A stretch of DNA of 64,000 nucleotides from positions 1 through 64,000 of the forward strand of contig CALVGZ010000008.1 of assembly GCA_944327225.1 (NCBI GenBank), written 5' to 3'. This DNA comes from Candidatus Gastranaerophilales bacterium (GTDB lineage Bacteria; Cyanobacteriota; Vampirovibrionia; Gastranaerophilales; Gastranaerophilaceae). The notes below the pieces were generated by a model. That model searched no databases and was not told the origin of the DNA. It worked only from the letters and a program-made list of their open reading frames with translations. The translations under genes were made by a program, and so were the position numbers. Below are positions 1 through 64,000 of the stretch, one piece after another (within the stretch, counting starts at the first letter, position 1; each line of letters starts with the position of its first letter).

Positions 1-375
1 GCCCGTAACCGTACCCGAGTCGAGCCGAGCGAAACGTAGTGCGACTGCACACGTTGAGCGAGAGCGAGGGCAGAGGTTGTGAGGAAAGTCCGGACAGTCA
101 AAATAGCAAGCTTGCTTGGGAAATCCAAGTGCCCGCGAGGGTGAGGACAGTGCCACAGAAAATATGTTACTGTTTCTACAGTACAAGTGCAACGGCGGAG
201 TAAAAGCCCACCGCCGATATCGTGAGATATCGGGCAAGGTAAACCCCGGCTGACTGCAAGTTTGATTTTGCAATAAGGTGCTATTTCCGTTTTGTTTTAC
301 AAATATTGCAAGAAAAAACGCATAAGACAGATAATTATCTTAATACAGAATCCGGCTTATACCCGACTTTCTGCC
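1..375 (+). ncRNA. rnpB: RNase P RNA (bacterial type A), 5' end cut off by the window
   Basis: Catalytic RNA of RNase P, which removes the 5' leader of pre-tRNAs. The conserved 5' core GAGGAAAGTCCGGAC is at 81-95 and the conserved 3' core ACAGAATCCGGCTTATA is at about 344-361. Between them lie the usual GTGCAACGGCGGAG and GGCAAGGTAAACCCCGGC blocks. GCCC at 1-4 can pair with GGGC near 68-71 to form the base of helix P3, so helices P1 and the 5' strand of P2 (about 30 nt) must lie left of the window. The RNA ends at or within the terminator stem at 371-395. Identification is from recognised core motifs; I could not run a covariance model. Confidence 0.95.
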
Positions 376-395
376 CTTTTATAGGGCAGTTTTTT
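371..395 (+). terminator. Rho-independent terminator of rnpB
   Basis: Perfect six-base stem CTGCCC (371-376) / GGGCAG (384-389) with a seven-base loop, followed directly by a T run. It sits at the 3' end of RNase P RNA. Confidence 0.85.
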
Positions 396-402
396 ATTAA
401 AT

Positions 403-428
403 AAAAAGAGGCAAAAATGCCTCTTTTT
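403..428. terminator. Bidirectional terminator between rnpB and the alcohol dehydrogenase gene
   Basis: Perfect ten-base inverted repeat AAAAAGAGGC (403-412) / GCCTCTTTTT (419-428) with a six-base loop. Its A-flank and T-flank let it work on both strands. On the minus strand it follows the alcohol dehydrogenase stop codon at 446 by about 17 nt; on the plus strand it backs up the rnpB terminator. Confidence 0.85.
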
Positions 429-445
429 AGTATATAAACGATATT

Positions 446-1642
446 TTACAGCGATTTTTTATAAATTTCACTTACAGCTTCTTTTGTTGCTTTTGTTGGT
501 GCTATTGAAAGCAGTCCGTCTAATGAAGGGGTGGTAAATGCAAGTTCGGTTAATCTTTCAATATCATTTTCGCTAAAACCTTCATCTTTTAATTTATTTG
601 GAACACCTACGGATTTTAGCCATTCGTAAACTAAATCACCTGCTTCTTTAGCGTTCATTGTATCTCTTATTGACGGTGCCATTGGTTTTAATATGTGTGT
701 AAGTGTTTCTTTTTTAGTTTCCCACATGTTTTCAATGACTGCCGGAAGAAGTATTGCAAGACCTAAGCCATGTGATAATTCGTGTTTAACTGCTGAAAGC
801 GGATGTTCAAGAGCATGGGTATAGTGTAATAATCCGTTATCAAAGCAAACACCACCCATCATAGCAGCGTATGCAAGGTAGTATCTTGCTTCTAAATCTT
901 CCGGATTTGTTAAAGCCTTTGGTAAATATTTAGCTACCATTGATATAACTTCATGAGCTAAACAAACTGTATACGGGGAAGCAACTTTGCTTGTTGCGGC
1001 TTCAACAACATGATTAACCGCATCTATTGATACATATTTTGTTTGTTTTTCAGATAATTTTGTCATTAATTTAGGATCATCAATTGCATACATCGGATAA
1101 ATACAATCGTAAGCGATTGCGGGTTTATAATCTTTTTCAACTATTGTTGCTACCGCAAATCTGTTGGTTTCAGTTCCTGTTCCGTGAGTTAAGTTAATAG
1201 CAATGATTGGAGCTGCTTTTTCGGGAGTAAATTTAAATTCGTATAAGTCATTTGCTGTCTTGTCTTTGTATTCAAGTAATATGGCAACAGATTTACCTGC
1301 GTCAGTTGGAGAACCTCCACCTATTGCAATGACTGCTTTAGCTCCAAAATCACGTGCAATTTTAACGGCTTCATCGATTGCTGTGTTTGTTGGGTTTGGA
1401 GTAACTTTATCATAATTTATGTATTCAATAGCATTAGTCTTTAAGGCTTTTTCAACAACATCCCAAGCCCCTGTTGCTTTATAAGCATTTCTTCCCGACA
1501 TAACGATTAATTTGTTTATTCCTTTAGCTTTAAGGTCAGATGAAATATCGTTTATTTTTTCAATAGCACCAACTCCAAAATAAACATTTGTTCTTGTTCT
1601 GATTTCTTTAATTTCGTTAATGTTAATGTCTTTTTCCCACAT
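446..1642 (-). CDS. Iron-containing alcohol dehydrogenase
   Basis: Fe-ADH (type III) family enzyme, cytoplasmic, NAD(P)H-dependent interconversion of an alcohol and an aldehyde. The 398 residues match the usual family length. The nucleotide-binding motif GGGSPTDAGK is at residues 108-117. Alignment by eye to the FucO pattern gives the metal ligands D207, H211, H276 and H291, all present. The ATG has a good Shine-Dalgarno (AGGAG) about eight bases upstream, and the transcript ends at the bidirectional terminator at 403-428. It appears monocistronic. The substrate cannot be read from sequence; a fermentative ethanol or butanol role is plausible for an anaerobe, but that is inference. Confidence 0.93.
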   Translation of the reverse strand: MWEKDININEIKEIRTRTNVYFGVGAIEKINDISSDLKAKGINKLIVMSGRNAYKATGAWDVVEKALKTNAIEYINYDKVTPNPTNTAIDEAVKIARDFGAKAVIAIGGGSPTDAGKSVAILLEYKDKTANDLYEFKFTPEKAAPIIAINLTHGTGTETNRFAVATIVEKDYKPAIAYDCIYPMYAIDDPKLMTKLSEKQTKYVSIDAVNHVVEAATSKVASPYTVCLAHEVISMVAKYLPKALTNPEDLEARYYLAYAAMMGGVCFDNGLLHYTHALEHPLSAVKHELSHGLGLAILLPAVIENMWETKKETLTHILKPMAPSIRDTMNAKEAGDLVYEWLKSVGVPNKLKDEGFSENDIERLTELAFTTPSLDGLLSIAPTKATKEAVSEIYKKSL

Positions 1643-1671
1643 ACAAAAACTCCTATATTGTGTACAAATTT

Positions 1672-1702
1672 ATTGTAACATTTTTTTAAAAGTTTGTGAC
1701 AA
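1672..1702 (-). promoter_or_regulatory. Probable promoter of the alcohol dehydrogenase gene
   Basis: On the minus strand a TTGTCA box (1697-1702) is followed after 19 bases by an extended -10, TG-T-TACAAT (1672-1680), about 30 nt before the ATG. The spacer is longer than optimal, so the extended -10 carries most of the argument. Confidence 0.4.
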
Positions 1703-1706
1703 AATA

Positions 1707-2630
1707 TTATTTTTTATCGGGTTTTTGAATGCTAAAAGATTTATTTTCGTTAATTTCTATTCTGGCAGATTTAATTTTTTCTTTTACTTCATCTGAAATT
1801 CCTGAACCTTGGACTAATCTGTCTATAAAAGCATTGTTTAATTTTACAGCTTTAGGTAAGGCTCCCAATTCTTCAAGAATTTCTTTAATTTTTTCAAAAT
1901 CATACGAAAAAGTTTTTTTGTGATTGTAGGTTAATACTTCCCCGCTATTTGATTGAATTTGTTTTCCGCCACGTTCGAAATATATTTTAAAAATTGAACG
2001 TAAATCTTGAATTTCGGCTTGCATGGTGTTAATTGCCGATTGAAGTCTTAAATATCTTTCAAAAAGATATTCCACATGATCGATTTGAGATAGTTGCCAA
2101 TTATATTTTTGATAATATAGTGCCTTTAGTCTAGGATAGCACTTTGCTAATGCCATGGCATCACCCATGGCTCTGTGGCGTTGCTCGTTATCCGTTTTAA
2201 ATACATTCACAAGACAGTCTAGTCCGCAAGATTCGTATTGCGGATATACTTCTTTAAACATCATTTGTGTATCTATATAATTGTTTTCGAGCTGTTTATT
2301 ATAAAGTCTTTTAGATGCTTTGTTTAAAAAACTGAAATCAAAGATGGCATTATGAGCAACAATTGTTGCGTCTCCTATGAATTCAAAAATTTTAGGATAA
2401 ATTTCTTCTTCGGTGGGTGCATCTTTTAAATCTTCTTCTGATATGCCATGAATTGCTTGAGATGATTTTCTTATATGATGTTTTGCGTTGATTAGAGTTT
2501 CAAATTTGTCTTTAATCTTACCGTTTACAAGTTTAACGCCCGCAAATTCAATTATTTTTTCTCTGGTATAGTCCAGACCTGTTGTTTCAACATCTATTAC
2601 TATTTCAACTTCTTTAGGTTTTCTTGGCAT
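1707..2630 (-). CDS. DnaQ-family 3'-5' exonuclease (DNA polymerase III epsilon-like)
   Basis: DEDDh-type exonuclease of the DnaQ/PolC-exo family, acting on single-stranded or mismatched 3' ends. The Exo I motif (VIDVETTGLD) supplies D13 and E15. The Exo II region reads HNAIFDFSFLN and the Exo III region HRAMGDAMAL, giving the HxxxxD pair. The exonuclease fold occupies about residues 8-175. The remaining ~130 residues are charged, with a predicted helical segment, and I do not recognise them. There is no helicase domain, so it is not DinG. It could be the replicative proofreading subunit or a stand-alone repair exonuclease. The gene follows the MCE-protein gene by about 40 nt on the same strand and may be cotranscribed with ilvD. 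Confidence 0.85.
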   Translation of the reverse strand: MPRKPKEVEIVIDVETTGLDYTREKIIEFAGVKLVNGKIKDKFETLINAKHHIRKSSQAIHGISEEDLKDAPTEEEIYPKIFEFIGDATIVAHNAIFDFSFLNKASKRLYNKQLENNYIDTQMMFKEVYPQYESCGLDCLVNVFKTDNEQRHRAMGDAMALAKCYPRLKALYYQKYNWQLSQIDHVEYLFERYLRLQSAINTMQAEIQDLRSIFKIYFERGGKQIQSNSGEVLTYNHKKTFSYDFEKIKEILEELGALPKAVKLNNAFIDRLVQGSGISDEVKEKIKSARIEINENKSFSIQKPDKK

Positions 2631-2669
2631 TTAGTTTTCACTTTCTTTCAAGAAAATAATATCATAAAA

Positions 2670-3329
2670 TTATTTTTTTATAAATTCGTTTAGTTTATCA
2701 ACATTTTCATTTGCTTTTTTTATTGTTTTAACCATTTTATTTTGTTCGGATTTTAAATTTTCAATTTTGTTTGTCATGTTTTTGTTTATATTTTGGATTT
2801 TGTTTCCGATTTCTTTAATTTGTTCATCATTTGTATTTTTAATTTGGTTAAAGAATTTTTCCATTCCTGCTTTATCAAGACCTTTTATATATTTTTCAAT
2901 TTGTTCCATAATTTCAACAAAACCTGTTGCAACTTGTGCTACGTCATTTATTCTTATGGTGTCGCCTGTTACAAAGCCTACATCACAAGAACCGTCTGGA
3001 GGCATAAGTTCTATTGATTTTGATCCTCCAAGACCGTAAAATTCAACTCTTGCAACTGTTCCGTTGGGAATTTTCATATCTTTTTGAGTTATTATTATTT
3101 GAACTTGAATATGTTTGTTTTTTGATTTTAATTTTCTGACATACCCGACATTAATTCCCATAAATCTAACGGGAGACCCTTTTGTTATGCCGTCTATATC
3201 TTTAAAATCAATATTATAAATATTTGGTTCAACAAAAATCTTGGAATAAGTAAAAATTATTCCACTAAATACTATAGATAATATTATTGTCCAGATTATT
3301 ATTTCAGCTAAAATCGCTCTTTTTTTCAT
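2670..3329 (-). CDS. MCE-domain (MlaD-like) lipid-transport protein
   Basis: Single MCE domain protein, the substrate-binding ring component of Mla-type phospholipid transport between membranes. One N-terminal membrane anchor (about residues 6-28) is followed by the MCE domain (about 35-115; DIDGITKGSPVRFMGINVGY is diagnostic). A helical/coiled-coil tail with repeated I-K-N spacing runs to the end. The length of 219 fits the single-MCE class. It starts two bases after the ilvD stop codon (TAG-A-ATG), so it is probably translationally coupled to ilvD. The permease (MlaE) and ATPase (MlaF) are not in this window. An MCE protein implies a diderm envelope. Confidence 0.9.
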   Translation of the reverse strand: MKKRAILAEIIIWTIILSIVFSGIIFTYSKIFVEPNIYNIDFKDIDGITKGSPVRFMGINVGYVRKLKSKNKHIQVQIIITQKDMKIPNGTVARVEFYGLGGSKSIELMPPDGSCDVGFVTGDTIRINDVAQVATGFVEIMEQIEKYIKGLDKAGMEKFFNQIKNTNDEQIKEIGNKIQNINKNMTNKIENLKSEQNKMVKTIKKANENVDKLNEFIKK

Positions 3330-3330
3330 T

Positions 3331-4989
3331 CTATTGCGCTATTGCACCTTCGTCTGCTTGAGATACGTTTCTTTGATATTTTGATAAATATCCTTTTAAA
3401 ACTTCATTTTGATATGGTTTAAAGTTTTGTTTTCTTTTATTTAATTCTTCTTCGGATATTAAAAGATTAATTGTTTTTTTATTTATATCAATTTGGATTT
3501 TATCACCGTTTTCAATCAATCCTATTGTACCGCCTATTGCAGCTTCAGGACATATATGTCCAATACATAGTCCTCTTGTCCCGCCGGAAAATCTTCCGTC
3601 TGTTATAAGAGCACATTTTTTCCCCAGACCTTTTCCAACTAAAAGTGAAGTTGGAGCAAGCATTTCTCGCATTCCTGGGCCGCCTTTCGGGCCTTCATAG
3701 CGTATTACAACTACGTCTCCTGCAACTACATCATCATTTTCAATTGCTTTCATTGCATCTTCTTCATGATTGTATACTTTAGCGGTTCCGGTAAATTCAA
3801 ATACATCGGGGTCAACTCCTGAAATTTTAACAACAGCACCTCGAGGAGCCAAATTTCCTGATAAAATTGCAAGACCGGGATTTGAAGTTATAGGATTGTC
3901 AAAAGGTTTTATTACGCTATTATCAGCCCAGGCATTTTCTGCAATTTCACTTACTGATATTCCCATAACATTTTTGGTATTTTTCATTTCAGGGGTCTTG
4001 CCATATATTGTTTTTATAACTCCCGGAATTCCACCTGCATTATCTAAATCAGTCATTGTAAGTGTGCTTGAAGGGTCAAGTTTGATTATTTGAGGAATTT
4101 TTTTGCTTAAATCTTCAAAATCATTTAAACTCAGAGGAATACCAGCACTTTGAGCTATTGCAAGAAGGTGAAGTATTGAATTGGTCGAACCTCCAAGTGC
4201 TAAATCTACTACAATGGCATTTTTAATTGAATCCAGTGTTACTATGTCTCTTGGTAGTACATTATTTTTAATTAAATCACAAATTGCAAATCCAGAATCA
4301 AATGCAATTCTACGCTTTTTAGAAGACACTGCCGCCGCTGTTGCACAACCTGTTAGGCTCATTCCCATTACTTCAGTAAGGCATGCCAGTGTATTTGCGG
4401 TATACATTCCTTGACATGAGCCTATTGTAGGGCATGCGTAATGTTCCATTTCACATAATTTTTCTTTTGATATTTGTCCGATTCTGTACCTTCCGACAGC
4501 TTCTGAGGAGCCTCTTATAAATGTTAAGGTTTCACCTTTGCAGTGTCCTTCAAGTGAGGGCCCTGCTGTTACTATAATTGAAGGAATATTTAATCTGAGT
4601 GCTGCAATCAGCATTCCGGGAGTTATTTTATCGCAGTTTGTTAACAGTACCAATCCGTCTAATTGATGAGCATTTGCAACTGTTTCAACGCAGTCTGCAA
4701 TTAAATCACGACTTGGGAGTGAATATCTCATACCGCAATGACCCATTGCTATGCCGTCGCATACGGCAGGAACTCCGAAAATAAATGCTTGCCCGCCATT
4801 TGAATGTATTCCTTTTTCAATTTGACGTTCTAAATCTCGCATTCCAGCATGTCCCGGCACTAAATCCGAAAATGAGCTTGCAATTCCTATAAACGGTTTT
4901 TTAATATTTTTATCCGACAGTCCCCCAGCGTATAATAATGCTCTATGCGGTGCGTGTTCAATTCCTTCTTTTAAAATATTACTTCTCAT
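3331..4989 (-). CDS. ilvD: Dihydroxy-acid dehydratase
   Basis: Dehydrates 2,3-dihydroxy-isovalerate and 2,3-dihydroxy-3-methylvalerate to the 2-keto acids in valine and isoleucine synthesis. It is a cytoplasmic Fe-S enzyme. At 552 residues it is full length. The cluster-binding signatures [12 protein letters not shown] and [15 protein letters not shown] are present, as are the family blocks [10 protein letters not shown] and GGPGMREML. An ATG with GGAGCGAG just upstream (reverse strand) supports the start. No other ilv gene lies in the window. It is the first gene of a probable operon with the MCE protein and perhaps the exonuclease. Confidence 0.97.
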
Positions 4990-5097
4990 ACTCGCTCCTT
5001 GTGGCTTAATCTAACTTAATTAAAACATTTTTTTAATTATTCATCAATAAGGTTTATAGAATATAATCATTTTATATGTAGAAATCAATTTTGATTT

Positions 5098-5106
5098 TGT
5101 TATAAT
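5098..5106 (+). promoter_or_regulatory. Extended -10 promoter of the CtpA-type protease gene
   Basis: TG-T-TATAAT at 5098-5106, about 29 nt before the ATG, in the AT-rich gap between divergent ilvD and the protease gene. No convincing -35 box is visible at 17 bp, as is common for extended -10 promoters. Confidence 0.5.
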
Positions 5107-5135
5107 AAAGGAAAATTATTATAGGAAAAAAATAA

Positions 5136-6362
5136 ATGGGTTTTAAACAAATGCTTAAAAGATTTTCAATATTTTTTGTTATGTTTTTATTGTTTTGTGC
5201 AACTAATGTGCAAAATCCGGCTTTAGCAATTACACCTCAGGGGTTATATGATAAGGCTTGGAAATTAATTTATACAAAATATGTAGATGATACCCAAAAT
5301 CAACAAAATTGGGAACGTTGGCGTCATAAATATGATAATGTTATAAAAGATGAAGAAGATGCTTATGTTGCGATAGGCACTATGGTTGATAGTCTCGGGG
5401 ATGTGTATACAAAATTTTTAACACCTAAGGAGTATAAAGAAGAATCAGAAAGCATACAAGGTTCGCTCAAGGGCATTGGTGTCCAAATCGGAGTTAGAGA
5501 TGGTAAGTTGTTAATTATTGCACCTCTTGAAGATACTCCCGGAGAAAAAGCAGGACTTTTAAGTGAAGATGAAATTTTGGAAATAGACGGAAAATCTACA
5601 AAGGGTATAACCGTTGAGGCTGCTGCTGATAAAATAAGAGGCCCCGAAGGCACTCAAGTTAAGCTTTTGATTAAAAGAAAAGGGCAAGAACCTAAATATT
5701 ATACAATTACAAGAGCAAATATTGAGCTTAAATCAGTTTCTATTAAACCGCCTAAAATTGGCAAAGTTGATGACAATTTAGGCTATATAAGATTGAGTTC
5801 TTTTATTTCGAGAAATGCTGCATCCGAATTTCAGAATGCTTTAAATCAAATGAAAGATAAAGACGGAATTATAATTGATTTACGTTCTAATCCGGGCGGA
5901 CTTTTAACTAATGCTATTTATATAGCTGATATGCTTCTTTCATCTAAGGTTATTGTTTCCACTGTGGATAGGGACGGTTATAAAGAAACTCAAAATTCTC
6001 TTTCTCAAGTAAGTACTACTCAGCCTATTGTGGTTTTAATAAATGGCGGTTCTGCTTCGGCATCGGAAATTTTATCTGGGGCACTAAAAGATAATAACAG
6101 AGCTACAATTGTCGGTAAAAAATCTTTCGGAAAAGGTTTAGTTCAAGAAATAAATAAGCTTCCGGACGGTTCTGCCTTACATATTACAATTCAAAAGTAC
6201 TTAACTCCAAGTGGCACCGATATTAATAAGAAGGGAATTACGCCTGATTATATTGTTGATATAACTGAAGAAGATATTAAAGCAAATAAAGATCCTCAAT
6301 TAGCGAAAGCTTGCGAGATTTTATTGCAGGAAGTTCACAAAAATACAAAACCTGCTCAATAA
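5136..6362 (+). CDS. S41-family C-terminal processing protease (CtpA/Prc type)
   Basis: Envelope serine protease that trims C-terminal tails of exported proteins. An N-terminal signal/anchor (about residues 9-31) comes first, then a CTP N-terminal helical region, a PDZ domain (about 108-185) and the S41 catalytic domain (about 205-385). The Ser/Lys dyad aligns to S308 in GGSASASEI and K333 in SFGKG, 25 apart as in known family members. The length of 408 is typical. An AGGAAA ribosome site precedes the ATG, with an extended -10 further upstream. It could be cotranscribed with the 89-residue ORF downstream. Confidence 0.95.
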   Translation: MGFKQMLKRFSIFFVMFLLFCATNVQNPALAITPQGLYDKAWKLIYTKYVDDTQNQQNWERWRHKYDNVIKDEEDAYVAIGTMVDSLGDVYTKFLTPKEYKEESESIQGSLKGIGVQIGVRDGKLLIIAPLEDTPGEKAGLLSEDEILEIDGKSTKGITVEAAADKIRGPEGTQVKLLIKRKGQEPKYYTITRANIELKSVSIKPPKIGKVDDNLGYIRLSSFISRNAASEFQNALNQMKDKDGIIIDLRSNPGGLLTNAIYIADMLLSSKVIVSTVDRDGYKETQNSLSQVSTTQPIVVLINGGSASASEILSGALKDNNRATIVGKKSFGKGLVQEINKLPDGSALHITIQKYLTPSGTDINKKGITPDYIVDITEEDIKANKDPQLAKACEILLQEVHKNTKPAQ

Positions 6363-6457
6363 AACTTTACAAAAATATAAAAATCATTAAAGAAATAACC
6401 GAATGCTGCCGTATTAGATATTGTAAGGATAAGCAATAAAGGAGCTGTTCTCGGTTT

Positions 6458-6727
6458 ATGGCTGAAAATTATAATTTAGGTTCTAAATTCGGTTTGAATG
6501 TTTCTTCTAAAGGGAACAAGCTTCAATCTGCCGAAGTTAAAAAAGCGGAGACAGAAAAAACAGCTCCTAATTTATTTGATTCCATGACAGGCTATGTTGC
6601 AAAATATGAAAATGTATTCAATGGGGAAGTGGCTGAAGAAATCAATATGTATTCTCGTCAAGCTATGATTGTTGGTATGAATTTAAAAGCTGCAGAACAA
6701 AAGCGTAGTTTTGATATGAATATATAA
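6458..6727 (+). CDS. Small protein of unknown function, 89 residues
   Basis: I do not recognise this family. It has no signal peptide and no membrane segment. The N-terminal half is polar and low in complexity (G, S, K, N rich), and the C-terminal half (about 45-85) looks amphipathic helical. An AAAGGAG sequence sits about 13 nt before the ATG, a longer spacing than usual. The 95-nt gap before it holds short complementary arms (AACCGA ... TCGGTT) bracketing the ribosome site, which could fold. It ends six bases before the stop of the convergent receiver-protein gene. Coding is supported by the RBS and an uninterrupted frame, but function is open. Confidence 0.7.
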   Translation: MAENYNLGSKFGLNVSSKGNKLQSAEVKKAETEKTAPNLFDSMTGYVAKYENVFNGEVAEEINMYSRQAMIVGMNLKAAEQKRSFDMNI

Positions 6728-6732
6728 ATTTT

Positions 6733-8076
6733 TTAAGCTTTTTTCTTTAGGATAATTATAAATTTATCTATTAATTCCCCGAGCATCATAGACATTCTTC
6801 TGTAATCCAGAATTGTAAAATCTACTGTTTCGGTTTCAAAAAGTCGTTTCTGTTCGTTGTCCATAATGGTTAAGCGAATTAAAGCATGTTCTATTCCATC
6901 GTATTCTATTGCCATTGAAGCACAAACGTCACCTGAAGATACGCTAAAAAGCGATTTATTTCCGGTATATGAATTAATTGCAAAATCTTGTCTTTTAATT
7001 TTTAATATATTTTCGTATTTTTTAAACACCGGAGATATAACGACTTTGAGTTTTCTTTGGTAGGCTTGGTTAAATAATTTAATACTGTTTTTGTCAAAGG
7101 CACCTTGTGCTTCGTTAGTTGGAATATCTTTTGATTGTTCGACTTCTTGTGATAGATTTTTAGGATTTAAAAGTTCTCTCCTTGCTTCGAAGTTCATTGT
7201 AGGTTTGCTTTCGCCTGCATAAAAATCGGATGCAACAATTAAAGAGTTTGTATTTTCGGATGCTTTTTCAAGAGCTGCTTCAAGTGCTTCCTTTATATCA
7301 TCAAACTTTTGTTCCAATACTTCAACAACTCCGGCATTAGCTCCTGCATCAATTCCTAAATTGTTATTGATTCTTTCAAATACACTATACGCTCCGTTTA
7401 ATTTTGTTTTATGTAAGTATACATAAAATTGATCGACATCTTTTATGATGATTGAGTCATTCAAACGAATAGATTTTTTTATTATTGAAATAAATTCTTT
7501 TGGGTTTTTATATTCGGGATATTTTTTATCCGGAGCGACAAGTAAAATACAAGCTCTTTGTTGATATTTGCGAGTTTGTGTTATTTCATTTTTTAGAAAA
7601 TCATCACAGTATTTTTGAGTGTAAACCCCTGTATCTGCTTGAACCACACCAAGAGTGGTTAAAAACTCCGTTCTTGATTCTATACTAAGATTTAATTCAT
7701 TTTTTTGTAAACACCATATAACTCTTATTAAAAGTTCATAGTCTATAATTGGCATGAAAAGAACATCGCTGATACCACTGTCGAAGGCTTCGATTATAGT
7801 TTCTCTTGAGCAATTTTCATTAATTAAAAGAATGGGTAAATTTTTGTATAGTTCTTGTTTTTTAATTTTTTTAACTAAATTGATTGCATGTAAATTGTTA
7901 TTGTCGCAATGCAGAATTATGACATTTGGAGAAAAACCGTCAAACATATTTTGTGCTTCTTCTATGGAGCAAGATTTGATTTTATCAAGATTTCTTAATA
8001 AAACAAGTTTTTGTGAAATTTGATTAACAAGCTCTTGTCTATCGCTAACAATTACAACGGTATTTGCATCAGCCAT
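6733..8076 (-). CDS. Receiver-like plus degenerate GGDEF-like signalling protein
   Basis: Three regions can be seen. Residues 1-120 have the alternating strand-helix pattern of a response-regulator receiver. However, the position that should carry the phospho-accepting Asp reads ILHCDNN, with His at residue 56 and Asp only at 58, so it is probably a pseudo-receiver. Residues about 130-285 resemble a GGDEF fold (FLTTLGVVQADTGVYTQKYCDDFL ends like the D-x-LT-G-L entry helix) but lack any GGDEF motif. The final 140 residues are unrecognised. It is likely cytoplasmic. The start is supported by GGAG 12 nt upstream. It is probably a scaffold or ligand-binding regulator rather than an enzyme. Confidence 0.65.
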   Translation of the reverse strand: MADANTVVIVSDRQELVNQISQKLVLLRNLDKIKSCSIEEAQNMFDGFSPNVIILHCDNNNLHAINLVKKIKKQELYKNLPILLINENCSRETIIEAFDSGISDVLFMPIIDYELLIRVIWCLQKNELNLSIESRTEFLTTLGVVQADTGVYTQKYCDDFLKNEITQTRKYQQRACILLVAPDKKYPEYKNPKEFISIIKKSIRLNDSIIIKDVDQFYVYLHKTKLNGAYSVFERINNNLGIDAGANAGVVEVLEQKFDDIKEALEAALEKASENTNSLIVASDFYAGESKPTMNFEARRELLNPKNLSQEVEQSKDIPTNEAQGAFDKNSIKLFNQAYQRKLKVVISPVFKKYENILKIKRQDFAINSYTGNKSLFSVSSGDVCASMAIEYDGIEHALIRLTIMDNEQKRLFETETVDFTILDYRRMSMMLGELIDKFIIILKKKA

Positions 8077-8176
8077 TAATTACAATTACTCCAAAATAAT
8101 TCTACTTAATTATTACAATACTACAAAAATATGTTTTTTAGCAAAAAATTTTACAAATGACAATATAAATCAAATC

Positions 8177-8185
8177 TGTTAAAAT
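8177..8185 (+). promoter_or_regulatory. Extended -10 placed for a leaderless transcript
   Basis: TG-T-TAAAAT at 8177-8185, ending seven bases before the ATG at 8193, with no Shine-Dalgarno in between. Transcription starting the usual 6-8 bases after the -10 would begin at or next to the A of the start codon. Confidence 0.5.
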
Positions 8186-8192
8186 TAATTTT

Positions 8193-9593
8193 ATGAAAGA
8201 ATTTTTAAAAGATAATAAAGTAATTTTAATATTAATATTACTTGTAGGTTTAGGATTAAGATTATGGAATTTAAACAAGCCTGAAGGCTTGTGGAATGAT
8301 GAGTATATAGTGTATTCTATTTCCATGTTAAAATTTCCTTTTGATTTTTTTGAAGGAATAAAAACAAATTGTCATGCACCGTTGCATTATTTTTATTTGA
8401 AGCTTTGGATGGCAATATTTAAAAATTCTGATTTTATGTTGAGACTTTCGTCTTTAATACCGAATTTATTGGGATGTCTGGTTATGTATTTTGTCGGAAA
8501 AAATTATCAAACCAAAGGATATTCTGTTCAAATCGGACTTGCTTGTGTTTTAATAGGTGCTATTAGTTCGTTTTTAATATATTTTTCACAGGAAGTCAGA
8601 ATTTATTCTATGATTTTTCTTCTTTCTTCTTTAATTCTTTTATATTCAATAAAAATGTATAATTCTCCAAGCAAAAAAAATTGCTGGTGGCTTACCTTTT
8701 TTTCAATTTTATTGATTTTAGAGCATACTATAGGTTTTGTATTTGTTTTATTTAATATATTCGGACTTTTGGCATTTAGACAGAGAGCTAAAAAGAAAAA
8801 AGACGCAGATGATTTTTATATTCCTATTTTATCGGGATTGATTTTGTGTTTGCCTTTAATTCCTTTTTTATTTAGAATTTTTGCTCACCCTACATATTTT
8901 TCGCAATGGTGGGCTCCGTTTAGCTGGTCGAAAATATTTTTCTATTTTACGGATTTGTTTTCTCCTGTTTTAAAAAATATTACAAATTCACCTATGAGTT
9001 TCTATCATCAAATTGTGAGGAATGATGTTATAAATGTCGGATTTATATTGTTTGCACTTATTCCTGCTTCAATAGCATTATTTTTAATAATCAAATCTAA
9101 TATTGATTCAAAAAGAATAAATAGATATTTTCTTGCGGTATTTACGGCAACTTTTTTAACTGTTTTAATTGCTTCTATTGCGGGTAAAATAATCTTTTTA
9201 ACAAAATATTTAACTGAATTATATCCGATTTTAATTTTGATGATGGCAATCGGCTGGGCAGAGTTGAATTCTAAAAATTTAAAAATAACCCTTGCGACGT
9301 TTTATATTTTTATGAGTTTATTTTTTATTGTTGTTTCTCATACTTCAGCCATAAGGTTGGTTAGAGAAGAAGGACAAAGACTTCCTATAGTTGCAATGCA
9401 GGATATGGGTATTCAAAAAAATGATAAAATTCTTTTTTTGTTTTATCCTAAGACGCACTTTACAAAATATTATAACGACAATGATTATATAGCTTCGTCT
9501 ATAGATAAATATAATTTCCCTTATGTTTTTGAAAAAGGTAATACTTATGATGCTTTTAAAGACGGGCATGATTTGTATAAAGTTTTTTTTTAG
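8193..9593 (+). CDS. GT-C family membrane glycosyltransferase (PMT/ArnT-like, GT39/83), 5' part of a frameshifted gene
   Basis: Multi-pass glycosyltransferase that would use a polyprenyl-phosphate sugar donor on the outer face of the inner membrane. About 10-12 hydrophobic segments are seen. The first periplasmic loop carries GLWNDEYIVYS, whose Asp-Glu is the catalytic-loop signature of this superfamily, and CHAPLHYFYLK follows as in ArnT-like proteins. The frame stops at 9591-9593 inside a run of nine T (9583-9591). The -1 frame continues for 95 more residues that look like the missing soluble C-terminal end. The acceptor is unknown: lipid A, glycan or protein. It is probably expressed from a leaderless mRNA. 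Confidence 0.85.
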   Translation: MKEFLKDNKVILILILLVGLGLRLWNLNKPEGLWNDEYIVYSISMLKFPFDFFEGIKTNCHAPLHYFYLKLWMAIFKNSDFMLRLSSLIPNLLGCLVMYFVGKNYQTKGYSVQIGLACVLIGAISSFLIYFSQEVRIYSMIFLLSSLILLYSIKMYNSPSKKNCWWLTFFSILLILEHTIGFVFVLFNIFGLLAFRQRAKKKKDADDFYIPILSGLILCLPLIPFLFRIFAHPTYFSQWWAPFSWSKIFFYFTDLFSPVLKNITNSPMSFYHQIVRNDVINVGFILFALIPASIALFLIIKSNIDSKRINRYFLAVFTATFLTVLIASIAGKIIFLTKYLTELYPILILMMAIGWAELNSKNLKITLATFYIFMSLFFIVVSHTSAIRLVREEGQRLPIVAMQDMGIQKNDKILFLFYPKTHFTKYYNDNDYIASSIDKYNFPYVFEKGNTYDAFKDGHDLYKVFF

Positions 9594-9877
9594 AAAACAA
9601 TATTGAAAAAGTTGAAAAAAGGCTTGATAAAAAAATTTTTAGCAAAATGAAAATGGGTGAAAGACTTTTTATTGTTGATTTAACCAGTGTTAGTTTATTT
9701 GATAAAGAAAGTCTAAAAAGCATTGCTGAAAACGAAATTAAATACAAAAAAATTCCTTTTTTGTATTTGATTTCAAGCTATGTTAGAAATTCTGTCATTG
9801 ATGTCGCTAATTCAAAATTGAGTTATGTTAAAAAGAAGCAATTGCATTCTTGGACGATTTATGAATTTCAGTATTAA
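9590..9877 (+). pseudogene. C-terminal continuation of the glycosyltransferase in the -1 frame
   Basis: Starting from the T9 tract, the -1 frame reads L-E-N-N-I-E-K-V-E-K-R and continues to a stop at 9877. It includes ERLFIVDL and LHSWTIYEFQ, the sort of strand pattern that closes PMT/ArnT C-terminal domains. An internal ATG at 9647 has no Shine-Dalgarno. One extra T would join it to the upstream frame, giving a protein of about 562 residues. It overlaps the end of convergent clpP by four bases. Whether this is a real mutation, phase variation, transcriptional slippage or a base-calling error cannot be decided from one sequence. Confidence 0.75.
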
Positions 9878-10482
9878 TCTTTTGTGATTATTTTATCTAT
9901 AAGACCGTATTTAAGGGCTTCTTCGGCACTCATAAAGTTGTCGCGTTCTGTGTCTTTTTTAATTGTTTCCAATTTTTGACCAGTGTGTTCTGCTAAAAGT
10001 TCGTTCAGCATAGCTTTCATTCTTAAAATTTCTTTTGCTTCAATTTCAATATCGGTTGCTTGACCTTTAGCACCCCCTAAAGGTTGGTGAATCATAATTC
10101 TTGAATTTGGAAGAGCAAGACGTTTTCCTTTTGTTCCGCCTGAAAGTAAGAATGCTCCCATTGAAGCAGCATCTCCAAGACAAATTGTTGAAACATCCGC
10201 TTTAATAAGTTTCATAGTGTCATATATTGCCATTCCAGCTGTTATAACTCCGCCTGGAGAATTTATGTATAACATAATATCTTTTTCTGAGTTTTCGCTA
10301 TCCAACAGTAATAATTGTGCTACAACGGAATTTGCGACATCATCATCAATTTCTGAGCCTAAGAATATTATTCTTTCTCTCAATAGTCTTGAGAATATAT
10401 CAAAAGATCTTTCTCCTCTGCTTGAAGCTTCAATTACCGTCGGAACGTAGTCCACAATTTTATATTCATTTATACCGTACAT
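9874..10482 (-). CDS. clpP: ATP-dependent Clp protease proteolytic subunit
   Basis: Forms the tetradecameric ClpP chamber that degrades substrates fed by ClpX or ClpC. The catalytic triad is S107 ([10 protein letters not shown]), H132 (MIHQPLGG) and D181 (TERDNFMS), all in consensus contexts. The length of 202 is typical. A strong AAGGGGA ribosome site lies upstream of the ATG. No clpX or tig is adjacent; the gene stands alone, convergent with the glycosyltransferase and divergent from the FAD dehydrogenase. Confidence 0.98.
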
Positions 10483-10675
10483 ATTTTTCCCCTTTTTTTA
10501 ATATTATAATATAAAATTTATTTTAATTTTCATTTGATTTTAGTATTTTATTAAGCTATTTTAAATTTCGATTAAACAAAACGGGAATTTATTTTTTTGT
10601 AGTAAAATTAAATAAGGGTGTATTGCCCGTTATTTAGATTAATCTTTCAAATGTAGTCTGTAAGAAGGAAAAAAG

Positions 10676-12052
10676 ATGTACAACGTTGCAATAATAGGTG
10701 GCGGACCTGCGGGAATTTTTACTGCTTTAGAAATTACAAAATTAAAACCTGATTGGAAAGTTCTTTTAATTGAAAAAGGCAGAAAAATTGAGAAAAGAAT
10801 TTGCCCGATTAGAGAGGGGCAAAAAAAGTGTTTGTCTTGTAAGACTTGTGGTCTTTTGTGCGGATGGGGCGGAGCCGGAGCTTTTTCAGACGGTAAATTA
10901 ACTTTGACACCCGAGGTAGGTGGGCATTTGGTTGATTATATGCCTTATGGTGAAGTAGAAGATTTAATCAAATATTGTGATAATATTTATCTTGATCATG
11001 GTGCAACTCAGACTGTGTTTGGAACAAATAAGGCTGATTTTGCGGATATTGAGCATGCAGCGACTTTAGCAGAATTAAAGCTTGTTCATTCTCCTGTTAG
11101 GCATTTGGGAACGGAAAAATCGCTTGCAGTATTAAAATCAATGCAGGATTATTTAGAATCTAGAATTGATATTATCAATAACGAACAAGTAGAAGAATTT
11201 ATTATAAAAGATGATGTAATCAAGGGTTTTACAACTCGTGAAGGAAAAGAATATTTAGCTGATTTTGTTGTGGTCGCCCCGGGCAGGGAAGGTGCGGATT
11301 GGTTATCTAAACAATTTATTAAACATAAAATTGAAATGGTAAATAACGCAGTTGATGTTGGTGTTCGTGTTGAATTACCCGCTGCTGTTATGGAGCCTAT
11401 AACATCAAGATTATATGAGTCGAAATTAATATATCACGCACCAACTTTTGGTGATGAAGTTAGAACTTTTTGTATGAATCCGAACGGTGAAGTTGTGAAT
11501 GAAAATTATAACGGTATTTCAACCGTAAATGGTCATTCGTATGCAGATAAAAAGACGCCTAATACAAATTTTGCACTTTTGGTTTCTAAAAAGTTTACTG
11601 AACCGTTCCATGAACCTATTAAATATGGTCAACATATAGCATCATTGGCAAATATGCTTTCAGGCGGAATTTTAGTTCAAAGGTTTGGCGATTTATTAGA
11701 CGGTCGTCGCTCTACCCCTCAAAGAATTAAAGAATCTATTATTAAACCAACTTTGGAATGTGCAACGCCCGGGGATTTGAGCCTTGTTTTGCCTTATCGT
11801 CAGCTCTTGAGCATCATTGAAATGCTTTATGCACTTGATAAAATTGCTCCCGGAGTTGCTTCAAGATATACGTTGTTGTATGGAATTGAAGTTAAATTTT
11901 ATTCTGCGAGAGTATTGGTTTCGAATGAACTTGAAACTTTTGGTGTTAAAAATCTCTTTGCAATAGGCGATGGGGCGGGTGTAACAAGAGGATTAATGCA
12001 GGCCAGTGCTTCGGGTGTGCATGTTGCAAGAGTTATTGCAAACAGAAAATAA
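10676..12052 (+). CDS. FAD-dependent dehydrogenase (COG2509-like)
   Basis: The Rossmann dinucleotide-binding motif GGGPAGIFTALE is at residues 8-19, and a second nucleotide-binding signature near the C terminus reads NLFAIGDGAGVTRG. A cysteine cluster, CLSCKTCGLLCG, at about 55-66 followed by GGAGAFSDGKL is typical of the uncharacterised FAD-dependent dehydrogenase family COG2509. The cysteines suggest a redox or metal role. The length of 458 fits. The start is supported by AAGAAGG upstream. The next gene begins 16 nt after its stop, then an HgdC-like activase follows, so the three may form an operon. Substrate unknown. Confidence 0.85.
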   Translation: MYNVAIIGGGPAGIFTALEITKLKPDWKVLLIEKGRKIEKRICPIREGQKKCLSCKTCGLLCGWGGAGAFSDGKLTLTPEVGGHLVDYMPYGEVEDLIKYCDNIYLDHGATQTVFGTNKADFADIEHAATLAELKLVHSPVRHLGTEKSLAVLKSMQDYLESRIDIINNEQVEEFIIKDDVIKGFTTREGKEYLADFVVVAPGREGADWLSKQFIKHKIEMVNNAVDVGVRVELPAAVMEPITSRLYESKLIYHAPTFGDEVRTFCMNPNGEVVNENYNGISTVNGHSYADKKTPNTNFALLVSKKFTEPFHEPIKYGQHIASLANMLSGGILVQRFGDLLDGRRSTPQRIKESIIKPTLECATPGDLSLVLPYRQLLSIIEMLYALDKIAPGVASRYTLLYGIEVKFYSARVLVSNELETFGVKNLFAIGDGAGVTRGLMQASASGVHVARVIANRK

Positions 12053-12068
12053 ATATAAAATCAGTACT

Positions 12069-12803
12069 ATGACAAAAGACATTATTGCTTTTTGGGGATA
12101 TCCCGAAAAAAGTTTAATTAAGAAAACAAAAAATGAATATCCGAATGCCAAGTGGGTGGATTTGGATATAGATATAAATGCTCCTGATTTAAAGTTATTA
12201 CCTGAAAATTATTGTGTGATAATTAAAAATATTTACAATAATGCTTTGTTTTTGAAAGATAAAATTATAAAAATTCTTGCTCCGATAGGAAAAGATAAAT
12301 GCGATAGTGCATATTTTGCTAGTGAAATTTTAAAAGAAGCAGGTTTTTGTGTTATACAAACTATTTTTGAGGATGTTTGTCCAGATTTGACAAAAATTAG
12401 TGTTCCTATTTCAAAAAGTTCTTTACCTCTTAAGGAAAAAATTGAGTTAATTACAAAAAATATTGTTGAACAAAAAGAGTATAATTATTTAAAGCAATCA
12501 AATCCAAGGTTTGGTTTTTGGGGTGTTCCGCCTAATGATCTTTCATTATTGGATTTGTTTCCTGATGGAACAGAGGTTTTTGGTTGGTGTAGAGCTGTTG
12601 AGGCTGGTTATCCGGGAGATTATAGGATTGAAACCTACGTTGATAAAAATATTCCTACTATATTTTTTACTCAGGCTTTTTGTTCCAAAACTCAACTTGC
12701 AAAGTATCTTGCAAATAAATATGAGGGACTTTTTATAGATGTTGATGTTAGTCCTAATGCCTCTATAAGAGCAAAAATAGAAGCATTTATAAAATTGAGG
12801 TAA
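12069..12803 (+). CDS. Unknown protein paired with an HgdC-like activase
   Basis: A 244-residue soluble protein that I do not recognise. I place the start at the ATG at 12069 (M-T-K-D-I-I-A-F-W-G), after the end of the FAD gene. An upstream in-frame ATG at 12006 would overlap that gene by 47 bases and add a tail that does not look native. No clear Shine-Dalgarno is seen for either. Two regions of similar flavour are visible (IAFWGYPEKSL near the start and FGFWGVPPNDL near residue 147), suggesting an internal duplication. Several cysteines occur. Its stop is two bases before the activase start, so coupling is likely. It could be a reduced partner of the 2-hydroxyacyl-CoA dehydratase type, but I cannot show this. 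Confidence 0.75.
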   Translation: MTKDIIAFWGYPEKSLIKKTKNEYPNAKWVDLDIDINAPDLKLLPENYCVIIKNIYNNALFLKDKIIKILAPIGKDKCDSAYFASEILKEAGFCVIQTIFEDVCPDLTKISVPISKSSLPLKEKIELITKNIVEQKEYNYLKQSNPRFGFWGVPPNDLSLLDLFPDGTEVFGWCRAVEAGYPGDYRIETYVDKNIPTIFFTQAFCSKTQLAKYLANKYEGLFIDVDVSPNASIRAKIEAFIKLR

Positions 12804-12805
12804 TA

Positions 12806-13462
12806 ATGGAAATATATGTTGACGCCGGTACAACTTGGACTAAAATTTTAAAAGTTAGTGAAAATGAAAAAAAATATGAAGTTATACCAACAAGAGACTT
12901 GAAAAAACTTGATTTAAATCCTAAAAAGGCTACAGGACATAGTATTATACAAGCTCAAAATTATGAGAATGAAGTTGTGGCTTTAGCAAACGGTGCTAAA
13001 AAATACTTGGAAGATGATTTTATTGCACTTGATTTGGGGTCAAGGGATATAAAATGGGTTAAGTATAAAAATAAAAAATTTCAAGATATGGATTGGAATT
13101 CTTCTTGTGCAAGTGCAACAGGGGCAACTGTTGAGATGCTTTTAAAATTCTATAATGTAAGTGTGTCTGATTTAATTTATACAAAGGAAAAATATTCAAT
13201 TACATGCGGTATTTTTGGTTTGGAAAAGATTATGGATGATGTTTCAAAAGGTTTGGAGCCTGAAATTGCAATATCAAAATTTGTACACGGAATTGCTTAC
13301 AATGCTTATATTTTTACTAAAAGTCCGGAAAAGATTTGTATTTCAGGTGGGTTTTGTGAAAATAAATGTTTTATAAAATGCCTGGAACAATATTGTAAGG
13401 TTGTTCCTTTGGGAAGGTTTGTTCTTGTTGATGGTTTGGAAATGTTGATTAATCAGGATTAA
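12806..13462 (+). CDS. BadF/HgdC-family ATPase, [4Fe-4S] activase-like
   Basis: ASKHA-fold ATPase related to the activators of 2-hydroxyacyl-CoA dehydratases and benzoyl-CoA reductases, which use ATP to push a low-potential electron into a partner enzyme. The phosphate-1 motif is DAGTTWTK (residues 6-13) and the second is LDLGSRDIK (75-83). The two cysteines that hold the dimer-bridging cluster are present as C101 (SSCASATGA) and C134 (SITCGIFG), and the adenosine motif SGGFCENK follows at 180-187. At 218 residues it is somewhat shorter than HgdC. No recognisable full-size dehydratase subunit is adjacent. It ends convergent with, and overlapping, the cheA gene. Confidence 0.8.
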   Translation: MEIYVDAGTTWTKILKVSENEKKYEVIPTRDLKKLDLNPKKATGHSIIQAQNYENEVVALANGAKKYLEDDFIALDLGSRDIKWVKYKNKKFQDMDWNSSCASATGATVEMLLKFYNVSVSDLIYTKEKYSITCGIFGLEKIMDDVSKGLEPEIAISKFVHGIAYNAYIFTKSPEKICISGGFCENKCFIKCLEQYCKVVPLGRFVLVDGLEMLINQD

Positions 13463-16400
13463 ATATTTTTTCAATTTCTGCAATTAATTCTTCTTGTTTG
13501 AATAAATTCTTTTCTATATATGTTTTAATTTTGGTTTCTTTTGCTTCATTAATATATTTTTCTTTTGGTTCTGAACTTACTACTATAACTGGAGTATTTT
13601 CATATTCAGGGTTTTTTCTTAATTCTTTTATAAATTCAAAACCGTTCATTTCCGGCATTTGGATATCTGAAATTATTAAATCATATTTATTTTGATGTGT
13701 TTTTTCAAGTGCTTTAATAGGATTGGTTGCAGTTGAAATATTATATCCGTAGTTTGATAGAATATTTTTTTGTAAAATTCTTGTTGTATGAGAGTCATCA
13801 ACTATTAAAATTTTATATTTAAAATTGTCTTGAGTTTTGATAATACCATTTTTGGTTATTATTTTACTCTTTATTTTTTTAGAATTTATTGTATTTATTA
13901 TATCGGAAGTGTTTAATATTAGGCAGGCTTCACCGTTTGCAAGTGTTGTTATGCCTGAAATGTTTTTGATTTTATATAATGGCGGAGCAAGTTTTTTGTG
14001 GACAATTTCTTGGTCAGAAATTAGTTTTTCAACGATAATACCAAAAGTATTGTTATCTGTTTTTATAATTAAAAGGGTATATTTATTTGTTTCTCTTGCC
14101 ACATTATCAAAATTTAAGATTTGAGACAATGTATAGATTGCAATTGCTGAATTATTATATATGTAATAGTTTCTGTTATCTTTTTCAAAAATTTCGTCAG
14201 AGTTGATTCTGATTATTGTTTTAATAACCGAAGTTTCGATTGCATAAAGTTGTGCTTGTTCTTCAATTATGAATACTTTTTTGGTTGCAACTGTTGCAGG
14301 TAAAACTATTCTTACGACTGTACCTTTGTTTAATTCGGAGAATATATCTACTCTGCCATTCATTTGGTTAATTTTAGTATTTACTATATCAAGTCCTAAT
14401 CCTCTGCCCGAAAGTTCAGTTACAAAGTCTTCAGTTGAAAAGCCGGGATAAAATATTAAATTTGTAAGTTCTTCGTCGCTTATTGCGTTAAGTTCATCTT
14501 GTGTTAAAAGTTTTTTTTCAAGTGCTTTGGTTTTGATTTTTTCAATATCAAGACCTCTGCCGTCATCTTTTACGTCAATTATAATTTTATTATCTTTGTA
14601 TGTTGCATTAATTTCAATTTTTCCTATTGGATTTTTCTTTAATGATTTTCTTGTTTCAACATCTTCAATTCCATGGTCTATAGAATTTCTTATTATGTGA
14701 ATAAGCGGTATTTTTATTTCTTCAATAATGGTTTTATCTGCTGTTATATCAGAACCTTCAATTATTAAATCAATTTTTTTATTTTTGTCACGTGCAATGT
14801 TGTGTACCATTCTTGGGAATAATTGAAAAATGGTAGAAAGAGGTAAAATTCTCATATTTTTAACCATTGTTTCAATTTCCGTTGTTGTTGAGTTAAGTTT
14901 TGTTTCGCTTTCTTGTAGTTGTTTAAATAAAACAGACATTTCTTTTATAAGATTAGATATTTTTTCCTGATGCTGTTCTGCAAGTGTGCAGAGTTGTTTG
15001 TTATAGGCAATTATTTTTCTGTAGTCTTGCATTTCATCATTGATTGGGTTAGATAAATATTTTTTATCAAAATATTTTATGTAATATCCCATTTTAACGA
15101 AGTTTTTTTGCCAATCTGACAGGTCATTGCTTATTTTTTTGGCAAGAGAGAGTTGTTCATTAGTTTTGATTTTTGACACAATTAACTCTCCTATTTGACC
15201 AACTAAATTGTCCAGTTTTGTTGAATCAACTCTTAGGGTTTTAATTTCTGTGTTTGTTATTGTATTTAGAATTTCCTTTTGAGTCAGTTCTCCTGAAGTA
15301 TGTATTTTTTCGTGTTTTTCATTTTGCTCTTTATATTGAAATTTTGTCATTTTTTTAATGACATCGGCTTTAATTATAGCTTCTTTTATTTGGTCTTCAT
15401 TGTTCGATTTTATTGAACTTAGAATTTCTTTTAAACCCAAAATAATGTCGTTAGCTATTGTTAAATTTTTGTTTTTGAATACTTCAAGGATTTCTTTTAC
15501 GTTTAGATAAATATTTTTTATTTGTGCTTCATTTTCTTTAAAAATGAGATCATTTATAATATCAATTACTTCTTTTATAAAGTCGTTGTTTAATTCAAGC
15601 AAGGGGATTTTTTCTATTATTTCATCGATTTTTTCATTTTTTGGTAAATTTATTTTATTAATTTGTGGTGTTTTTGGTGCTTCGTTTTCTTTTAATTTTT
15701 CTTCTACAATTTCAAAATATTCTTTTCTTTGAATATGCTCTTTGTCTGCATATTGCGTTATGGCTTCAATTAAGGCCATGACACAATTATTCACTTCCAG
15801 AAAAGAAAACTCCTTATTATCCGAGTTTCTGAATTTATCAAGAGAATTTAAAATATTTTGTGCGAAATTTTCTAAAGAACCGGCAATATTTGAATCTATT
15901 GTTTTAATTATGCTTTCAAAGGTTCTTATGTTACCTTCTATATCAAAAATTTTTTCAAATTTTTTAGATATTCTGACGTATGAAATTGTGTATAATATTT
16001 CAATTAATATATTTTCAATTTTTTCAAATTTTTCAAGAAATTCTTTTTTTGTCGGATTATTTTCAAATTCGTCATTGGATGTGTTAATTTCTTGTTTATA
16101 ATTTATAATATTTTCAAGTTTTTGAATGTAGTTTTGAGTTTCGGGTGATTTATATTCTTCTTTTTGGTTCACTGTTTTGTTAATTAATGATGAAATAAAT
16201 TCCAAGCATTCCGAAATCGTGTCTGTTATGTTAGATGTTATAATAAGTTTATTTTCTTTAATAAGGCTTATAATATCTTCTATTTTATGAGCAATATTTT
16301 GGATATCTTCAAAGCCAAGCATTCTTGCCGAACCCTTTAGGGAATGAGCATCTCTAAAAAGTTGCATGGCAATTTCGGTATTTGAGTTATCTTTTTCAAG

Positions 16401-16496
16401 CATTAGAAGTTTTCCATCCATTGATGAAATTATTTCCATACTTTCTTGCTGAAAAATATTTAATATTTCATTTAATTCTTCTTTTTGAAATTCCAT
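13449..16496 (-). CDS. cheA: Hybrid chemotaxis histidine kinase with C-terminal receiver
   Basis: CheA-type kinase of 1015 residues. An N-terminal HPt domain has phospho-accepting H51 (AHSLKGSARMLGF). A long helical linker (about 120-400) without an obvious P2 domain follows, then a P3 dimerisation region (about 420-560). The HATPase has an N-box IIRNSIDHGIED and G-boxes DDGRGLD and GRGLGLDIV (about 560-740). A CheW-like P5 domain (about 745-875) and a receiver domain (about 893-1015) close the protein, the latter with IVDDSHTTR and LIISDIQMPEMNG. The CheA-receiver fusion resembles cyanobacterial phototaxis/pilus kinases and Pil-Chp ChpA. It lies 15 bases downstream of the MCP gene on the same strand. 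Confidence 0.95.
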   Translation of the reverse strand: MEFQKEELNEILNIFQQESMEIISSMDGKLLMLEKDNSNTEIAMQLFRDAHSLKGSARMLGFEDIQNIAHKIEDIISLIKENKLIITSNITDTISECLEFISSLINKTVNQKEEYKSPETQNYIQKLENIINYKQEINTSNDEFENNPTKKEFLEKFEKIENILIEILYTISYVRISKKFEKIFDIEGNIRTFESIIKTIDSNIAGSLENFAQNILNSLDKFRNSDNKEFSFLEVNNCVMALIEAITQYADKEHIQRKEYFEIVEEKLKENEAPKTPQINKINLPKNEKIDEIIEKIPLLELNNDFIKEVIDIINDLIFKENEAQIKNIYLNVKEILEVFKNKNLTIANDIILGLKEILSSIKSNNEDQIKEAIIKADVIKKMTKFQYKEQNEKHEKIHTSGELTQKEILNTITNTEIKTLRVDSTKLDNLVGQIGELIVSKIKTNEQLSLAKKISNDLSDWQKNFVKMGYYIKYFDKKYLSNPINDEMQDYRKIIAYNKQLCTLAEQHQEKISNLIKEMSVLFKQLQESETKLNSTTTEIETMVKNMRILPLSTIFQLFPRMVHNIARDKNKKIDLIIEGSDITADKTIIEEIKIPLIHIIRNSIDHGIEDVETRKSLKKNPIGKIEINATYKDNKIIIDVKDDGRGLDIEKIKTKALEKKLLTQDELNAISDEELTNLIFYPGFSTEDFVTELSGRGLGLDIVNTKINQMNGRVDIFSELNKGTVVRIVLPATVATKKVFIIEEQAQLYAIETSVIKTIIRINSDEIFEKDNRNYYIYNNSAIAIYTLSQILNFDNVARETNKYTLLIIKTDNNTFGIIVEKLISDQEIVHKKLAPPLYKIKNISGITTLANGEACLILNTSDIINTINSKKIKSKIITKNGIIKTQDNFKYKILIVDDSHTTRILQKNILSNYGYNISTATNPIKALEKTHQNKYDLIISDIQMPEMNGFEFIKELRKNPEYENTPVIVVSSEPKEKYINEAKETKIKTYIEKNLFKQEELIAEIEKIFNPD

Positions 16497-16511
16497 TTTA
16501 AAGCCTTAAAT

Positions 16512-17561
16512 TTAAACAATAGATTGCTTTAAATTATTAGAAGCTGATTCAATTTTTTCAAAAATTGTTTCGTTTTCGTCCGTAATTTTTTGACTTTCTT
16601 CAACAATTTGAGAAATTTCTTTCATATAATTATCTGTTGTTTTTGAATCTGTCTGTATTTGTTTGGATGAAATTATGATTTCTTTCATATTTGTTGAAAT
16701 TTCATTCATAACATTTATCAATTGTTCAATATTTTCACTGATTATATGAGCATGTTCAAGTCCCGATTCTATTTCCTTTGTGCCTTCCTCAGTTGCCAGA
16801 ACGGTTGAATTAGCTGTTTGTTGAATATCATTAATAAGTGAAATAATTTTTGTTGTAGCTTGTTTTGATTCGTCTGCCAGTTTTCTGATTTCAGAAGCAA
16901 CAACAGCAAATCCTTTGCCATGCTCACCTGCTCTTGCGGCTTCAACTGCTGCGTTCAGTGCGAGCAAATTGGTTTGCTCTGCTATATCTTCAACAAGTCC
17001 TACGGTGGATGAAATAGATTGGACAAAATCAGAAAGCTCAAGTATTAATTCTGCGATTGTTTGAATTTTATGTCTTATCGAAAACATTTTTTCAATGTTG
17101 GTTTTGACTGCTCCATATTCATTGTTAGTAAAATTTAAAGATTGATTTGTTTTTTCTTGGGTTAAATCTGTAAGCTCTTTCATATTTTGTGAATATTTTT
17201 GCAGATTTTCAATTATGTTTATGGCATCTTTTATTTTTGAATTTGAAATTACGTTATTTTGTTTTTGCGAATTGTTTTTGTTTTGTATTGTTTCTATTTC
17301 TGTTATTGTAACATCGGTTGATGAAGTAATGATATTATCTAAAAGTCTTTTGATATCATTTTTGTTGTATTCAAAGACTAAAAAAGTAATAAGATATAAT
17401 ACTCCGAGTGTTACACCAAATTCTATCATGCCGAAGTCTTGAAAATATACGACATAAAAAATAATTGAAAGTACTATAAATATTGCTATACAGTCAATAA
17501 TTTCTTTTTTAATAAGTTCTTTTGTTATATTAACTTTGTTTTTTTCTACTTCTTTTGACAT
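16512..17561 (-). CDS. Methyl-accepting chemotaxis protein without a periplasmic sensor domain
   Basis: Of 349 residues, two membrane segments (about 20-70) are separated by only a few residues, so there is no room for a ligand domain outside. The signalling domain carries the highly conserved hairpin tip [19 protein letters not shown] and [16 protein letters not shown]. There is no HAMP consensus. Input must come from within the membrane, from the cytoplasm or from a partner. It is transcribed with cheA. The stop-to-start gap to cheA is 15 bases, and its own start has an AAGGTG ribosome site. Confidence 0.93.
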
Positions 17562-17626
17562 ATTTCACCTTTTAATAAAAAAATGTATAATCATATTATA
17601 TAAAATTATGTTAAATAAGTTAAGCT

Positions 17627-19048
17627 ATGATAAAAAAAGTAATTATTATAGATGATAGTTCAACGGCTCTTAACCTTTTAAAAGCAGCATTCGAAAATTG
17701 TTTTTGGGAAGTTTATATTACAAAAACAGCTTCTTTTGCTTATGATTTAATATTTGAAGTTGCACCGGATTTGATTGTAACAGATGCTATAATGCCTGTT
17801 ATGGGTGGTTTCCAGTTGGTTAAAACAATCAGAAAAAATGAAAAAATTTCAAAAATTCCTGTTATAGTATATAGCGTTTTGCCTGAAAATAATGCAAAGT
17901 ACTACATGAAGGAAGATTCAATAGAGTATTTTTTAACTAAAGATGATAATTATGATGAATTAATTAAGCTTGCGGACGAAATAACAAAAAAGTACCCCCT
18001 TGATGATAGTTACAAGGAAGAAATATTAAAAGTAAAAAGTGTTTCTCAGACAGAGGTTGATGAAGTTGTTGAATCTTTTGATGAAATTGAGCAAACAGAA
18101 GAAGAAATTGAACCCGAAATTGATTTTCAGTTATTGGAAAATATGGCAAAAGAAAATTGCGATTATTCGTCAGATGATGAGAATCTGTTTTCAAATGTAT
18201 TTAAAATTTTATATCCTTTTTTGAATTATGATTTGATGATAATTTCCCCTTATTTTTGTGAGGAAAATAAAAAATTAATTTATTTTGACATAAAAGATAT
18301 AATTTTAAGCCGTTTTTTTCAAAATTATATATTAAATAAATTTAAAGCCGATGATGTTGTTTTATTTAAAAAGTATGCACCAAACTTAAAAACAATTGTT
18401 AAAGAAGAAGATTTTACTTCAACGGTTGAGCTTAGTTTTGAATATAAAGGTATTAAAACAGCTTATGTTTCATTTTATTCTAAAAAAGAAAATAAATGGC
18501 AAAATGAGGCTAATATAGAGTCGGTTAAAAGAGTTCTTGAAAAATTATTTAAAAATCGATATATAGACAAATTTTCGAAACAAAATAAAAAAGACGGCAT
18601 TTCAAATAGATATTATTCAAATAAATCCGATTTAGATATTTATAATAAATTTGAAAATGAAGAAAAAAATTCCTATGTCGGAATACTTGATATAACTAAT
18701 TTTTCCGATTTAAAAGCCAATCTTTCCGTTGAAGAATTAGATATTATAAATTCTAAAATTTCTCAACAAATTGTTAGTTATATTGATAAAGATGAATACG
18801 TATTTAAAAATGATGAAGATGAATATGTTGTTGTTATTTACGCTAAAAACGAAAATCGTGCCGCATATAAATTTAATTGTATTGTAAGATTATTGGATGA
18901 AATTTCCTACAATACTTATAGAATTGAATCTGTAGTCGGGGCAAGTTGTTGTATTATAGATAAGGTCTTTAATGTGCGTGAAGCACAAAAAACGGCAAGA
19001 GTGGCTCTTGAATTTACAAGTGCATCCGATAGGGTGGTGGTGCAATAA
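17627..19048 (+). CDS. Receiver protein with degenerate GGDEF-like C-terminal domain
   Basis: Response regulator, 473 residues. The receiver (1-120) has the acidic pair D9/D10, phospho-site D53 (LIVTDAIMPVMGG) and a conserved K near residue 104 (FLTKDD). Residues about 160-300 look GAF-like. Residues about 335-473 have the GGDEF fold pattern, but the active motif is replaced by F-K-N-D-E-D-E-Y, so no cyclase activity is expected. It is divergent from the MCP gene and overlaps the double-CheW gene by one base (TAATG), so it belongs to the same chemosensory system, probably as its output protein. Confidence 0.85.
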   Translation: MIKKVIIIDDSSTALNLLKAAFENCFWEVYITKTASFAYDLIFEVAPDLIVTDAIMPVMGGFQLVKTIRKNEKISKIPVIVYSVLPENNAKYYMKEDSIEYFLTKDDNYDELIKLADEITKKYPLDDSYKEEILKVKSVSQTEVDEVVESFDEIEQTEEEIEPEIDFQLLENMAKENCDYSSDDENLFSNVFKILYPFLNYDLMIISPYFCEENKKLIYFDIKDIILSRFFQNYILNKFKADDVVLFKKYAPNLKTIVKEEDFTSTVELSFEYKGIKTAYVSFYSKKENKWQNEANIESVKRVLEKLFKNRYIDKFSKQNKKDGISNRYYSNKSDLDIYNKFENEEKNSYVGILDITNFSDLKANLSVEELDIINSKISQQIVSYIDKDEYVFKNDEDEYVVVIYAKNENRAAYKFNCIVRLLDEISYNTYRIESVVGASCCIIDKVFNVREAQKTARVALEFTSASDRVVVQ

Positions 19049-20091
19049 TGCAAAATAATATTGTTGCTTCGGATGGAAATTTTATAGAAATTGATAAAAA
19101 AGAAGATTTAAGTGAATATTATACTTTAATTGAGATTAACGAAAAAATATATGGTATAAAAACAAAAAGTGTTCTTGAGATAGTTAAAGTTATGGAGCTT
19201 GATTATCCTAATAAAATGCCTTCTTGCGTTTTGGGTATTATTGAATATGAACAGGCTCCAATAGGCGTCATTGATTTAAGAGAGGTTTTTAAAAATAAAA
19301 GGATTGTTTATGATTTAAGTGCAAAAATATTAATATTAAGAACCGAAAAAGCCACTGTTTCTATAATTTGTGATAAAGTATTAGATATTAAAAAATTAAA
19401 TAAAGATAAGATTCATCTTCTTCCTTATCAAAAGCAGACTGATTTTTATGAGGGCTTATATATAAATGAAGAAGAAAATATTTACATTTTAAATGTTGAA
19501 AATATTATTTCTTACATAGAATCAAATCCGGAAGTTTTTGAAAATAATCATAATGAAATAAATTATATTGTTGATGATGAGCAATCAAAAAAAGTTTTAA
19601 CGGAAAGAAAGAATTTTTTATTAAAAGTTACTGATGATGTTCCCACAATTACTCCTTTATATGACAGGGGTGTATCTTTTATTATTAATAATGTTAAGTA
19701 TTATATTAATATGGCGAGTGTTAAGGAGTTTTTTAAGGTTAACAATTCAAAATTTATTAAGATTCCAAGTACCCCTGATTATATTTTTGGTCTTATAAAT
19801 ATCAAAGGAGACTATATAACAGTTGTAGATATAAGAAGGTTTTTTAATACTTCAAAAACCGAAATTAAAGAAAAATCCACTATTATTATATTGAATTCCA
19901 TTGATTATAGAGTAGGTATTCTTGCAGATGAGATTTGTGAAAGTATGAATGTTGATTTCGAGGAGATTTTACAAAACAGATTGAATTCTCAAGAAGAAAA
20001 TAAAATGCTTGAATTTGTGAAAGATGGAGAAATTTATCAGGTTCTTGATGCCGAAAAATTACTTCAAGATGAGCGTTTGACAATTTGCTAA
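19048..20091 (+). CDS. Tandem CheW-domain coupling protein
   Basis: Adaptor that links receptors to CheA. Two CheW folds are seen: about residues 22-165 (YTLIEINEKIYGIKTKSVLEI, then VLGIIEYEQAPIGVIDLREVF) and about 205-345 (FIINNVKYYINMASVKEF, then IFGLINIKGDYITVVDIRRFF). Double-CheW proteins can bridge kinases in receptor arrays. Its start overlaps the stop of the upstream receiver gene by one base. The end overlaps the convergent Maf-like gene by 33 bases. Confidence 0.9.
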   Translation: MQNNIVASDGNFIEIDKKEDLSEYYTLIEINEKIYGIKTKSVLEIVKVMELDYPNKMPSCVLGIIEYEQAPIGVIDLREVFKNKRIVYDLSAKILILRTEKATVSIICDKVLDIKKLNKDKIHLLPYQKQTDFYEGLYINEEENIYILNVENIISYIESNPEVFENNHNEINYIVDDEQSKKVLTERKNFLLKVTDDVPTITPLYDRGVSFIINNVKYYINMASVKEFFKVNNSKFIKIPSTPDYIFGLINIKGDYITVVDIRRFFNTSKTEIKEKSTIIILNSIDYRVGILADEICESMNVDFEEILQNRLNSQEENKMLEFVKDGEIYQVLDAEKLLQDERLTIC

Positions 20092-21990
20092 ATCTTTTAT
20101 GTATAAGTCCATATATTTTTTTGTAAATAAAGCTTGTTCAAGTAATTTTTTTAAGGTATCGTTTGTTGTTTTAAAATCTTTTTTGCAGTTTGTTTTAATA
20201 ATTTCTGAAAAATTGTGCAGGAAAACCAAAGTTACAAGTTTGAGATCATTATCTTTTTTAAGGGAAATTATTTGATATAAAAGTTCTTCTTGTTTTTGAA
20301 TAAGTTTTTCTGTGTTTTGGGTTAAAACTTTTTTTATTTCAAGTTCTTTTATAATTTTTTGCAATAAATTGATAAGTTCTTTAATTCCGTTATTGAATAT
20401 TTCCAATTTATCTTTCATAAGTTGAATTTTTTTTGTTATGAAAGGTATGTCTGTTTGAGGTTCGTATTTATCCAAACCGGGTTTTTCTACGGTTTCTAAT
20501 TGGGGAATTATATCTTTTAGATTAAGATTTTCGAAACCGTCAATTTGAGCTCCTCCTGTCGATGAATTTATTAGCTTTATGTTTGGATTTTTTATTTTTA
20601 ATTCTTTGCTTGCCTTAGAAAACCAGTCTATAAAAAGAGCATAGCCGGTTTGAGTCGGGATATTTTCTCCATTTTGGGATTTAACCGTATATATATTTTT
20701 ATTTAGAAATTCAAGGTTGTTTTTTGCAATGATATTTGCTTTTTCTTGTGTATTTCTTTCAGTTTTAAATGAAGATGCGTATTTTTCGAAATTAGGTGCG
20801 ACGATTTTAAATTTCTTTTCATTTTCATCAAAAATACATTCTAAATCTTCAAATTGACTTCCTTTTGCATAGCATCTGCCATCTTTGTAAGCTAAATCTT
20901 GTCCGCATATAACAATTCTTTCAAAACCCATTATATATGCACTCATAAAAGCAGTATACGATACGGTACCAAGGGTTTTTAATTCATCATTTATTTTAAG
21001 ACAATCTCTTATCCAGGGATTTATAAAATTTGAGTCTGAAATGTAATTAAAAGTTTTTCTGGTCTTCATTTGAGAAATTATAAAGCTGCAAAAACTTTCA
21101 AGTATGAAGTAATGGTCTTTAGTGTTTATTGTATCAAATTGTCTTATGGTATCGCCTATTTCTATATCAACAATAAAATCAGGTTTAATATTAAACTGTT
21201 GCAACAGTTTAATTGTTGGATTAACGGCGAAAATTACAAATTTATCTTGATTTGCTTTTATTATTTCAATATTTTCTCTTAATGATGGCCCCGCTGAAAG
21301 GCAAAGTGCTGTCGCATTTTTGTTTTTGTATAAATTTTTTAAATCTTGGATATTTGGGTTTTTAATGATGTTTTTTAGATTTCTGAAGCTGTTAAAAATT
21401 GCTTTGGGAGCGTTTTTAACTAAGGTATTTTGGGCTGCGAGATGTTGTCCTTGAGCTTTTTGAACAATTTTTATTACATTTAAAATATCTTCGTAAAATA
21501 ATGCTTTGTATGATGGTAAGAAGCTTAAGGATATTTTTGTTTCAGGATTAGAAAATTTTGTTGTGTGTTCATTTAGCATTTTTTCATCTGCACAAATAAT
21601 CACGTTTTCTTTATAAATTGCATCAATTTCAGCTATATTTAACACAAAACTTAAAATATCGATATTTGGTTCATAAATTATTATTTTAGAATTAACTGAA
21701 CTTATTTCGTCTGCTAAATATCCTAATCCCAGCCCGTAAACAATTCTCAAGGTGTTTTTATTTTCTTTGTTTTCGAGTTTTTCGACAATTTTTTTGGCTT
21801 CGTCAACAGCACCGGTGTCAGCGTGTATTAAAAAATTATTGTAAATTAAATTATATTCATCTTTTTGAGTTTTTGTTATTTTTATATTTGATTTTTCAAA
21901 ATCTGACATTAAGATTTTATTACACAGTTCTTTATCATATTTAGATATTTTTTCGAGGTTTTTTTCTAATACTTTATTTTCCATAGTCAA
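20059..21990 (-). CDS. Maf-type motility-associated glycosyltransferase (DUF115)
   Basis: Family that attaches nonulosonic sugars such as pseudaminic or legionaminic acid to flagellin in several bacteria. The central DUF115 core includes ALCLSAGPSLRENIEIIKAN and IKPDFIVDIEIGD (about residues 225-285), followed by IVICGQDLAYKDGRCYA. The N-terminal ~200 residues form the usual Maf N-domain with GLGLGYLADEI, and the C-terminal ~120 residues are helical. At 643 residues it is a typical length. It sits beside the chemosensory genes and about 3 kb from the flagellar operon, consistent with motility. No flagellin gene is in the window to test this. Confidence 0.88.
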   Translation of the reverse strand: MTMENKVLEKNLEKISKYDKELCNKILMSDFEKSNIKITKTQKDEYNLIYNNFLIHADTGAVDEAKKIVEKLENKENKNTLRIVYGLGLGYLADEISSVNSKIIIYEPNIDILSFVLNIAEIDAIYKENVIICADEKMLNEHTTKFSNPETKISLSFLPSYKALFYEDILNVIKIVQKAQGQHLAAQNTLVKNAPKAIFNSFRNLKNIIKNPNIQDLKNLYKNKNATALCLSAGPSLRENIEIIKANQDKFVIFAVNPTIKLLQQFNIKPDFIVDIEIGDTIRQFDTINTKDHYFILESFCSFIISQMKTRKTFNYISDSNFINPWIRDCLKINDELKTLGTVSYTAFMSAYIMGFERIVICGQDLAYKDGRCYAKGSQFEDLECIFDENEKKFKIVAPNFEKYASSFKTERNTQEKANIIAKNNLEFLNKNIYTVKSQNGENIPTQTGYALFIDWFSKASKELKIKNPNIKLINSSTGGAQIDGFENLNLKDIIPQLETVEKPGLDKYEPQTDIPFITKKIQLMKDKLEIFNNGIKELINLLQKIIKELEIKKVLTQNTEKLIQKQEELLYQIISLKKDNDLKLVTLVFLHNFSEIIKTNCKKDFKTTNDTLKKLLEQALFTKKYMDLYIKDLANCQTLILK

Positions 21991-22014
21991 TATGGTAGCA
22001 TTAGATGAGGAATT

Positions 22015-22614
22015 ATGGCAAATTTTAAAGATAAAATTATAATTATATCATTAATTTTGACGATATTTTTAAATATTGGTTTTGTTTTCGCTGATGAAAA
22101 CAATTCAAAGCCCAGGTCGGGCGATTATGACGCAATTTATTCTTCTCTTGAAGAGGCTGATTTTGATTATATTTTTGGAATTGATCCTTATCAAACAGAC
22201 GACTATACAATTTATATGAGGTCTCCTTATCCTCTTTTCAGAAGTGGAGTTAATTTGGTTTTTAAATCTAAAAAAATACCTCCCGGATATTATCTTTTAA
22301 CACCAAGAGAAAAAAACGGAAAAACTTGGATATTGTTCAAAGAAAACGGCAGGGTTTCTTATGTAATTCCTGTTTATAAAGAAGATGTTGTATATGAAGG
22401 TTTCTATGAAGAAAAATTTCCCAGAAAAAAACCTACTTTTTATGAAAAAATCAGGAAAAAAACAATGGATTTTATAGGAACTAAATGGGGCAAAAAAAAT
22501 CAAAGAACTCCTATGCCTGAAGCATATATCGAGTTTAATGATGCAGGAAATTATTGGGATATGGTATTATATTATGGAATGAAAAAATACTATGTTCTTT
22601 TTAAGAAAGATTAA
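22015..22614 (+). CDS. Secreted or membrane-anchored protein of unknown function
   Basis: 199 residues with an N-terminal hydrophobic signal (about 7-26, ending in FVFADE). The rest is rich in Tyr, Lys and Asp and looks like a small beta-rich periplasmic domain. I do not recognise a family. It is the first gene of a run with the NTF2-like protein, lspA and rluA on the plus strand, with a TGAGGA ribosome site just upstream. Divergent from the Maf gene. Confidence 0.75.
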   Translation: MANFKDKIIIISLILTIFLNIGFVFADENNSKPRSGDYDAIYSSLEEADFDYIFGIDPYQTDDYTIYMRSPYPLFRSGVNLVFKSKKIPPGYYLLTPREKNGKTWILFKENGRVSYVIPVYKEDVVYEGFYEEKFPRKKPTFYEKIRKKTMDFIGTKWGKKNQRTPMPEAYIEFNDAGNYWDMVLYYGMKKYYVLFKKD

Positions 22615-22628
22615 ATAAGGAAAAATAA

Positions 22629-23504
22629 ATGAAAAAAATTATATTTTTATTTTTAATGGTTTTTTTGAGTGTTAATTCAAATGTTTTGGCTTTTGAAATT
22701 CCGTTTTTTAGTAAAACTCCGCAAAGTGAAATTAAAACACTTTTAAAAGAGCACAATAAAGCAATGGAAAATCGTGATGTTAAGCAAATCAAAACTTTTT
22801 ATGATAAAGATTATTTGAGTGCAGACGGGTTTGATGTTGATGATTTGATTACAATGCTGGAAAAAACCTATGATGCTTATGGAAATATTAAATATAAGAC
22901 AAAAATTAATAATATAAGTGCTTTTGACAATTGGGCCCTTGTTCAAATGTCGGATACGTCAAGTGCTAAGGTTTATCCTGACAAAGATAAGAAAAATAAA
23001 GATAAAGTTGGAAAATTGGATGGAAAAAGTTCTTATGTTGTTTATTTGAATAAAACAAACGACGGTTGGAAGATAGTTTCAGATGAAATTTTAATGGAAG
23101 AAACATCTCTTAAATATGGAATAGCAAATAAAATTAATATGGAGCTTGTAACTCCCGTCTTTGTTAAAAACGGAAAAGAATATGACCTGTCTTTAAAAAT
23201 GGATAAACCTGATGATATAGTTGCACTTGCCTCTATTTCAAGAGAAGAAATTGTTTATCCTCCGTCAGATTATCAGGAAAAATTTAGAAGAATGCCTGAT
23301 GAGGGTGATTTGGAGCGTTTAGTTAAGGCTAATAATAAAAATCTTGATGAATACGCAATAGCTTCAGTAGGTTTTACTAAAGTTTCCGTTAATGAAGAAG
23401 AGTTAAAAGCAAGAATTGAAGTTTTAGGTATGGCATATATAATGAAGCGAATTAATATGGAAAGGGCTAAAGGTACTAAATCGGTTCTTGTTGAAAATAA
23501 GTAG
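22629..23504 (+). CDS. Exported protein with NTF2/SnoaL-like domain
   Basis: 291 residues with a signal peptide (about 1-21, ending LAFE). Residues about 35-160 follow the pattern of the NTF2-like cone fold: a helix with LLKEHNKAMENRD, FYDKDYLS, then strands ending in GWKIVSDEIL. The C-terminal half (about 165-291) is unrecognised. The ribosome site is AAGGAAA. It lies 14 bases after the previous gene and six before lspA. It is likely periplasmic; no catalytic residues can be assigned. Confidence 0.75.
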   Translation: MKKIIFLFLMVFLSVNSNVLAFEIPFFSKTPQSEIKTLLKEHNKAMENRDVKQIKTFYDKDYLSADGFDVDDLITMLEKTYDAYGNIKYKTKINNISAFDNWALVQMSDTSSAKVYPDKDKKNKDKVGKLDGKSSYVVYLNKTNDGWKIVSDEILMEETSLKYGIANKINMELVTPVFVKNGKEYDLSLKMDKPDDIVALASISREEIVYPPSDYQEKFRRMPDEGDLERLVKANNKNLDEYAIASVGFTKVSVNEEELKARIEVLGMAYIMKRINMERAKGTKSVLVENK

Positions 23505-23510
23505 GATAAA

Positions 23511-23993
23511 ATGAAGGATAAAAAGGCATTTATTTTTTATTTTTTAATGAGTATAATTTTTTGGGATTTTGGAAATCAATTAAGAAAAATTAGTTACAAT
23601 AATTTTTTTGACAATTTTAATAATCCTGTTTTTTCTGTTATTCACGTTAATAATACAGGGAGTGCTTTTGGTTTATTTCAAAATCATATTGATTTGCTTG
23701 TTGTTATCGGTATTATGGCAGTGTTTATTATTTCCCTTTACGTATATAAAAATTTGTCATTTAAAGATAAGATAGAACTTTTTTCTTTAACTGTTTTTAT
23801 GGGCGGAACATTGGGTAATTTATTTGAGAGAATAAAATTCGGGCATGTCATTGATTATATAAAATTGAATTTCATAAATTTTCCCGTTTTTAATGCGTTT
23901 GATATAATGATTTGTTTCGGCGTGTTTTTATATATTGTTTTTCTTTTATTGGATTTAAAAGCTTTTAAGGGGCAAATAAATGACAATAATTGA
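23511..23993 (+). CDS. lspA: Lipoprotein signal peptidase (signal peptidase II)
   Basis: Inner-membrane aspartyl protease that removes prolipoprotein signal peptides. Four membrane segments are present. The family blocks are VNNTGSAFGLF, GNLFERIKFGHVIDYI and FPVFNAFDIMI. The catalytic aspartates are the ones in HVIDYI and NAFDIM. The length of 160 is typical. It overlaps the downstream pseudouridine synthase gene by 14 bases. Confidence 0.95.
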   Translation: MKDKKAFIFYFLMSIIFWDFGNQLRKISYNNFFDNFNNPVFSVIHVNNTGSAFGLFQNHIDLLVVIGIMAVFIISLYVYKNLSFKDKIELFSLTVFMGGTLGNLFERIKFGHVIDYIKLNFINFPVFNAFDIMICFGVFLYIVFLLLDLKAFKGQINDNN

Positions 23994-24948
23994 AATTAAA
24001 AATGAAGAAGATTTTAAAAAAAGACTTGATATATTTATGACTCAATATTTGGATAATGTATATCCTAGAGCAAAAGTAAGTTCTTATATTGACGATAATG
24101 TATTAGTGAATAATAAAAAACAAAAGTCTTCATATAAATTAAGGTTGCATGACTTAGTTGAATTTGATGAAAATAAACTTTTCGATTTTTTAAATCCTGA
24201 TTTAACTTTGAAGCCATGGGATTTTGAACTTGATATAAAGTTTGAAGATGAAGATTTAATTGTTGTAAATAAACCAAAAGAAATGCTGACTCATCCGACA
24301 AAATTTGACAGGGATAATACTCTTTGTAATGCTTTAATATACCATTGCAAGGATAGTCTTTCCGATTTATCCGGAAAAAATCGTCCCGGAATAGTTCACA
24401 GACTTGATAAAAATACTTCAGGGCTTATGGTTGTTGCTAAAAATAATTTTTCTCACGAAATTTTAGCTAAACAAATTAAAGAAAAAATTGCAAAAAGAAA
24501 ATATCTTGCACTTGCATTGGGAGATTTTGAAAATAAAGAAGGGATAATAGATAAACCTCTTGTGCATTATATTAAAAATGATGTTAAGATGTCGGTAGCT
24601 GAAAATAATGAAGGACTTGAGGCAATAACAAAATATAAGGTTATTGAACAATTTAGAGGCTGTGCTTTAGTTGAACTCGAATTGAAAACAGGCAGGACAC
24701 ATCAGATAAGAGTTCATCTTTCTTCCATTAGACATCCTGTTTTTGGTGATAGTTTATATGGTGCTAAAAGTTTTATGAGAAATGAATTTTATAATTTGAA
24801 AACAACTGAACAATTGTTACAATCATATTATTTAAGCTTTTATCATCCCAAAACAAATGAATTTATGGAATTTCAGTTGGAAGAAAAAGATTTTAGCAAA
24901 GATTTTGTAAAGGTTTTAAATTTTTTAAGGAGTAAAAATGAACATTAA
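23980..24948 (+). CDS. RluA-family 23S rRNA pseudouridine synthase
   Basis: Isomerises specific uridines in rRNA (RluD-like). An N-terminal S4-like RNA-binding region (about 1-75) comes first, then the catalytic domain with HRLDKNTSGLMVVAKN, whose Asp is the nucleophile, and the block KTGRTHQIRVHLSSI. At 322 residues it matches RluD-type enzymes. The AAGGGG ribosome site lies inside lspA. The pairing of lspA with rluD is common in many bacteria. Confidence 0.95.
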   Translation: MTIIEIKNEEDFKKRLDIFMTQYLDNVYPRAKVSSYIDDNVLVNNKKQKSSYKLRLHDLVEFDENKLFDFLNPDLTLKPWDFELDIKFEDEDLIVVNKPKEMLTHPTKFDRDNTLCNALIYHCKDSLSDLSGKNRPGIVHRLDKNTSGLMVVAKNNFSHEILAKQIKEKIAKRKYLALALGDFENKEGIIDKPLVHYIKNDVKMSVAENNEGLEAITKYKVIEQFRGCALVELELKTGRTHQIRVHLSSIRHPVFGDSLYGAKSFMRNEFYNLKTTEQLLQSYYLSFYHPKTNEFMEFQLEEKDFSKDFVKVLNFLRSKNEH

Positions 24949-25168
24949 TATTGAATTTTACGATATTTGTTATATTTTATCAGGTTTTTTTGTGGCAAGT
25001 ATTGTTTTTGGTTTTTATGTTTCTAAATTAAAAAAAGAAATTAAAATTTTAAAAAGACAGTACGAAAAAAAATCAATAGGTGCTGATGATTCTTCTTTAA
25101 GAGTTAAAACTCTTGAAAATAAAATCCAGACTCTTGAGGCTGCCTTGAAAAAACAAATGGGAAATTAA
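24938..25168 (+). CDS. Small membrane protein with coiled coil
   Basis: 76 residues: one membrane segment (about 9-30, CYILSGFFVASIVFGFYV) followed by a basic stretch and a heptad-patterned helix to the end (LRVKTLENKIQTLEAALKKQ). It overlaps the end of the pseudouridine synthase gene by 11 bases and uses an AAGGAG ribosome site in it, so it is probably the last gene of that operon. It converges on flhA with a four-base overlap. Function unknown. Confidence 0.75.
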   Translation: MNINIEFYDICYILSGFFVASIVFGFYVSKLKKEIKILKRQYEKKSIGADDSSLRVKTLENKIQTLEAALKKQMGN

Positions 25169-27252
25169 TAGCCTTCTCCAATTGTATCAATTGCTTCAAC
25201 TCTAATATCGGTTATAAGTTCCGAGTATGATATAACTACAATGGTTGGAATGTGTCTTTCGAGCATTTGGTAGAGCGGGAGTCTTATTCTTGGTGAACAT
25301 AATATGACGGGTTGAACACCTACTGCTTGTTGAGCACGCATAAGAGTGTTTGCCGTTAATTCAATTAATTCTTGAACTTGCATAGGATTTAAAAGAAACA
25401 TTGTTCCAAGTTCTGTTCTTTGGCAACTGTCATCAAGAATTTTTTCCCATTCACTTGATAAGGTTAAGGCATAAAGAACTTTTTCTTTATTGGAATTAGA
25501 TAGGCAAATTTGTCTTCCTAAAGCTGCTCTTAACCTTTCCGATAAAATATCTGGTTCTTTCGAAAAGCGTGCATAATCACAAAGCCTTTCAAAAATAAAG
25601 ATAATGTCTTTTATTGAAACCTTTTCTCTTATTAAGTTTACGAATATTTTTCTTAAATCTGAAGTTGAAATTATTGTTGGAACAAGGTCATTAACAAGTG
25701 TTGGGTCTTGAGATTTAACAAGTTCCATTAATTTTAGAACATCGGTTTTTGTCATTACTTCATCTACATATTTTCTGACACATTCTTGCAAATGTGTAAC
25801 AATAACGTCAACAGCGTCTACTGCTTGTATTTTGTCATTTTTATTTATATGTTGAGGATTCAGCCAATAAGCTTGAGATTGGAATGTTGGCTCAATAGAA
25901 ACTATTGCATTGTCGGGTAATTTTTTCCCTAATGCATCATATTGATCAGCTATTACCATTAATTTCCCCGGGTAAACTGTTCCTGTTGCAACGGGGTTTC
26001 CCCTGATTGAAATTAAATATTCGTTATCGCCTATGGCGGATGAGTCCATTATTCTGATGTTTGGAATGATGTATCCGAGATTGTCGGTTATTCTTTGGCG
26101 AAGAGCGGCAATTTTAGCTAATAATTGTCCGTCTTGTTCCGGATCTGCTATAACAAGAAGTCCTGCTCCGACTTGTAATGATAAAACATCAACTCCAAGT
26201 CTTTCATACATTTTGTTCGGGTTAACTAAGTCTTGCATATTTTGTTTTACTGCATCAAGTTGTCCTAATTGTTGCTGGACATCAAGATTTACTAAAACGG
26301 ATAAACCGCCAAGAATTAAAATAACTGCGAAAACAACAAATGGTAACCAGGGAAGTCCTGTTATTCCGGATGTTAGAGCGATAAGAATTAAAAAACCGGA
26401 CGCTAAAAATAAGCTTGTTGGTTTTGATAGTATTTCCATTGCAAGATCAGAGCCGAGAGCAACTCCGCCGCCTGTTGCACGTGTCATTACTATACCTGAT
26501 GATATCGCCATTAAAAGAGAAGGTACTTGAGCAGCTAAGCCGTCTCCTATCGTTAGAATTGTATATTTTTGTACGGCATCTGCGGGTTGCATTCCATTCA
26601 ATAAAATACCGATAATTAAACCGCCTACAATATTTATTATTGTAATTATGATACCAGCTATTGTGTCACCTTTTACGAATTTCATTGCACCGTCCATAGA
26701 GCCAAATAAACTTGATTCTCTTTGGAGTTCTTCACGTCTTCTTACAGCTTCATCCGGTGAAATTAAGCCTGCGTTAAAATCGGCGTCAATGGTCATTTGT
26801 TTACCTGGCATAGCATCGAGTGCGAATCTGGCAGAGACTTCTGCTATACGTTCAGCACCTTTTGTTATAACCATAAATTGTACAACAGTGATGATTAAAA
26901 ATATAACCCCGCCTACAACCATATTTCCGCCTGTTACAAAGTGTCCGAATGCTTCGACTACTTGACCTGCGTCGCCTTTTGCCAGAATAAGACGAGTTGA
27001 TGCTATTGATAAAACTAATCTAAAAACTGTACCGATAAGTAATATAGAAGGGAAGGCAGCAAGTTCTAAAGGTTTGTTAACGTATAATGATATCATAAGT
27101 AAAACAACACCAAGAGTTATGTTAAAACTTATCGAAAAATTTATAACCCAGTTTGGCATTTCGAGTAGTAAAACTAAAATTAAAATTATTACAAAACCTG
27201 CAAGAGCAATTTCACTCAAGGGATTTGAATTAGCTTTGGGTGGAGCTGCCAT
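25165..27252 (-). CDS. flhA: Flagellar type III export gate protein FlhA
   Basis: Core of the flagellar export gate: about eight N-terminal membrane helices (residues 10-325) and a cytoplasmic domain that forms the nonameric docking ring (about 345-695). The FHIPEP signature region is seen in RLVLSIASTRLIL and the cytoplasmic segment FALDAMPGKQMTIDADFNAG (residues near 145-165). The C-domain contains TSDLRKIFVNLIREKVSIKD. It is full length at 695. A strong AAAGGAGG lies at the end of fliH, with only three bases between the genes. Last gene of the operon. Confidence 0.98.
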   Translation of the reverse strand: MAAPPKANSNPLSEIALAGFVIILILVLLLEMPNWVINFSISFNITLGVVLLMISLYVNKPLELAAFPSILLIGTVFRLVLSIASTRLILAKGDAGQVVEAFGHFVTGGNMVVGGVIFLIITVVQFMVITKGAERIAEVSARFALDAMPGKQMTIDADFNAGLISPDEAVRRREELQRESSLFGSMDGAMKFVKGDTIAGIIITIINIVGGLIIGILLNGMQPADAVQKYTILTIGDGLAAQVPSLLMAISSGIVMTRATGGGVALGSDLAMEILSKPTSLFLASGFLILIALTSGITGLPWLPFVVFAVILILGGLSVLVNLDVQQQLGQLDAVKQNMQDLVNPNKMYERLGVDVLSLQVGAGLLVIADPEQDGQLLAKIAALRQRITDNLGYIIPNIRIMDSSAIGDNEYLISIRGNPVATGTVYPGKLMVIADQYDALGKKLPDNAIVSIEPTFQSQAYWLNPQHINKNDKIQAVDAVDVIVTHLQECVRKYVDEVMTKTDVLKLMELVKSQDPTLVNDLVPTIISTSDLRKIFVNLIREKVSIKDIIFIFERLCDYARFSKEPDILSERLRAALGRQICLSNSNKEKVLYALTLSSEWEKILDDSCQRTELGTMFLLNPMQVQELIELTANTLMRAQQAVGVQPVILCSPRIRLPLYQMLERHIPTIVVISYSELITDIRVEAIDTIGEGY

Positions 27253-27255
27253 TTG

Positions 27256-28053
27256 CTATAACCCTCCTTTGTATATCCCGAAAGCATTTTGCAATATTGC
27301 AAGTTGAGTTTTAAAGTTGGCATCAATTACGCCATTGTTTGCTATTATTAAGCAACTTCCTTTTTCAATTGTTTGGTCTTCATTTATATTTATTTTAACT
27401 GTAATTTTTTTTGCTTCAATTATTTCAGGTAATGAAGCAGCGGCAAACTCTGCATCTTCAGGGTTTACTTTTATGGTGATTTTTTCAGCATCCGAATTTA
27501 TTTCTTCAAGAGTAGACATAATTATGTTTTTTAAAATATCTTCGTTGGTTTCCACTTCTTTTTTAATAATTTTTTTTGCAATTTCAAGCGAAATTTCCAT
27601 TATATGCGGATAAAATTCTCTATACATTTCATCTTTCAGGGATAAAAATTCACTTAATGAAGATTTAATTTCTTCTATTTCTTCTTGTGCTTTTCTAAGA
27701 CCGTTTTGATATCCTTCGCGAGCGGCAAGTTCTTTAATTGAGTGTGCTTCAGCTTGAGCTCTTGAAACAAGGGAGCGTTCATCTATTCTTCTATATCCTC
27801 TGCGTCTGTCTCCTCTTCTTCTTTCAATTCTTTCTTTAAAATCGATGCTTGAAATATCTATTTTTTCAAAAGTTTCTTTTTCTGTATTTAATAAATTTTT
27901 GTTTTGCTGAGAAGTTGTTTCTTGGTCTTTTTCATTTGATTGTTTTGCATTCGAAATTAAATCTTCTTTTTTTATTACATTACCTTTTAAAGTCGAAGAT
28001 TGTTTAGCGGATGATTTTTCTTTTTTTTGAGATATTTTATTTCTTATAATCAT
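27256..28053 (-). CDS. fliH: FliH-like flagellar export ATPase regulator
   Basis: 265 residues. The N-terminal ~75 are low-complexity and charged. A long helix (EGYQNGLRKAQEEIEEIKSS) follows, and the C-terminal domain (about 140-262) has the FliH/YscL pattern EISLEIAKKIIKKEVETN ... IKVNPEDAEF. FliH binds the ATPase FliI and delivers substrates to the gate; FliI itself is not in this window. ATG overlaps the stop of the upstream gene (ATGA), so the two are translationally coupled. Confidence 0.85.
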   Translation of the reverse strand: MIIRNKISQKKEKSSAKQSSTLKGNVIKKEDLISNAKQSNEKDQETTSQQNKNLLNTEKETFEKIDISSIDFKERIERRRGDRRRGYRRIDERSLVSRAQAEAHSIKELAAREGYQNGLRKAQEEIEEIKSSLSEFLSLKDEMYREFYPHIMEISLEIAKKIIKKEVETNEDILKNIIMSTLEEINSDAEKITIKVNPEDAEFAAASLPEIIEAKKITVKININEDQTIEKGSCLIIANNGVIDANFKTQLAILQNAFGIYKGGL

Positions 28054-29003
28054 GAAACATTTTCTTCTAAATATTTAGATATAACATCTGCAACATAGGC
28101 AGGAATTTTGCATCTTTTTTTATCATAGCAAGATAAAATAAAATCAACCACAGCAGGTCTTTCGTTTTTAATAATACTCAAAATTTCGTTTTTGTCCGAA
28201 TTTTTAACAATTTTATACATTTTTTTATAAGCTTTATCATAACTCACGATGACAGCCTCCGGAAGTGTATTTTTTATTTCATCAAAGCATCTTATAGTCG
28301 CTTTTATATCTAATTTTTTTTCTAAATCAGGCATTTTTAAGTATTTTATCAGTACATCTCTTTCTGGTTTGTTAAATTTCATTAGAATGTTTTTAGTTTT
28401 TTCACTTGAAAAATTTTTCATTAAAATAGCTAAAGATGCAAGCTTAATTATTTTTGCATCACTCATTGAAGCAATTTCTGCGGTTGTTTCTTCTTCAACT
28501 TGTTCTTTTGCCATAGCATCAATATTTGATTGTGAAAGAGCATTTGATGAAGTTTGTTCCGTTATTATGCCTTTTTCTTTTAAGTCGCTTATTGCTTTAG
28601 AAAAACACTTTTTAACATGTGCTTCGACAAGGGTTATTAATTGTTCTTGCGGAATTTTATTTTCAATTGCTTTTTTTGCAATATCAAAAACGGTAAAGGC
28701 AATTTTTTGTAGTATTCCTTCTCTAAATTTTGGTTCAATTTCAGCACGTATAATGTCTATTGATTTATGGAAAATCCATTCGCCTATAAATTGCGTTACA
28801 AGACTTGCTTCCTGAGCGTTTAGTTTTGAATTTTCTTCTTTTACAAGTGCATCACCTGACATTTTGCAAAATCTGTATATGATTTCAACAATAAATTCTC
28901 TGTCAGGTTTTTTAATATCGGCAGGAATAACTTGGCTTGCTTGACTTGAAAGGTCTTTTGCAAACGCTTCATAATCAAATTTTTTTAAATCCGTTTCTGC
29001 CAT
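28050..29003 (-). CDS. Divergent FliG-like protein between FliF and FliH
   Basis: The gene occupies the fliG position (fliF - this - fliH). I set the start at the ATG at 29003 because AAAGGGGAGA lies just before it and FliF ends 15 bases upstream; a longer frame from 29039 would overlap fliF. The protein has 317 residues and is almost all helical. A stretch near residues 195-240 (ASLAILMKNFSSEKTKNILM) resembles the FliG middle-domain pattern, and the end (ERPAVVDFILSCYDKKR) is loosely like FliG-C. The usual EHPQ motif and the charged torque helix are not seen. It is probably the switch/C-ring protein in a diverged form, though another basal-body role is possible. Confidence 0.6.
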   Translation of the reverse strand: MAETDLKKFDYEAFAKDLSSQASQVIPADIKKPDREFIVEIIYRFCKMSGDALVKEENSKLNAQEASLVTQFIGEWIFHKSIDIIRAEIEPKFREGILQKIAFTVFDIAKKAIENKIPQEQLITLVEAHVKKCFSKAISDLKEKGIITEQTSSNALSQSNIDAMAKEQVEEETTAEIASMSDAKIIKLASLAILMKNFSSEKTKNILMKFNKPERDVLIKYLKMPDLEKKLDIKATIRCFDEIKNTLPEAVIVSYDKAYKKMYKIVKNSDKNEILSIIKNERPAVVDFILSCYDKKRCKIPAYVADVISKYLEENVS

Positions 29004-29020
29004 TCTCCCCTTTATCCGTT

Positions 29021-30724
29021 TTATGTGCTTTCGATCCAATTTTTAATTTTTTCTATTGCTTCATTTTCGTCTATGCTGTTAAAATCTGTTTCTAATTCAT
29101 CAATAACATCTGAAAGATTATGTTTTGGTGCAGACTGAGCAACTGATTTTGCTTGTTCAAGTGCAAGAGCATATTGATTTTTTTGTTCAATGAAACTTTG
29201 GGCCATTTGTTCTTGTTGGGCAATTAGACTGGAGGCTTGATTTGTAACATCTTTTAATTGCTGTTCTTGAGAAGCTGCAATTTGTTTAAGGTATTCAAGT
29301 TCTTCTTCTTGTTTTTTTGCTTCATCTTTAACTTTTTTTCCAATATGAGTAAGACCTGCTATGAGTCCTGCAAGAAGAATTGAACCCACCAGCCACCAGG
29401 GATTTCCTGATTCTGCCGGTTTCGGAAGTTCATTTTCTTTGTCGGGAGCTAAAACAAGACTGTTTGATTCTACAAAAGCGATAGAAACATCTTCGGGGTT
29501 AACTTTTGGACTTGCCGCACTTGCAATCAAGCTTTTAAGTTCATATAAGCTCATATTGGTTGGTATTGCACTTTCTTCAATTGAAACTGCAACAGTAATT
29601 TCTTCTATTGTTCCTGCTTGCATATATTCGTTTATTTGAGTTTTTGAAACCCCGTATTGTGTTTCAGTTGCCGTTCTTGAATATTGTCTGTCTTGAGATG
29701 AGGCACCCGATTGGATTCCCGTCTTTATTCCGTTTGGTACATATACGCTAACCGGATTCATTCCTGAAGAAGACAAATCATTTTGGTTGTCGCCTAAATT
29801 TTCCTTAAAGCGTTGTTCTGTTACTGAGGTTTTTTGATTGGGGTCGTATAAAATACTTGTTTTTTCAATGGGTGCTTGTTTTAAGAATGTAGAAACGGTA
29901 GCAATATAATTTCCTTTTCCAAGCAATCTGTCTAATTGAGCATTTACTTTTGATTGCATGTATTTATCGTTTTCTTCAAGTTTAGCTATTGCGTCATCAG
30001 ATGCTCCGATTATTGAATTATACACTGTTCCGTTTGTGTCTGTTATTGATATATTATCTGATTGAAGCCCGTGGACTGCTCCTAAAAGCAAATTTGATAT
30101 GGCTTTAACTTTCATATTATCAAGTCTTTCACCTGAAGGCATAGTGATTTGTACAGTTGCCGTAATTGGTTTTTGATCTTGAGAAAAGAAAGTTTGTTCA
30201 GGAATTGAAATAAAAACTTGGGCATTTTCTATAGGAGGTATTTTTCTTATTAGTCTTGCTAATTCACCATTTATTGCTCTTATAAGACGAATTTTTTTGT
30301 CGTCTTTTGTTGAAGTGAAATCACCCTTATCAAAAATTTCAAGTCCGGTGTGTTCATCCATAAGACCGCTTTTTACAATGGCTAATAAGGCTCTATCTCT
30401 TTGGTCTTTTGTGTATTCTTTTAATACTATACTTACTTTTGAACCGTTTTCGACTTTTGTGGCTGTAATTTGTTCGCGAGCTAAAAGTGCTTGCACTTCA
30501 AGAGCTTTACCTGTGTTATCTGTTGTGAAAAGTGTAACGGGGTCATTTTTAATTACTTGTTCTGCTGCTTTTATTTTTCCTTCTTGAGAAGTCGGGTTTG
30601 CCATACTTGTACTTAAAGCAATAACCATCATAATAAACATTATTACGACAGCAACTCCACAAATTATTATTGTGTAGAAAAGAGGCTTATTTTCAGTTAT
30701 TTGTTTTAGGTCAAATTTTTCCAT
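29021..30724 (-). CDS. fliF: Flagellar MS-ring protein FliF
   Basis: Forms the membrane MS ring. A membrane helix at about 14-36 comes first, then the YscJ/FliF ring-building motif domain (about 45-220, including LLAREQITATKVENGSKVSI), a periplasmic collar region (about 230-400), a second membrane helix (about 432-452, NPWWLVGSILLAGLIAGLTH) and a long cytoplasmic coiled coil with an acidic C terminus that would hold the FliG-type protein. The length of 567 is typical. No clear ribosome site precedes the ATG; the 56-base gap from fliE is AT-rich. Confidence 0.96.
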   Translation of the reverse strand: MEKFDLKQITENKPLFYTIIICGVAVVIMFIMMVIALSTSMANPTSQEGKIKAAEQVIKNDPVTLFTTDNTGKALEVQALLAREQITATKVENGSKVSIVLKEYTKDQRDRALLAIVKSGLMDEHTGLEIFDKGDFTSTKDDKKIRLIRAINGELARLIRKIPPIENAQVFISIPEQTFFSQDQKPITATVQITMPSGERLDNMKVKAISNLLLGAVHGLQSDNISITDTNGTVYNSIIGASDDAIAKLEENDKYMQSKVNAQLDRLLGKGNYIATVSTFLKQAPIEKTSILYDPNQKTSVTEQRFKENLGDNQNDLSSSGMNPVSVYVPNGIKTGIQSGASSQDRQYSRTATETQYGVSKTQINEYMQAGTIEEITVAVSIEESAIPTNMSLYELKSLIASAASPKVNPEDVSIAFVESNSLVLAPDKENELPKPAESGNPWWLVGSILLAGLIAGLTHIGKKVKDEAKKQEEELEYLKQIAASQEQQLKDVTNQASSLIAQQEQMAQSFIEQKNQYALALEQAKSVAQSAPKHNLSDVIDELETDFNSIDENEAIEKIKNWIEST

Positions 30725-30780
30725 AAATTTTTAGAATATTCTTTAATTAAATTATACTATTATAATCTTTGAAAGTTAAG

Positions 30781-31095
30781 TTAAATCTGAATTTGCATTA
30801 TTTTCTCATACGTTTGAAGGATTTTACCTGTTATTGTTGTTGCGGCTTGAACTGTTAATTCAGATTGTGCTATTGCTGCCATAACGTCGTGTACATCAGC
30901 TTTTCCTTGCATAGCGTCAATTGTAAGTTTTTCGGGTTTATTTGTTACTTCGTTCATTTGAACAATCATATCCGAGATAACATCTTTAAAATTTTTAACA
31001 TTAGTTTCCTCTGAATTAATTGAAATATTCCCGTTTAATTGAATAGGCTCAATTGAATTCATTTTGAAAAAATTAACTTGGTTTATTTTATCCAT
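30781..31095 (-). CDS. fliE: Flagellar hook-basal body protein FliE
   Basis: Links the MS ring to the rod and is among the first export substrates. 104 residues; the conserved C-terminal half includes DVHDVMAAIAQSELTVQAATTI and ends KILQTYEKIMQIQI, as in FliE. No signal peptide, as expected for a type III substrate. AAAGGGAT ribosome site; ten bases after the transglycosylase gene. Confidence 0.93.
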   Translation of the reverse strand: MDKINQVNFFKMNSIEPIQLNGNISINSEETNVKNFKDVISDMIVQMNEVTNKPEKLTIDAMQGKADVHDVMAAIAQSELTVQAATTITGKILQTYEKIMQIQI

Positions 31096-31105
31096 TTTTA
31101 TCCCT

Positions 31106-31762
31106 TTATAGATATTGTGCTAAAATTGCTTTTACATAATTTTGAGTTTCTTTATATGGTGGTATTCCGTCATATTTATCTACGGTTCCGGGGCCGGCAT
31201 TATAGGCAGCAAGTGCTAAAATTTTATTTCCGTTATATTTATCCAGCATTTGTTTTAAATATTTCACTCCGCCTTCAATGTTTTCTTTCGGATCAAAGAC
31301 ATCATTTACTCCAAGATGTTTTGCCGTTAAAGGCATTAGTTGCATTAATCCTTTGGCACCCGCTTTTGAGACGGCATTGGGGTTAAAACCCGATTCTTGC
31401 TTGATTAATGCTTTAATCAATTTTTCTTCGACTCCATATTTTTCGCTTGCATCTTTGATATATCCCAAGATGGCAGTTTCAGATTTATCTGATGATGCTG
31501 AAATATTTTTTGAAAGGGAACCGAAAGGCAACGGTTTTATTTTTTTAACATTTGGCGGGGGGTCAAGTTCAAATATGCTCGGAGTCTTGTTTTCTTCTTT
31601 TGATTCAGCCAAAATCTCTTGAAAAGCATTTAGGTTTTTTGTTTGTTCAATGTTTTCTTTGGGATAAATAGAGTTAATATAATTGTTTAGCTCATTTACT
31701 CGGCTAAAAGCCTGCATTTGACCTGATGAATTGATATAGTTTTGAATTTTAGGACTGAACAT
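31106..31762 (-). CDS. Lytic transglycosylase (SLT domain) of the flagellar operon
   Basis: Cleaves peptidoglycan strands. The SLT domain is at about residues 95-215, with catalytic E123 in [13 protein letters not shown], then [11 protein letters not shown] and [14 protein letters not shown]. The ~90-residue N-terminal part is polar with no hydrophobic signal peptide. First gene of the operon, directly before fliE. An SLT enzyme here probably clears peptidoglycan for the rod, the job of FlgJ or SltF elsewhere. Lack of a Sec signal suggests export through the flagellar apparatus itself. AAGGGGA ribosome site. Confidence 0.92.
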
Positions 31763-31829
31763 AATTTTTACTCTTTCCCCTTGGAATATACAACGGATAT
31801 AAGGGTTTTTAAATTAAATATTTCCAATA

Positions 31830-31853
31830 AAATTCATACATTTGTATGAATTT
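31830..31853. promoter_or_regulatory. 24-bp palindrome upstream of the flagellar operon
   Basis: Perfect inverted repeat of ten-base arms, AAATTCATAC (31830-31839) and GTATGAATTT (31844-31853), separated by ATTT. It lies 68 bases before the ATG of the first flagellar gene and 40 bases after the stop of the four-wHTH gene, both on the minus strand. It could be an operator for a dimeric winged-helix regulator or an AT-rich terminator hairpin for the regulator gene. Confidence 0.5.
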
Positions 31854-31892
31854 ATTTGAATTATATTTAAGGATTTTTTATAAAATGTCCAA

Positions 31893-33020
31893 TTAATTAT
31901 TGAAATTTATAACATCAGGATTAATAGCAAGCCATTTATATGTTTCGGTTTCTTCTTGAGGCATTTCGGTTATAAAAATTCCGCCTGTTTTTCCTCTTTT
32001 TGAAATTAAATATTTGTTTTCAAACATTTCAGCCAATGCTCGTCTTATTGTATTCGGACTGACATTTAAAATGATTGCAAGTTCTCTTATCGGAGCAATT
32101 TTATCTCCTATTTTATAGTTTTCAATTATATATTTTTTTAAATGAGAAAGAGCTTTTTGCCAAGAATAAACATAATTTTGAGGAATTAAATTTTTTCTTC
32201 TATCGGAGCTTATAAAATCTGTTTTTTTGTTTTTATTGTTTCCTAAATATATTGTTCCGTACCTTCCTCTGCGAGAAAGTATTATTTTTTTTGCATTTAA
32301 TATTTTCATTGCATCGTTAACAGTTTTAATACTGACATCAAACATTCTTGAAAATGCCATATTTGGCAGAATTTTTTCTCCCGTTTTGTATGTTTTTTCA
32401 ATATATTTTTGAATTTTATCAACAAGTTGGTGAGTTAGAGTAAAATTTTCATCATTTATTCCGTTTATTATTTCTTCTTTTGTTAATTCAAATTCTTTTA
32501 TGTAAATCCAGGAAAATTTGTTTCCTCTTAAGGAAATTTTTTTTAAATATCCTTTATTTGCAAGATTAATGAGGCTGAAACGAATTGTGTTTTGAGAGAT
32601 ATCAGTCATTTCGGATAATTTTTTTATGCTTGGAAGTGCAGAATTTAATTTTATTCCCTCGTCAAGAACAAGTTTTTTGATTTTGCATTCAGTTAGAGTA
32701 CCATGATAAAGCTCATCCTGTTGTTTTATATCTTTTGAGTAGAAATCAGCAATACTGGTTCCTATTGATTGTTTTGAACTTAAATATCCTAGATTTTTTG
32801 CTTGCCTGATAGAGTTTTGGATAGTTGCAGTTGAAACATTTAAAAAAGAGGCAAGAATTTTTTTTGAAGGAATAAAATCGCCAATATCAGCTATACCGCA
32901 TTCTAAAGAATGCTTGACCCACTCTATAAGCCAAGAAGTCACTGCCTGACCTTTTGGAATTTTTAAAATATGAAAATCAGGTTTGGCTATTTTTATGTCA
33001 TCTAATGTTAAATGTTTCAT
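31893..33020 (-). CDS. Regulator built of four tandem GntR-type winged-helix domains
   Basis: 375 residues with no effector domain, only repeated winged helix-turn-helix units. Unit 1 is about 25-92 (IPSKKILASFLNVSTATI, GYLSSKQSIGTSI). Unit 2 is about 107-175 (ALPSIKKLSEMTDISQNTI, GYLKKISLRGNKFSW). Unit 3 is about 194-260 (ILPNMAFSRMFDVSIKTV, ILSRRGRYGTIYL). Unit 4 is about 288-352 (IAPIRELAIILNVSPNTI, YLISKRGKTGGIFI). Each has the GntR order: helix, turn, recognition helix with N/S-T-(I/V), then a wing ending in a G-x-I/T-F strand. It lies directly upstream of the flagellar operon on the same strand, 130 bases away. It may control that operon; this is inference. Confidence 0.85.
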   Translation of the reverse strand: MKHLTLDDIKIAKPDFHILKIPKGQAVTSWLIEWVKHSLECGIADIGDFIPSKKILASFLNVSTATIQNSIRQAKNLGYLSSKQSIGTSIADFYSKDIKQQDELYHGTLTECKIKKLVLDEGIKLNSALPSIKKLSEMTDISQNTIRFSLINLANKGYLKKISLRGNKFSWIYIKEFELTKEEIINGINDENFTLTHQLVDKIQKYIEKTYKTGEKILPNMAFSRMFDVSIKTVNDAMKILNAKKIILSRRGRYGTIYLGNNKNKKTDFISSDRRKNLIPQNYVYSWQKALSHLKKYIIENYKIGDKIAPIRELAIILNVSPNTIRRALAEMFENKYLISKRGKTGGIFITEMPQEETETYKWLAINPDVINFNN

Positions 33021-33026
33021 AATTAT

Positions 33027-33136
33027 AAATATTTAAACATAAAACCTTATTAAAAGCGGTTTATATTTTTTTTATTTTACAAAATTAAATATTTATTTTT
33101 GGGCAAAATTTTTTATTTATATGTTTAGAAATATTT
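33027..33136. promoter_or_regulatory. Inverted repeat in the divergent intergenic region
   Basis: AAATATTTAAACAT (33027-33040) lies just upstream of the four-wHTH start codon and its near reverse complement ATGTTTAGAAATATTT (33121-33136) lies just before the ATG of the divergent two-repeat membrane protein. The arms differ by a two-base insertion. Placed next to both starts, they could be operators for autoregulation, but the region is very AT-rich and chance similarity is possible. Confidence 0.3.
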
Positions 33137-33140
33137 AGTT

Positions 33141-34556
33141 ATGAAAATAAATCAATCTCAAAATAAATTGAATTTTCAAAATGTTTCATTATTATCAAAG
33201 CCGCTGGGAATGTTTTATAATTCTAATGCTACAATCCCGACTCTTATAATTGAAAGCGGTGTTACAAGTGGCAGAGCATATAGTGCTTACAAAAAAAGCG
33301 GTAAAATTGAGGCATCTGAGCGTATAGTGGAACAAGGAACAAGTGCAATTGTTTGGCTTTGGGGTGTTCAAATGCTTCAAAAATTGGGTGAAGCAATCGG
33401 AAAGAAAATTTTAAAAAGAGATGATTTTGACTTTGATTTAGGTTTTGATTATCTAAGAAATCCTCTTGAGAATTTGGACAAGAAAGCTTTAAAATTTAAA
33501 ACGGCAAATCTTCTTTTAAGCACTGTTATTGCGACTTTATTTATCGGTTTTGGTTTGCCTAAAATTAATCACCTTATAACAAGAAATAAATTAAAAAAGC
33601 AAAAGCAAAACAGTAACGAAATTACCGTTAATAATCAAAAAAATATTACATTTAATGAATTTAAAAATAAAACCCAAAATATTTCTTTTACTTCCTGTTT
33701 ATATAATTTTGCAAATGTTCTTGAAAATAATTCAACCGTTCGTCTTTTGGCTACGGACACAGGTGTTATAGGTGGCAGATTTTTAAATGCCAGATCAAAA
33801 TCTGAAAGGGTGGAAAATCCATTTAGGGATATTTCTTCGATTTATTTTTATCTTTTTTCAACTAAACATACCGTAAAACTTTTAAATAAATTATTTTCAA
33901 ATACTGATATTGATCCGAAAGTCCTTTCAAAAACTGTTGAAATCTTGAAAAAAAGGCTTGAAAAATCTAATTTGACCGATAGTCATAATTTTTTAAATAA
34001 AGTATTGGGCAGGGCAAATATTGATGATTTAAGAAAAGTCGATGAATTGTTTAAGGGTAGAAAATCAATAACTCTTGATGAATTTAAAGAGGTATTTTCA
34101 AATTTTGATATAAAAGCTGATTTAATGTCAAAATTACAACCCGAATTAGCAGGAAAACAGGTTTTAAGCAAAATACAAGCACAAGATATAGTTAAAAGCG
34201 GTTGGATAAGTGAACCTAAATTCTTGCATAATGTCATGGACAGTGTAACAAAAGGTGCTTATAAGCAAAAAAATCGTTTTATTTCAGCAAAAAAAGTTGA
34301 AAAAATAAGACAATCGATAGAAGAGTTTATAATTCAAGTCGAAGAAAGGGCTAAAAAGAAAGATTGTGTGATAGATTCTAATTTTGTTGAAAAAATTGCT
34401 AAAAATAATATAAGAAAAAATTTTGTTTTTTATGCTTTGGGAACAGCGATTTCAATTTATGCACTTGGATTTTTGATACCGAAAATTCAATATAAAATAA
34501 GACGTAAATTGACAAATAGTGATGAATTTGTCGGAATAAAAGAAAGCAATAAATAA
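33141..34556 (+). CDS. Unknown two-repeat membrane protein
   Basis: 471 residues, no recognised family. The two halves look like copies. Each begins with an N-x-(S/F) segment (LNFQNVSLLSKPLGMF; NISFTSCLYNFANVL). Each continues with a similar block (IIESGVTSGRAYSAYKKSGK and ATDTGVIGGRFLNARSKSER), then SAIVWLWGVQMLQKLGE and SSIYFYLFSTKHTVKLLNKL. Each ends in one membrane segment followed by P-K-I and a basic stretch (FIGFGLPKINHLITRNKL; YALGFLIPKIQYKIRRKL). The second copy has a ~120-residue helical insert. Divergent from the four-wHTH gene; no Shine-Dalgarno is seen. Confidence 0.8.
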   Translation: MKINQSQNKLNFQNVSLLSKPLGMFYNSNATIPTLIIESGVTSGRAYSAYKKSGKIEASERIVEQGTSAIVWLWGVQMLQKLGEAIGKKILKRDDFDFDLGFDYLRNPLENLDKKALKFKTANLLLSTVIATLFIGFGLPKINHLITRNKLKKQKQNSNEITVNNQKNITFNEFKNKTQNISFTSCLYNFANVLENNSTVRLLATDTGVIGGRFLNARSKSERVENPFRDISSIYFYLFSTKHTVKLLNKLFSNTDIDPKVLSKTVEILKKRLEKSNLTDSHNFLNKVLGRANIDDLRKVDELFKGRKSITLDEFKEVFSNFDIKADLMSKLQPELAGKQVLSKIQAQDIVKSGWISEPKFLHNVMDSVTKGAYKQKNRFISAKKVEKIRQSIEEFIIQVEERAKKKDCVIDSNFVEKIAKNNIRKNFVFYALGTAISIYALGFLIPKIQYKIRRKLTNSDEFVGIKESNK

Positions 34557-34562
34557 TTTTTA

Positions 34563-34571
34563 TGATATTAT
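34563..34571 (+). promoter_or_regulatory. Extended -10 six bases before the permease start
   Basis: TG-A-TATTAT at 34563-34571, six bases before the ATG at 34578, with no Shine-Dalgarno. Same geometry as at 8193 and 42192, suggesting a leaderless mRNA. Confidence 0.45.
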
Positions 34572-34577
34572 GGGTTT

Positions 34578-35960
34578 ATGTCCGAACTTAAAAGAACATT
34601 ATCCTTGAAAGATTCAATATCGATTGTTGCAGGTTCCATGATAGGAAGCGGGATTTTTATTGTGTCATCGCACATTGCAAGAGTTACAAATAGTTCGATA
34701 CTTCTAATTTTAGTTTGGATTTTGGCAGGTTTTATAACTCTTTTGGGTGCTTTGAGTTATGGAGAATTATCTTCTACTATTCCTCATGAAGGCGGGCAGT
34801 ATATTTATCTTGAGAAAATTTTTTCAAGAAAGGTTGCTTTTTTATATGGTTGGACTTTGTTTCTCGTTATTCAAACAGGAACGCTTGCTGCGGTTAATAT
34901 TGCAATGGCAAAGTTTTTGGGCTTAATCTTTCCTGTTATAGATTCTAGCCATAAAATTTTATCAATAGGAACGTATCATCTTTCAAACCAGCAGGTTTTT
35001 GCGATTTTAACGGTATTATTTATAACTTTTATTAATTCAAGGGGAGTTAAGGCGGGAATTATAACTCAAAATATTTTTACCGTAACGAAGGTTTTATCTA
35101 TTGTTGCAATAATTGTTTGCGGAGTATTTTTTGGGTTTAATTTTGATACTTTGATTTCAAATTTCTCTATTCTAAATAATAATATTGAAGTTAATTTTGA
35201 TACTTTAAAACTGGTTTCAATAAGCATTGTAGGTGCTTTATTTGCTTCAATTACTTGGAATAATGTTACTTTTGTTACTTCAGAAATTAAAAATCCCAAA
35301 AAAAATATTAAAAAGGCTTTGTTTATCGGTACAATGCTTGTGATTTCTTTGTATTTTCTTTTAAATATGATATATTTATCAACATTACCTTTGGATTTAA
35401 TTAAGACATCTCCTGAGGACATTGTTGTAGCACAAATGATGCAAAATATATTTGGCCAAAAAGGCTTAATAATTATCGCGGTTATTATTGCAATTTCTGC
35501 TTTTGGTTGTGCAAACGGAATGATTTTAACGGGGTCAAGAGTATATTATAAAATGGCAAAAGAAAGGGTTTTTTTTAGAAGCCTTGCATATATTGACAGA
35601 AAAACAAGAGTTCCTCAAAATTCTTTATGGCTGCAATGTTTTTGGATATGTGTATTGATTTTTTGGGGTAATTATACTCAATTGTTGGATTATGTTATAT
35701 ATTCATCATTAATTTTTTATGCAATTACAATTTTTGGAATTTTTAGGATGAGAAAATTATATGGAAATGTAAAAGATGTATATAAAGTTCCAAATTTCAT
35801 TCCGGTAACTTTTGTTATTTTTTCTGTAATAATAATTTTGGCTTTAACTTTTTTTAAACCGTTATACACTGTCCCTGGGCTTTTGATTACTTTTTTAGGG
35901 ATTCCTGTATATAATTTTTGGCAAAAAAAAGCCACAAAAAGAAGATTAATTAATAATTAG
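34578..35960 (+). CDS. APC-family amino acid permease
   Basis: Secondary transporter of 460 residues with about 12 membrane segments. The first helix carries the unwound substrate-binding motif SIVAGSMIGSGIFIVSS typical of the amino acid-polyamine-organocation family, and AALSYGELSS-like text (LLGALSYGELSSTIPHEGGQ) follows at helix 2-3. The helix-6 region contains GALFASITWNNVTFVTSEIKNPKKNI. It is most like the LAT/SteT branch. Substrate cannot be assigned. Its end overlaps the convergent MBL hydrolase gene by 11 bases. Confidence 0.92.
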   Translation: MSELKRTLSLKDSISIVAGSMIGSGIFIVSSHIARVTNSSILLILVWILAGFITLLGALSYGELSSTIPHEGGQYIYLEKIFSRKVAFLYGWTLFLVIQTGTLAAVNIAMAKFLGLIFPVIDSSHKILSIGTYHLSNQQVFAILTVLFITFINSRGVKAGIITQNIFTVTKVLSIVAIIVCGVFFGFNFDTLISNFSILNNNIEVNFDTLKLVSISIVGALFASITWNNVTFVTSEIKNPKKNIKKALFIGTMLVISLYFLLNMIYLSTLPLDLIKTSPEDIVVAQMMQNIFGQKGLIIIAVIIAISAFGCANGMILTGSRVYYKMAKERVFFRSLAYIDRKTRVPQNSLWLQCFWICVLIFWGNYTQLLDYVIYSSLIFYAITIFGIFRMRKLYGNVKDVYKVPNFIPVTFVIFSVIIILALTFFKPLYTVPGLLITFLGIPVYNFWQKKATKRRLINN

Positions 35961-36597
35961 AACCGAAATAGGGGTTGTATTTTTTTTCATGACCTATTGT
36001 TGTTTTATCTCCATGGCCGGGGTATACGGTTATATTTTCGTCTAGTTTAAAGAGTTTTTGTTTAATGCTTTCTTCTATTTCAGCAAAAGAACCGCCGAAT
36101 AAATCACATCTTCCGATTGACTCGCAAAAAAGAGTGTCTCCCGAAAAAAGTGAATCGTTTATTAAATAACAAACCCCGCCTTTTGAATGTCCTTTTGTGT
36201 GTATTATTTTTATTTCATTTTCACCTAATTTAAGGTTTTTTGTGTTTTCATCTAATAGCCCGTCTATACAAGGGGTTTCTATTCCGTCTACTCCTGCCAT
36301 GGAACATTGCACTTCTACTTGTTTTAATAGAGGTAAATCATCTTTGTGCATAAAAATGTGAGCTGACGGGAATTTTTCTTTCATTTTTTTAACACAGTAA
36401 ACGTGATCAAAATGTCCATGAGTTATTAAAATATATTTTAAATTAAGTTTTTTTTCTTTTATTTCTTCTTCGATTTCATTTATTGAATTGGTACAGTCAA
36501 TTATAGCGGTTTGTAGCGTATCTTTATCGTATACAAGATAAGTTGTTGCACCGAATATTCCGTTTGGAAAGCTTTTTATACTGATTTTATTCGACAT
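35950..36597 (-). CDS. Metallo-beta-lactamase-fold hydrolase (glyoxalase II-like)
   Basis: 215 residues. The metal motif THGHFDH (HxHxDH) is at about residues 59-65. Further ligands are in THTKGHSKGG-like text (IIHTKGHSKGGVCY), SGDTLFCESIGRCDL and VYPGHGDKTTIGHEK. The pattern is that of glyoxalase II/YcbL-type hydrolases acting on thioesters or similar. Cytoplasmic, no signal peptide. It is one base downstream of the 83-residue ORF and probably coupled to it. Confidence 0.92.
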   Translation of the reverse strand: MSNKISIKSFPNGIFGATTYLVYDKDTLQTAIIDCTNSINEIEEEIKEKKLNLKYILITHGHFDHVYCVKKMKEKFPSAHIFMHKDDLPLLKQVEVQCSMAGVDGIETPCIDGLLDENTKNLKLGENEIKIIHTKGHSKGGVCYLINDSLFSGDTLFCESIGRCDLFGGSFAEIEESIKQKLFKLDENITVYPGHGDKTTIGHEKKYNPYFGSNY

Positions 36598-36598
36598 C

Positions 36599-36850
36599 TT
36601 ATTTTCCCTTTAAATTAAATCTTTGATTATATAGGGATTTTATCATATCCAATTGATTTTTTAAAAAGTTTTTAAAAAAGTTATACGGACTATATTCTTT
36701 GTATATTTTATATAAAATAAGACGCATTCTTCTATCCGGAACATCAAAATGTCTTTGAAGTTCTTTTATATATTTATCCATATATTCTTTAACCTTTAAA
36801 TCTTCAAGATTTTTTTCGGTTATTTTTTTGTTTTGAACAAATTTACGCAT
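36599..36850 (-). CDS. Small basic protein of unknown function
   Basis: 83 residues, rich in Lys, Arg, Tyr and Asn, predicted helical, no membrane segment. I do not recognise it. It starts the short transcription unit with the MBL hydrolase, and its stop codon is one base from the hydrolase ATG. The basic character would allow nucleic-acid binding, but there is no motif to support that. Confidence 0.6.
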   Translation of the reverse strand: MRKFVQNKKITEKNLEDLKVKEYMDKYIKELQRHFDVPDRRMRLILYKIYKEYSPYNFFKNFLKNQLDMIKSLYNQRFNLKGK

Positions 36851-36968
36851 AATTGCACCGTTTTTAACTTATTTTATAAAATTTTTATGGTAATTTCATT
36901 GGTATAATTTGTAATAAACTCTAATATACACATGTTTATATTGATGTGTTAGAATTTTGTTGACGATT

Positions 36969-37874
36969 ATGAAGTATTTTGTTAAAAAAAATAATTTCAA
37001 TTTGGTTACAAAAAGTATTTTTGTTTTTTTTGTTATGCTTTTTTTTATTCAAAATGCTTATGCTATTAGAATTGGATTAAGTGAAGGTGTTAGAAAAACT
37101 TATGTCGGAAGTTCTCAAAACGCTTCCTTTAGGGATGCAAATACAGGAAAACTTCTTTTTATTTCCCGTTCTTTTTTTCCTTATTCAATTAAGGCGTACG
37201 GAGATTCAATAGCAATAAAAGTAAAAGGAAGATATTATGATTGCTCGACTAATGCTGTATATATACAAAATCCGGAAAGCAGAGGATTTTTGGCAACTAA
37301 AAAAAGATGGTATAGGGGTGATATTGTAATATATAATATTGAAGGTACATTGACAATAGTTAATTCTTTACCTTTAGAAGAATATTTAATGGGTGTTGTG
37401 CCTGCTGAAATGCCTTCGAAGTGGAATGAAGAAGCTCATAAAGCTCAAGCTATTGCTGCAAGGAGTTATGCTCTTGCAAATTTAAACAAAAGAGGCTCAA
37501 GAGGTTATGACCTTAAGGACACTCCTGCTGATCAGGCTTATGGCGGAGCAAGCAGTGAAACGCCGCAAACTACAAGAGCAGTTCTTTCAACCAGAGGCGA
37601 AGTTTTGACGTATGATAATAAGATTATTCCTGCATATTATCATGCAGCGTCAGGCGGAAGGACAATTTCTGCGGGTCAAGTATGGAATCATGATCTTCCT
37701 TATATTCAATCTGTTGACAGTTTTGATAGAGGCATAAGAAAAAACGGGCATGGAGTTGGTATGAGTCAGTATGGTGCAAACAACCTTGCAAATAGAGGTT
37801 TTAGTGCTCGCCAGATATTAAATTATTTTTATAAAGATATTAATTTTTCAAGAATAAAAACAAAAGAAGACTAA
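36969..37874 (+). CDS. SpoIID/LytB-domain protein
   Basis: Exported peptidoglycan-active or amidase-enhancing protein of the SpoIID family. The signal peptide (about 1-33, ending NAYAIRI) is followed by the SpoIID domain with VNSLPLEEYLMGVVPAEMP, AHKAQAIAARSYALAN and the end block GHGVGMSQYGANNLA. The ATG at 36969 is preferred over upstream TTG codons at 36957 and 36960, because TG-T-TAGAAT at 36947-36955 looks like its -10 and would place the transcript start after them. 301 residues. SpoIID proteins outside spore formers occur in cyanobacteria and relatives. Confidence 0.9.
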   Translation: MKYFVKKNNFNLVTKSIFVFFVMLFFIQNAYAIRIGLSEGVRKTYVGSSQNASFRDANTGKLLFISRSFFPYSIKAYGDSIAIKVKGRYYDCSTNAVYIQNPESRGFLATKKRWYRGDIVIYNIEGTLTIVNSLPLEEYLMGVVPAEMPSKWNEEAHKAQAIAARSYALANLNKRGSRGYDLKDTPADQAYGGASSETPQTTRAVLSTRGEVLTYDNKIIPAYYHAASGGRTISAGQVWNHDLPYIQSVDSFDRGIRKNGHGVGMSQYGANNLANRGFSARQILNYFYKDINFSRIKTKED

Positions 37875-37923
37875 CTTGTTTTTGTAAATAAGCTAAAATT
37901 ATGATTTTTTTAACTTAAAAAGC

Positions 37924-37951
37924 TTGCAAAAGGTTGAAAAATATGTATAAT
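37924..37951 (+). promoter_or_regulatory. Promoter of the HU gene
   Basis: TTGCAA (37924-37929) and TATAAT (37946-37951) with a 16-base spacer, about 30 bases before the ATG, with AAAGGAG in between as the ribosome site. Confidence 0.65.
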
Positions 37952-37980
37952 TATGTTGTATTACTTAAAAGGAGTTAGAT

Positions 37981-38262
37981 ATGAACAAAGAAGAATTGGT
38001 AAAAGCAGTTGCTACAAGCACAAAGCTTTCTCAAAAAGAAACAGCAGAAGTTATTGGTGCTGTTATTGAAACAGTACAAAAAACTGTTTCAAAAGGAAAG
38101 AAAGTTACTTTAGTTGGATTTGGTACTTTTGAAGCTAGAAAAAGAGCTGCAAGAGTTGGAAGAAATCCTCAAACAGGTAAAGAAATTAAAATTGCTGCTA
38201 AAACAGTTCCTGCTTTTTCAGCTGGTAAAAAATTCAAAGAAATGGTAGCTAAAAAGAAATAG
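37981..38262 (+). CDS. hup: HU-family DNA-binding protein
   Basis: Histone-like nucleoid protein of 93 residues. The hallmark block GFGTFEARKRAARVGRNPQT and the DNA-bending arm with NPQTGKEIKI are present, as is the C-terminal PAFSAGKKFKEMV. Strong promoter and AAAGGAG ribosome site. Monocistronic, closed by the hairpin at 38282-38312. Confidence 0.98.
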   Translation: MNKEELVKAVATSTKLSQKETAEVIGAVIETVQKTVSKGKKVTLVGFGTFEARKRAARVGRNPQTGKEIKIAAKTVPAFSAGKKFKEMVAKKK

Positions 38263-38281
38263 TTTCTTTTAAAAAGCTTTA

Positions 38282-38312
38282 AAATGCTCCCTATAAGGGG
38301 AGCATTTTTTTT
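38282..38312. terminator. Terminator of the HU gene
   Basis: Ten-base perfect stem AAATGCTCCC (38282-38291) / GGGAGCATTT (38298-38307) followed by T residues to about 38312. It overlaps the 3' end of the convergent ylxR-like gene, whose stop lies in the stem, and the A-rich left flank means it can serve both strands. Confidence 0.9.
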
Positions 38313-38554
38313 AATTGTTCTTCGATTTTTAAAATTTCATCCATATTTGAACATTTTAGGGCTGAAATTAGTTTTTTCTTTTTAATAAGATTTTTAATAC
38401 AATCAATGTTTTTGCATACATATATACTTCTTCCCAATTCTTTTGAAGAAGGATTTATTTTCAAAAGCCCGTTATTTAATTTAGTAATTTTAATCATAAG
38501 GTCTCTATTTTGAATTTTTAAGCAGCCTTGGCATTTTCTTTTAATTTCTTTCAT
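38291..38554 (-). CDS. YlxR/RnpM-family (DUF448) protein
   Basis: 87 residues with the family's N-terminal C-x-x-C and strand pattern (RKCQGCLKIQNRDLMIKI), then GRSIYVCKN-like text and a basic helix. YlxR folds bind RNA; in Bacillus the protein (RnpM) modulates RNase P. In most bacteria it lies between nusA and infB, but here it follows a methyltransferase gene (one-base overlap). Two extra cysteines are present. Confidence 0.85.
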   Translation of the reverse strand: MKEIKRKCQGCLKIQNRDLMIKITKLNNGLLKINPSSKELGRSIYVCKNIDCIKNLIKKKKLISALKCSNMDEILKIEEQLKKMLPL

Positions 38555-39432
38555 TATTTTATTGCCTTTATAAATGCGGTTTTTGAATTTATTTCAATCA
38601 TATTATTATCTAAAGCGTTTTGGACTTCTAGAATATAATTATTTACTTTTTTTTCTTCAAAATATTCCATAAATCTTTCTTTCATTGATTTTTGGTCAGG
38701 TGCCGGAGGCGTTTGAAACCAATTAATTATTGTTTCTTTCGTTGGAGCATATTTTGAAGAAGCAATTTGTACATTAACGGTAACATTTGAAAAATTAACT
38801 TCAAGAAGGTTTTTGTCTAAACTTTCCGCACTAAAATTAACTAAAGGGTCATCAGGATTTTCCATAAATTCTTTTTCAGCTTTTTTAAAATCATCATAAT
38901 CGCTTATCTGTTTTGGGGTTAAAAGTTCATAATATCTGGTATTTTCGGATATTATAGGTTCAAAAGCAGCATAGATACCATTTTGTTTTAAAACCCTGTA
39001 AAATTCACTAAATACTTGTTTTTTATTTTTTATATGTACCAGAACAGATCTTGTCATTAATCTGTCTAAGTAATTATTTTCAAGTTTTATGTTTGATACA
39101 TCAGTTTTTAAAAATTTTGCATTATTTTTTATATTTGATTCATCCAAGATTTTTTTGCATTCATCAAGGCAGTCTTGAAATTTATCTGAAAATATAAGCT
39201 CTACCTTATCCTCAAATTTTTCCAGCACTCCGAAGGCAAGAAGTCCGGAGCCGCAGCCAAAATCGGCAATTTTTTGCCCTTCTTTTAAATCTGCAAGGTC
39301 TAAAACACCGTTCCTTACTGCTATTAACCAGTTTAAAGTTTGTTCTTTTTGAATTTCATTCATATATGAAAACCTTGTTTTTTTAAGCCAAGTTGACCAA
39401 TTTTTACATATTTCGCTCAATTTTTCCTCCAA
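38554..39432 (-). CDS. Class I SAM-dependent methyltransferase
   Basis: 292 residues. Motif I is KIADFGCGSGLLAFG (about 60-74). An acidic residue follows the second strand (LIFSDKF), and motif IV is replaced by a MTRSVLVHIKNK segment typical of UbiE/Methyltransf_11 proteins. The C-terminal ~90 residues are specific and unrecognised. The small-molecule or macromolecule substrate cannot be assigned. It overlaps the ylxR-like gene by one base. Confidence 0.88.
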   Translation of the reverse strand: MEEKLSEICKNWSTWLKKTRFSYMNEIQKEQTLNWLIAVRNGVLDLADLKEGQKIADFGCGSGLLAFGVLEKFEDKVELIFSDKFQDCLDECKKILDESNIKNNAKFLKTDVSNIKLENNYLDRLMTRSVLVHIKNKKQVFSEFYRVLKQNGIYAAFEPIISENTRYYELLTPKQISDYDDFKKAEKEFMENPDDPLVNFSAESLDKNLLEVNFSNVTVNVQIASSKYAPTKETIINWFQTPPAPDQKSMKERFMEYFEEKKVNNYILEVQNALDNNMIEINSKTAFIKAIK

Positions 39433-39489
39433 ACGTTGTATTTAAAGATTGAAAAGTGATTTTTACTTATTTAACATTTATAATCTATA

Positions 39490-41130
39490 GTGTTAGAACA
39501 TAAGTTTATGATTATGCCTGAAGAACAATCATTAGAAAATAATATTAAATATCTTAGCATGATGTTTGAAGTTAGTACAATTGCTAATCAAACCGATGAT
39601 GTATATGAACTTTTAAGAAGATTGAAAGATTATGTGGCTGAACAAATAGATTCTAATGATATTACTGTTTATCTTCTTGAAAATCAACATTTCAAGTGCA
39701 TTCTTTCAAATGAAAGAGTTAGAAATAATGAATTTTTTGAATGCGAAGAAGGAAATTCTCCGTTTTGGGATGCTGTAAATAAGGCAAAACTTACGGTAAT
39801 GAAAGATTCCGAAGGTGCTCATTTATTTAAGCCTTTTTTGGAATATAATAATATTTTATCCTTGGATCCAAGTCATGTAAGGGTTTTTTTCTATAACTTA
39901 GTTCCTATATGTTTTCTTTTTATAAAAGAAAATCCAGATAATCCTATTTCAAAAGAAACTTTTGATAATTTAAACAGTGCTTTTGATTATATAGAACCTG
40001 TAATTGCAAAGTATCATCGCAAAATTAAAAAAGAAGAAGAAATTGCACAATTACAAAAGTCTTTGCATAATATTTCTATACTTTATAATATTTCTCAAGC
40101 AGTTAATTTCATTGATGATCTTAAAAGGTTATTGCAAGTTATTATTCAAAAGGCATTAATTACTTTGGATGCTGAAAAAGGATCTTTGATGCTTTATGAT
40201 TATTCTTTAAATGCCTTGCAAGTTAGAATTGTATCTGGTTTACAAGATAAAAAATTAGAAGAAGCTATTAATAACGGTGCTGTTCAATGTGCAAAAATTG
40301 GCGTAGGAGAAGGTATTGCAGGAACGGTATTTTTGGAAAGAAAGCCAATAATTACTAATTTAGGTTCTGCCGATCCAAGATTTATTGTTAAAGAAGTCCT
40401 ATCAAATACAAAATCTCTTTTATGCGTACCGTTGATTGCAAAGGGTGAAGTCATTGGTGTAATTAATATTACAAATAAAAAACACGATAAATTGTTTAAT
40501 CAAAAAGATTTGGAGTTTATAACATCTCTTGCAAATCAAGCAGCAATTGCTATAGATAACGCTAAGTTATACGAACTTGCAACAAAAGATGGTATGACAA
40601 AGTTGTATATTTATCGTCATTTTTATACATTACTTGAAAATGAAATCAGAAGATGTTCAAGATACAAAAGAAATATGTCATTAATTATGATGGATATTGA
40701 TAATTTTAAAAGAATTAATGATGCATACGGACATCTTACCGGTGACACCATATTAAAAAATCTTGCAATTGTGCTTCAGGAAAGTGTTAGAAAAATTGAT
40801 ATTCCGGCAAGATACGGCGGTGAAGAATTTGTAGTAATACTTCCCGAAACGGATAAAGAAGATGCTTGTGTTATAGCTGAGCGAATAAGAAAAAACATTT
40901 CAAAGATTGTTGTTAAAGTGAATGAAACACAAGATTTATCTCCGACGGTTTCAATGGGTGTTGCACAGTATTCAACAGATGGCAAAGAAGCAAAAGAACT
41001 TATTAATGCTGCCGATACCGCACTATACCATTCTAAACACAACGGTAAAAATATGGTTTCAACATACGAAAAAGACGGATGCAAAAAAGTTGAACAAATT
41101 AATGTTGATATTCAGTCGCAACTTGATTAG
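39490..41130 (+). CDS. GAF-GGDEF diguanylate cyclase
   Basis: Makes the second messenger c-di-GMP. An N-terminal region (about 10-180) may be a diverged GAF domain. A clear GAF domain is at about 195-365 (AEKGSLMLYDY, GEGIAGTVFLERKPII, LCVPLIAKGEVIGVINITNK). The GGDEF domain runs from about 370 to 535 with an intact GGEEF active site (443-447) and an RxxD inhibitory site (RKID) five residues before it, so product inhibition is likely. The only cyclase in the window that looks active. The frame opens at GTG 39490, six bases after a TATAAT at 39479-39484; ATG codons at 39508 and 39514 are alternatives. Confidence 0.95.
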   Translation: MLEHKFMIMPEEQSLENNIKYLSMMFEVSTIANQTDDVYELLRRLKDYVAEQIDSNDITVYLLENQHFKCILSNERVRNNEFFECEEGNSPFWDAVNKAKLTVMKDSEGAHLFKPFLEYNNILSLDPSHVRVFFYNLVPICFLFIKENPDNPISKETFDNLNSAFDYIEPVIAKYHRKIKKEEEIAQLQKSLHNISILYNISQAVNFIDDLKRLLQVIIQKALITLDAEKGSLMLYDYSLNALQVRIVSGLQDKKLEEAINNGAVQCAKIGVGEGIAGTVFLERKPIITNLGSADPRFIVKEVLSNTKSLLCVPLIAKGEVIGVINITNKKHDKLFNQKDLEFITSLANQAAIAIDNAKLYELATKDGMTKLYIYRHFYTLLENEIRRCSRYKRNMSLIMMDIDNFKRINDAYGHLTGDTILKNLAIVLQESVRKIDIPARYGGEEFVVILPETDKEDACVIAERIRKNISKIVVKVNETQDLSPTVSMGVAQYSTDGKEAKELINAADTALYHSKHNGKNMVSTYEKDGCKKVEQINVDIQSQLD

Positions 41131-41333
41131 TTGTTGCTTGTTAAAATTGTTCTAAAAGCAGCAAGTCCCCTTGCTGAAATTGGTTGTGAGGTTTTTCTTT
41201 GTTCTTTTGCAATAGAAAAAATCTTTACGATTCTTTGAATCTCTTGAACGTTTTTAATCGTGTTTGTTGCATAAACATTTTCAACTTTTTCAGGGGAAAT
41301 GTTGAATAAAGCATTGAGTTCTAATTCTGTCAT
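41127..41333 (-). CDS. Small protein of unknown function, 68 residues
   Basis: Hydrophilic, predicted mostly helical, no membrane segment or signal. I do not recognise it. It converges on the diguanylate cyclase gene with a four-base overlap. The reading frame is short, but it starts with ATG preceded by GAGAAAAG, which is compatible with translation. A regulatory role near the cyclase is possible but unsupported. Confidence 0.5.
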   Translation of the reverse strand: MTELELNALFNISPEKVENVYATNTIKNVQEIQRIVKIFSIAKEQRKTSQPISARGLAAFRTILTSNN

Positions 41334-41493
41334 AACTTTTCTCTCAATTATTAATTACCTTATGTATTAATAAAGTTGTTTAAAAAAAAATAATTGCAGA
41401 ATTGTATTAAAGTTTTACAAAAGTTCATATAAAAAATATGGAACAAAAATACTTCTTATTCGTCTAAATAGTTAAATGCCGTATTTGCTACTT

Positions 41494-41527
41494 AGGCCTT
41501 TGTGGAGAGAACAAGGGCCTTTTTTTA
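41494..41527 (+). terminator. Rho-independent terminator, plus strand
   Basis: Stem AGGCCTTTGT (41494-41503) / ACAAGGGCCT (41511-41520) with one G-T pair and a seven-base loop, followed by seven T. It terminates plus-strand transcription, yet the nearest plus-strand gene ends at 41130. Either the cyclase mRNA runs about 390 bases past its stop, or a short non-coding RNA lies in 41340-41527. No protein frame fills that interval. Confidence 0.8.
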
Positions 41528-42130
41528 TTTAAGTTTTTTTGTATATATCATGCAAAGCGAGACTATGATGCAGTATAAGGCAAATTCAACGGTTTCTTCA
41601 CCACAGATATTATGAGTTCCTTCAAAATATATTTGTAATATTGTAAAAATTATTCCGCAACCCAAAGTCCATACGGGAAATTTTACTTTGTTAATTATTT
41701 CAAAAATGTTAAGCCATATTTTATTTATAATTCCGTATAATGCCATAGCAAATATGTATATACCTACCATAATATGTGCTAAATAGCCGTATTTATAATG
41801 CGACCAAGGGTAAAATTCATTGGGACTGTTTGGTACTTGGCAAAAAATCACTCTGCCATAGCTTAATTCTCTTAAAATCATTAATATGAAAAGCAACGCA
41901 AGAACATTAAAGAATATTTTATATCTTTTAAATCGATAACATAAAACTACTGCTATAAAAAGAGGTATTAAAGAAATATTTTCAAGTAGACTGTTTTCAG
42001 GAATCTCCGTTATATTAAAGATTTTTATGTAAGAAATACTGATAATCAGTATAAATATAACCAGTAAATCTGTTTTTTGAAAACTGAAATCTAAATATTT
42101 TAAAAAATTATTCTTAATTAAACCAAACAT
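41525..42130 (-). CDS. Multi-pass membrane protein of unknown function
   Basis: 201 residues with about six membrane segments. I choose the ATG at 42130 because a promoter, TTACAT-17-TATACT (42140-42168 on the minus strand), ends nine bases before it; a longer frame from 42151 would start inside the promoter. A polar loop near residues 96-120 (FCQVPNSPNEFYPWSHYKYGY) and HNICGEETVEF near the end are the most distinctive parts. No family recognised. Divergent from the FlhA-C paralogue gene. Confidence 0.75.
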   Translation of the reverse strand: MFGLIKNNFLKYLDFSFQKTDLLVIFILIISISYIKIFNITEIPENSLLENISLIPLFIAVVLCYRFKRYKIFFNVLALLFILMILRELSYGRVIFCQVPNSPNEFYPWSHYKYGYLAHIMVGIYIFAMALYGIINKIWLNIFEIINKVKFPVWTLGCGIIFTILQIYFEGTHNICGEETVEFALYCIIVSLCMIYTKKLK

Positions 42131-42139
42131 GACACGAAT

Positions 42140-42168
42140 AGTATAATACATTTTTTATAAAAATGTAA
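42140..42168 (-). promoter_or_regulatory. Promoter of the membrane protein gene
   Basis: On the minus strand TTACAT (42163-42168) and TATACT (42140-42145) are separated by 17 bases. The ATG at 42130 begins nine bases after the -10, so the 5' UTR would be only a few bases long. Confidence 0.5.
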
Positions 42169-42176
42169 AATGTTTA

Positions 42177-42185
42177 TGTTAAAAT
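42177..42185 (+). promoter_or_regulatory. Extended -10 of the FlhA-C paralogue gene
   Basis: TG-T-TAAAAT at 42177-42185, six bases before the ATG at 42192, without a Shine-Dalgarno. It is the same nine bases, at almost the same distance, as at 8177-8185. Confidence 0.5.
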
Positions 42186-42191
42186 TGTTTT

Positions 42192-43703
42192 ATGAGTAAA
42201 TTTAGACAAGAATTTTCAATAAAACAAGTTCCGACAGATGACCCGCTTTTGTTGCAAAATACTTTGAATGCAATGTCAAACGGGGGTTTTGAATTGTATT
42301 CAATTTATGAAGCAGAGCAAAATTCGAAGGTGGTTTATAATTGTATTTTTGTTAAGGAAAGTGAAAATTTATCGGATGAAATTGATGATGATCTTATAAA
42401 TTTTCGTTCTCAAGTTGAAAAAATGCTGTATTCAAAAGAAGAACCATATGAACTTTGTTTAAATCTTCAAAAGAAAATAAGGGATAAAAAAGAAAAAATT
42501 GAACGTGTAAAAAAGTTTCTTGAAAGTTCTAAAGATTCGGAGCGTGAACTTTTAAATGATGAGATAAAAAAAGATATTGATGATTTGAATGATTTAAAAC
42601 GAGATTTAAAAGAGGTTTTGGCTCCTTCTCAGATGTCTAAATTTTTAGGTGAAGAAAAGCTTTCAATCAATTTATCTCAGGAAAATTATTGTCTTTGTGA
42701 TTATCAGGAAGAAAAAAATCTTTTGTCCCAAACGGTAAAAGTTAGACAGGAGTTAACTAAAGAACTTGGATATATTATTCCGAAGGTGCAGTTTATAGAA
42801 AATTCTTCCTTGGATGAGTATGAGTTTACAATAAATGTTCATGGGGTTAGTGTAATTTGTGCTAAGGCGTATCCTAATCATTTAGCTTTTTTTGAGGATG
42901 AGTTAAATATAGAAAGAGTTCCGAATAATTCTTATAAAACAAAAGATCCTTTAACCAAAAGGAAAATGATATGGATTTTAAAAGATGAATGCGAAGATTA
43001 TTGGATTCAAGGATTGGAACCTGCAGAGTATATTGCAAATTATTTAAGTTATTTTGCAATTGTTCATGTTGATGAAATTTTTGATTATGGTGATTTGAAT
43101 CGCTACGTGGATTTTGTAACCAATAAAAATTCGTTTTTAGTTGAAACAATTTTGGGTGAATTTGTAAGTGTTTCTGAGTTGAAGTATATTTTAACTCAAT
43201 TAATTAGAGAAAGGGTCAGCATTAAGGATATAGTTTTTATTTTTGAAAAATTAAATGATTTTTCAGATGATACAACCAAAGCCGATTTGCTGGATAGGCT
43301 TAGAATGGCACTTTCAAGACAAATTTCAGAAAGTGTTGCAACAAAAGAAAAAGAAATTTTTGCTTATGAAATAGATGACGAGACGATTGAATTACTTGAA
43401 AGACAAGCAAACAAAGAAGAAAACAGCGTTAAAATTGATTTATCAAAGTTTGGAAAATTTAAAAAAGTTTTAAAAGAAATGAAAAAAGATATAATTGAAA
43501 AAAACGCTGTCTTAATTGTTCCTCAGCAGTTTAGGCAAATTATTTTTATTCTTGTTTCACAGTTTTTTATGGATATTCCGGTTATTTGCTTTGAAGAAAT
43601 TGCAAGTGATTATAAATTAAATATTATTGAAAAATATAGTTATTTGCTTTGTATTGTTCTATTATATTTGAATTATAAGTTTTGTTTTATTGATAATTAC
43701 TAA
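42192..43703 (+). CDS. Free-standing FlhA cytoplasmic-domain paralogue
   Basis: 503 residues with no membrane segment in the N-terminal 480. Residues about 185-495 match the FlhA C-domain collinearly. QELTKELGYIIPKVQFIENS corresponds to FlhA's RITDNLGYIIPNIRIMDSS. SVSELKYILTQLIRERVSIK corresponds to STSDLRKIFVNLIREKVSIK, and VLIVPQQFRQIIFILVSQFF to the end block of FlhA. The first ~180 residues hold a short alpha/beta stretch and a charged coiled coil (about 95-140). FlhA-C docks chaperone-substrate complexes at the export gate. A soluble copy may be a competitor, adaptor or cargo binder. Unlike FlhA it lies alone, next to tRNA-Lys. Confidence 0.85.
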   Translation: MSKFRQEFSIKQVPTDDPLLLQNTLNAMSNGGFELYSIYEAEQNSKVVYNCIFVKESENLSDEIDDDLINFRSQVEKMLYSKEEPYELCLNLQKKIRDKKEKIERVKKFLESSKDSERELLNDEIKKDIDDLNDLKRDLKEVLAPSQMSKFLGEEKLSINLSQENYCLCDYQEEKNLLSQTVKVRQELTKELGYIIPKVQFIENSSLDEYEFTINVHGVSVICAKAYPNHLAFFEDELNIERVPNNSYKTKDPLTKRKMIWILKDECEDYWIQGLEPAEYIANYLSYFAIVHVDEIFDYGDLNRYVDFVTNKNSFLVETILGEFVSVSELKYILTQLIRERVSIKDIVFIFEKLNDFSDDTTKADLLDRLRMALSRQISESVATKEKEIFAYEIDDETIELLERQANKEENSVKIDLSKFGKFKKVLKEMKKDIIEKNAVLIVPQQFRQIIFILVSQFFMDIPVICFEEIASDYKLNIIEKYSYLLCIVLLYLNYKFCFIDNY

Positions 43704-43722
43704 AATTTATCCATAAAAAATT

Positions 43723-43795
43723 TGCGTCTGGCGCGATTCGAACGCGCGACCTATCCCTTAAAAGGGGAGTGCTCTACCTGCTGAGCTACAGACGC
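43723..43795 (-). tRNA. tRNA-Lys (anticodon UUU)
   Basis: 73-nt cloverleaf on the minus strand. The acceptor stem is GCGTCTG/CAGACGC, the D arm GCTC-AGCAGGTA-GAGC, the anticodon stem CTCCC/GGGAT and the loop CTTTTAA with anticodon TTT. The T arm is GCGCG-TTCGAAT-CGCGC and the discriminator is A. CCA is not encoded. The first pair of the anticodon stem is mismatched (C-U), otherwise all stems pair. Upstream of its 5' end lie the tandem repeats. Confidence 0.97.
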
Positions 43796-44036
43796 AAACT
43801 TTATACTTTATTTAATTTTCAATTGTCTTATCTCAGCAGGTAGAGCATGTGCTTTTATTTACCGTTTCAGCGAGCTTCACCGAGTGCTGAGCTACAGACG
43901 CAAACTTTATACTTTATTTAATTTTCAATTGTCTTATCTCAGCAGGTAGAGCATGTGCTTTTATTTACCGTTTCAGCGAGCTTCACCGAGTGCTGAGCTA
44001 CAGACGCAAACTTTATACTTTATTTAATTTTCAATT
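43782..44036. repeat. Tandem 106-bp repeats made from tRNA-Lys fragments
   Basis: Two identical 106-bp units (43782-43887 and 43888-43993) and a partial third of 43 bp (43994-44036). Each unit starts with the reverse complement of tRNA nucleotides 1-14. At offset 51-66 it has CTCAGCAGGTAGAGCA, the tRNA D arm in the opposite orientation. Read in the tRNA direction, copies 2 and 3 begin like the tRNA (through nucleotide 17) and then jump past the D loop, between two GCA triplets, to CTC before diverging. The units lie in the 5' leader of the tRNA transcript. They are remnants of local duplication, not functional tRNAs. Confidence 0.95.
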
Positions 44037-44262
44037 ATTTCTTTTGGTTTGGCGAATTTGCCGAATCTAAGAAAATCTTTGCTAAACAAATTTTCAAACA
44101 ATCAATCCTTGATTGCCTATTCAATATATCAAGAACAAAATTTCACGTCAAATATTTTTTTAAAAAAATTAATATTAGCTTACAAGTTATTACCCGATGG
44201 TTGATTTAAGATTTTTTTTCGATTTGTTATTTTTTAGATATACAATTTTGAAAGGTTAAGAA
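44037..44262. other. Non-coding AT-rich gap
   Basis: No gene is visible. The only structure is a short perfect hairpin, CAATCAA-TCC-TTGATTG at 44099-44115, without a T run. The last 20 bases hold the GAAAGGTTAAG ribosome site of the next gene. Confidence 0.5.
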
Positions 44263-44868
44263 ATGAAAAAATTATTGTTCTCTTTTTTGGCATTTACGGT
44301 TTTTAGTTCTATTTCTTTTGCTGCTCCTTGCAGTGTTGAGAAATGTTCAAAGTCAGATTGTGCTAAAGCTCCCGCTACCAGTTGCGAAAAAGCTAATCCT
44401 TGTGAAGAAAAAACTACATCTTGTGATGAAACAACTTGTGATAAATGTAATGTAGAAGATGATGAGTATTGCGTATATAATCAGTGTTTCTTTGATAAAC
44501 AATATAAAAAAATGAAAAAAGAATTGTGTTTAACAAAAAAACAAGAAGCTTGCATTGATAATATATATAAAAGTTTTAAAACAGATATGGAAGCTCAGCA
44601 TGCTAAGTATCGCATAGAAAAAGATAAGCTTTTAAATATGATTGAATGTAATAATGATTGTTGGAAAGATCAAGCAAAAGTTCTTAAAGAAATGAAAAGA
44701 GATGCTAAAGAAAAATGCAAACAATTCAGAGATGATGTCAAAGAACAACTTTGTAAAAATCAATATTCGGCATTTCGAAAATTCCAAAGATGTGAAAGAA
44801 GTAAAATGAGAAAACTTATAAAATATGCAAAAGTTTATAAATTCCCTTGCACTGATTGCTGTAAATAA
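44263..44868 (+). CDS. Cysteine-rich exported protein, Spy/LTxxQ-like
   Basis: 201 residues. Signal peptide at 1-20 (ISFAAP). A Cys-rich segment (about 21-75) contains many Cys in CEK/CDE-type spacings. A long helical domain (about 80-190) follows, with LCLTKKQEACID, similar to the LTxxQ repeat of the periplasmic chaperones Spy and CpxP, and with Cys placed at intervals. The end is PCTDCCK. The cysteines suggest disulfide bonding or metal binding in the periplasm. Monocistronic with its own terminator at 44873-44896. Function is inferred only from the weak Spy-like motif. Confidence 0.75.
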   Translation: MKKLLFSFLAFTVFSSISFAAPCSVEKCSKSDCAKAPATSCEKANPCEEKTTSCDETTCDKCNVEDDEYCVYNQCFFDKQYKKMKKELCLTKKQEACIDNIYKSFKTDMEAQHAKYRIEKDKLLNMIECNNDCWKDQAKVLKEMKRDAKEKCKQFRDDVKEQLCKNQYSAFRKFQRCERSKMRKLIKYAKVYKFPCTDCCK

Positions 44869-44872
44869 ATTT

Positions 44873-44896
44873 AACGGGGCAGATGCCCCGTTTTTT
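44873..44896. terminator. Terminator between convergent genes
   Basis: Perfect eight-base stem AACGGGGC (44873-44880) / GCCCCGTT (44885-44892) with an AGAT loop and T run. It ends the Cys-rich protein gene and touches the 3' end of the convergent DUF2993-like gene. Confidence 0.9.
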
Positions 44897-45764
44897 AATG
44901 ATTTTTCTTTATTAAAATAATACCGTTGATTGAAATTTTGGAATCGGCTATTTTAACTGTTTGGATTTCATTTTCGCCTTTGTTATTTTTATCAAATGTA
45001 ACTGCATATTTGAGAGGATTTAAAAGGTTAATTATTGGAAGGAAATAACCATTGTAATATTTTTTTGAGTTTAGTTCAAAATCGCAAAGTTCTAATTTTC
45101 CTTCATTTACTTTTAAATTTGTGCTAAAAGTTAATTTTGTAGGTTTTAGAGTATAAGGAATAAGAAAACTTAAGTTTTCATTTAAAGTCGGCATAATTTC
45201 ATATTTAAAAATTAGTTTGTCATCCTTAATTTCAGCATTTGAATTTTGGATTTTCAGAATTGAAGATATAATTTTATCATTGTTCATTTTATCGATAATT
45301 GTTTTATATTCGCTTGATTCAAAGGTTTTGTTAAGGTCTTGTTGGGTTATTTCTGTTGAATATTTTAAAACCATATTTTCTTTAAAAAATAATTCATTAT
45401 TATCAAAAATAACAGAATTATAAGGGCAAAGAGTTTCAATATTGAGATTTGAAGTATAAAAACCTTTGTAGTTAAAGTTTTTACTGTTTGCTTTTAGGGA
45501 TTTAAATTCGCCTTTTAAAACATTAACTCCATAAAAATTATCTATATTTATTTTGAATTTTGAATTTGTTTCTTTTTCTAAATTTTTTGAAATTTCGTGT
45601 TCAATTATATTTCTTGAAAGAAAATTAACTCCAGAAATGCTGGCTATGTTTCCTGAAAAAGTTTTTTGAGCATTATTTACGGAGCAATATTGGAAATAAT
45701 CCTTTGCGAATATTGGGTTTAGGGTATATAAAGAGAGTATTAAGAAATATATTATTTTTTTCAT
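44895..45764 (-). CDS. Exported DUF2993/LmeA-like protein
   Basis: 289 residues with a signal peptide (about 1-20, NPIFAKDY). The rest has the strand-rich pattern of LmeA-type lipid-binding proteins: FLSRNIIEHEISKNLEKETN followed by repeated amphipathic strands, a pair of NSN/ISS motifs, and a C-terminal FLPIINLLNPLKYAVTF. DUF2993 proteins are common in cyanobacteria and actinobacteria and are thought to sit in the periplasm binding lipids. Identification is by pattern only. Confidence 0.6.
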   Translation of the reverse strand: MKKIIYFLILSLYTLNPIFAKDYFQYCSVNNAQKTFSGNIASISGVNFLSRNIIEHEISKNLEKETNSKFKINIDNFYGVNVLKGEFKSLKANSKNFNYKGFYTSNLNIETLCPYNSVIFDNNELFFKENMVLKYSTEITQQDLNKTFESSEYKTIIDKMNNDKIISSILKIQNSNAEIKDDKLIFKYEIMPTLNENLSFLIPYTLKPTKLTFSTNLKVNEGKLELCDFELNSKKYYNGYFLPIINLLNPLKYAVTFDKNNKGENEIQTVKIADSKISINGIILIKKNH

Positions 45765-45815
45765 ATTTCAACCTTTTTTAAAAGTATTCTAATATAAAAT
45801 ATTAAACTTATAAAC

Positions 45816-45844
45816 TTGAAAATTAACCTTTTTTGTATTATAAT
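45816..45844 (+). promoter_or_regulatory. Promoter with a long leader before a 51-residue ORF
   Basis: TTGAAA (45816-45821) and TATAAT (45839-45844) with a 17-base spacer, one of the best promoters in the window. Transcription would start near 45851, leaving about 160 bases before the ATG at 46011. The leader can form two hairpins: TGTTTGC-TTGG-GGCAACA-like around 45870, and ATGTAAATTTTT / AAAAATTTGCAT around 45910-45940. I do not recognise a riboswitch class. Confidence 0.6.
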
Positions 45845-46010
45845 ATTGGCGTGTTTTAGGTCTAAATTGTTTGCTTGGGGCAACAAAATCGAATTTTAAT
45901 CGTCAGATAATATGTAAATTTTTATTAAAAAAAATTTGCATACTATAAAGTTTTGTTCTTTCTAATCCGTTTGAATAAAATATGATGACAAGCGAAAGCG
46001 AGGTTATATA

Positions 46011-46166
46011 ATGTTGGAATTGTTTAGTCTTGTGTTTTTTGGAATGATAGTTTACACATTTCTTGTAATTTTACCTGCTGTGGTTGAAAATTTATCTTCG
46101 GAAGAATTCAGAGCAGCATATTTTTCTCATCTTGCTTCACGTTGGGTAAATTCATACGGTAAATAA
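46011..46166 (+). CDS. Small membrane protein, 51 residues
   Basis: The frame from ATG 46011 to TAA 46166 encodes one membrane segment (about 5-27, FSLVFFGMIVYTFLVILPAVV) followed by a polar tail with ENLSSEEFRAAYFSHLASRW. A GCGAGG ribosome site stands eight bases upstream and a good promoter lies further up. Strong 5' signals and the amphipathic tail support translation. No family recognised. It ends just before the convergent zincin gene. Confidence 0.65.
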   Translation: MLELFSLVFFGMIVYTFLVILPAVVENLSSEEFRAAYFSHLASRWVNSYGK

Positions 46167-46167
46167 G

Positions 46168-46812
46168 TTATAATAATTCTTCAAAGCCATAAGAACGCTC
46201 AGGTAAATTTTGATATCCTTTGTTTGTTATAACGAATTTGTGGATGTATTTACTTGTGTAGTTTCCTCTGACGAATAATTTTTTTATTACATTCTCACGT
46301 TCAACTAATGGATGTGAGATTTTTTCTAATTCTGGATTGTCTTCTGTTAATTGAGTCCAAACGGCAGCTTCAAGTGTCCAGGCGTACGTTTCTTCATTTA
46401 ATGAGTTAAACTCGTCCTGGTGTATGGCTTCGTGGGCTAAAATTGCACTTAATGCTTCAATTGGAGCATCTTTATGTTTTTCGTTTATGTATATACAAAG
46501 ATTTTTCTTTTTTTTCCAACCTAAAGCATCAAAATTGGCGTACATTGGGTTTATCGTGCTGAGATTAGCGAATTCTACTTTTATGGGTTTTTTAGTTAAA
46601 TTGTTACCTAAAATAGCTTCACGAGAGTATTTTCCCGTAGTATCTTTTAAAAGCTCTATTGCTTCTATTACGTTTGTGTCTTCCGTTACATTTTTATATT
46701 GCTTAATGATTTTTTCATCAATTGTTTGTTTGGGTGTTGTATCTTGAATGGCAAAAATGCTATTTCCCAACAAAAAAGATAAAATTATTGCAAAAATTAT
46801 ATTTTTTTTCAT
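46168..46812 (-). CDS. Exported zincin-like protein with HExxH motif
   Basis: 214 residues. Signal peptide at about 1-21 (NSIFAIQD). The zinc-binding motif is H127-E-A-I-H131 (ILAHEAIHQDE), followed by E140 or E141 in LNEETYAWTLEA as the likely third ligand, a gluzincin-like arrangement. Likely a periplasmic metalloprotease or a catalytically similar protein of a family I do not recognise. Monocistronic. Confidence 0.75.
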   Translation of the reverse strand: MKKNIIFAIILSFLLGNSIFAIQDTTPKQTIDEKIIKQYKNVTEDTNVIEAIELLKDTTGKYSREAILGNNLTKKPIKVEFANLSTINPMYANFDALGWKKKKNLCIYINEKHKDAPIEALSAILAHEAIHQDEFNSLNEETYAWTLEAAVWTQLTEDNPELEKISHPLVERENVIKKLFVRGNYTSKYIHKFVITNKGYQNLPERSYGFEELL

Positions 46813-46929
46813 AATCCTCTACTCAATATACTAATTAATATTATTATACGCATACTTTTTTTATAAGGACAAATTAAAATTCTTCAAGGTAGGTTAAGTT
46901 ATAATATTTTTTTATATTAAAATAAGTAT

Positions 46930-47268
46930 ATGATTAAATATTTGACACCAATTATATTGTTAACAATTTCAAACATTTTTATGACTTTTGCTTGGTATGG
47001 TCATTTGAGGCATAAAAGTTCCGCTTTGTGGATTGTTATATTAGTTTCTTGGCTCATTGCTTTTTTTGAATATTGTTTTCAGGTTCCGGCAAATCGTTTC
47101 GGACACGAAGTTTATAACGTCGTTCAATTAAAAACAATTCAGGAAGTTATAACTTTAATTATATTTTCGCTTTTTAGTGTTTTATATTTAAAGGAGCATT
47201 TTCGCTGGAATTATTTAGTTGGGTTTATATTTATTGTGCTTGCGGTATTTTTCATATTTAAAAAATAA
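46930..47268 (+). CDS. DUF486/DMT-like small membrane protein
   Basis: 112 residues with four membrane segments, the layout of the DUF486 branch of the drug/metabolite transporter superfamily. The block FFEYCFQVPANRFGHEVYN is characteristic of DUF486. It probably works as a dimer; its function is not established. A TAAAAT at 46918-46923 lies six bases before the ATG. The MFS gene follows 14 bases after its stop. Confidence 0.88.
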   Translation: MIKYLTPIILLTISNIFMTFAWYGHLRHKSSALWIVILVSWLIAFFEYCFQVPANRFGHEVYNVVQLKTIQEVITLIIFSLFSVLYLKEHFRWNYLVGFIFIVLAVFFIFKK

Positions 47269-47282
47269 TTTTGGTATAATTT

Positions 47283-48524
47283 ATGACGCTTCATCAAAAA
47301 CATCATTACAGGTTTATTTTAATATTTATCGGAACTATATTTTATTTTTTGGCTAATGTTCAAAGAACGGCAATCCCTGGAGCTATATTTGATGTTTTGC
47401 AGAGTGATTTTTCTGCGTGTGCATCTAAAATCACGCTTCTTGGTGCGATATTTTGCTATGTTTATGCGATAACTCAACTTGTAGTAGGGCTTATGGTGGA
47501 TAAAATTGGCGGTTTCAGAGTTATTGCAATAGGAAGCGTCATGTTTGCGATAGGTTCAATTATTTTTCCTCATTCTTCGACTGTTTTGGGCTTATATTTA
47601 TCCAGAGCGTTTATGGGGTTTGGTGCTGCTACGTTTTATTTAAGCGTAATTAGGGAAGTTAAAAAATATGCAAAAGACAGGAATTTTTCGCTTGCTGTGT
47701 CTTACATTTTATTTATAGGATATAGCGGTGGAATAATCGCGAATGCTCCTTTTGTTATGTGTGTCAATGAAATTGGCTGGAGAAATTCTCTATATTTGCT
47801 TGGTTTTTTTACTTTATTTCTTGCCATTGTTTATTTTTCGGTTTTATATATATTTAAACCTGTTCATATAGAATCGGATACACATCTTTCAATAGCTCCT
47901 TTTAAAGAGGTGTTGTCTAATAAAAAAAATATAAATGTATTTTTGTTTGGAAGTATTAATTATGGGCTTTATTATGTTTTGCAAACCGTAATAGGCAAAA
48001 AATTTTTAGAGGATTTTTGTAGTATAGGAGTTAATAAGGCCGCATTAATATTATCTTTTATGGCGGTAATTTCTGCTTTTGCAGGAACAATTACGGCTAT
48101 TGTGTCAAAGTGTATAAATAACAGACGTTCGGTAATTTTTAAAACTTTTGCGGTGTTATCTTTTATTTCTATGCTTTTAATTACACTGCTGCTTGTTTTT
48201 AATATTCATACAAAATTAATTGCTTTGATATTTTGCATACCTTCTTTTATCGGAAGTATTTCACCTCTTTTAATTTCGACTTTGCATCTTTTAAACAGAT
48301 ATGAGGTTTCAGCTACTGCAGTCAGTATACAAAATTTTGGATTTTTTATGATGGTTGGGATTTTAGGCATGTTATCAGGTATGCTTATGAATGTTTTTGA
48401 GCCTCGGAATATTAACGGCATTCTGATATATTCAAATAATTCTTATTTGCTTGTATTTTCATTGTTTTTAGTTTTAAGTTTGTTTGAATTATTTTGTGCT
48501 TTTAGAATTAAAGACAGTAATTAA
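47283..48524 (+). CDS. Major facilitator superfamily transporter
   Basis: 413 residues with 12 membrane segments. The motif-A-like loop between helices 2 and 3 reads GLMVDKIGGFRVIAIGS. The N-terminal half fits anion or sugar-phosphate type MFS proteins (YFLANVQRTAIPGAIFDVL). Substrate unknown. Cotranscription with the DUF486 gene is likely from the 14-base gap. The end overlaps a convergent GNAT-like gene by 17 bases. Confidence 0.9.
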   Translation: MTLHQKHHYRFILIFIGTIFYFLANVQRTAIPGAIFDVLQSDFSACASKITLLGAIFCYVYAITQLVVGLMVDKIGGFRVIAIGSVMFAIGSIIFPHSSTVLGLYLSRAFMGFGAATFYLSVIREVKKYAKDRNFSLAVSYILFIGYSGGIIANAPFVMCVNEIGWRNSLYLLGFFTLFLAIVYFSVLYIFKPVHIESDTHLSIAPFKEVLSNKKNINVFLFGSINYGLYYVLQTVIGKKFLEDFCSIGVNKAALILSFMAVISAFAGTITAIVSKCINNRRSVIFKTFAVLSFISMLLITLLLVFNIHTKLIALIFCIPSFIGSISPLLISTLHLLNRYEVSATAVSIQNFGFFMMVGILGMLSGMLMNVFEPRNINGILIYSNNSYLLVFSLFLVLSLFELFCAFRIKDSN

Positions 48525-49227
48525 GTTTTTTACTTGTTTTTATAAATGAGTCTATATTTTCACTTGGAAGGTACATATACACTTCTTCCGGTGCTCCGTA
48601 TATTCCTGTTGCTTCATAGAAATTCATCCCTGTTTGTAATTTTTCTTCCGTTTCTTTGTCTATTCCTCTAAAGCCTTTCTTGTAATAGTCAAATGTATCA
48701 ATATCATATGCTGACGATAAACAATAAAGACAGTCTATACATTCTGCATCTGTGCATCTTGCTTTAACTATAATGCCGCCTTCTGCATCTCTTTGTTTGC
48801 TTTCTTTTATAGCTTCTCTTATTAAGAAATTTTTACATCTGTTGTTTTTTGTTACAATATTTTCAATTACGATTGGACCTTTTTTTGCTCTTTTGTACAA
48901 TTCATCATCGCATTTAAATTCATTTTTATCTGCTTGTCTTATAGACATGTATCCAATTTCTTGCTCATTTTTATCCAGAACTATGTATTCATAGTTTCTG
49001 ATTGTAACAATTATAGTGTCATAACCTAATTTTAGACTGTAAGTTCTATTATGAGGTTTAAGATTGTTTGTTAACTTTGAAATATATCTTCTGATTTTGT
49101 TTATTTTTGGTCTATCAGTTGAAGACATTGTCTTATTGCCAAATGAGATATTCTTTGGATTTCCTGTTTTGAAGTTGTTTTGTATTTTATTGTAGTTAGA
49201 ATAAGATGAGATATTTTGTATTAACAT
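48508..49227 (-). CDS. GNAT-like protein with N-terminal NISFG segment (paralogue A)
   Basis: 239 residues. The N terminus (MLIQNISSYSNYNKIQ, then KNISFGNKT near residue 28) is polar and low-complexity. Residues about 70-235 follow the acetyltransferase fold order: strand with EQEIGYMSI, strand GPIVIENIVTKN, helix CKNFLIREAIKESKQRDAEG, strand IIVKARC, then DYYKKGFRGI and a last strand EVYMYLP. The canonical Q/R-x-x-G-x-G/A is degenerate (NNRCKN), so acetyl-CoA binding is uncertain. Same family as the next gene upstream (49329-50063), about 35-40% identical by eye over the C-terminal part. Confidence 0.7.
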   Translation of the reverse strand: MLIQNISSYSNYNKIQNNFKTGNPKNISFGNKTMSSTDRPKINKIRRYISKLTNNLKPHNRTYSLKLGYDTIIVTIRNYEYIVLDKNEQEIGYMSIRQADKNEFKCDDELYKRAKKGPIVIENIVTKNNRCKNFLIREAIKESKQRDAEGGIIVKARCTDAECIDCLYCLSSAYDIDTFDYYKKGFRGIDKETEEKLQTGMNFYEATGIYGAPEEVYMYLPSENIDSFIKTSKKLNYCL

Positions 49228-49328
49228 TTGACTATCCCTTTTTATATTTTAGAATCATAAATTTTTGTATTTTGAGATTTTTTATAATGTTTGTTTACCA
49301 TTTTTATTTTGAATTAAATAAAATAATA

Positions 49329-50063
49329 TTAATAATCATTTGATTTAAGGTATAAGTCCATTTTTTCTTTTGGTAAATACATATACGCTTGTATTGGACC
49401 TGTGTATACTCCGAAACAATTTAGCGTTTTTATGCCGGATTCAATTTCTTTTTGGGTTTTTTTACTAATCGCTTTGAAACCTTTATCTTGGTATGCAATT
49501 ATATTTAAATTATAAGCATTTTCATAATCCATTCCTTGACATTTATTATATTCTTGCTGACTATTTGAAGCATATATAATTATACAGCCTTTATAACCTA
49601 GGCGTTTACTTGTTTTAATAGCTTCTTTTATAAGGTAATTTTTACATTTTTTATTTTTTGTTTTAAGGCTTCTGATTATAAGAGGACCATTTTTTGTTTT
49701 TTCATAAAACTCATCTTCATAATGGAATTCTTTCAGGATAGGATGACAAAGATGCATTGAAGCAACTTCTTCTCCTGATTTGTCGTACATACGATAATCT
49801 AAGTTGTCTTCAATTTCTATGTCAAATTTTTCATCGCCTATTTTTTTGCTTTTGTATACAGTAAAATGGCTGCATGCATCATAAAAATTGGGTGCTTCTA
49901 AGAAATATTTTTTAATTTTGCTTATTATATCAGAAGGTTTGTTTTTTTGAGAAGCAGGTTTTTCTTTTCCGTTAAATGAGATATTTGTTGTTTCGTTTTC
50001 TTTTTTATGATTGTTTAATCTTTTGCTATAGTATGAATAAGGAGTTATGTTTTGTATTTGCAT
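49329..50063 (-). CDS. GNAT-like protein with N-terminal NISF segment (paralogue B)
   Basis: I place the start at the ATG at 50063, since GAAAGGAAATTACAA precedes it; a frame from 50099 lacks a ribosome site. 244 residues. The N terminus (MQIQNITPYSYYSKRL ... TNISFNGKEKP) matches paralogue A in layout and several residues. The C-terminal part has GPLIIRSLKTKNKKCKNYLI, GCIIIYAS, IAYQDKGFKAI and QAYMYLP in the same order. Both proteins are read from the minus strand, 101 bases apart. Likely a tandem duplication. Acyltransferase fold is inferred; function unknown. Confidence 0.7.
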   Translation of the reverse strand: MQIQNITPYSYYSKRLNNHKKENETTNISFNGKEKPASQKNKPSDIISKIKKYFLEAPNFYDACSHFTVYKSKKIGDEKFDIEIEDNLDYRMYDKSGEEVASMHLCHPILKEFHYEDEFYEKTKNGPLIIRSLKTKNKKCKNYLIKEAIKTSKRLGYKGCIIIYASNSQQEYNKCQGMDYENAYNLNIIAYQDKGFKAISKKTQKEIESGIKTLNCFGVYTGPIQAYMYLPKEKMDLYLKSNDY

Positions 50064-50118
50064 TTGTAATTTCCTTTCTTGTATTTTCCTTAAAAACAAT
50101 CAAGAAAAAAAATTGCCC

Positions 50119-51909
50119 TTATGGAGAAAAAATTTTCATTTCACAATTTTTGCAATCAAAAATCAGAGGATATTTTATATTTTTTTCATCTTCAAGATAT
50201 AGTTCTTCAGTATTTTTACATCCTAAGAAAGCTCTTTTTAGACAATGTTTTGTTGTCATAAGTTCTTTATTTTTTCTATTTGTCAGACTTTCAAAGCTAT
50301 CTTCAATAACTTCACAATTTGAAAGCTCATAAAATTCTTTTGCTTTTTTATTGTGGACATTTAATTTATAATCCCCTTGTCTTATAGGATAGTCTGTAAT
50401 ATTTAATTTTTTCTGCTTTTTTACTCTATAATTTTTTAAGATTTTTTCGGTTAATTCATTTAAAATTTCACGTCTGATTTCATTTATTTCGCTTATTGGC
50501 AGAAACGGTAATTCATTTGTTTTAAATTCTATTTTTTTTGTAATATATGGACTGTCGCCTGTTTTAGACAATGATTTTATATAACTTTCTTTTATTTTTT
50601 CTTGATTTTTTGCAATTTCTTTGAAATTTAATTTAAGAGTAGCTTTATTGTTATTTATATCTTTAACAATAATTTCATTTTGAAAAACAATAAAGCTAAT
50701 TTCCAACTTTCTTATTGTTTTTGAATTTTTAAGTATATTATTAAATTTTCCATCAGAGTTTCTGTATATTTTTGTATTTGTTTTCAAAAATGCGTTATCA
50801 GGTCTTTTATTAGGGTAAATTTTTACTCCGCTTTTTGTTTTTTCAATTTTGTTAACAAGAAATCCCGTTGAATCGTTTTCTGTTAATATTATAAGTCCGT
50901 CTTGCGGATTTATTTCTTTGTTTGTTTTTATTAATAAGTAATTTTCATAGTTTTTATCAATTGTTCCGATCAATTCACCTATTGATTTTGGAGTAATAAA
51001 ATTATAAATGTTGTCTTTTTTATTGAATAAGTATTCATCGCAAAAACCTCTGTTAAAGGATTTTTCAAGATTTGGTTCAAAATCTTCAATTATTTTGCCA
51101 TGGCTTGTTCTGGGGTATTTTTTAAACAAATTATTGTAATATAAAGTAACATTTTTTACATAATTTTCATCTTTTAATCTTCCTTCAATTTTAAAAGATG
51201 TAATTCCTGCTTTTATTAATTTATCAATATGTTTTGATAAATTATTATCTTTTAAGGATAAAAGATATTTGTTTTTTGCGATATATTTTCCGTTTTTTGT
51301 AACAAGAGAATAACGTTTTCTGCATGCTTGGGCACATTCACCTCGGTTTGCACTTCTTTTTCCAATGTATTCGGATAAATAACATTGTCCGGAATAACAA
51401 ACGCATAAAGCTCCATGGATAAAGTGTTCCAGTTCAATGTTTGTATTTTTTTTAATTTCTTCGATTTTGTTTAAGGGCAATTCCCTTGCCAGCACTGCTC
51501 TTTTTAGACCTATATCTTCAAAAAATTTTATTTTTTCAATTGTTCTGTTGTCACACTGTGTGCTTGCATGAAGAATTATAGGCGGAATTTCATTTTTGTA
51601 TGCTAAGGTTAAAATTCCAAAATCTTGAATGATTATTGCATCGGTTTTTATTTCGTATAATTTTTTAATTATCGTTTTGCACTCTTCTAATTCTTTGTCG
51701 TTTAATATAGTGTTTAAGGTAACATATACTTTTACATTAAAAAGATGAGCATAATTAATTATTTTTTCTATGGCTTCTATTGAATTAGAGGCATTTTTTC
51801 TTGCACCAAAACTAATTGTACCTATATATATTGCATCAGCTCCTGAATTTATTGCACTTATTGCACAATTATAATCTTTTGCAGGTGCTAAAAGTTCCAA
51901 TTTTTCCAT
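50119..51909 (-). CDS. U32-family peptidase-like protein
   Basis: 596 residues. The N-terminal TIM-barrel-like domain (ELLAPAKDYNCAISAINSGADAIYIG, then LERAV-type text LKRAVLARELPLNKIEEI) and the cysteine cluster HGALCVCYSGQCYLSEY ... RGECAQACRKRY at about 165-200 mark the U32 family, whose members include RlhA and UbiU-type Fe-S hydroxylases as well as putative collagenases. A C-terminal DUF3656-like part follows (about 380-500). The Cys set suggests an Fe-S cluster and RNA or small-molecule hydroxylation rather than proteolysis, based on family knowledge. Confidence 0.92.
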   Translation of the reverse strand: MEKLELLAPAKDYNCAISAINSGADAIYIGTISFGARKNASNSIEAIEKIINYAHLFNVKVYVTLNTILNDKELEECKTIIKKLYEIKTDAIIIQDFGILTLAYKNEIPPIILHASTQCDNRTIEKIKFFEDIGLKRAVLARELPLNKIEEIKKNTNIELEHFIHGALCVCYSGQCYLSEYIGKRSANRGECAQACRKRYSLVTKNGKYIAKNKYLLSLKDNNLSKHIDKLIKAGITSFKIEGRLKDENYVKNVTLYYNNLFKKYPRTSHGKIIEDFEPNLEKSFNRGFCDEYLFNKKDNIYNFITPKSIGELIGTIDKNYENYLLIKTNKEINPQDGLIILTENDSTGFLVNKIEKTKSGVKIYPNKRPDNAFLKTNTKIYRNSDGKFNNILKNSKTIRKLEISFIVFQNEIIVKDINNNKATLKLNFKEIAKNQEKIKESYIKSLSKTGDSPYITKKIEFKTNELPFLPISEINEIRREILNELTEKILKNYRVKKQKKLNITDYPIRQGDYKLNVHNKKAKEFYELSNCEVIEDSFESLTNRKNKELMTTKHCLKRAFLGCKNTEELYLEDEKNIKYPLIFDCKNCEMKIFSP

Positions 51910-52004
51910 AAAAAAATTATATCAAAAAAATTTTATACACTTTCAATATGATAGACAAAGACTTGAACGGATAGTATTATTTATTTAGGAAAGTATATTT
52001 AAAG

Positions 52005-52979
52005 ATGGAAAATCAGAATTTTAATTTAGATGAAGATATAAATGAAGGCGATAATTTTAATTTGGAAGTTTCTGTTTCCGATGAATTTAAAAGAGGCTGC
52101 AAGTTATATAACTTTAGACGTCCTGATAAATTTTCAAAAGAACATTTAAAAGCCTTACAGGATATTCATAGAGATTTTGCACGTCATTTGGCGACCGTTA
52201 TGACGGGTTATCTTAGAATGGAAGTTGAGATAGACGTTATTTCCGTTGATCAATTGACTTATGAAGAATATATTTGTTCAATGCCATCACATGTACAGAA
52301 TATGATTTTTAAATTAAATCCTTTGTCCGGTGAAATTTCTATGGGAATGAGTCCTGAGGTTTTAGCTGTAGTATTGGATAGGATGCTTGGCGGTTCAGGA
52401 GTTGTTAATGATCACGGCAGGGAATTAACACAAATAGAAGAACTTTTAACAACAAAATTTGTGGAAAAAATCATTAAAATATTGGAAGAAGCTTGGGGAA
52501 CTATTTTGCCTGTTAAGTCAGAGTTTGTAACTTTAGCAAACGGGTATCATTCAGTTCCTATTACAACAAGCGGCGAAATTGTTACTTTAATTTCATTCGA
52601 AGTTCGTTTGGGACAGAAAAATTTTGGTTTAATGAATATATGCTTTCCGTACCCTGTTTTAGAAACAGTTTTGCCTAAGTTGACTCCTCAGTATATATAT
52701 CAACATGCTAGTGTTGCAGCAAACGAAATCGGAAAAAATGAAACCTTGGAAAAAATTAAAGGTGCCGAACTTGAAATGCAGGTAATTTTGGGTATGGCAA
52801 ATGTTGAAATAAATGATGTATTGGATTTAAAGGTTGATGATGTAATTAAATTGGATCAAAAATTAGACAAGGAGCTTGTTGCTTGTGTTAATAAAAAAAG
52901 AAAATTTTTTGTTGTTCCGGGAAAAATTCAAAATAAAATTTGTGTGAAAATTGTTGATCAGTATCATGAAAAGGAGTAA
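52005..52979 (+). CDS. fliM: Flagellar motor switch protein FliM
   Basis: C-ring protein that binds CheY-P and connects FliG to FliN. The middle CheC-like domain (about 45-235) starts with YNFRRPDKFSKEHLKALQDIH and includes GEISMGMSPEV and LDRMLGG. The C-terminal SpoA domain (about 250-320) reads MQVILGMANVEINDVLDLKVDDVIKL. The N-terminal CheY-binding segment (LSQDEIDALL in most FliM) is replaced by an acidic stretch, NFNLDEDINEGDNF, without the usual motif. 324 residues; a TTTAGG-type site precedes the ATG. Confidence 0.95.
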   Translation: MENQNFNLDEDINEGDNFNLEVSVSDEFKRGCKLYNFRRPDKFSKEHLKALQDIHRDFARHLATVMTGYLRMEVEIDVISVDQLTYEEYICSMPSHVQNMIFKLNPLSGEISMGMSPEVLAVVLDRMLGGSGVVNDHGRELTQIEELLTTKFVEKIIKILEEAWGTILPVKSEFVTLANGYHSVPITTSGEIVTLISFEVRLGQKNFGLMNICFPYPVLETVLPKLTPQYIYQHASVAANEIGKNETLEKIKGAELEMQVILGMANVEINDVLDLKVDDVIKLDQKLDKELVACVNKKRKFFVVPGKIQNKICVKIVDQYHEKE

Positions 52980-52982
52980 ATT

Positions 52983-53300
52983 TTGTCTTTAGAGCCTCAA
53001 AATCTTGATATAACAAAATTGGAAAGTGTAGAAAAGCCTGTAAAAGTTGCTAAATCTAAGACATATAATCTTTTACTTGATGTTGAGCTTGAACTATCGG
53101 CAATTTTAGGTGAAACCGATATATCTTTAAAAAAAGTTTTAGATTTAACAAAAGGCTCTATAATTGAGCTTGATAATAAAACAATTAAACCGATTAAACT
53201 TCTTGCAAACGGTTCTGAAGTTGCAAGAGGCGAAGTTGTTATTATTGAAGATAATTTCGGTTTGAGAATTACTGATATCTCGGAAAAAAGAATAGTATAG
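52983..53300 (+). CDS. fliN: Flagellar motor switch protein FliN
   Basis: 105 residues, starting at TTG 52983 with AAGGAG six bases upstream, at the end of fliM (three bases between). One SpoA domain (about 28-102): LLLDVELELSAILGETDISLKKVLDLTKGSIIELD, then GSEVARGEVVIIEDNFGLRI. Forms the lower C-ring and docks FliH. The TTG start is the only one in frame before the domain. Confidence 0.95.
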   Translation: MSLEPQNLDITKLESVEKPVKVAKSKTYNLLLDVELELSAILGETDISLKKVLDLTKGSIIELDNKTIKPIKLLANGSEVARGEVVIIEDNFGLRITDISEKRIV

Positions 53301-53311
53301 TTGGTATAGCT

Positions 53312-53875
53312 ATGAGTGATAAAAAAATTGAAGTAAATGCGGGTATATTAAAAGAAGTTTTTAAAATTGCAGGAATGAAACCACCTGAAGATATTTCCGA
53401 TGAAAATCTTTTAGAGGCGGTTTATAAAATCAAACAAAGTAATGAGCCTGAAGCTCACGGTGAAATTCATCATGAAGGTTTTACTCCTTCGTCAAATAAT
53501 ATATTGGTGATTGATGATATAGGAGTTGTGACTTACCAATTAAAAATTTTATTGAGAAATTTAGGATATAATGTTCAGGTTGCAAAAGATATTTTTAGCG
53601 GTTTGAATACTTTTGTTCGTTCAAATTATGCTTTTGTTATTATGGATTTGTTTGTTTCAACTGAGCAAGAAGGATATACTTTATTAAATGAAACAAAAAA
53701 AATAATTACAAAAAATAATCTTGATACAAAAATTGTGGTTATAACAGCGTCTAATAAAGCTGAAAACAGAGTTAAATGTTTAAATGGCGGTGCGGACATA
53801 TTTTTAAAAAAGGATGCCGGCTGGCAAGATAAACTTTTGGAATTAATTGAAAATTTTCAACCAAAAGCTGAGTAG
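53312..53875 (+). CDS. Receiver-domain protein in the fliM-fliN cluster
   Basis: 187 residues. The receiver domain occupies about 68-185: the acidic pair in ILVIDDIGV, phospho-Asp in FVIMDLFVSTEQEG, Thr in VVITASNK and Lys in IFLKKDAG. A 65-residue N-terminal extension (MSDKKIEVNAGILKEVFKIAG ...) is not part of a typical CheY. 11 bases after fliN, so it is likely cotranscribed. It could be the switch-binding CheY of this organism. Confidence 0.88.
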   Translation: MSDKKIEVNAGILKEVFKIAGMKPPEDISDENLLEAVYKIKQSNEPEAHGEIHHEGFTPSSNNILVIDDIGVVTYQLKILLRNLGYNVQVAKDIFSGLNTFVRSNYAFVIMDLFVSTEQEGYTLLNETKKIITKNNLDTKIVVITASNKAENRVKCLNGGADIFLKKDAGWQDKLLELIENFQPKAE

Positions 53876-53930
53876 GTTGTTAATTAATGTAAAGAATTTT
53901 TGAAAAATTTATTAATTACGGATTTAAAAT

Positions 53931-53959
53931 TGAATATAAATATTTTTTGATACTATAAT
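53931..53959 (+). promoter_or_regulatory. Promoter of coaD, near-leaderless
   Basis: TTGAAT (53931-53936) and TATAAT (53954-53959) with a 17-base spacer. The -10 ends seven bases before the ATG at 53967, and there is no Shine-Dalgarno. The two boxes make this the best-supported short-leader start in the window. Confidence 0.65.
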
Positions 53960-53966
53960 ATGAATT

Positions 53967-54476
53967 ATGATAGAATCCGTATCTGATAAAAAAATCGCAT
54001 TATATCCTGGAAGCTTTGATCCAATTACCAACGGTCATATTGATGTGCTTGAGCGTGCTCGCAGAATGTTTGATTTTGTTGTGATAGCGGTTTTAAATAA
54101 TCCCGAAAAGAAATCTTTTTTATCGGCTCCTGTTAGAGTTGGTTTGATAAAAGAGGCTGTAAAAGATATGGAAAATGTTTCTGTTGCAAGCTTTGACGGT
54201 TTAACTGTTGAGTACGCAAGACAAATTGGGGCTAATTTTTTAATAAGAGGTTTAAGGACAATAACGGATTTTGAATATGAGGTTCAGCTTTGTCAAACTA
54301 ATCAAGTTATTGCTCCTGATATAGATACTGTGTTTTTGTCAACACGCCCCGAACATAATTTTATTTCATCAAGTATAGTAAAAGAATTATCAAATTATAA
54401 AACGGATATTTCTAAATTTGTTCCAAAAAATGTGGTAGAATATTTACAAGACGATTTAAGAAAGGTTTTAAAATAA
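53967..54476 (+). CDS. coaD: Phosphopantetheine adenylyltransferase
   Basis: Transfers AMP to 4'-phosphopantetheine in CoA synthesis. 169 residues. The nucleotidyltransferase motif YPGSFDPITNGHID and the later FISSSIVKEL block are intact; NFLIRGLRTITDFEYE is also a family signature. The start is ATG 53967, just downstream of a full promoter. It overlaps nothing and is followed after one base by the coiled-coil gene. Confidence 0.98.
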   Translation: MIESVSDKKIALYPGSFDPITNGHIDVLERARRMFDFVVIAVLNNPEKKSFLSAPVRVGLIKEAVKDMENVSVASFDGLTVEYARQIGANFLIRGLRTITDFEYEVQLCQTNQVIAPDIDTVFLSTRPEHNFISSSIVKELSNYKTDISKFVPKNVVEYLQDDLRKVLK

Positions 54477-54477
54477 G

Positions 54478-55041
54478 ATGACTGAATCAGTAAATAAAAT
54501 GTTTGATTTAATAGATGATTTAAGTACATTGTGCGATGATGGTATACCGATTTTTCCGGGACGTATGATAGTTAATACTAAAGAGCTTTACAAAATCGTC
54601 AATGCTTTTCCGAATGCAATTTCTGATGAAATTCAAGATGCAAGAATAATCTTGAAAAAGAAAGATGAAATTATTCAAGATGCTAAGCTTAAGGCGGAAA
54701 GAATTATACAGGATGCCGAAAATGAAAGATATAAACTTTTAAATGAATCCAGTTTGAATAAAGCGATGGAAGAACATGCCGAAAAATTCAGACAGACAGT
54801 TTTTGAAGAATGTCAGCAGATTAAGATGGCTGCATTTAATGAGGCACAAGAGCTTAGGTTGAATGCTAAGAATGATTCAATCAGAATGAAGGAAGAATCT
54901 CAAGAGTATGCCCAAGCATTGTTAAATAATCTTGAACAAGATTTAAACAGGCTTTACCAAGTTGTTATGAACGGTCAGCAAAGACTTCAGGAGATGAAAT
55001 CCAACGATAGTTTGCAACAGATGAGCGGTGAACAAAAATAA
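54478..55041 (+). CDS. Coiled-coil protein cotranscribed with coaD
   Basis: 187 residues. The N-terminal ~45 have a compact region (LIDDLSTLCDDGIPIFPGRMIVN), and the rest is a long charged helix with ATP-synthase-b/DivIVA-like heptads (AKLKAERIIQDAENERYKLL). It starts two bases after coaD's stop. The position next to coaD and the pattern resemble small coiled-coil proteins found after coaD in other bacteria, possibly acting in cell division or membrane organisation. Function unproven. Confidence 0.75.
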   Translation: MTESVNKMFDLIDDLSTLCDDGIPIFPGRMIVNTKELYKIVNAFPNAISDEIQDARIILKKKDEIIQDAKLKAERIIQDAENERYKLLNESSLNKAMEEHAEKFRQTVFEECQQIKMAAFNEAQELRLNAKNDSIRMKEESQEYAQALLNNLEQDLNRLYQVVMNGQQRLQEMKSNDSLQQMSGEQK

Positions 55042-55044
55042 TAA

Positions 55045-55194
55045 CTATTTAAAAACTTCAGGGTGATTGGAATTTGATAGAATAACTTCTCGGTATTCAT
55101 TTTTGTTAAAATCTATACCCCAGTTTTTTATGTTCAGATTTTTATATTTTGATTTTTTCTTTTTCTTGGTTGAATCTGGACGCATGTCTTTCAT
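55045..55194 (-). CDS. 49-residue ORF coupled to the AMIN-like protein
   Basis: ATG at 55194 shares its A with the TAA stop of the upstream minus-strand gene (TAATG), a typical coupling arrangement. It encodes a very basic N terminus (STKKKKKSKYK) followed by NLNIKNWGIDFNKNEYREVI and ends EVFK. Too short for homology by eye; coding is supported by the coupling and by the residues looking protein-like. It lies between two convergent genes. Confidence 0.55.
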   Translation of the reverse strand: MKDMRPDSTKKKKKSKYKNLNIKNWGIDFNKNEYREVILSNSNHPEVFK

Positions 55195-56975
55195 TACATA
55201 ACAACCTCTTTTGTCATGGTTGATTTTGTAACTTTAATCAGCATTTTTGTTTTGTCGACTTTTACAATGAAGGTTGCAGTTTTATCTGTTTTTTCCGATA
55301 GTCTGAATTTAATATTATAGTTTTCCAGTTTTGGTGCTTTAAAATTATGCAATGCAAAAACATCATCAAAAATATATCCCATGAGGCTTATATTATCATT
55401 GTACGATACACACATAAAGCCTCTTTCGGGTGCTATTTCTACATTTGATAAGACTTCAGGTTCTTTTGTCGGTTGTGGAGTTTGTTTTTGCAGCTGAGGC
55501 TTTATTTCTTCTTTTGTAATGGGTGAAGTTACATTTTGCTTAGTTTCTTTAGGATGTATCAGTTCCATTTCTTGAGGAGCAATTTCAATAAAACTGTCTT
55601 CTTTTAATATTTTTTGAATAATATCATATTCTGATTGTTGAGCTTCTGTTTTTGAACATTTTATATTTCCATAAGGTTCAATTTCTGCTCGTTTGTAATT
55701 GTCTCTTAAATCCGGATCGTAGCTTGATAGTTCGTAATTTCTTTTTATAGCTGATGTTGCAGGATCACAGAAGCCTGTTTGTTTAATATTTTTGTCAAAA
55801 ATAAAATATTGTCCGTTGTTTTGAGTTTGTTTTATTTCATCAGTAGGTTTTTTGGGAGTTAGTGTCGGAATTTCATTTTTGTCGATTAAATCAGCCTTGT
55901 TCTTGAGTTTTGGTTGAGGTGTTTTTCTTGTTAAAATTAGAAGCATAACAATAAAACTTATTATTCCTGCAAGACTCATCAAAATAATATCACGTATGCT
56001 CAGACCATATTCGTTTAGTTTGATTGTAAAGCTTGTTTTATATGTTATTAATTTATGTTTTATGGAAACCAGTTTTCTTTTTATAGCTATGAGATAGTTG
56101 TATAAATCTTTTTTGGGTTGTTCGATATTTTCAAGTGGTTTATCTGTTATTAAATTATTTTCATTAAATTCTTCTTCGAGGTCTGTATTTTTGGGTTCTA
56201 ATGGCGTTTCATTTTCCGTTATTTCTTCTTTAATTTCTTTTATTTCTTCTTTAATTTCAACAGGTTTTATTATATTTTCTTCTTTTGGTTTTTCGGTTTG
56301 AATATTTGTATTTGTTTTTTTGACTTGATTAACAGTTTTTTTTGTGGGTTCTGCTTTTTTTGATGTTTCATTTTTTGGAATTGAAACAACCTTTGTTTTT
56401 GTTGAGGTTATTTTGGTTTCGCTTTTTATGGTTTTGCTTTGGCTCGTTTGATTATAAGAATTTTCTTTTATTTTTGTCTTTTGAAAATCCAAATTTTTTT
56501 TTTGATTTTTTGTTGTTTCGATATTATTGGGAGCTTTTGCTGAATTTGATGCTATTTCAGATGGCAATTTCGAAGCAGCTTGTGCATTATTTTTTACTGC
56601 AATTTTGAAATTAAGAGGTTTTGTTGTATTAATATTAATTTTTGTATATCCGTTATTAACATCTGCTCCTGCATATTGATAGACTTTTGTGTCGACGTTT
56701 CTTATGTCTGATGTATTAAAAGAAGTTTGTGAAGTAGAGTTGTTTGTCTCAGGAAGTAAAATGTAATAGTTTAAATCGCTTTTTTTAATTAATTTAATTG
56801 GTTCGGAATATTTTTTTGATGTGTATAAATTTATGTTATAGGAGTTTTCGTTTGTTTTTGTGAGTTCAACTTTTGTTAGGGAATTTTTATATTCGTTATC
56901 AATTGCGTTTGCAATCGTTGATGTTATAAGTATTGTAAGCACAAGAACGGAAATTTTTGTTAAAACTCTATTCAC
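55194..56975 (-). CDS. Membrane protein with N-terminal AMIN-like domain
   Basis: 593 residues. N-terminal signal or anchor (about 6-24). A domain of about 35-140 (VELTKTNENSYNINLYTSKKY ... YTKININTTKPLNFKI) has the strand pattern of AMIN domains that bind envelope polymers. A long Lys/Glu/Thr-rich linker (about 150-290) follows, then a single membrane helix at about 335-357 (DIILMSLAGIISFIVMLLIL) and a cytoplasmic C-terminal ~230 residues, unrecognised. Likely an envelope scaffold. The start has AGGATAG upstream. Followed by a coupled 49-residue ORF. Confidence 0.7.
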   Translation of the reverse strand: MNRVLTKISVLVLTILITSTIANAIDNEYKNSLTKVELTKTNENSYNINLYTSKKYSEPIKLIKKSDLNYYILLPETNNSTSQTSFNTSDIRNVDTKVYQYAGADVNNGYTKININTTKPLNFKIAVKNNAQAASKLPSEIASNSAKAPNNIETTKNQKKNLDFQKTKIKENSYNQTSQSKTIKSETKITSTKTKVVSIPKNETSKKAEPTKKTVNQVKKTNTNIQTEKPKEENIIKPVEIKEEIKEIKEEITENETPLEPKNTDLEEEFNENNLITDKPLENIEQPKKDLYNYLIAIKRKLVSIKHKLITYKTSFTIKLNEYGLSIRDIILMSLAGIISFIVMLLILTRKTPQPKLKNKADLIDKNEIPTLTPKKPTDEIKQTQNNGQYFIFDKNIKQTGFCDPATSAIKRNYELSSYDPDLRDNYKRAEIEPYGNIKCSKTEAQQSEYDIIQKILKEDSFIEIAPQEMELIHPKETKQNVTSPITKEEIKPQLQKQTPQPTKEPEVLSNVEIAPERGFMCVSYNDNISLMGYIFDDVFALHNFKAPKLENYNIKFRLSEKTDKTATFIVKVDKTKMLIKVTKSTMTKEVVM

Positions 56976-57058
56976 TTTTACTATCCTTTTGTTTTTAATT
57001 TATAATTATTAATATTATAGTATAAATACAGATTATTGCAAAAGAAGTAAGTTGATTA

Positions 57059-57979
57059 ATGGAAAAAATAATTAAAAAAGATGATAAAAAAGCTTTTAAA
57101 TCAGGTATTGTGGTTCTTGTTGCACGTCCAAATGTTGGAAAATCAACTCTTTTAAATAAAATTTTAGGTCAGAAGATTGCAATAGCAACTCCATTGAGGC
57201 AAACTACAAGAAAAAATCTTAAAGGCATATATACAGATGATAATTCACAAATTATCTTAACGGATACTCCCGGAATTCATAAACCAATAAATGAACTCGG
57301 AAAATATTTATCAGAACAGTCAAAAAAAGCAATTGAAGATGCCGATTTAATTTTGTTTATGGTTGATTCTACTGAACCTTGCGGTTTAGGGGACAATTGG
57401 ATATATGATAATTATTTAAAAAATTCTCACACTCCTGTTTTATTGGTTTTAAATAAAGTTGATTTGATTAAAGATTTAAATAAACGTGAATTAAATTTAT
57501 ATTCTTATAAAAAAATGTTTGCTACAAATATTGATTCAATAAACATTAGTGCTAAAACAGGAAGAAATGTGGATGATTTAATTAAGAAGATAAAAAATTA
57601 TTTATCCTGCGGTGAAAAATTTTATGATGAAGATATGATTTGTGATTCAAACATGCGGGAAATTGCAGCTGAAATTATAAGAGAAAAAATTATTTTAAAT
57701 ACTAAAGATGAAGTTCCTCATAGTGTTGCTGTTCTTGTTGATGACTATAAAGAGGAAGAAAAAACAGATAAGATCTCGGCTAAAATAATTGTAAACAGTG
57801 AAAGTCAAAAAGGTATTTTAATAGGCAAAAACGGTTCCATGCTAAAAACTATAGGAAAAGAAGCAAGACTTGAACTTGAAAAGATATTGGAAAAAAAGGT
57901 TTATTTGGAGCTTTTTGTTAAAGTTCAGAAAAATTGGCTTAAGGATAAAAATGCAATTAAAAATTTTGGTTATAATTAA
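57059..57979 (+). CDS. era: GTPase Era
   Basis: Ribosome-associated GTPase for 16S rRNA 3'-end maturation. 306 residues. G1 is ARPNVGKSTLLN, G2 lies within the TTRKN stretch, G3 is LTDTPGIHKP and G4 is LNKVDLI. The KH domain is at the end (about 210-300), with KGILIGKNGSMLKTIGKEAR. Full length. Convergent with the ABC permease genes (four-base overlap). Confidence 0.97.
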   Translation: MEKIIKKDDKKAFKSGIVVLVARPNVGKSTLLNKILGQKIAIATPLRQTTRKNLKGIYTDDNSQIILTDTPGIHKPINELGKYLSEQSKKAIEDADLILFMVDSTEPCGLGDNWIYDNYLKNSHTPVLLVLNKVDLIKDLNKRELNLYSYKKMFATNIDSINISAKTGRNVDDLIKKIKNYLSCGEKFYDEDMICDSNMREIAAEIIREKIILNTKDEVPHSVAVLVDDYKEEEKTDKISAKIIVNSESQKGILIGKNGSMLKTIGKEARLELEKILEKKVYLELFVKVQKNWLKDKNAIKNFGYN

Positions 57980-58818
57980 CCTTTTACTGCTCCTTCTGTT
58001 GAACCTGAAATAAAATATTTTTGCAGTGCCAAGAAGAATATGACTATGGGGATGATGCTTACTATTGAACCTGCTGCAACAAGTCTGTAATCAGAGCTAA
58101 ACGCACTTGAAAGGTTGTTAATTCCGACAGGCAGTGTAAATAATTTTTCATTTGTTAAAACAATGCTCGGCCATAAAAATTCTCCCCAGGAACCTATAAA
58201 AGTAAATATTGCAAGTAGTGCAACGGATGGTTTTATCATTGGAAGCAGTAATTTGAAAAATATCTGAAAGGAATTGCAACCATCTATAACGGCACTTTCT
58301 TCTATTTCTTTTGGTATAGTTAAAAAAGCTTGTCTTAAAAGAAAGATACCAAAAGCATTTACCGCAAAAGGCATAATCATACCTAAATATCCTGCTGTTA
58401 TTGAATAGCTGTCAATTAAATGTAATTTTAGGGTGATTATATATATAGGTAACATTATTGTTTGAAACGGTACCATTATAGTTGCTAAAATAGCAAAAAA
58501 GGCAATTTTTTTTCCTTTAAATTCCATTCTTGCTAAAGGATATGCGGCAAGTGCCGAAAGAATTACATTTAATACTACGGTTGAAGCTGCAACAATAAAA
58601 CTATTTATTACATATCGTATTATAGGTACCAGTTTTAAAACTTCTTTAAAGTTATCAAAAGTAAAATCTTTTGGTATAAAAACTGGTGGATAAGCAAAGA
58701 TATTTTCACTTCTTCCTTTGAGGGCAGTTGATAAAAGCCATAAAAAGGGTATCAATGAAAGCAAACAAATAAAAATCAGTATTATATGTGTAAATATATT
58801 TTTTATTCTTATTTTCAT
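57976..58818 (-). CDS. Sugar ABC transporter permease (MalG type)
   Basis: 280 residues, six membrane segments, CUT1 family. The cytoplasmic EAA loop reads EESAVIDGCNSFQIFFKLLLPMIKP. The N-terminal SLIPFLWLLSTALKG is typical for MalG/UgpE/AraQ. It overlaps its partner permease gene by four bases (ATGA), so they form one operon. Substrate unknown; carbohydrate or glycerol-phosphate are candidates. Confidence 0.93.
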   Translation of the reverse strand: MKIRIKNIFTHIILIFICLLSLIPFLWLLSTALKGRSENIFAYPPVFIPKDFTFDNFKEVLKLVPIIRYVINSFIVAASTVVLNVILSALAAYPLARMEFKGKKIAFFAILATIMVPFQTIMLPIYIITLKLHLIDSYSITAGYLGMIMPFAVNAFGIFLLRQAFLTIPKEIEESAVIDGCNSFQIFFKLLLPMIKPSVALLAIFTFIGSWGEFLWPSIVLTNEKLFTLPVGINNLSSAFSSDYRLVAAGSIVSIIPIVIFFLALQKYFISGSTEGAVKG

Positions 58819-59684
58819 ACTTTGTATTTATCCTTTTCAAAAACAAAAATGTTCAAAATGGAAAATCCCATGACGATAAAAAGTAAAATAACTGCCCCTG
58901 CACTTGCAAGACCTAAATCAAGGTTTTCAAAGGCTTTTTCATAAATGTAATAAACTATTGTTTTTGTTGAATCCAAGGGGCCTCCTCTTGTCATAACATA
59001 TATTTCAACAAAAACTTTTAAAGCCGAAATTGAGCTTATAGTGCTAACTAAAGCAATCATAGGCATTATATGCGGAATGGTGACAAGCATGTGTTTTTTA
59101 AATCCTGTTGCTCCGTCCACTTCTGCTGCTTCATATAATTCCTTAGGTACACTCATTAATGCACTTAAATATATCATCATATAATATCCGACACCTTTAA
59201 AGATTGTAACTATTGCAACGGATATCATAGAAATTTTAGGGTCAGATAGCCAACCAATAGAATTAAAGCCCATTTTTTCGATGAAGAAATTTAAAAGTCC
59301 GCTTGGAGCATATAACCACTTAAACGCAATTGCAACTACTACAATTGAAATAATTACCGGAAGATAGATTATTATTTTGTATATATTTTTACATTTTATA
59401 TTCTGATTAATTAAAATAGCGAGAAATAAAGGAAAAATAACTAAAAATGGAACGCATAAAATTAAAAAGTAAAATGTGTTAAATATTGTTTTTAAAAATA
59501 AGGGCGATTTTATAAGTTCAATGTAGTTATTTAAAAAAATAAAATCCGGTGAATAAATGTCTTTTGAGTAACTAAAAAAACTAAGCCAAATAGTTTGAAA
59601 AAAGGGAATAAAGAAAAATACTAAAAGTACTATAAAAGCAGGTAATAAAAATAAATAAGCTCCGATATTTTTCTTCAAATCCAT
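58815..59684 (-). CDS. Sugar ABC transporter permease (MalF type)
   Basis: 289 residues, six membrane segments, partner of the MalG-type permease. EAA loop: YEAAEVDGATGFKKHMLVTIPHIMP. The N-terminal YLFLLPAFIVLLVFFFIPFFQTI is typical for MalF/UgpA. First gene of the pair; no solute-binding protein or ATPase gene is found on either side, so these lie elsewhere. Divergent from the amidase gene. Confidence 0.93.
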   Translation of the reverse strand: MDLKKNIGAYLFLLPAFIVLLVFFFIPFFQTIWLSFFSYSKDIYSPDFIFLNNYIELIKSPLFLKTIFNTFYFLILCVPFLVIFPLFLAILINQNIKCKNIYKIIIYLPVIISIVVVAIAFKWLYAPSGLLNFFIEKMGFNSIGWLSDPKISMISVAIVTIFKGVGYYMMIYLSALMSVPKELYEAAEVDGATGFKKHMLVTIPHIMPMIALVSTISSISALKVFVEIYVMTRGGPLDSTKTIVYYIYEKAFENLDLGLASAGAVILLFIVMGFSILNIFVFEKDKYKV

Positions 59685-59750
59685 AAGTAAATACTATATT
59701 AATTGAAACAAAAATTCAATAATCCGTATTAGTTAATATTAAAAAGTTAA

Positions 59751-59759
59751 TGCTAAAAT
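59751..59759 (+). promoter_or_regulatory. Extended -10 of the amidase gene
   Basis: TG-C-TAAAAT at 59751-59759. It overlaps an in-frame ATG at 59750, which argues that translation begins later, at TTG 59780 behind AAAGGA. Confidence 0.4.
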
Positions 59760-59779
59760 TAAGAAATAAAGGAAAATCA

Positions 59780-61762
59780 TTGAAATTACATAAACTGACA
59801 GCAACTATATTTTTTTTGATGATGCTGGCGGTGCAAGGTGTACTTTGCAACGCTTTTGGTGCTGAAGGTTTAAAAATAAAAGATATATTAATTGATAATT
59901 CAGACAGATTAATCTACATAAGAAGCTCAGGCAGTTTTAAAGGGGCACAAAGTGCAGTATATGCACCAACTCCAAATGCCAATAATTCGGTTAATTTGAT
60001 AAACAATATAACAACTTTTACAATAAGTTCGCCGTATCGTTATGTTGTGGACATTCCCAATTCAACCTTAATAGGAGCTAGCAGAAATTATAAACTTCAA
60101 AATTCTGTAATTCAAAATGTTGCCTTAAGTCAGTTTTCTGTTAATCCTAATGTAGTCAGGATTGTTTTTAGTGTTTCTAAGCAGTCTGATTTATCTAAGT
60201 TTAAAACATATACAAACGGGTCTGATATAGTTGTCAAATATAATTCTTCAATTATAGACAATGCTATTCAATATAAATTTTATACTCCCTCGGGTGATTC
60301 AAATAAGTCTTCATTATTGCAAAATACATCGGCAATTTTAGCTTATAATACTTCAAATGATGTTACGGAAATTAATCCCAGACTTCAGACCAGATATTAT
60401 TTGAGTCAAGTAAGTCAGAACTCGGATGGCTTAATTTTAAGAGGGCTTGGACAAATTTCAATGCAAAGAGCTGTTTATAATTCTGATAATACCGTTGCGG
60501 AGATTGTATTGGACAGTGCAATGTTAGCTTCGAAACTTGAAAATAAAACATACAATATTCCAAGTTCAAATAAAATAAAAGGTATGTTAACCATATCTAA
60601 ATTGACTTCAAAAAAGGTTAAATTAACTCTTGAAAGCGATAATGTACGTGATTATCGCTTTGTGGTTTCTCCTGATGGTCAAAGTCTCTTTGTGTCGCAT
60701 AGAACTTATGTAATAAATACTGTTTTTTCAACAAATACTGCAAAAGTTAATTCTTATAAAATGACTAAAAATTCGAATGGTTACAGTATTTTTGATATAG
60801 TTTTTAATCAAGCAGTTACTTATGACGTATTTGAACTAAATGATAATTTTTATCTAGATGTTAACAATTTAGGTGATTATAGTACTTTACTTTTTGAACA
60901 AATGCTAAAAACAAGTGACATAAAAGTTCAAGCACTTAAAATTTCACAGGATAAAACTCGGTTTATAATTCCGATGAAGGATTTGAATTTTGCTTATGCA
61001 AATGTAGAAAGTAATTCTAAATCAATTAAGTTGTGTTTTAAAGAAAAAACCGTAATTCCTGCCGTCAAAAATGAAATTTTAATTGCGGCAAAAAATGTTG
61101 AAAAAGAAATAAAAGATGAGAAAAAATCACAAAATCTTAATGTTATATATATTCCAAAAGAGGATGAAAAGCCCGAAGTACAGAAACCTAAAAAGAAAAA
61201 AGAACCTCCTACCATAAGCTCTATGAAAAAAGTTGTACTTGATCCCGGTCATGGCGGCGTTGATAGTGGTGCAATAGGTGGCGGTTATTATGAAAAAACT
61301 TTGAATTTGGCTGTGGCTAAGCTTGTTAAGGAAAGATTAGAGAAAAAAGATATATATGTTTACATGACAAGAACAAAAGATACGACCATGACTCTTGAAG
61401 ACAGGGTTAATTATTCAAATGAATTAAGTCCTGATATATATGTGAGTATTCATACTAATTCAACAGTTAAAGAAGATTCTTTCGGACTTGAAACACATTA
61501 TTATAAAGATGACAGCTATGAGCTTGCTCAAAAAATTCATTCGGTTTTTGCAAGTGAAAAAAATCTTAAAAAATGGGAAACAAAAGACAGAGGTGTGATA
61601 AAATCCTGTTTTTATGTTATAAATCATACAGAAGCACCAAGTGTTTTGATTGAAATGGGATTTATTTCAAATCTTGAGGAAAGAGCAAAACTTCTTACAA
61701 AAGACAGACAAGAACAAATCGCAGATTCAATTGCAAAAGGTATATTGGAGTATTTAAAATAA
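59780..61762 (+). CDS. AMIN-domain N-acetylmuramoyl-L-alanine amidase (AmiC type)
   Basis: Cleaves the amide between MurNAc and L-Ala in septal peptidoglycan. Signal peptide (about 1-30 of the TTG form), two or three AMIN-like regions (to about 430), a Lys/Glu/Pro-rich linker and the Amidase_3 domain (about 475-660). Zinc and catalytic residues: LDPGHGGVDSG, GGGYYEKTLNLAV, YVSIHTNS and SVLIEMGFISN. I set the start at TTG 59780, preceded by AAAGGA; an ATG at 59750 would give ten more residues but overlaps an extended -10 and lacks a ribosome site. 660 residues, long because of the AMIN part. murI follows one base after its stop. Confidence 0.95.
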   Translation: MKLHKLTATIFFLMMLAVQGVLCNAFGAEGLKIKDILIDNSDRLIYIRSSGSFKGAQSAVYAPTPNANNSVNLINNITTFTISSPYRYVVDIPNSTLIGASRNYKLQNSVIQNVALSQFSVNPNVVRIVFSVSKQSDLSKFKTYTNGSDIVVKYNSSIIDNAIQYKFYTPSGDSNKSSLLQNTSAILAYNTSNDVTEINPRLQTRYYLSQVSQNSDGLILRGLGQISMQRAVYNSDNTVAEIVLDSAMLASKLENKTYNIPSSNKIKGMLTISKLTSKKVKLTLESDNVRDYRFVVSPDGQSLFVSHRTYVINTVFSTNTAKVNSYKMTKNSNGYSIFDIVFNQAVTYDVFELNDNFYLDVNNLGDYSTLLFEQMLKTSDIKVQALKISQDKTRFIIPMKDLNFAYANVESNSKSIKLCFKEKTVIPAVKNEILIAAKNVEKEIKDEKKSQNLNVIYIPKEDEKPEVQKPKKKKEPPTISSMKKVVLDPGHGGVDSGAIGGGYYEKTLNLAVAKLVKERLEKKDIYVYMTRTKDTTMTLEDRVNYSNELSPDIYVSIHTNSTVKEDSFGLETHYYKDDSYELAQKIHSVFASEKNLKKWETKDRGVIKSCFYVINHTEAPSVLIEMGFISNLEERAKLLTKDRQEQIADSIAKGILEYLK

Positions 61763-61763
61763 A

Positions 61764-62555
61764 ATGACCGATTATATTGGAGTATTAGATAGCGGAGTGG
61801 GAGGATTGAGTGTATTATCCGAGTTGATAAATGTTATGCCAAAAGGTAATTTTTTATATTTCGGTGATACAAAAAATATGCCCTATGGAACAAAGACTCC
61901 GGATGAAATATATTCGTATACGAAAAATATTTTGAATTTTTTTGTCAAAAAAAATGTAACAAATGTTGTGTTTGCTTGTAATACTACTTCTGCAGTTGCT
62001 TATGACAGATTGAACGAAGAATTTAAAGATGTTGTGAAAATTTTTCCTTTAATTCAAACTGTTATAAAGAGTGCCATAAATGATTTAAAGGATAATGATA
62101 CGATAGCAGTTTTTGCAACTCGTGCAACAGTTAATTCAAAGAAGTATGAAATGGAAATTGAGAAGTATAATTCAAAAGTTAATGTTTTGGGAATAGATTG
62201 CAGCGGGTTTGTTGAAATAGTTGAAAAAAGATTGTATCAGGATGAAAAATCATTAGAATTAATTAAGTCCAAAATGGATATAATTAAACAGTCTGGTGCA
62301 AGGAGAGTTGTTTTAGGCTGTACTCATTATCCGTATTTATTGAATATATTTAAAAAGTTCAATTCGGACATTGAATATTTTAATCCAGCTGGTTGTCTTT
62401 CAAGGATTGTAAAGGAAAACGCAAATTTAAGCAATGATTTTTATAATGGCAAAGGTGAAGTCAAATTTTATGTCTCAAAAAGTCCTGAAGAATTTAGAAA
62501 AAGTGCTGAGCCGTTTTTTAATATTGGAGATGAAATTATTTTGGTTAATCAATAA
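61764..62555 (+). CDS. murI: Glutamate racemase
   Basis: Makes D-glutamate for peptidoglycan. 263 residues. LDSGVGGLSVL at the start, catalytic cysteines in ACNTTSAVAYD and VLGCTHYPYL, plus FGDTKNMPYG. Cotranscribed with the amidase gene (one base between). The end overlaps glgC on the other strand by 11 bases. Confidence 0.97.
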   Translation: MTDYIGVLDSGVGGLSVLSELINVMPKGNFLYFGDTKNMPYGTKTPDEIYSYTKNILNFFVKKNVTNVVFACNTTSAVAYDRLNEEFKDVVKIFPLIQTVIKSAINDLKDNDTIAVFATRATVNSKKYEMEIEKYNSKVNVLGIDCSGFVEIVEKRLYQDEKSLELIKSKMDIIKQSGARRVVLGCTHYPYLLNIFKKFNSDIEYFNPAGCLSRIVKENANLSNDFYNGKGEVKFYVSKSPEEFRKSAEPFFNIGDEIILVNQ

Positions 62556-63783
62556 TTGCTCCCTTAGGCACAACAGTTATTCCGCCTTGAGACACATAAA
62601 AACCTCTTTTTAAATCATCTTCTCTGTTATAGCCGATTTCTGTGTATGGCGGTATATTGACGTTTTTATCAATAATTGCACGATTTATTTGAGAGTGCCT
62701 GCCGATTGTAACATTTTCCATCAGAATTGAATCTACTACACTTGAATAACTGTTAATTCTGACACTGGGAGACAGTACACATCCGGAAATGCAACCGCCT
62801 GAAATTATGCAACCTTCTGAAACAAGAGAATTTTTTGCAACACCTACTCTTTCATCTTCATCCCAAATGAATTTTGCAGGCGGAAAATTGTAATTATATG
62901 TTCTTAAGGGCCATTCTTGCGAATATAAGTTTAATTCCGGAGAATATGCCAATAAATCCATATTTGCCATAAAATAGCTGTCTACATTTCCGACATCTCT
63001 CCAGTAGCCTTGTTCAGCAGGAAGCATTCCTTGAAAAGTATTTGAGCTAAAGTTGTAGATATAAACTTTTGAACCGTTTTTTAGCATATTCGGGATAATA
63101 TTTTTTCCGAAATCATGACTTGATTCTTCATCAAATGCGTCATATTCAAGTTCTTCAATTAATTTATTCGGTTCAAATATGTAATTTCCCATTGATGCAA
63201 GGCATTTTGTGGGGTCATTTGGTATGTGTTTCGGAGTTGTTTTGGGCTTTTCAATAAAATTTTGCAATCTCCAATCGTCGTCAACTTCTATAATTCCATA
63301 TTCGCTTGCAAGTTCAATAGGGATTGCAATTGCTGAAATTGTTAAGTCGGCATTTTTCTTAATATGATAATCTAACATTTGGCGAACATCCATTTTATAG
63401 ATGTGATCGCCGCCAAAAATACAAACATGACTAAAGTTTTCATCTGTTATTTGGTTTTTGTTTTGATATATCGCATCTGCTGTTCCTTTGTACCAGTTTC
63501 CATCCGTTCTCATTTGTGCAGGAACAAGATCTACATACTGGTCAATTGAAGGACACAAACTCCAACCCCTTGATATGTGCTTATTAAGTGAGTCTGATTT
63601 ATATTGAGTTAAAACTTTTATTTTATAAAAACCCGAATTAACGAAGTTATTTAGAACAAAATCAATAATTCTGTATCTGCCGCCAAAAGGAACGGCAGGC
63701 TTTGCACGATCTTTGGTTAAGGGATAGAGGCGTTTTCCTTGTCCACCGGCTAAAATCATTGTTAAAACTTGATTGTGATACAT
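62545..63783 (-). CDS. glgC: Glucose-1-phosphate adenylyltransferase
   Basis: Makes ADP-glucose for glycogen synthesis. 412 residues. The nucleotide-binding start TMILAGGQGKRLYPLTKDRAKPAVPFGG is intact, as are WYKGTADAIYQN and the substrate block IIEVDDDWRLQNFIEKP. The C-terminal left-handed helix with hexapeptide repeats (SLVSEGCIISGGCISGCVL ... NVTIGRHSQI) is present. The gene stands alone here; glgA and glgB are not in the window. Consistent with the cyanobacterial-type glycogen pathway. Confidence 0.97.
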   Translation of the reverse strand: MYHNQVLTMILAGGQGKRLYPLTKDRAKPAVPFGGRYRIIDFVLNNFVNSGFYKIKVLTQYKSDSLNKHISRGWSLCPSIDQYVDLVPAQMRTDGNWYKGTADAIYQNKNQITDENFSHVCIFGGDHIYKMDVRQMLDYHIKKNADLTISAIAIPIELASEYGIIEVDDDWRLQNFIEKPKTTPKHIPNDPTKCLASMGNYIFEPNKLIEELEYDAFDEESSHDFGKNIIPNMLKNGSKVYIYNFSSNTFQGMLPAEQGYWRDVGNVDSYFMANMDLLAYSPELNLYSQEWPLRTYNYNFPPAKFIWDEDERVGVAKNSLVSEGCIISGGCISGCVLSPSVRINSYSSVVDSILMENVTIGRHSQINRAIIDKNVNIPPYTEIGYNREDDLKRGFYVSQGGITVVPKGAIID

Positions 63784-63935
63784 AATATAACCTATTTATT
63801 TATATTCTTATTTTACTTTTTGGAATAATTAATTACAATAATTCAAATATATGTATTTTAGGGTAATAATTATTTACTGTTTTAATTAAATAATTTTTTG
63901 TTGTACAATTTTTACATAGTCAAATAAGGAGCTTT

Positions 63936-64000
63936 ATGACATCTACGGTTGCGTTCATAGGAAAATCAGGAAGCGGTAAGACAACTTTCGTTAAAGCTTT
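63936..64000 (+). CDS. P-loop NTPase, cut by the window edge
   Basis: Only 21 codons are visible from ATG 63936. They encode MTSTVAFIGKSGSGKTTFVK, a Walker A motif (GKSGSGKT) right at the N terminus. AAGGAGC precedes the ATG. The pattern suits a small GTPase, a MinD/ArsA-type ATPase or a CooC-like insertase; the family cannot be set. Confidence 0.8.
   Translation, partial: MTSTVAFIGKSGSGKTTFVKA

Follow-up and report, generated by a model that had tools for sequence, protein, structure and literature searches.

The locus described here raises the question of what an HgdC-like activase serves when the gene beside it encodes a protein of no recognized family. The window (the whole stretch of DNA that was analysed, 64,000 nucleotides) belongs to a Gastranaerophilales genome of 1.73 Mb whose nearest named relatives are Candidatus Gastranaerophilales. 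As shown in Table 1, its plus strand carries, in this order, genes for an FAD protein, a 244-residue protein that we call the partner, and a 218-residue activase. An earlier note on this DNA had placed the activase two bases past the end of the partner, which is where we find it and at the same coordinates, and it had read the genes as a small reductase module powered by the activase, with the FAD enzyme perhaps as the electron source. We conclude that the partner and the activase are a real two-gene unit. In our judgment, this unit is probably a self-contained module in which the activase would fire single electrons into the one [4Fe-4S] cluster of the partner, held by three cysteines, so that the partner would act as a small reductase.

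Table 1. Features of the pair and related genes of the host; positions are those of the window unless a contig is named.
Feature	Position	Strand	Basis or observation
FAD protein, 458 residues	10676-12052	+	Open reading frame
Partner, 244 residues, alpha/beta domains at about 1-102 and 146-244; putative one-cluster relative of BCR/HAD catalytic subunits	12069-12803	+	
Codon of partner C49	12213-12215	+	Invariant in 56/56 rows; turn after strand 28-31, start of helix 48-61
Codon of partner C78, in GKDKCDS	12300-12302	+	Invariant in 56/56 rows; turn after strand 66-73, start of helix 78-90
Codon of partner C205	12681-12683	+	Invariant in 56/56 rows; turn between strand 197-201 and helix 207-217
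Dedicated activase, 218 residues; putative compact HgdC-like ATPase	12806-13462	+	Homology
Codon of activase C101	13106-13108	+	53/53 rows; canonical cluster cysteine
Codon of activase C134	13205-13207	+	53/53 rows; canonical cluster cysteine
Activase C184-x3-C188	13355-13369	+	53/53 and 52/53 rows; just after the SGG nucleotide motif
Second activase and two HGD-D-like proteins of the host	C26:17433-18191 (L001), C1:14249-14434 (L084), C7:4400-4582		Separate contigs

A convergent 1015-residue gene on the minus strand (13449-16496), which we call CheA-like from a reading of its sequence, runs over the last 14 bases of the activase gene. A promoter scan did no better than shuffles, and the terminator-like sites, six against 1.4 in shuffles, are all weak or lie inside genes.

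The activase has each of the features that had been ascribed to it, namely the DxGTT motif (as DAGTT), C101, C134 and the GG motif (as SGG). C101 and C134 are invariant in the family alignment, and in a family-profile match to HgdC (PDB 1hux, E 8.4e-16) they align with the corresponding HgdC cysteines, which we take to be the [4Fe-4S] ligands across the dimer; both cysteines of the HgdC-like superfamily (BcrAD_BadFG / CoA_E_activ) are therefore in place. The ASKHA phosphate motifs DxG(S/T)T..K, DxGxxDxK and GG are present as DAGTT..K, DLGSRDIK (with GS-R replacing GG-Q) and SGG. The family profile also matches E. coli YjiL (E 2.7e-8), and all 38 members of the activase family match TIGR00241 at E 0.001 or better. 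Because the window protein scores 53.4 bits against TIGR00241 (curated cut-off 125.4) and 22.8 bits against PF01869 (curated cut-off 31.5), we treat it as a divergent relative rather than as a member of either curated family. It shares the cluster cysteines with HgdC-type activases but differs from them in length (218 residues versus 270-276 in solved chains), in having GSRD for GGQD, and in an extra CxxxC. By analogy with these families, an activase dimer would hold a [4Fe-4S] cluster between its subunits through C101 and C134 of each and would couple the hydrolysis of ATP to the transfer of electrons (PMC11971306). The extra pair, C184-x3-C188, aligns with no cysteine of HgdC or YjiL; from its position beside the SGG motif it could be a second metal site or a redox switch.

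To follow the inheritance of the two genes, we used 58 genomes of relatives and 240 genomes of the class, two sets that overlap. In the 58-genome set the partner gave 46 matches, of which G028 was removed because its matching protein is a histidine kinase by sequence, leaving 45 (a second row of G009 was also dropped). The dedicated activase, counted at E below 1e-20 so that the weak match of G048 does not enter, is likewise present in 45. Both genes occur in 44 of these genomes, the partner alone in one (G053), the activase alone in one (G038) and neither in 12. In the class-wide set, where one weak partner row (G062, E 4e-4) was dropped before counting, 54 genomes have both genes, one has only the activase, none has only the partner and 185 have neither. 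Co-occurrence thus gives Fisher p values of 2e-10 and 2e-53, respectively, for two overlapping sets and with kinship among genomes ignored. The two exceptions of the smaller set lie close to contig ends: in G053 (88% complete) the contig stops 284 bases past the partner, with no activase in that tail, and in G038 it stops 7 bases past the frame of the activase.

The pairing is far beyond chance: in the smaller set, 42 of the 45 partner-bearing genomes have the activase as the very next gene after the partner, and G006 and G049 have the two genes on separate contigs; in the larger set, 39 of the 54 genomes with both have them adjacent and 15 on separate contigs. Within the window's own genus, G002, G008, G011, G015 and G017 are devoid of both. 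This joint absence, together with joint presence where the genes are unlinked, points to a function in common, over and above mere linkage. The pair is also found in the same order, at 40% identity, in a genome from another class of the phylum (G291), the sole pair-bearing genome of the 18 searched in that class. Beyond Cyanobacteriota the coverage was one scan of genome contigs with the window partner's own peptide patterns, which returned 11 loci; those named by lineage are Gastranaerophilales. Searches for the partner gave no match in plasmids, none in six records of which most carry classical HGD-D genes, and nothing in a defence library or PHROGs. The earlier note had allowed that the partner might turn out to be unrelated and not conserved beside the activase in relatives; we find instead that the gene pair is conserved, and this check leaves the note's reading unrefuted.

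From locus to locus, the partner and the activase are the only genes that recur, and thus the unit has two genes: among 27 loci examined, the partner is present at 27 and the activase at 26, the next gene clusters in at most eight, and the upstream neighbours of the pair at other loci are unrelated genes. The FAD gene (P0003-like) has a counterpart, at E 1e-50, in 54 of the 58 relatives, among them the 12 without either gene of the pair, is missing from four partner-bearing genomes (G030, G035, G037 and G043), and falls inside the examined stretch at seven of the 27 loci, all from one genus. Because it is widespread and present in every genome without the pair, we do not regard it as part of the unit, and the proposal that it supplies the electrons is not borne out, whereas the rest of that reading, that is, a conserved pair, kinship of the partner to HgdB or double-cubane proteins and a small activase-driven module, has held up. 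The FAD protein itself has a PF21688 domain at its C terminus and a stretch rich in cysteine, CLSCKTCGLLCGWGG. Gene context was also considered as a guide to the substrate and set aside, since no neighbour recurs broadly over the 27 loci, and the surroundings of the unlinked partner and activase genes of seven genomes hold nothing telling of a substrate.

What, then, is the partner? In agreement with the earlier note, no family scores above its cut-off. The sole match in the family search is HGD-D (PF06050) over residues 44-92, at E 0.065 and 13.2 bits against a cut-off of 28.4. When 43 single members of the partner family were run against Pfam with E up to 1, HGD-D appeared in three (best E 0.026) and was outnumbered by both SKI, in 12, and PUB, in seven (best E 0.00037). 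A sequence search of the PDB gave nothing credible (thioredoxin at E 0.086), and hhalign found no match to YjiM alone or directly to the DUF2229 family. The HGD-D and DUF2229 proteins of the same genome were considered as the partner's closest sequence relatives and rejected, at hhalign E of 0.086 and 0.32.

The partner's three cysteines, C49, C78 and C205, are invariant, alongside many invariant charged residues; a fourth cysteine column is filled in 36 of the 56 rows, and the window protein is without that cysteine. A double cubane ([8Fe-9S], six cysteines) is ruled out by there being three invariant cysteines in the 56 rows. We compared partner profiles with 34 HGD-D-type proteins, using as controls 300 shuffles and 29 unrelated real families, from which the partner's own cluster was excluded. 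The N-domain profile scores 32.8 against HGD-D, while the best of the 300 shuffles reaches 20.1 and the best of the 29 families 20.7, and the match puts C49 and C78 on the first and second HGD-D cysteines. The C-domain scores 17.3, below the best of 300 shuffles (22.1), and its relationship to HGD-D, taken alone, is not significant; C205 falls on the third HGD-D cysteine. An internal duplication had also been suggested for the partner. The repeated motifs behind it, FWGYP at residues 8-12 and FWGVP at 150-154, are real, but the half-to-half match is weak (29.8 over 26 columns in a profile comparison, versus 26.7 for the best of 200 column shuffles), and the apparent duplication is in keeping with the BCR/HAD family, whose two domains resemble each other in topology.

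An AlphaFold2 model of the partner (12 sequences, pLDDT 76.9, pTM 0.59) has four strands in each half and is of moderate confidence, with the orientation of the halves unsure. In this model the cysteines sit in strand-helix turns, two in the first half and one in the second, and the stretch of ~45 residues between the domains holds one long helix (121-134) in place of the three-helix domain of BCR/HAD subunits. Foldseek against the PDB ranks (R)-2-hydroxyisocaproyl-CoA dehydratase first to third, DCCP fourth and BzdNO sixth, with glyoxylate/hydroxypyruvate reductase at rank 5; the E-values of the dehydratase, DCCP and BzdNO matches run from 4.8e-5 to 2.1e-3, and the same model gives E-values near 1e-4 against an unrelated viral ORFan too. 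Comparison with viral structures gave no meaningful match. VIA-align puts DCCP first (Z 8.2, rmsd 11.5 over 212 residues), with the dehydratase at Z 7.2 (rmsd 11.6, 211 residues) and LpxB at Z 7.1 over only 90 residues. Because the rmsd to the family structures is large (11-15), we take the domain orientation of the model to be off. The fold ranking and the N-domain profile support the kinship to the HgdB/double-cubane fold that the structure comparison was meant to probe. From its cysteines, its profile and the fold search, we consider it most likely that the partner is related, in minimal form, to the catalytic subunits found in 2-hydroxyacyl-CoA dehydratases, class I benzoyl-CoA reductases and double-cubane proteins. 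We do not file it as HGD-D, DCCP or TudS because it stays under the cut-offs and has neither the helical domain, nor six cysteines, nor a DUF523 match.

The catalytic subunits of class I benzoyl-CoA reductase offer a view of how such a cluster might be held. According to PMC11971306, BzdO binds its [4Fe-4S] cluster through Cys95, Cys128 and Cys380, a water molecule occupying the fourth iron, at strand-helix linkers of two four-stranded domains; the double cubane of BzdN is ligated by six cysteines; and the intermediate domain of BzdN and BzdO consists of three helices in 72-78 residues and helps to form the CoA channel. As modelled, the partner would be like BzdNO/PQ in its four-stranded N and C domains and in the placing of the site on strand-helix linkers, and the pair is unlike BzdNO/PQ in that the latter has two catalytic and two activase subunits and a CoA substrate. 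In the mechanism that we propose, ATP hydrolysis by the activase would push single low-potential electrons into the partner, which would bind one [4Fe-4S] cluster through C49 and C78 of domain 1 and C205 of domain 2, so that the fourth iron would be free to take up a substrate. The partner would then reduce a small and probably non-CoA molecule, since the CoA-binding helical domain is missing.

Other known systems resemble the pair in different respects. DCCP/DCCP-R (PDB 7yyl, 7yzm and 6eno) and E. coli YjiM/YjiL likewise pair a stand-alone catalytic protein with an activase, yjiM and yjiL are adjacent as the partner and activase genes are, and DCCP is the top VIA fold match of the partner. 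However, DCCP and YjiM have 383-422 residues versus 244 in the partner, which differs from DCCP in its three invariant cysteines, not six, and in having no helical intermediate domain. The 2-hydroxyacyl-CoA dehydratases (HadBC, PDB 3o3m/3o3n) are the top Foldseek match, but the partner is a single small subunit without the CoA channel bundle. We know of no activase-driven system of the BCR/HAD type that is smaller than this one would be, with a single-cluster partner of 244 residues and an activase of 218. According to the excerpts of PMC11971306, HadB and BzdO carry a [4Fe-4S] cluster on three cysteines, as we propose for the partner.

It is unlikely that the partner is no catalyst at all and that the unit is an enzyme-activation or electron-relay module, in which the partner would pass the activase's electrons to another protein, such as the separate DUF2229 and HGD-D-like proteins, or re-reduce an inactivated metalloenzyme. 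Such a role would suit a host genome that also encodes two longer HGD-D-like proteins, one of which contains DUF2229, and a second activase of the standard kind (PF01869, E 5e-51); it would also suit the weak match of eight of the 38 activase members to methanogenesis marker 15 and the lack of substrate genes near the pair. However, HGD-D-like proteins are found in 57 of the 58 relatives, and hence in 11 of the 12 genomes with neither pair gene, so their presence is independent of the pair. The many invariant charged residues of the partner, beyond its cysteines, also speak against a mere relay.

Less likely again is a non-redox chemistry like that of TudS, where a [4Fe-4S] cluster on three cysteines would remove sulfur or water by means of its open iron and the activase would only prime the cluster once. 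The excerpts of PMC10611767 and PMC11971306 describe the TudS (DUF523) desulfidase as a monomer of reduced BCR/HAD-type architecture, equal to one domain of a BCR/HAD subunit, with [4Fe-4S] on three cysteines, and according to the excerpts of PMC11971306 HADs reuse a single electron over many turnovers, which would fit a single priming event. TudS has one domain, whereas the partner has two, no activase is mentioned for TudS in those excerpts of the two papers, and DUF523 is absent from the families found for the 43 partner members at E 1. Finally, that the partner is an unrelated Rossmann-type protein merely accompanying an ASKHA-fold kinase that resembles an activase is very improbable: the C-domain modelled alone does give generic Rossmann matches at the top, and DCCP comes no higher than rank 23 (Z 5.2, level with unrelated chains), and the activase does stay under both curated cut-offs, but the three invariant partner cysteines with both activase cluster cysteines, the N-domain profile match to HGD-D and the fold-search ranking all tell against it.

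If the pair is the activase-driven reductase that we favour, the electron-firing core would stand apart from CoA chemistry, and an uncultured gut and environmental lineage would have a redox enzyme that had so far gone unnoticed. Only a few known architectures use ATP to bring electrons to very low potential (HADs, class I benzoyl-CoA reductases and double-cubane proteins), and nitrogenase and its kin form a separate ATP-driven low-potential electron system. We suggest tentatively, and with slightly less than even confidence, that the pair represents a further BCR/HAD radical-enzyme architecture, in which a core of two domains and one cluster, lacking the CoA-binding bundle, is driven by a compact activase of its own that has a second invariant cysteine pair (CxxxC) next to the nucleotide site. 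Such a system would be a minimal reductase of a non-CoA substrate, powered by ATP and working at low potential, and so far seen only in non-photosynthetic cyanobacterial relatives. Among the entries seen in our literature searches, none describes a pair of this partner and activase. Both proteins are small enough for direct expression and testing. In genus g34, where the pair is unlinked (L113, L119 and L121, near 4541-5046), the partner gene lies in several genomes between a pyrG-like gene and a small TSCPD-like gene, as we named them on reading their sequences.

Follow-up and report, generated by a model that had tools for sequence, protein, structure and literature searches.

A soluble counterpart of the FlhA cytoplasmic domain conserved across Candidatus Gastranaerophilales and its apparent descent from a non-flagellar export gate

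In flagella and injectisomes, the cytoplasmic domain of FlhA (FlhA-C) serves as the sorting platform, and it is known as the inner half of a membrane protein. What, then, is the same domain doing as a separate gene in Candidatus Gastranaerophilales, an order of non-photosynthetic cyanobacterial relatives found mostly in guts? The question arises from one stretch of DNA of 64,000 nucleotides (the window; GenBank assembly GCA_944327225.1, contig CALVGZ010000008.1, positions 1 to 64,000), in which a preliminary description made from the letters alone had singled out an open reading frame as a soluble, free-standing FlhA-C paralogue and had proposed a profile search, a structure comparison, and a survey of related genomes as checks. 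The frame is intact and encodes 503 residues (Table 1). Pfam FHIPEP matches the protein with an E value of 5.3e-47, residues 129 to 474 corresponding to profile positions 321 to 656 of 657, that is, to the C-terminal half of the profile only. BLASTP against the full-length FlhA of the window gives 1e-42 (28% identity over 295 residues), and a PDB sequence search returns the C-domains of FlhA and SctV (best, 3e-26). An AlphaFold model built with 44 orthologues (pLDDT 79) matches FlhA-C crystal structures in Foldseek with an E value of 2.6e-21 and a TM score of up to 0.83 when normalised by target, so that profile and structure both place the protein with the cytoplasmic D1-D4 region of the FHIPEP family. 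The N-terminal membrane half of FHIPEP proteins, with its roughly eight helices, is absent from it, as judged by the start of the profile match and by a hydropathy scan in which a single marginal peak stands out (residue 449, within D4), versus eight in full-length FlhA. Scores against the curated equivalog models are below their cut-offs for both FlhA (TIGR01398, 148 bits; cut-off, 772) and SctV (TIGR01399, 94 bits; cut-off, 692). The identity of the protein as a FlhA/SctV cytoplasmic domain without the transmembrane part is firm.

Its domains run from a beta-alpha-beta-beta head (residues 4 to 58) through helices and the end of the FlhA linker to D1-D4, and the second half of the helical hairpin continues into the linker. 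The preliminary description was right that the alignment with FlhA-C is collinear from the linker to D4, but the aligned part begins near residue 140 or earlier rather than near 185, and the last 21 residues, which had been counted up to about 495 as part of the domain, are a tail produced by a shifted stop in this genome: its copy has one G fewer than L004, and relatives end at residue 482. Likewise, an N-terminal part of about 180 residues with a coiled coil had been called new; a new part and a hairpin are there, but only the domain of about 58 residues and the hairpin are unique to the protein. Directly downstream lies a tRNA-Lys(ttt) gene (43722-43796, -), about 18 nt beyond the end of the tail.

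Modelled alone, the head keeps its beta-alpha-beta-beta fold. It may be of the DUF4177 (PF13783) pattern, whose profile matches 19 of 44 orthologues at E ≤ 1, although the matches are weak (best, 3.2e-4) and the copy in the window is itself unmatched. Among PDB folds nothing matches below 1e-3; the resemblances seen, to dodecin-like and KCTD-like topologies, are weak. Nine head residues are invariant (L25, N26, M28, L35, Y36, E40, C51, I52, and F53) and point to a conserved core or surface.

Table 1. Features of the soluble FlhA-C gene and of the neighbouring export operon in the window. System A is the second flagellar-type export set described in the text.
Feature	Position	Strand	Basis
Full-length FlhA of system A	25165..27252	-	FHIPEP 1e-213; orthologues in flagellin-less genomes; clade apart from flagellar FlhA
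FliH of system A	27256..28053	-	Pfam FliH 2.8e-22
FliG/SctK-position protein of system A	28050..29039	-	Conserved in the system A loci read; no Pfam or significant PDB match
FliF of system A	29021..30724	-	YscJ_FliF 9.8e-36
FliE of system A	30781..31095	-	Pfam FliE 5e-15
Transglycosylase (SLT), system A operon	31106..31762	-	SLT 2.6e-37; homologue beside fliE or fliF in L059, L158, L159
Putative extended -10 box TGTTAAAAT	42177..42185	+	Ends 6 nt before ATG; leaderless-type promoter; aligned upstream regions
Soluble FlhA-C paralogue gene, 503 aa	42192..43703	+	Open reading frame; FHIPEP 5.3e-47; order-wide orthologues; dN/dS 0.05-0.07
Beta-alpha-beta-beta domain (aa 1-58), DUF4177-like	42192..42365	+	AlphaFold pLDDT 90; DUF4177 in 19/44 orthologues
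Helical hairpin/coiled coil (aa 67-142)	42390..42617	+	Helices 67-79, 85-112, and 115-142 in AlphaFold model
FlhA cytoplasmic domain, linker end and D1-D4 (aa 145-480)	42624..43631	+	Pfam, PDB sequence search, Foldseek, alignment with E. coli FlhA
C-terminal tail (aa 483-503), copy of this genome	43638..43700	+	1-nt shift at the usual stop; DNA comparison with L004/L005

The survey of relatives found the gene conserved across the order, not decaying. It is present in 144 of 145 near-complete Gastranaerophilales genomes (the exception is G029), and almost all relatives have an orthologue with this domain layout; it is also absent from G030 and from the less complete G054. Pairwise dN/dS between this copy and those of congeners is 0.05 to 0.07 (about 0.06) over the gene and similar in its two halves. 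In the other orders of the class that were sampled, no match of orthologue strength was found even though full-length FHIPEP proteins are encoded there, and no copy came up in those sampled genomes of the class that encode no FHIPEP protein. Order-wide presence, low dN/dS, and absence elsewhere point to a gene that is order-specific, as far as sampled, and under strong purifying selection. The claim that it is not a broken flhA is therefore sustained. The stop shift and 21-residue tail might suggest a decaying copy or an assembly artefact, but full-length orthologues span the sampled genera of the order, both gene halves are constrained, and the new N-terminal domain is itself conserved; decay as a general explanation is refuted, and we regard decay or artefact in any form as scarcely credible.

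The FlhA encoded in the window had been taken for the flagellar one, and this assignment does not stand. The genome holds three FHIPEP C-domains: the soluble one, that of the window flhA, and one on contig 21, where flhA is grouped with genes for FliP and FlhB (L033). Only 48 of the 145 genomes have flagellin, and sets of the contig 21 type are what these flagellin-positive genomes carry in addition; FliP, present in 144/145, occurs as a rule in two copies with flagellin and in one copy without. The operon of the window flhA, with FliE, FliF, FliH, and the transglycosylase, is present in flagellin-less genomes as well, together with a second operon encoding a FliN-like protein, FliO, FliP, FliQ, and FliR. 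The true flagellar flhA is thus the one on another contig (contig 21), and the window flhA, with orthologues in flagellin-less genomes and a place in a separate clade, is not the flagellar copy. We call the universal set (FliE, FliF, FliH, FliI, FlhA, FlhB, FliO-R, a FliN-like protein, and rod-like proteins) system A. Among 35 genomes selected for a closer count of components (25 flagellin-less, 10 flagellin-positive), FlhB, FliI (above its cut-off), and rod-type proteins were found in all 35, and FliG_C only in the 10 flagellin-positive ones (0/25 flagellin-less). By gene content, system A would qualify as a non-flagellar type III system, its export apparatus kept without filament and motor genes. 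Earlier papers noted that the flagellar gene sets of such genomes are incomplete and took this to mean that function had been lost (PMC4040986; PMC5877343). Neither a second type III set in this order nor a soluble FlhA-C turned up in the literature searched.

Several features in and around system A are recorded here as observations. The protein between fliF and fliH, in the FliG position, carries a motif EWxFHKSxD, matches no Pfam family, and has no significant match in the PDB. At about 160 residues, the system A FliQ is roughly double the normal size and carries additional sequence at its C terminus (L154 8864-9352 and homologues). In genus g6, genomes G113 and G119 each encode a pair of full-length FlhA proteins scoring as system A (L198, L199, L207, and L208) and a third, also full length, that is weaker and scores like the flagellar one (L216 and L217). 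Beside the system A operon of the window lies a gene for a 375-aa protein with four tandem GntR-type helix-turn-helix stretches (31893-33020, -). Adjoining FliM and FliN genes are found apart from that operon (52005-53300, +) and probably represent the flagellar switch.

We compared the C-domains in a maximum-likelihood tree (LG+C20; 41 rows, 13 of them soluble copies). All 13 soluble copies form one clade (100/100). On a long branch, and again at 100/100, that clade joins the order's system A FlhA and related FlhA proteins from other orders, apart from both flagellar FlhA and E. coli FlhA. In the other orders of the class sampled, six genomes of three families have a system A type FlhA that is 63 to 66% identical to that of the window. 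Flagellar FlhA as the parent is rejected by the tree and by the AU test (p = 1.4e-5). A union of the soluble copies with only the order's own system A FlhA is borderline (p = 0.047), which means either that the duplication may predate the order or that the long stem of the soluble clade (1.34) misplaces it. Individual residues tell the same way: seven states are common to soluble copies and system A FlhA only, among them a linker methionine at position 353, and two are common to soluble copies and flagellar FlhA only. R391 and a P-x-x-M linker signature occur in both the soluble copy and system A FlhA, and the soluble copies retain 23 positions at which system A FlhA hardly varies. Tree, test, and residue states together indicate that the soluble copy descends from the system A FlhA lineage.

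The positions on which FlhA-C relies in flagella have fared differently. In E. coli/Salmonella numbering, D456, F459, and T490 belong to the dimple that docks chaperones, and G368 belongs to the GYXLI switch (PMC8166844, PMC5932034, PMC9431611). In all 13 aligned soluble copies, F459 is replaced (by T, S, I, K, or L), T490 is lost and variable, and G368 is S or E; the aligned full-length copies, of system A and flagellar alike, keep F/Y459, T490, and G368. D456 and R391 are retained in the soluble copies. Domains D3 and D1 are best kept (mean identity among soluble copies, 50% and 44%), and D2 and D4 are the most eroded (D4, 30%). Given the loss of F459, T490, and G368, the soluble protein is unlikely to dock chaperones in the flagellar manner; binding or ring contact through D1 and D3 would be the natural reading of what was preserved.

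The gene's predicted promoter, an extended -10 element ending 5 to 7 nt before the start codon, recurs in 50 of 62 closer relatives and in none of 53 more distant ones, against 31 of 951 background genes. The leaderless promoter of the preliminary description is thereby borne out in the closer relatives; the counts support a leaderless-type promoter within this part of the family, not a general property. No neighbour of the soluble gene was found to be conserved order-wide, and a conserved operon partner was rejected as a candidate, the neighbours varying by groups of genera (a PSP1 protein, a phosphorylase, a transporter, HAD, and fliJ). The gene had also been placed far from flagellar genes, which is true of the window but not of one genus (G040 and G045), where fliJ-fliK-flgD-flgE follow it at a distance of 147 bp and in the same orientation (L041 5989-11676).

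Only that adjacency hints at a connection with flagella. Both FlhA-C and its linker are bound by FliJ (PMC8166844), and the soluble protein might serve the true flagellum as a regulator or substrate adaptor, either by drawing chaperones, FliJ, or FliH-FliI away from flagellar FlhA or by influencing switching. We consider this quite improbable: 96 of 97 flagellin-less genomes keep the gene, FliG_C being absent as well where tested, a union with flagellar FlhA is rejected, and the chaperone dimple residues are lost. The related suggestion that the protein competes for or delivers flagellar cargo is not supported either, given the loss of F459 and T490 in every aligned soluble copy and the persistence of the gene without flagellin. 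The best supported of the options first put forward is action in a second, non-flagellar system, since the gene is kept in flagellin-less genomes and its product groups with system A FlhA.

Our preferred reading, to which we give a probability of about 0.5, is that the soluble protein is an order-specific accessory subunit or adaptor of system A, that is, of a non-flagellar, flagellar-type export gate. A duplicate of system A FlhA would have lost its membrane half and gained the DUF4177-like domain and the helical hairpin. Its product would be active in the cytosol, next to the FlhA ring of system A or attached to it, with the retained D1 and D3 surfaces binding FlhA-C or its partners, the hairpin multimerising the protein or extending the linker, and the head recruiting or sensing a partner; the role would be that of an adaptor, cap, or regulator, not of a chaperone-docking gate. 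Counting against this reading, no conserved neighbour ties the gene to system A, and one genus has flagellar neighbours instead. Nearly every genome has both system A and the soluble gene, so their co-occurrence carries little weight, and G029 (98% complete) and G030 (93%), which keep system A FlhA without the soluble gene, indicate that system A is not strictly dependent on it.

A more specific possibility, raised in the preliminary description as a mixed ring and given a low probability here, is that the soluble copy is a stoichiometric structural subunit in or on the nonameric FlhA-C ring of system A and switches the substrate class. Ring contacts run through the linker, D1, and D3 (PMC8166844), the last two being the best-kept domains, and the linker signature and R391 are common to both proteins; against this, the Salmonella/E. 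coli linker residues E351 and W354 are preserved in neither the soluble copy nor system A FlhA, and a few genomes without the soluble gene keep system A. We give about the same low probability to the idea that the order as a whole might possess a motor-less flagellar-type machine whose gate combines a membrane-bound FlhA with a soluble, new-headed FlhA-C in a mixed or stacked ring, unlike any known type III system. Rather unlikely, in our view, is exaptation for a role unrelated to type III export, such as a cytosolic scaffold or signalling protein. A solitary gene with unrelated neighbours in different genera, a long stem branch, fast evolution, lost functional FlhA residues, and a head resembling a domain of unknown function would all fit it; however, the whole four-domain FlhA-C fold and the 23 positions shared with system A FlhA are kept, and the gene was not seen where sampled genomes of the class have no FHIPEP protein.

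A further fusion protein, in genus g31, speaks for the preferred reading. Of about 590 residues (L209-L214; e.g., L210 1498-3279, -), it joins in one chain a homologue of the FliG-position domain (hhalign, 2e-19), roughly two membrane segments by prediction, and an FlhA-C of system A that has no D2 and is 38 to 49% identical to system A FlhA. It is a second, independent detachment of system A FlhA-C, this time linked to another system A part, and shows that system A employs this domain more than once as a module.

How does the soluble protein compare with known systems? With FlhA-C (FHIPEP, PF00771; 6ch1, 3a5i, 7amy) it shares the four-domain fold and collinearity from linker to D4; unlike FlhA, it has no membrane half, carries an added head and hairpin, has lost F459, T490, and the GYXLI motif, and scores far below the equivalog cut-offs of both FlhA and SctV. 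The cytoplasmic domain of SctV/YscV (7alw, 6wa6) has the same fold and detectable homology, but the match is weaker than to FlhA, and in injectisomes SctV is a full-length membrane protein. For gut Melainabacteria, an incomplete set of flagellar genes has been described (PMC4040986); what they carry appears to be a coherent second export machine that has neither filament nor FliG_C, and the "flagellar remnants" of these common gut commensals are therefore probably a working secretion system. The closest relative of the soluble copy by tree and shared residues, linker signature included, is system A FlhA, which is full length and membrane-bound, about 79% identical across genera, and keeps T490 and G368, in contrast to the fast-evolving soluble copy at about 28% identity to it. 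A precedent that works alike is FlhB2/FlhX (HP1575) of Helicobacter pylori, a free-standing homologue of the FlhB C terminus reportedly called a "spare part" by Wand et al. in 2006 (cited in PMC3040844): there, too, a detached cytoplasmic domain of the export gate is kept as a gene of its own. The gate protein differs, being FlhB there and FlhA here. Kept across a whole order, the detached FlhA-C suggests that the sorting platform itself can be split and reused.
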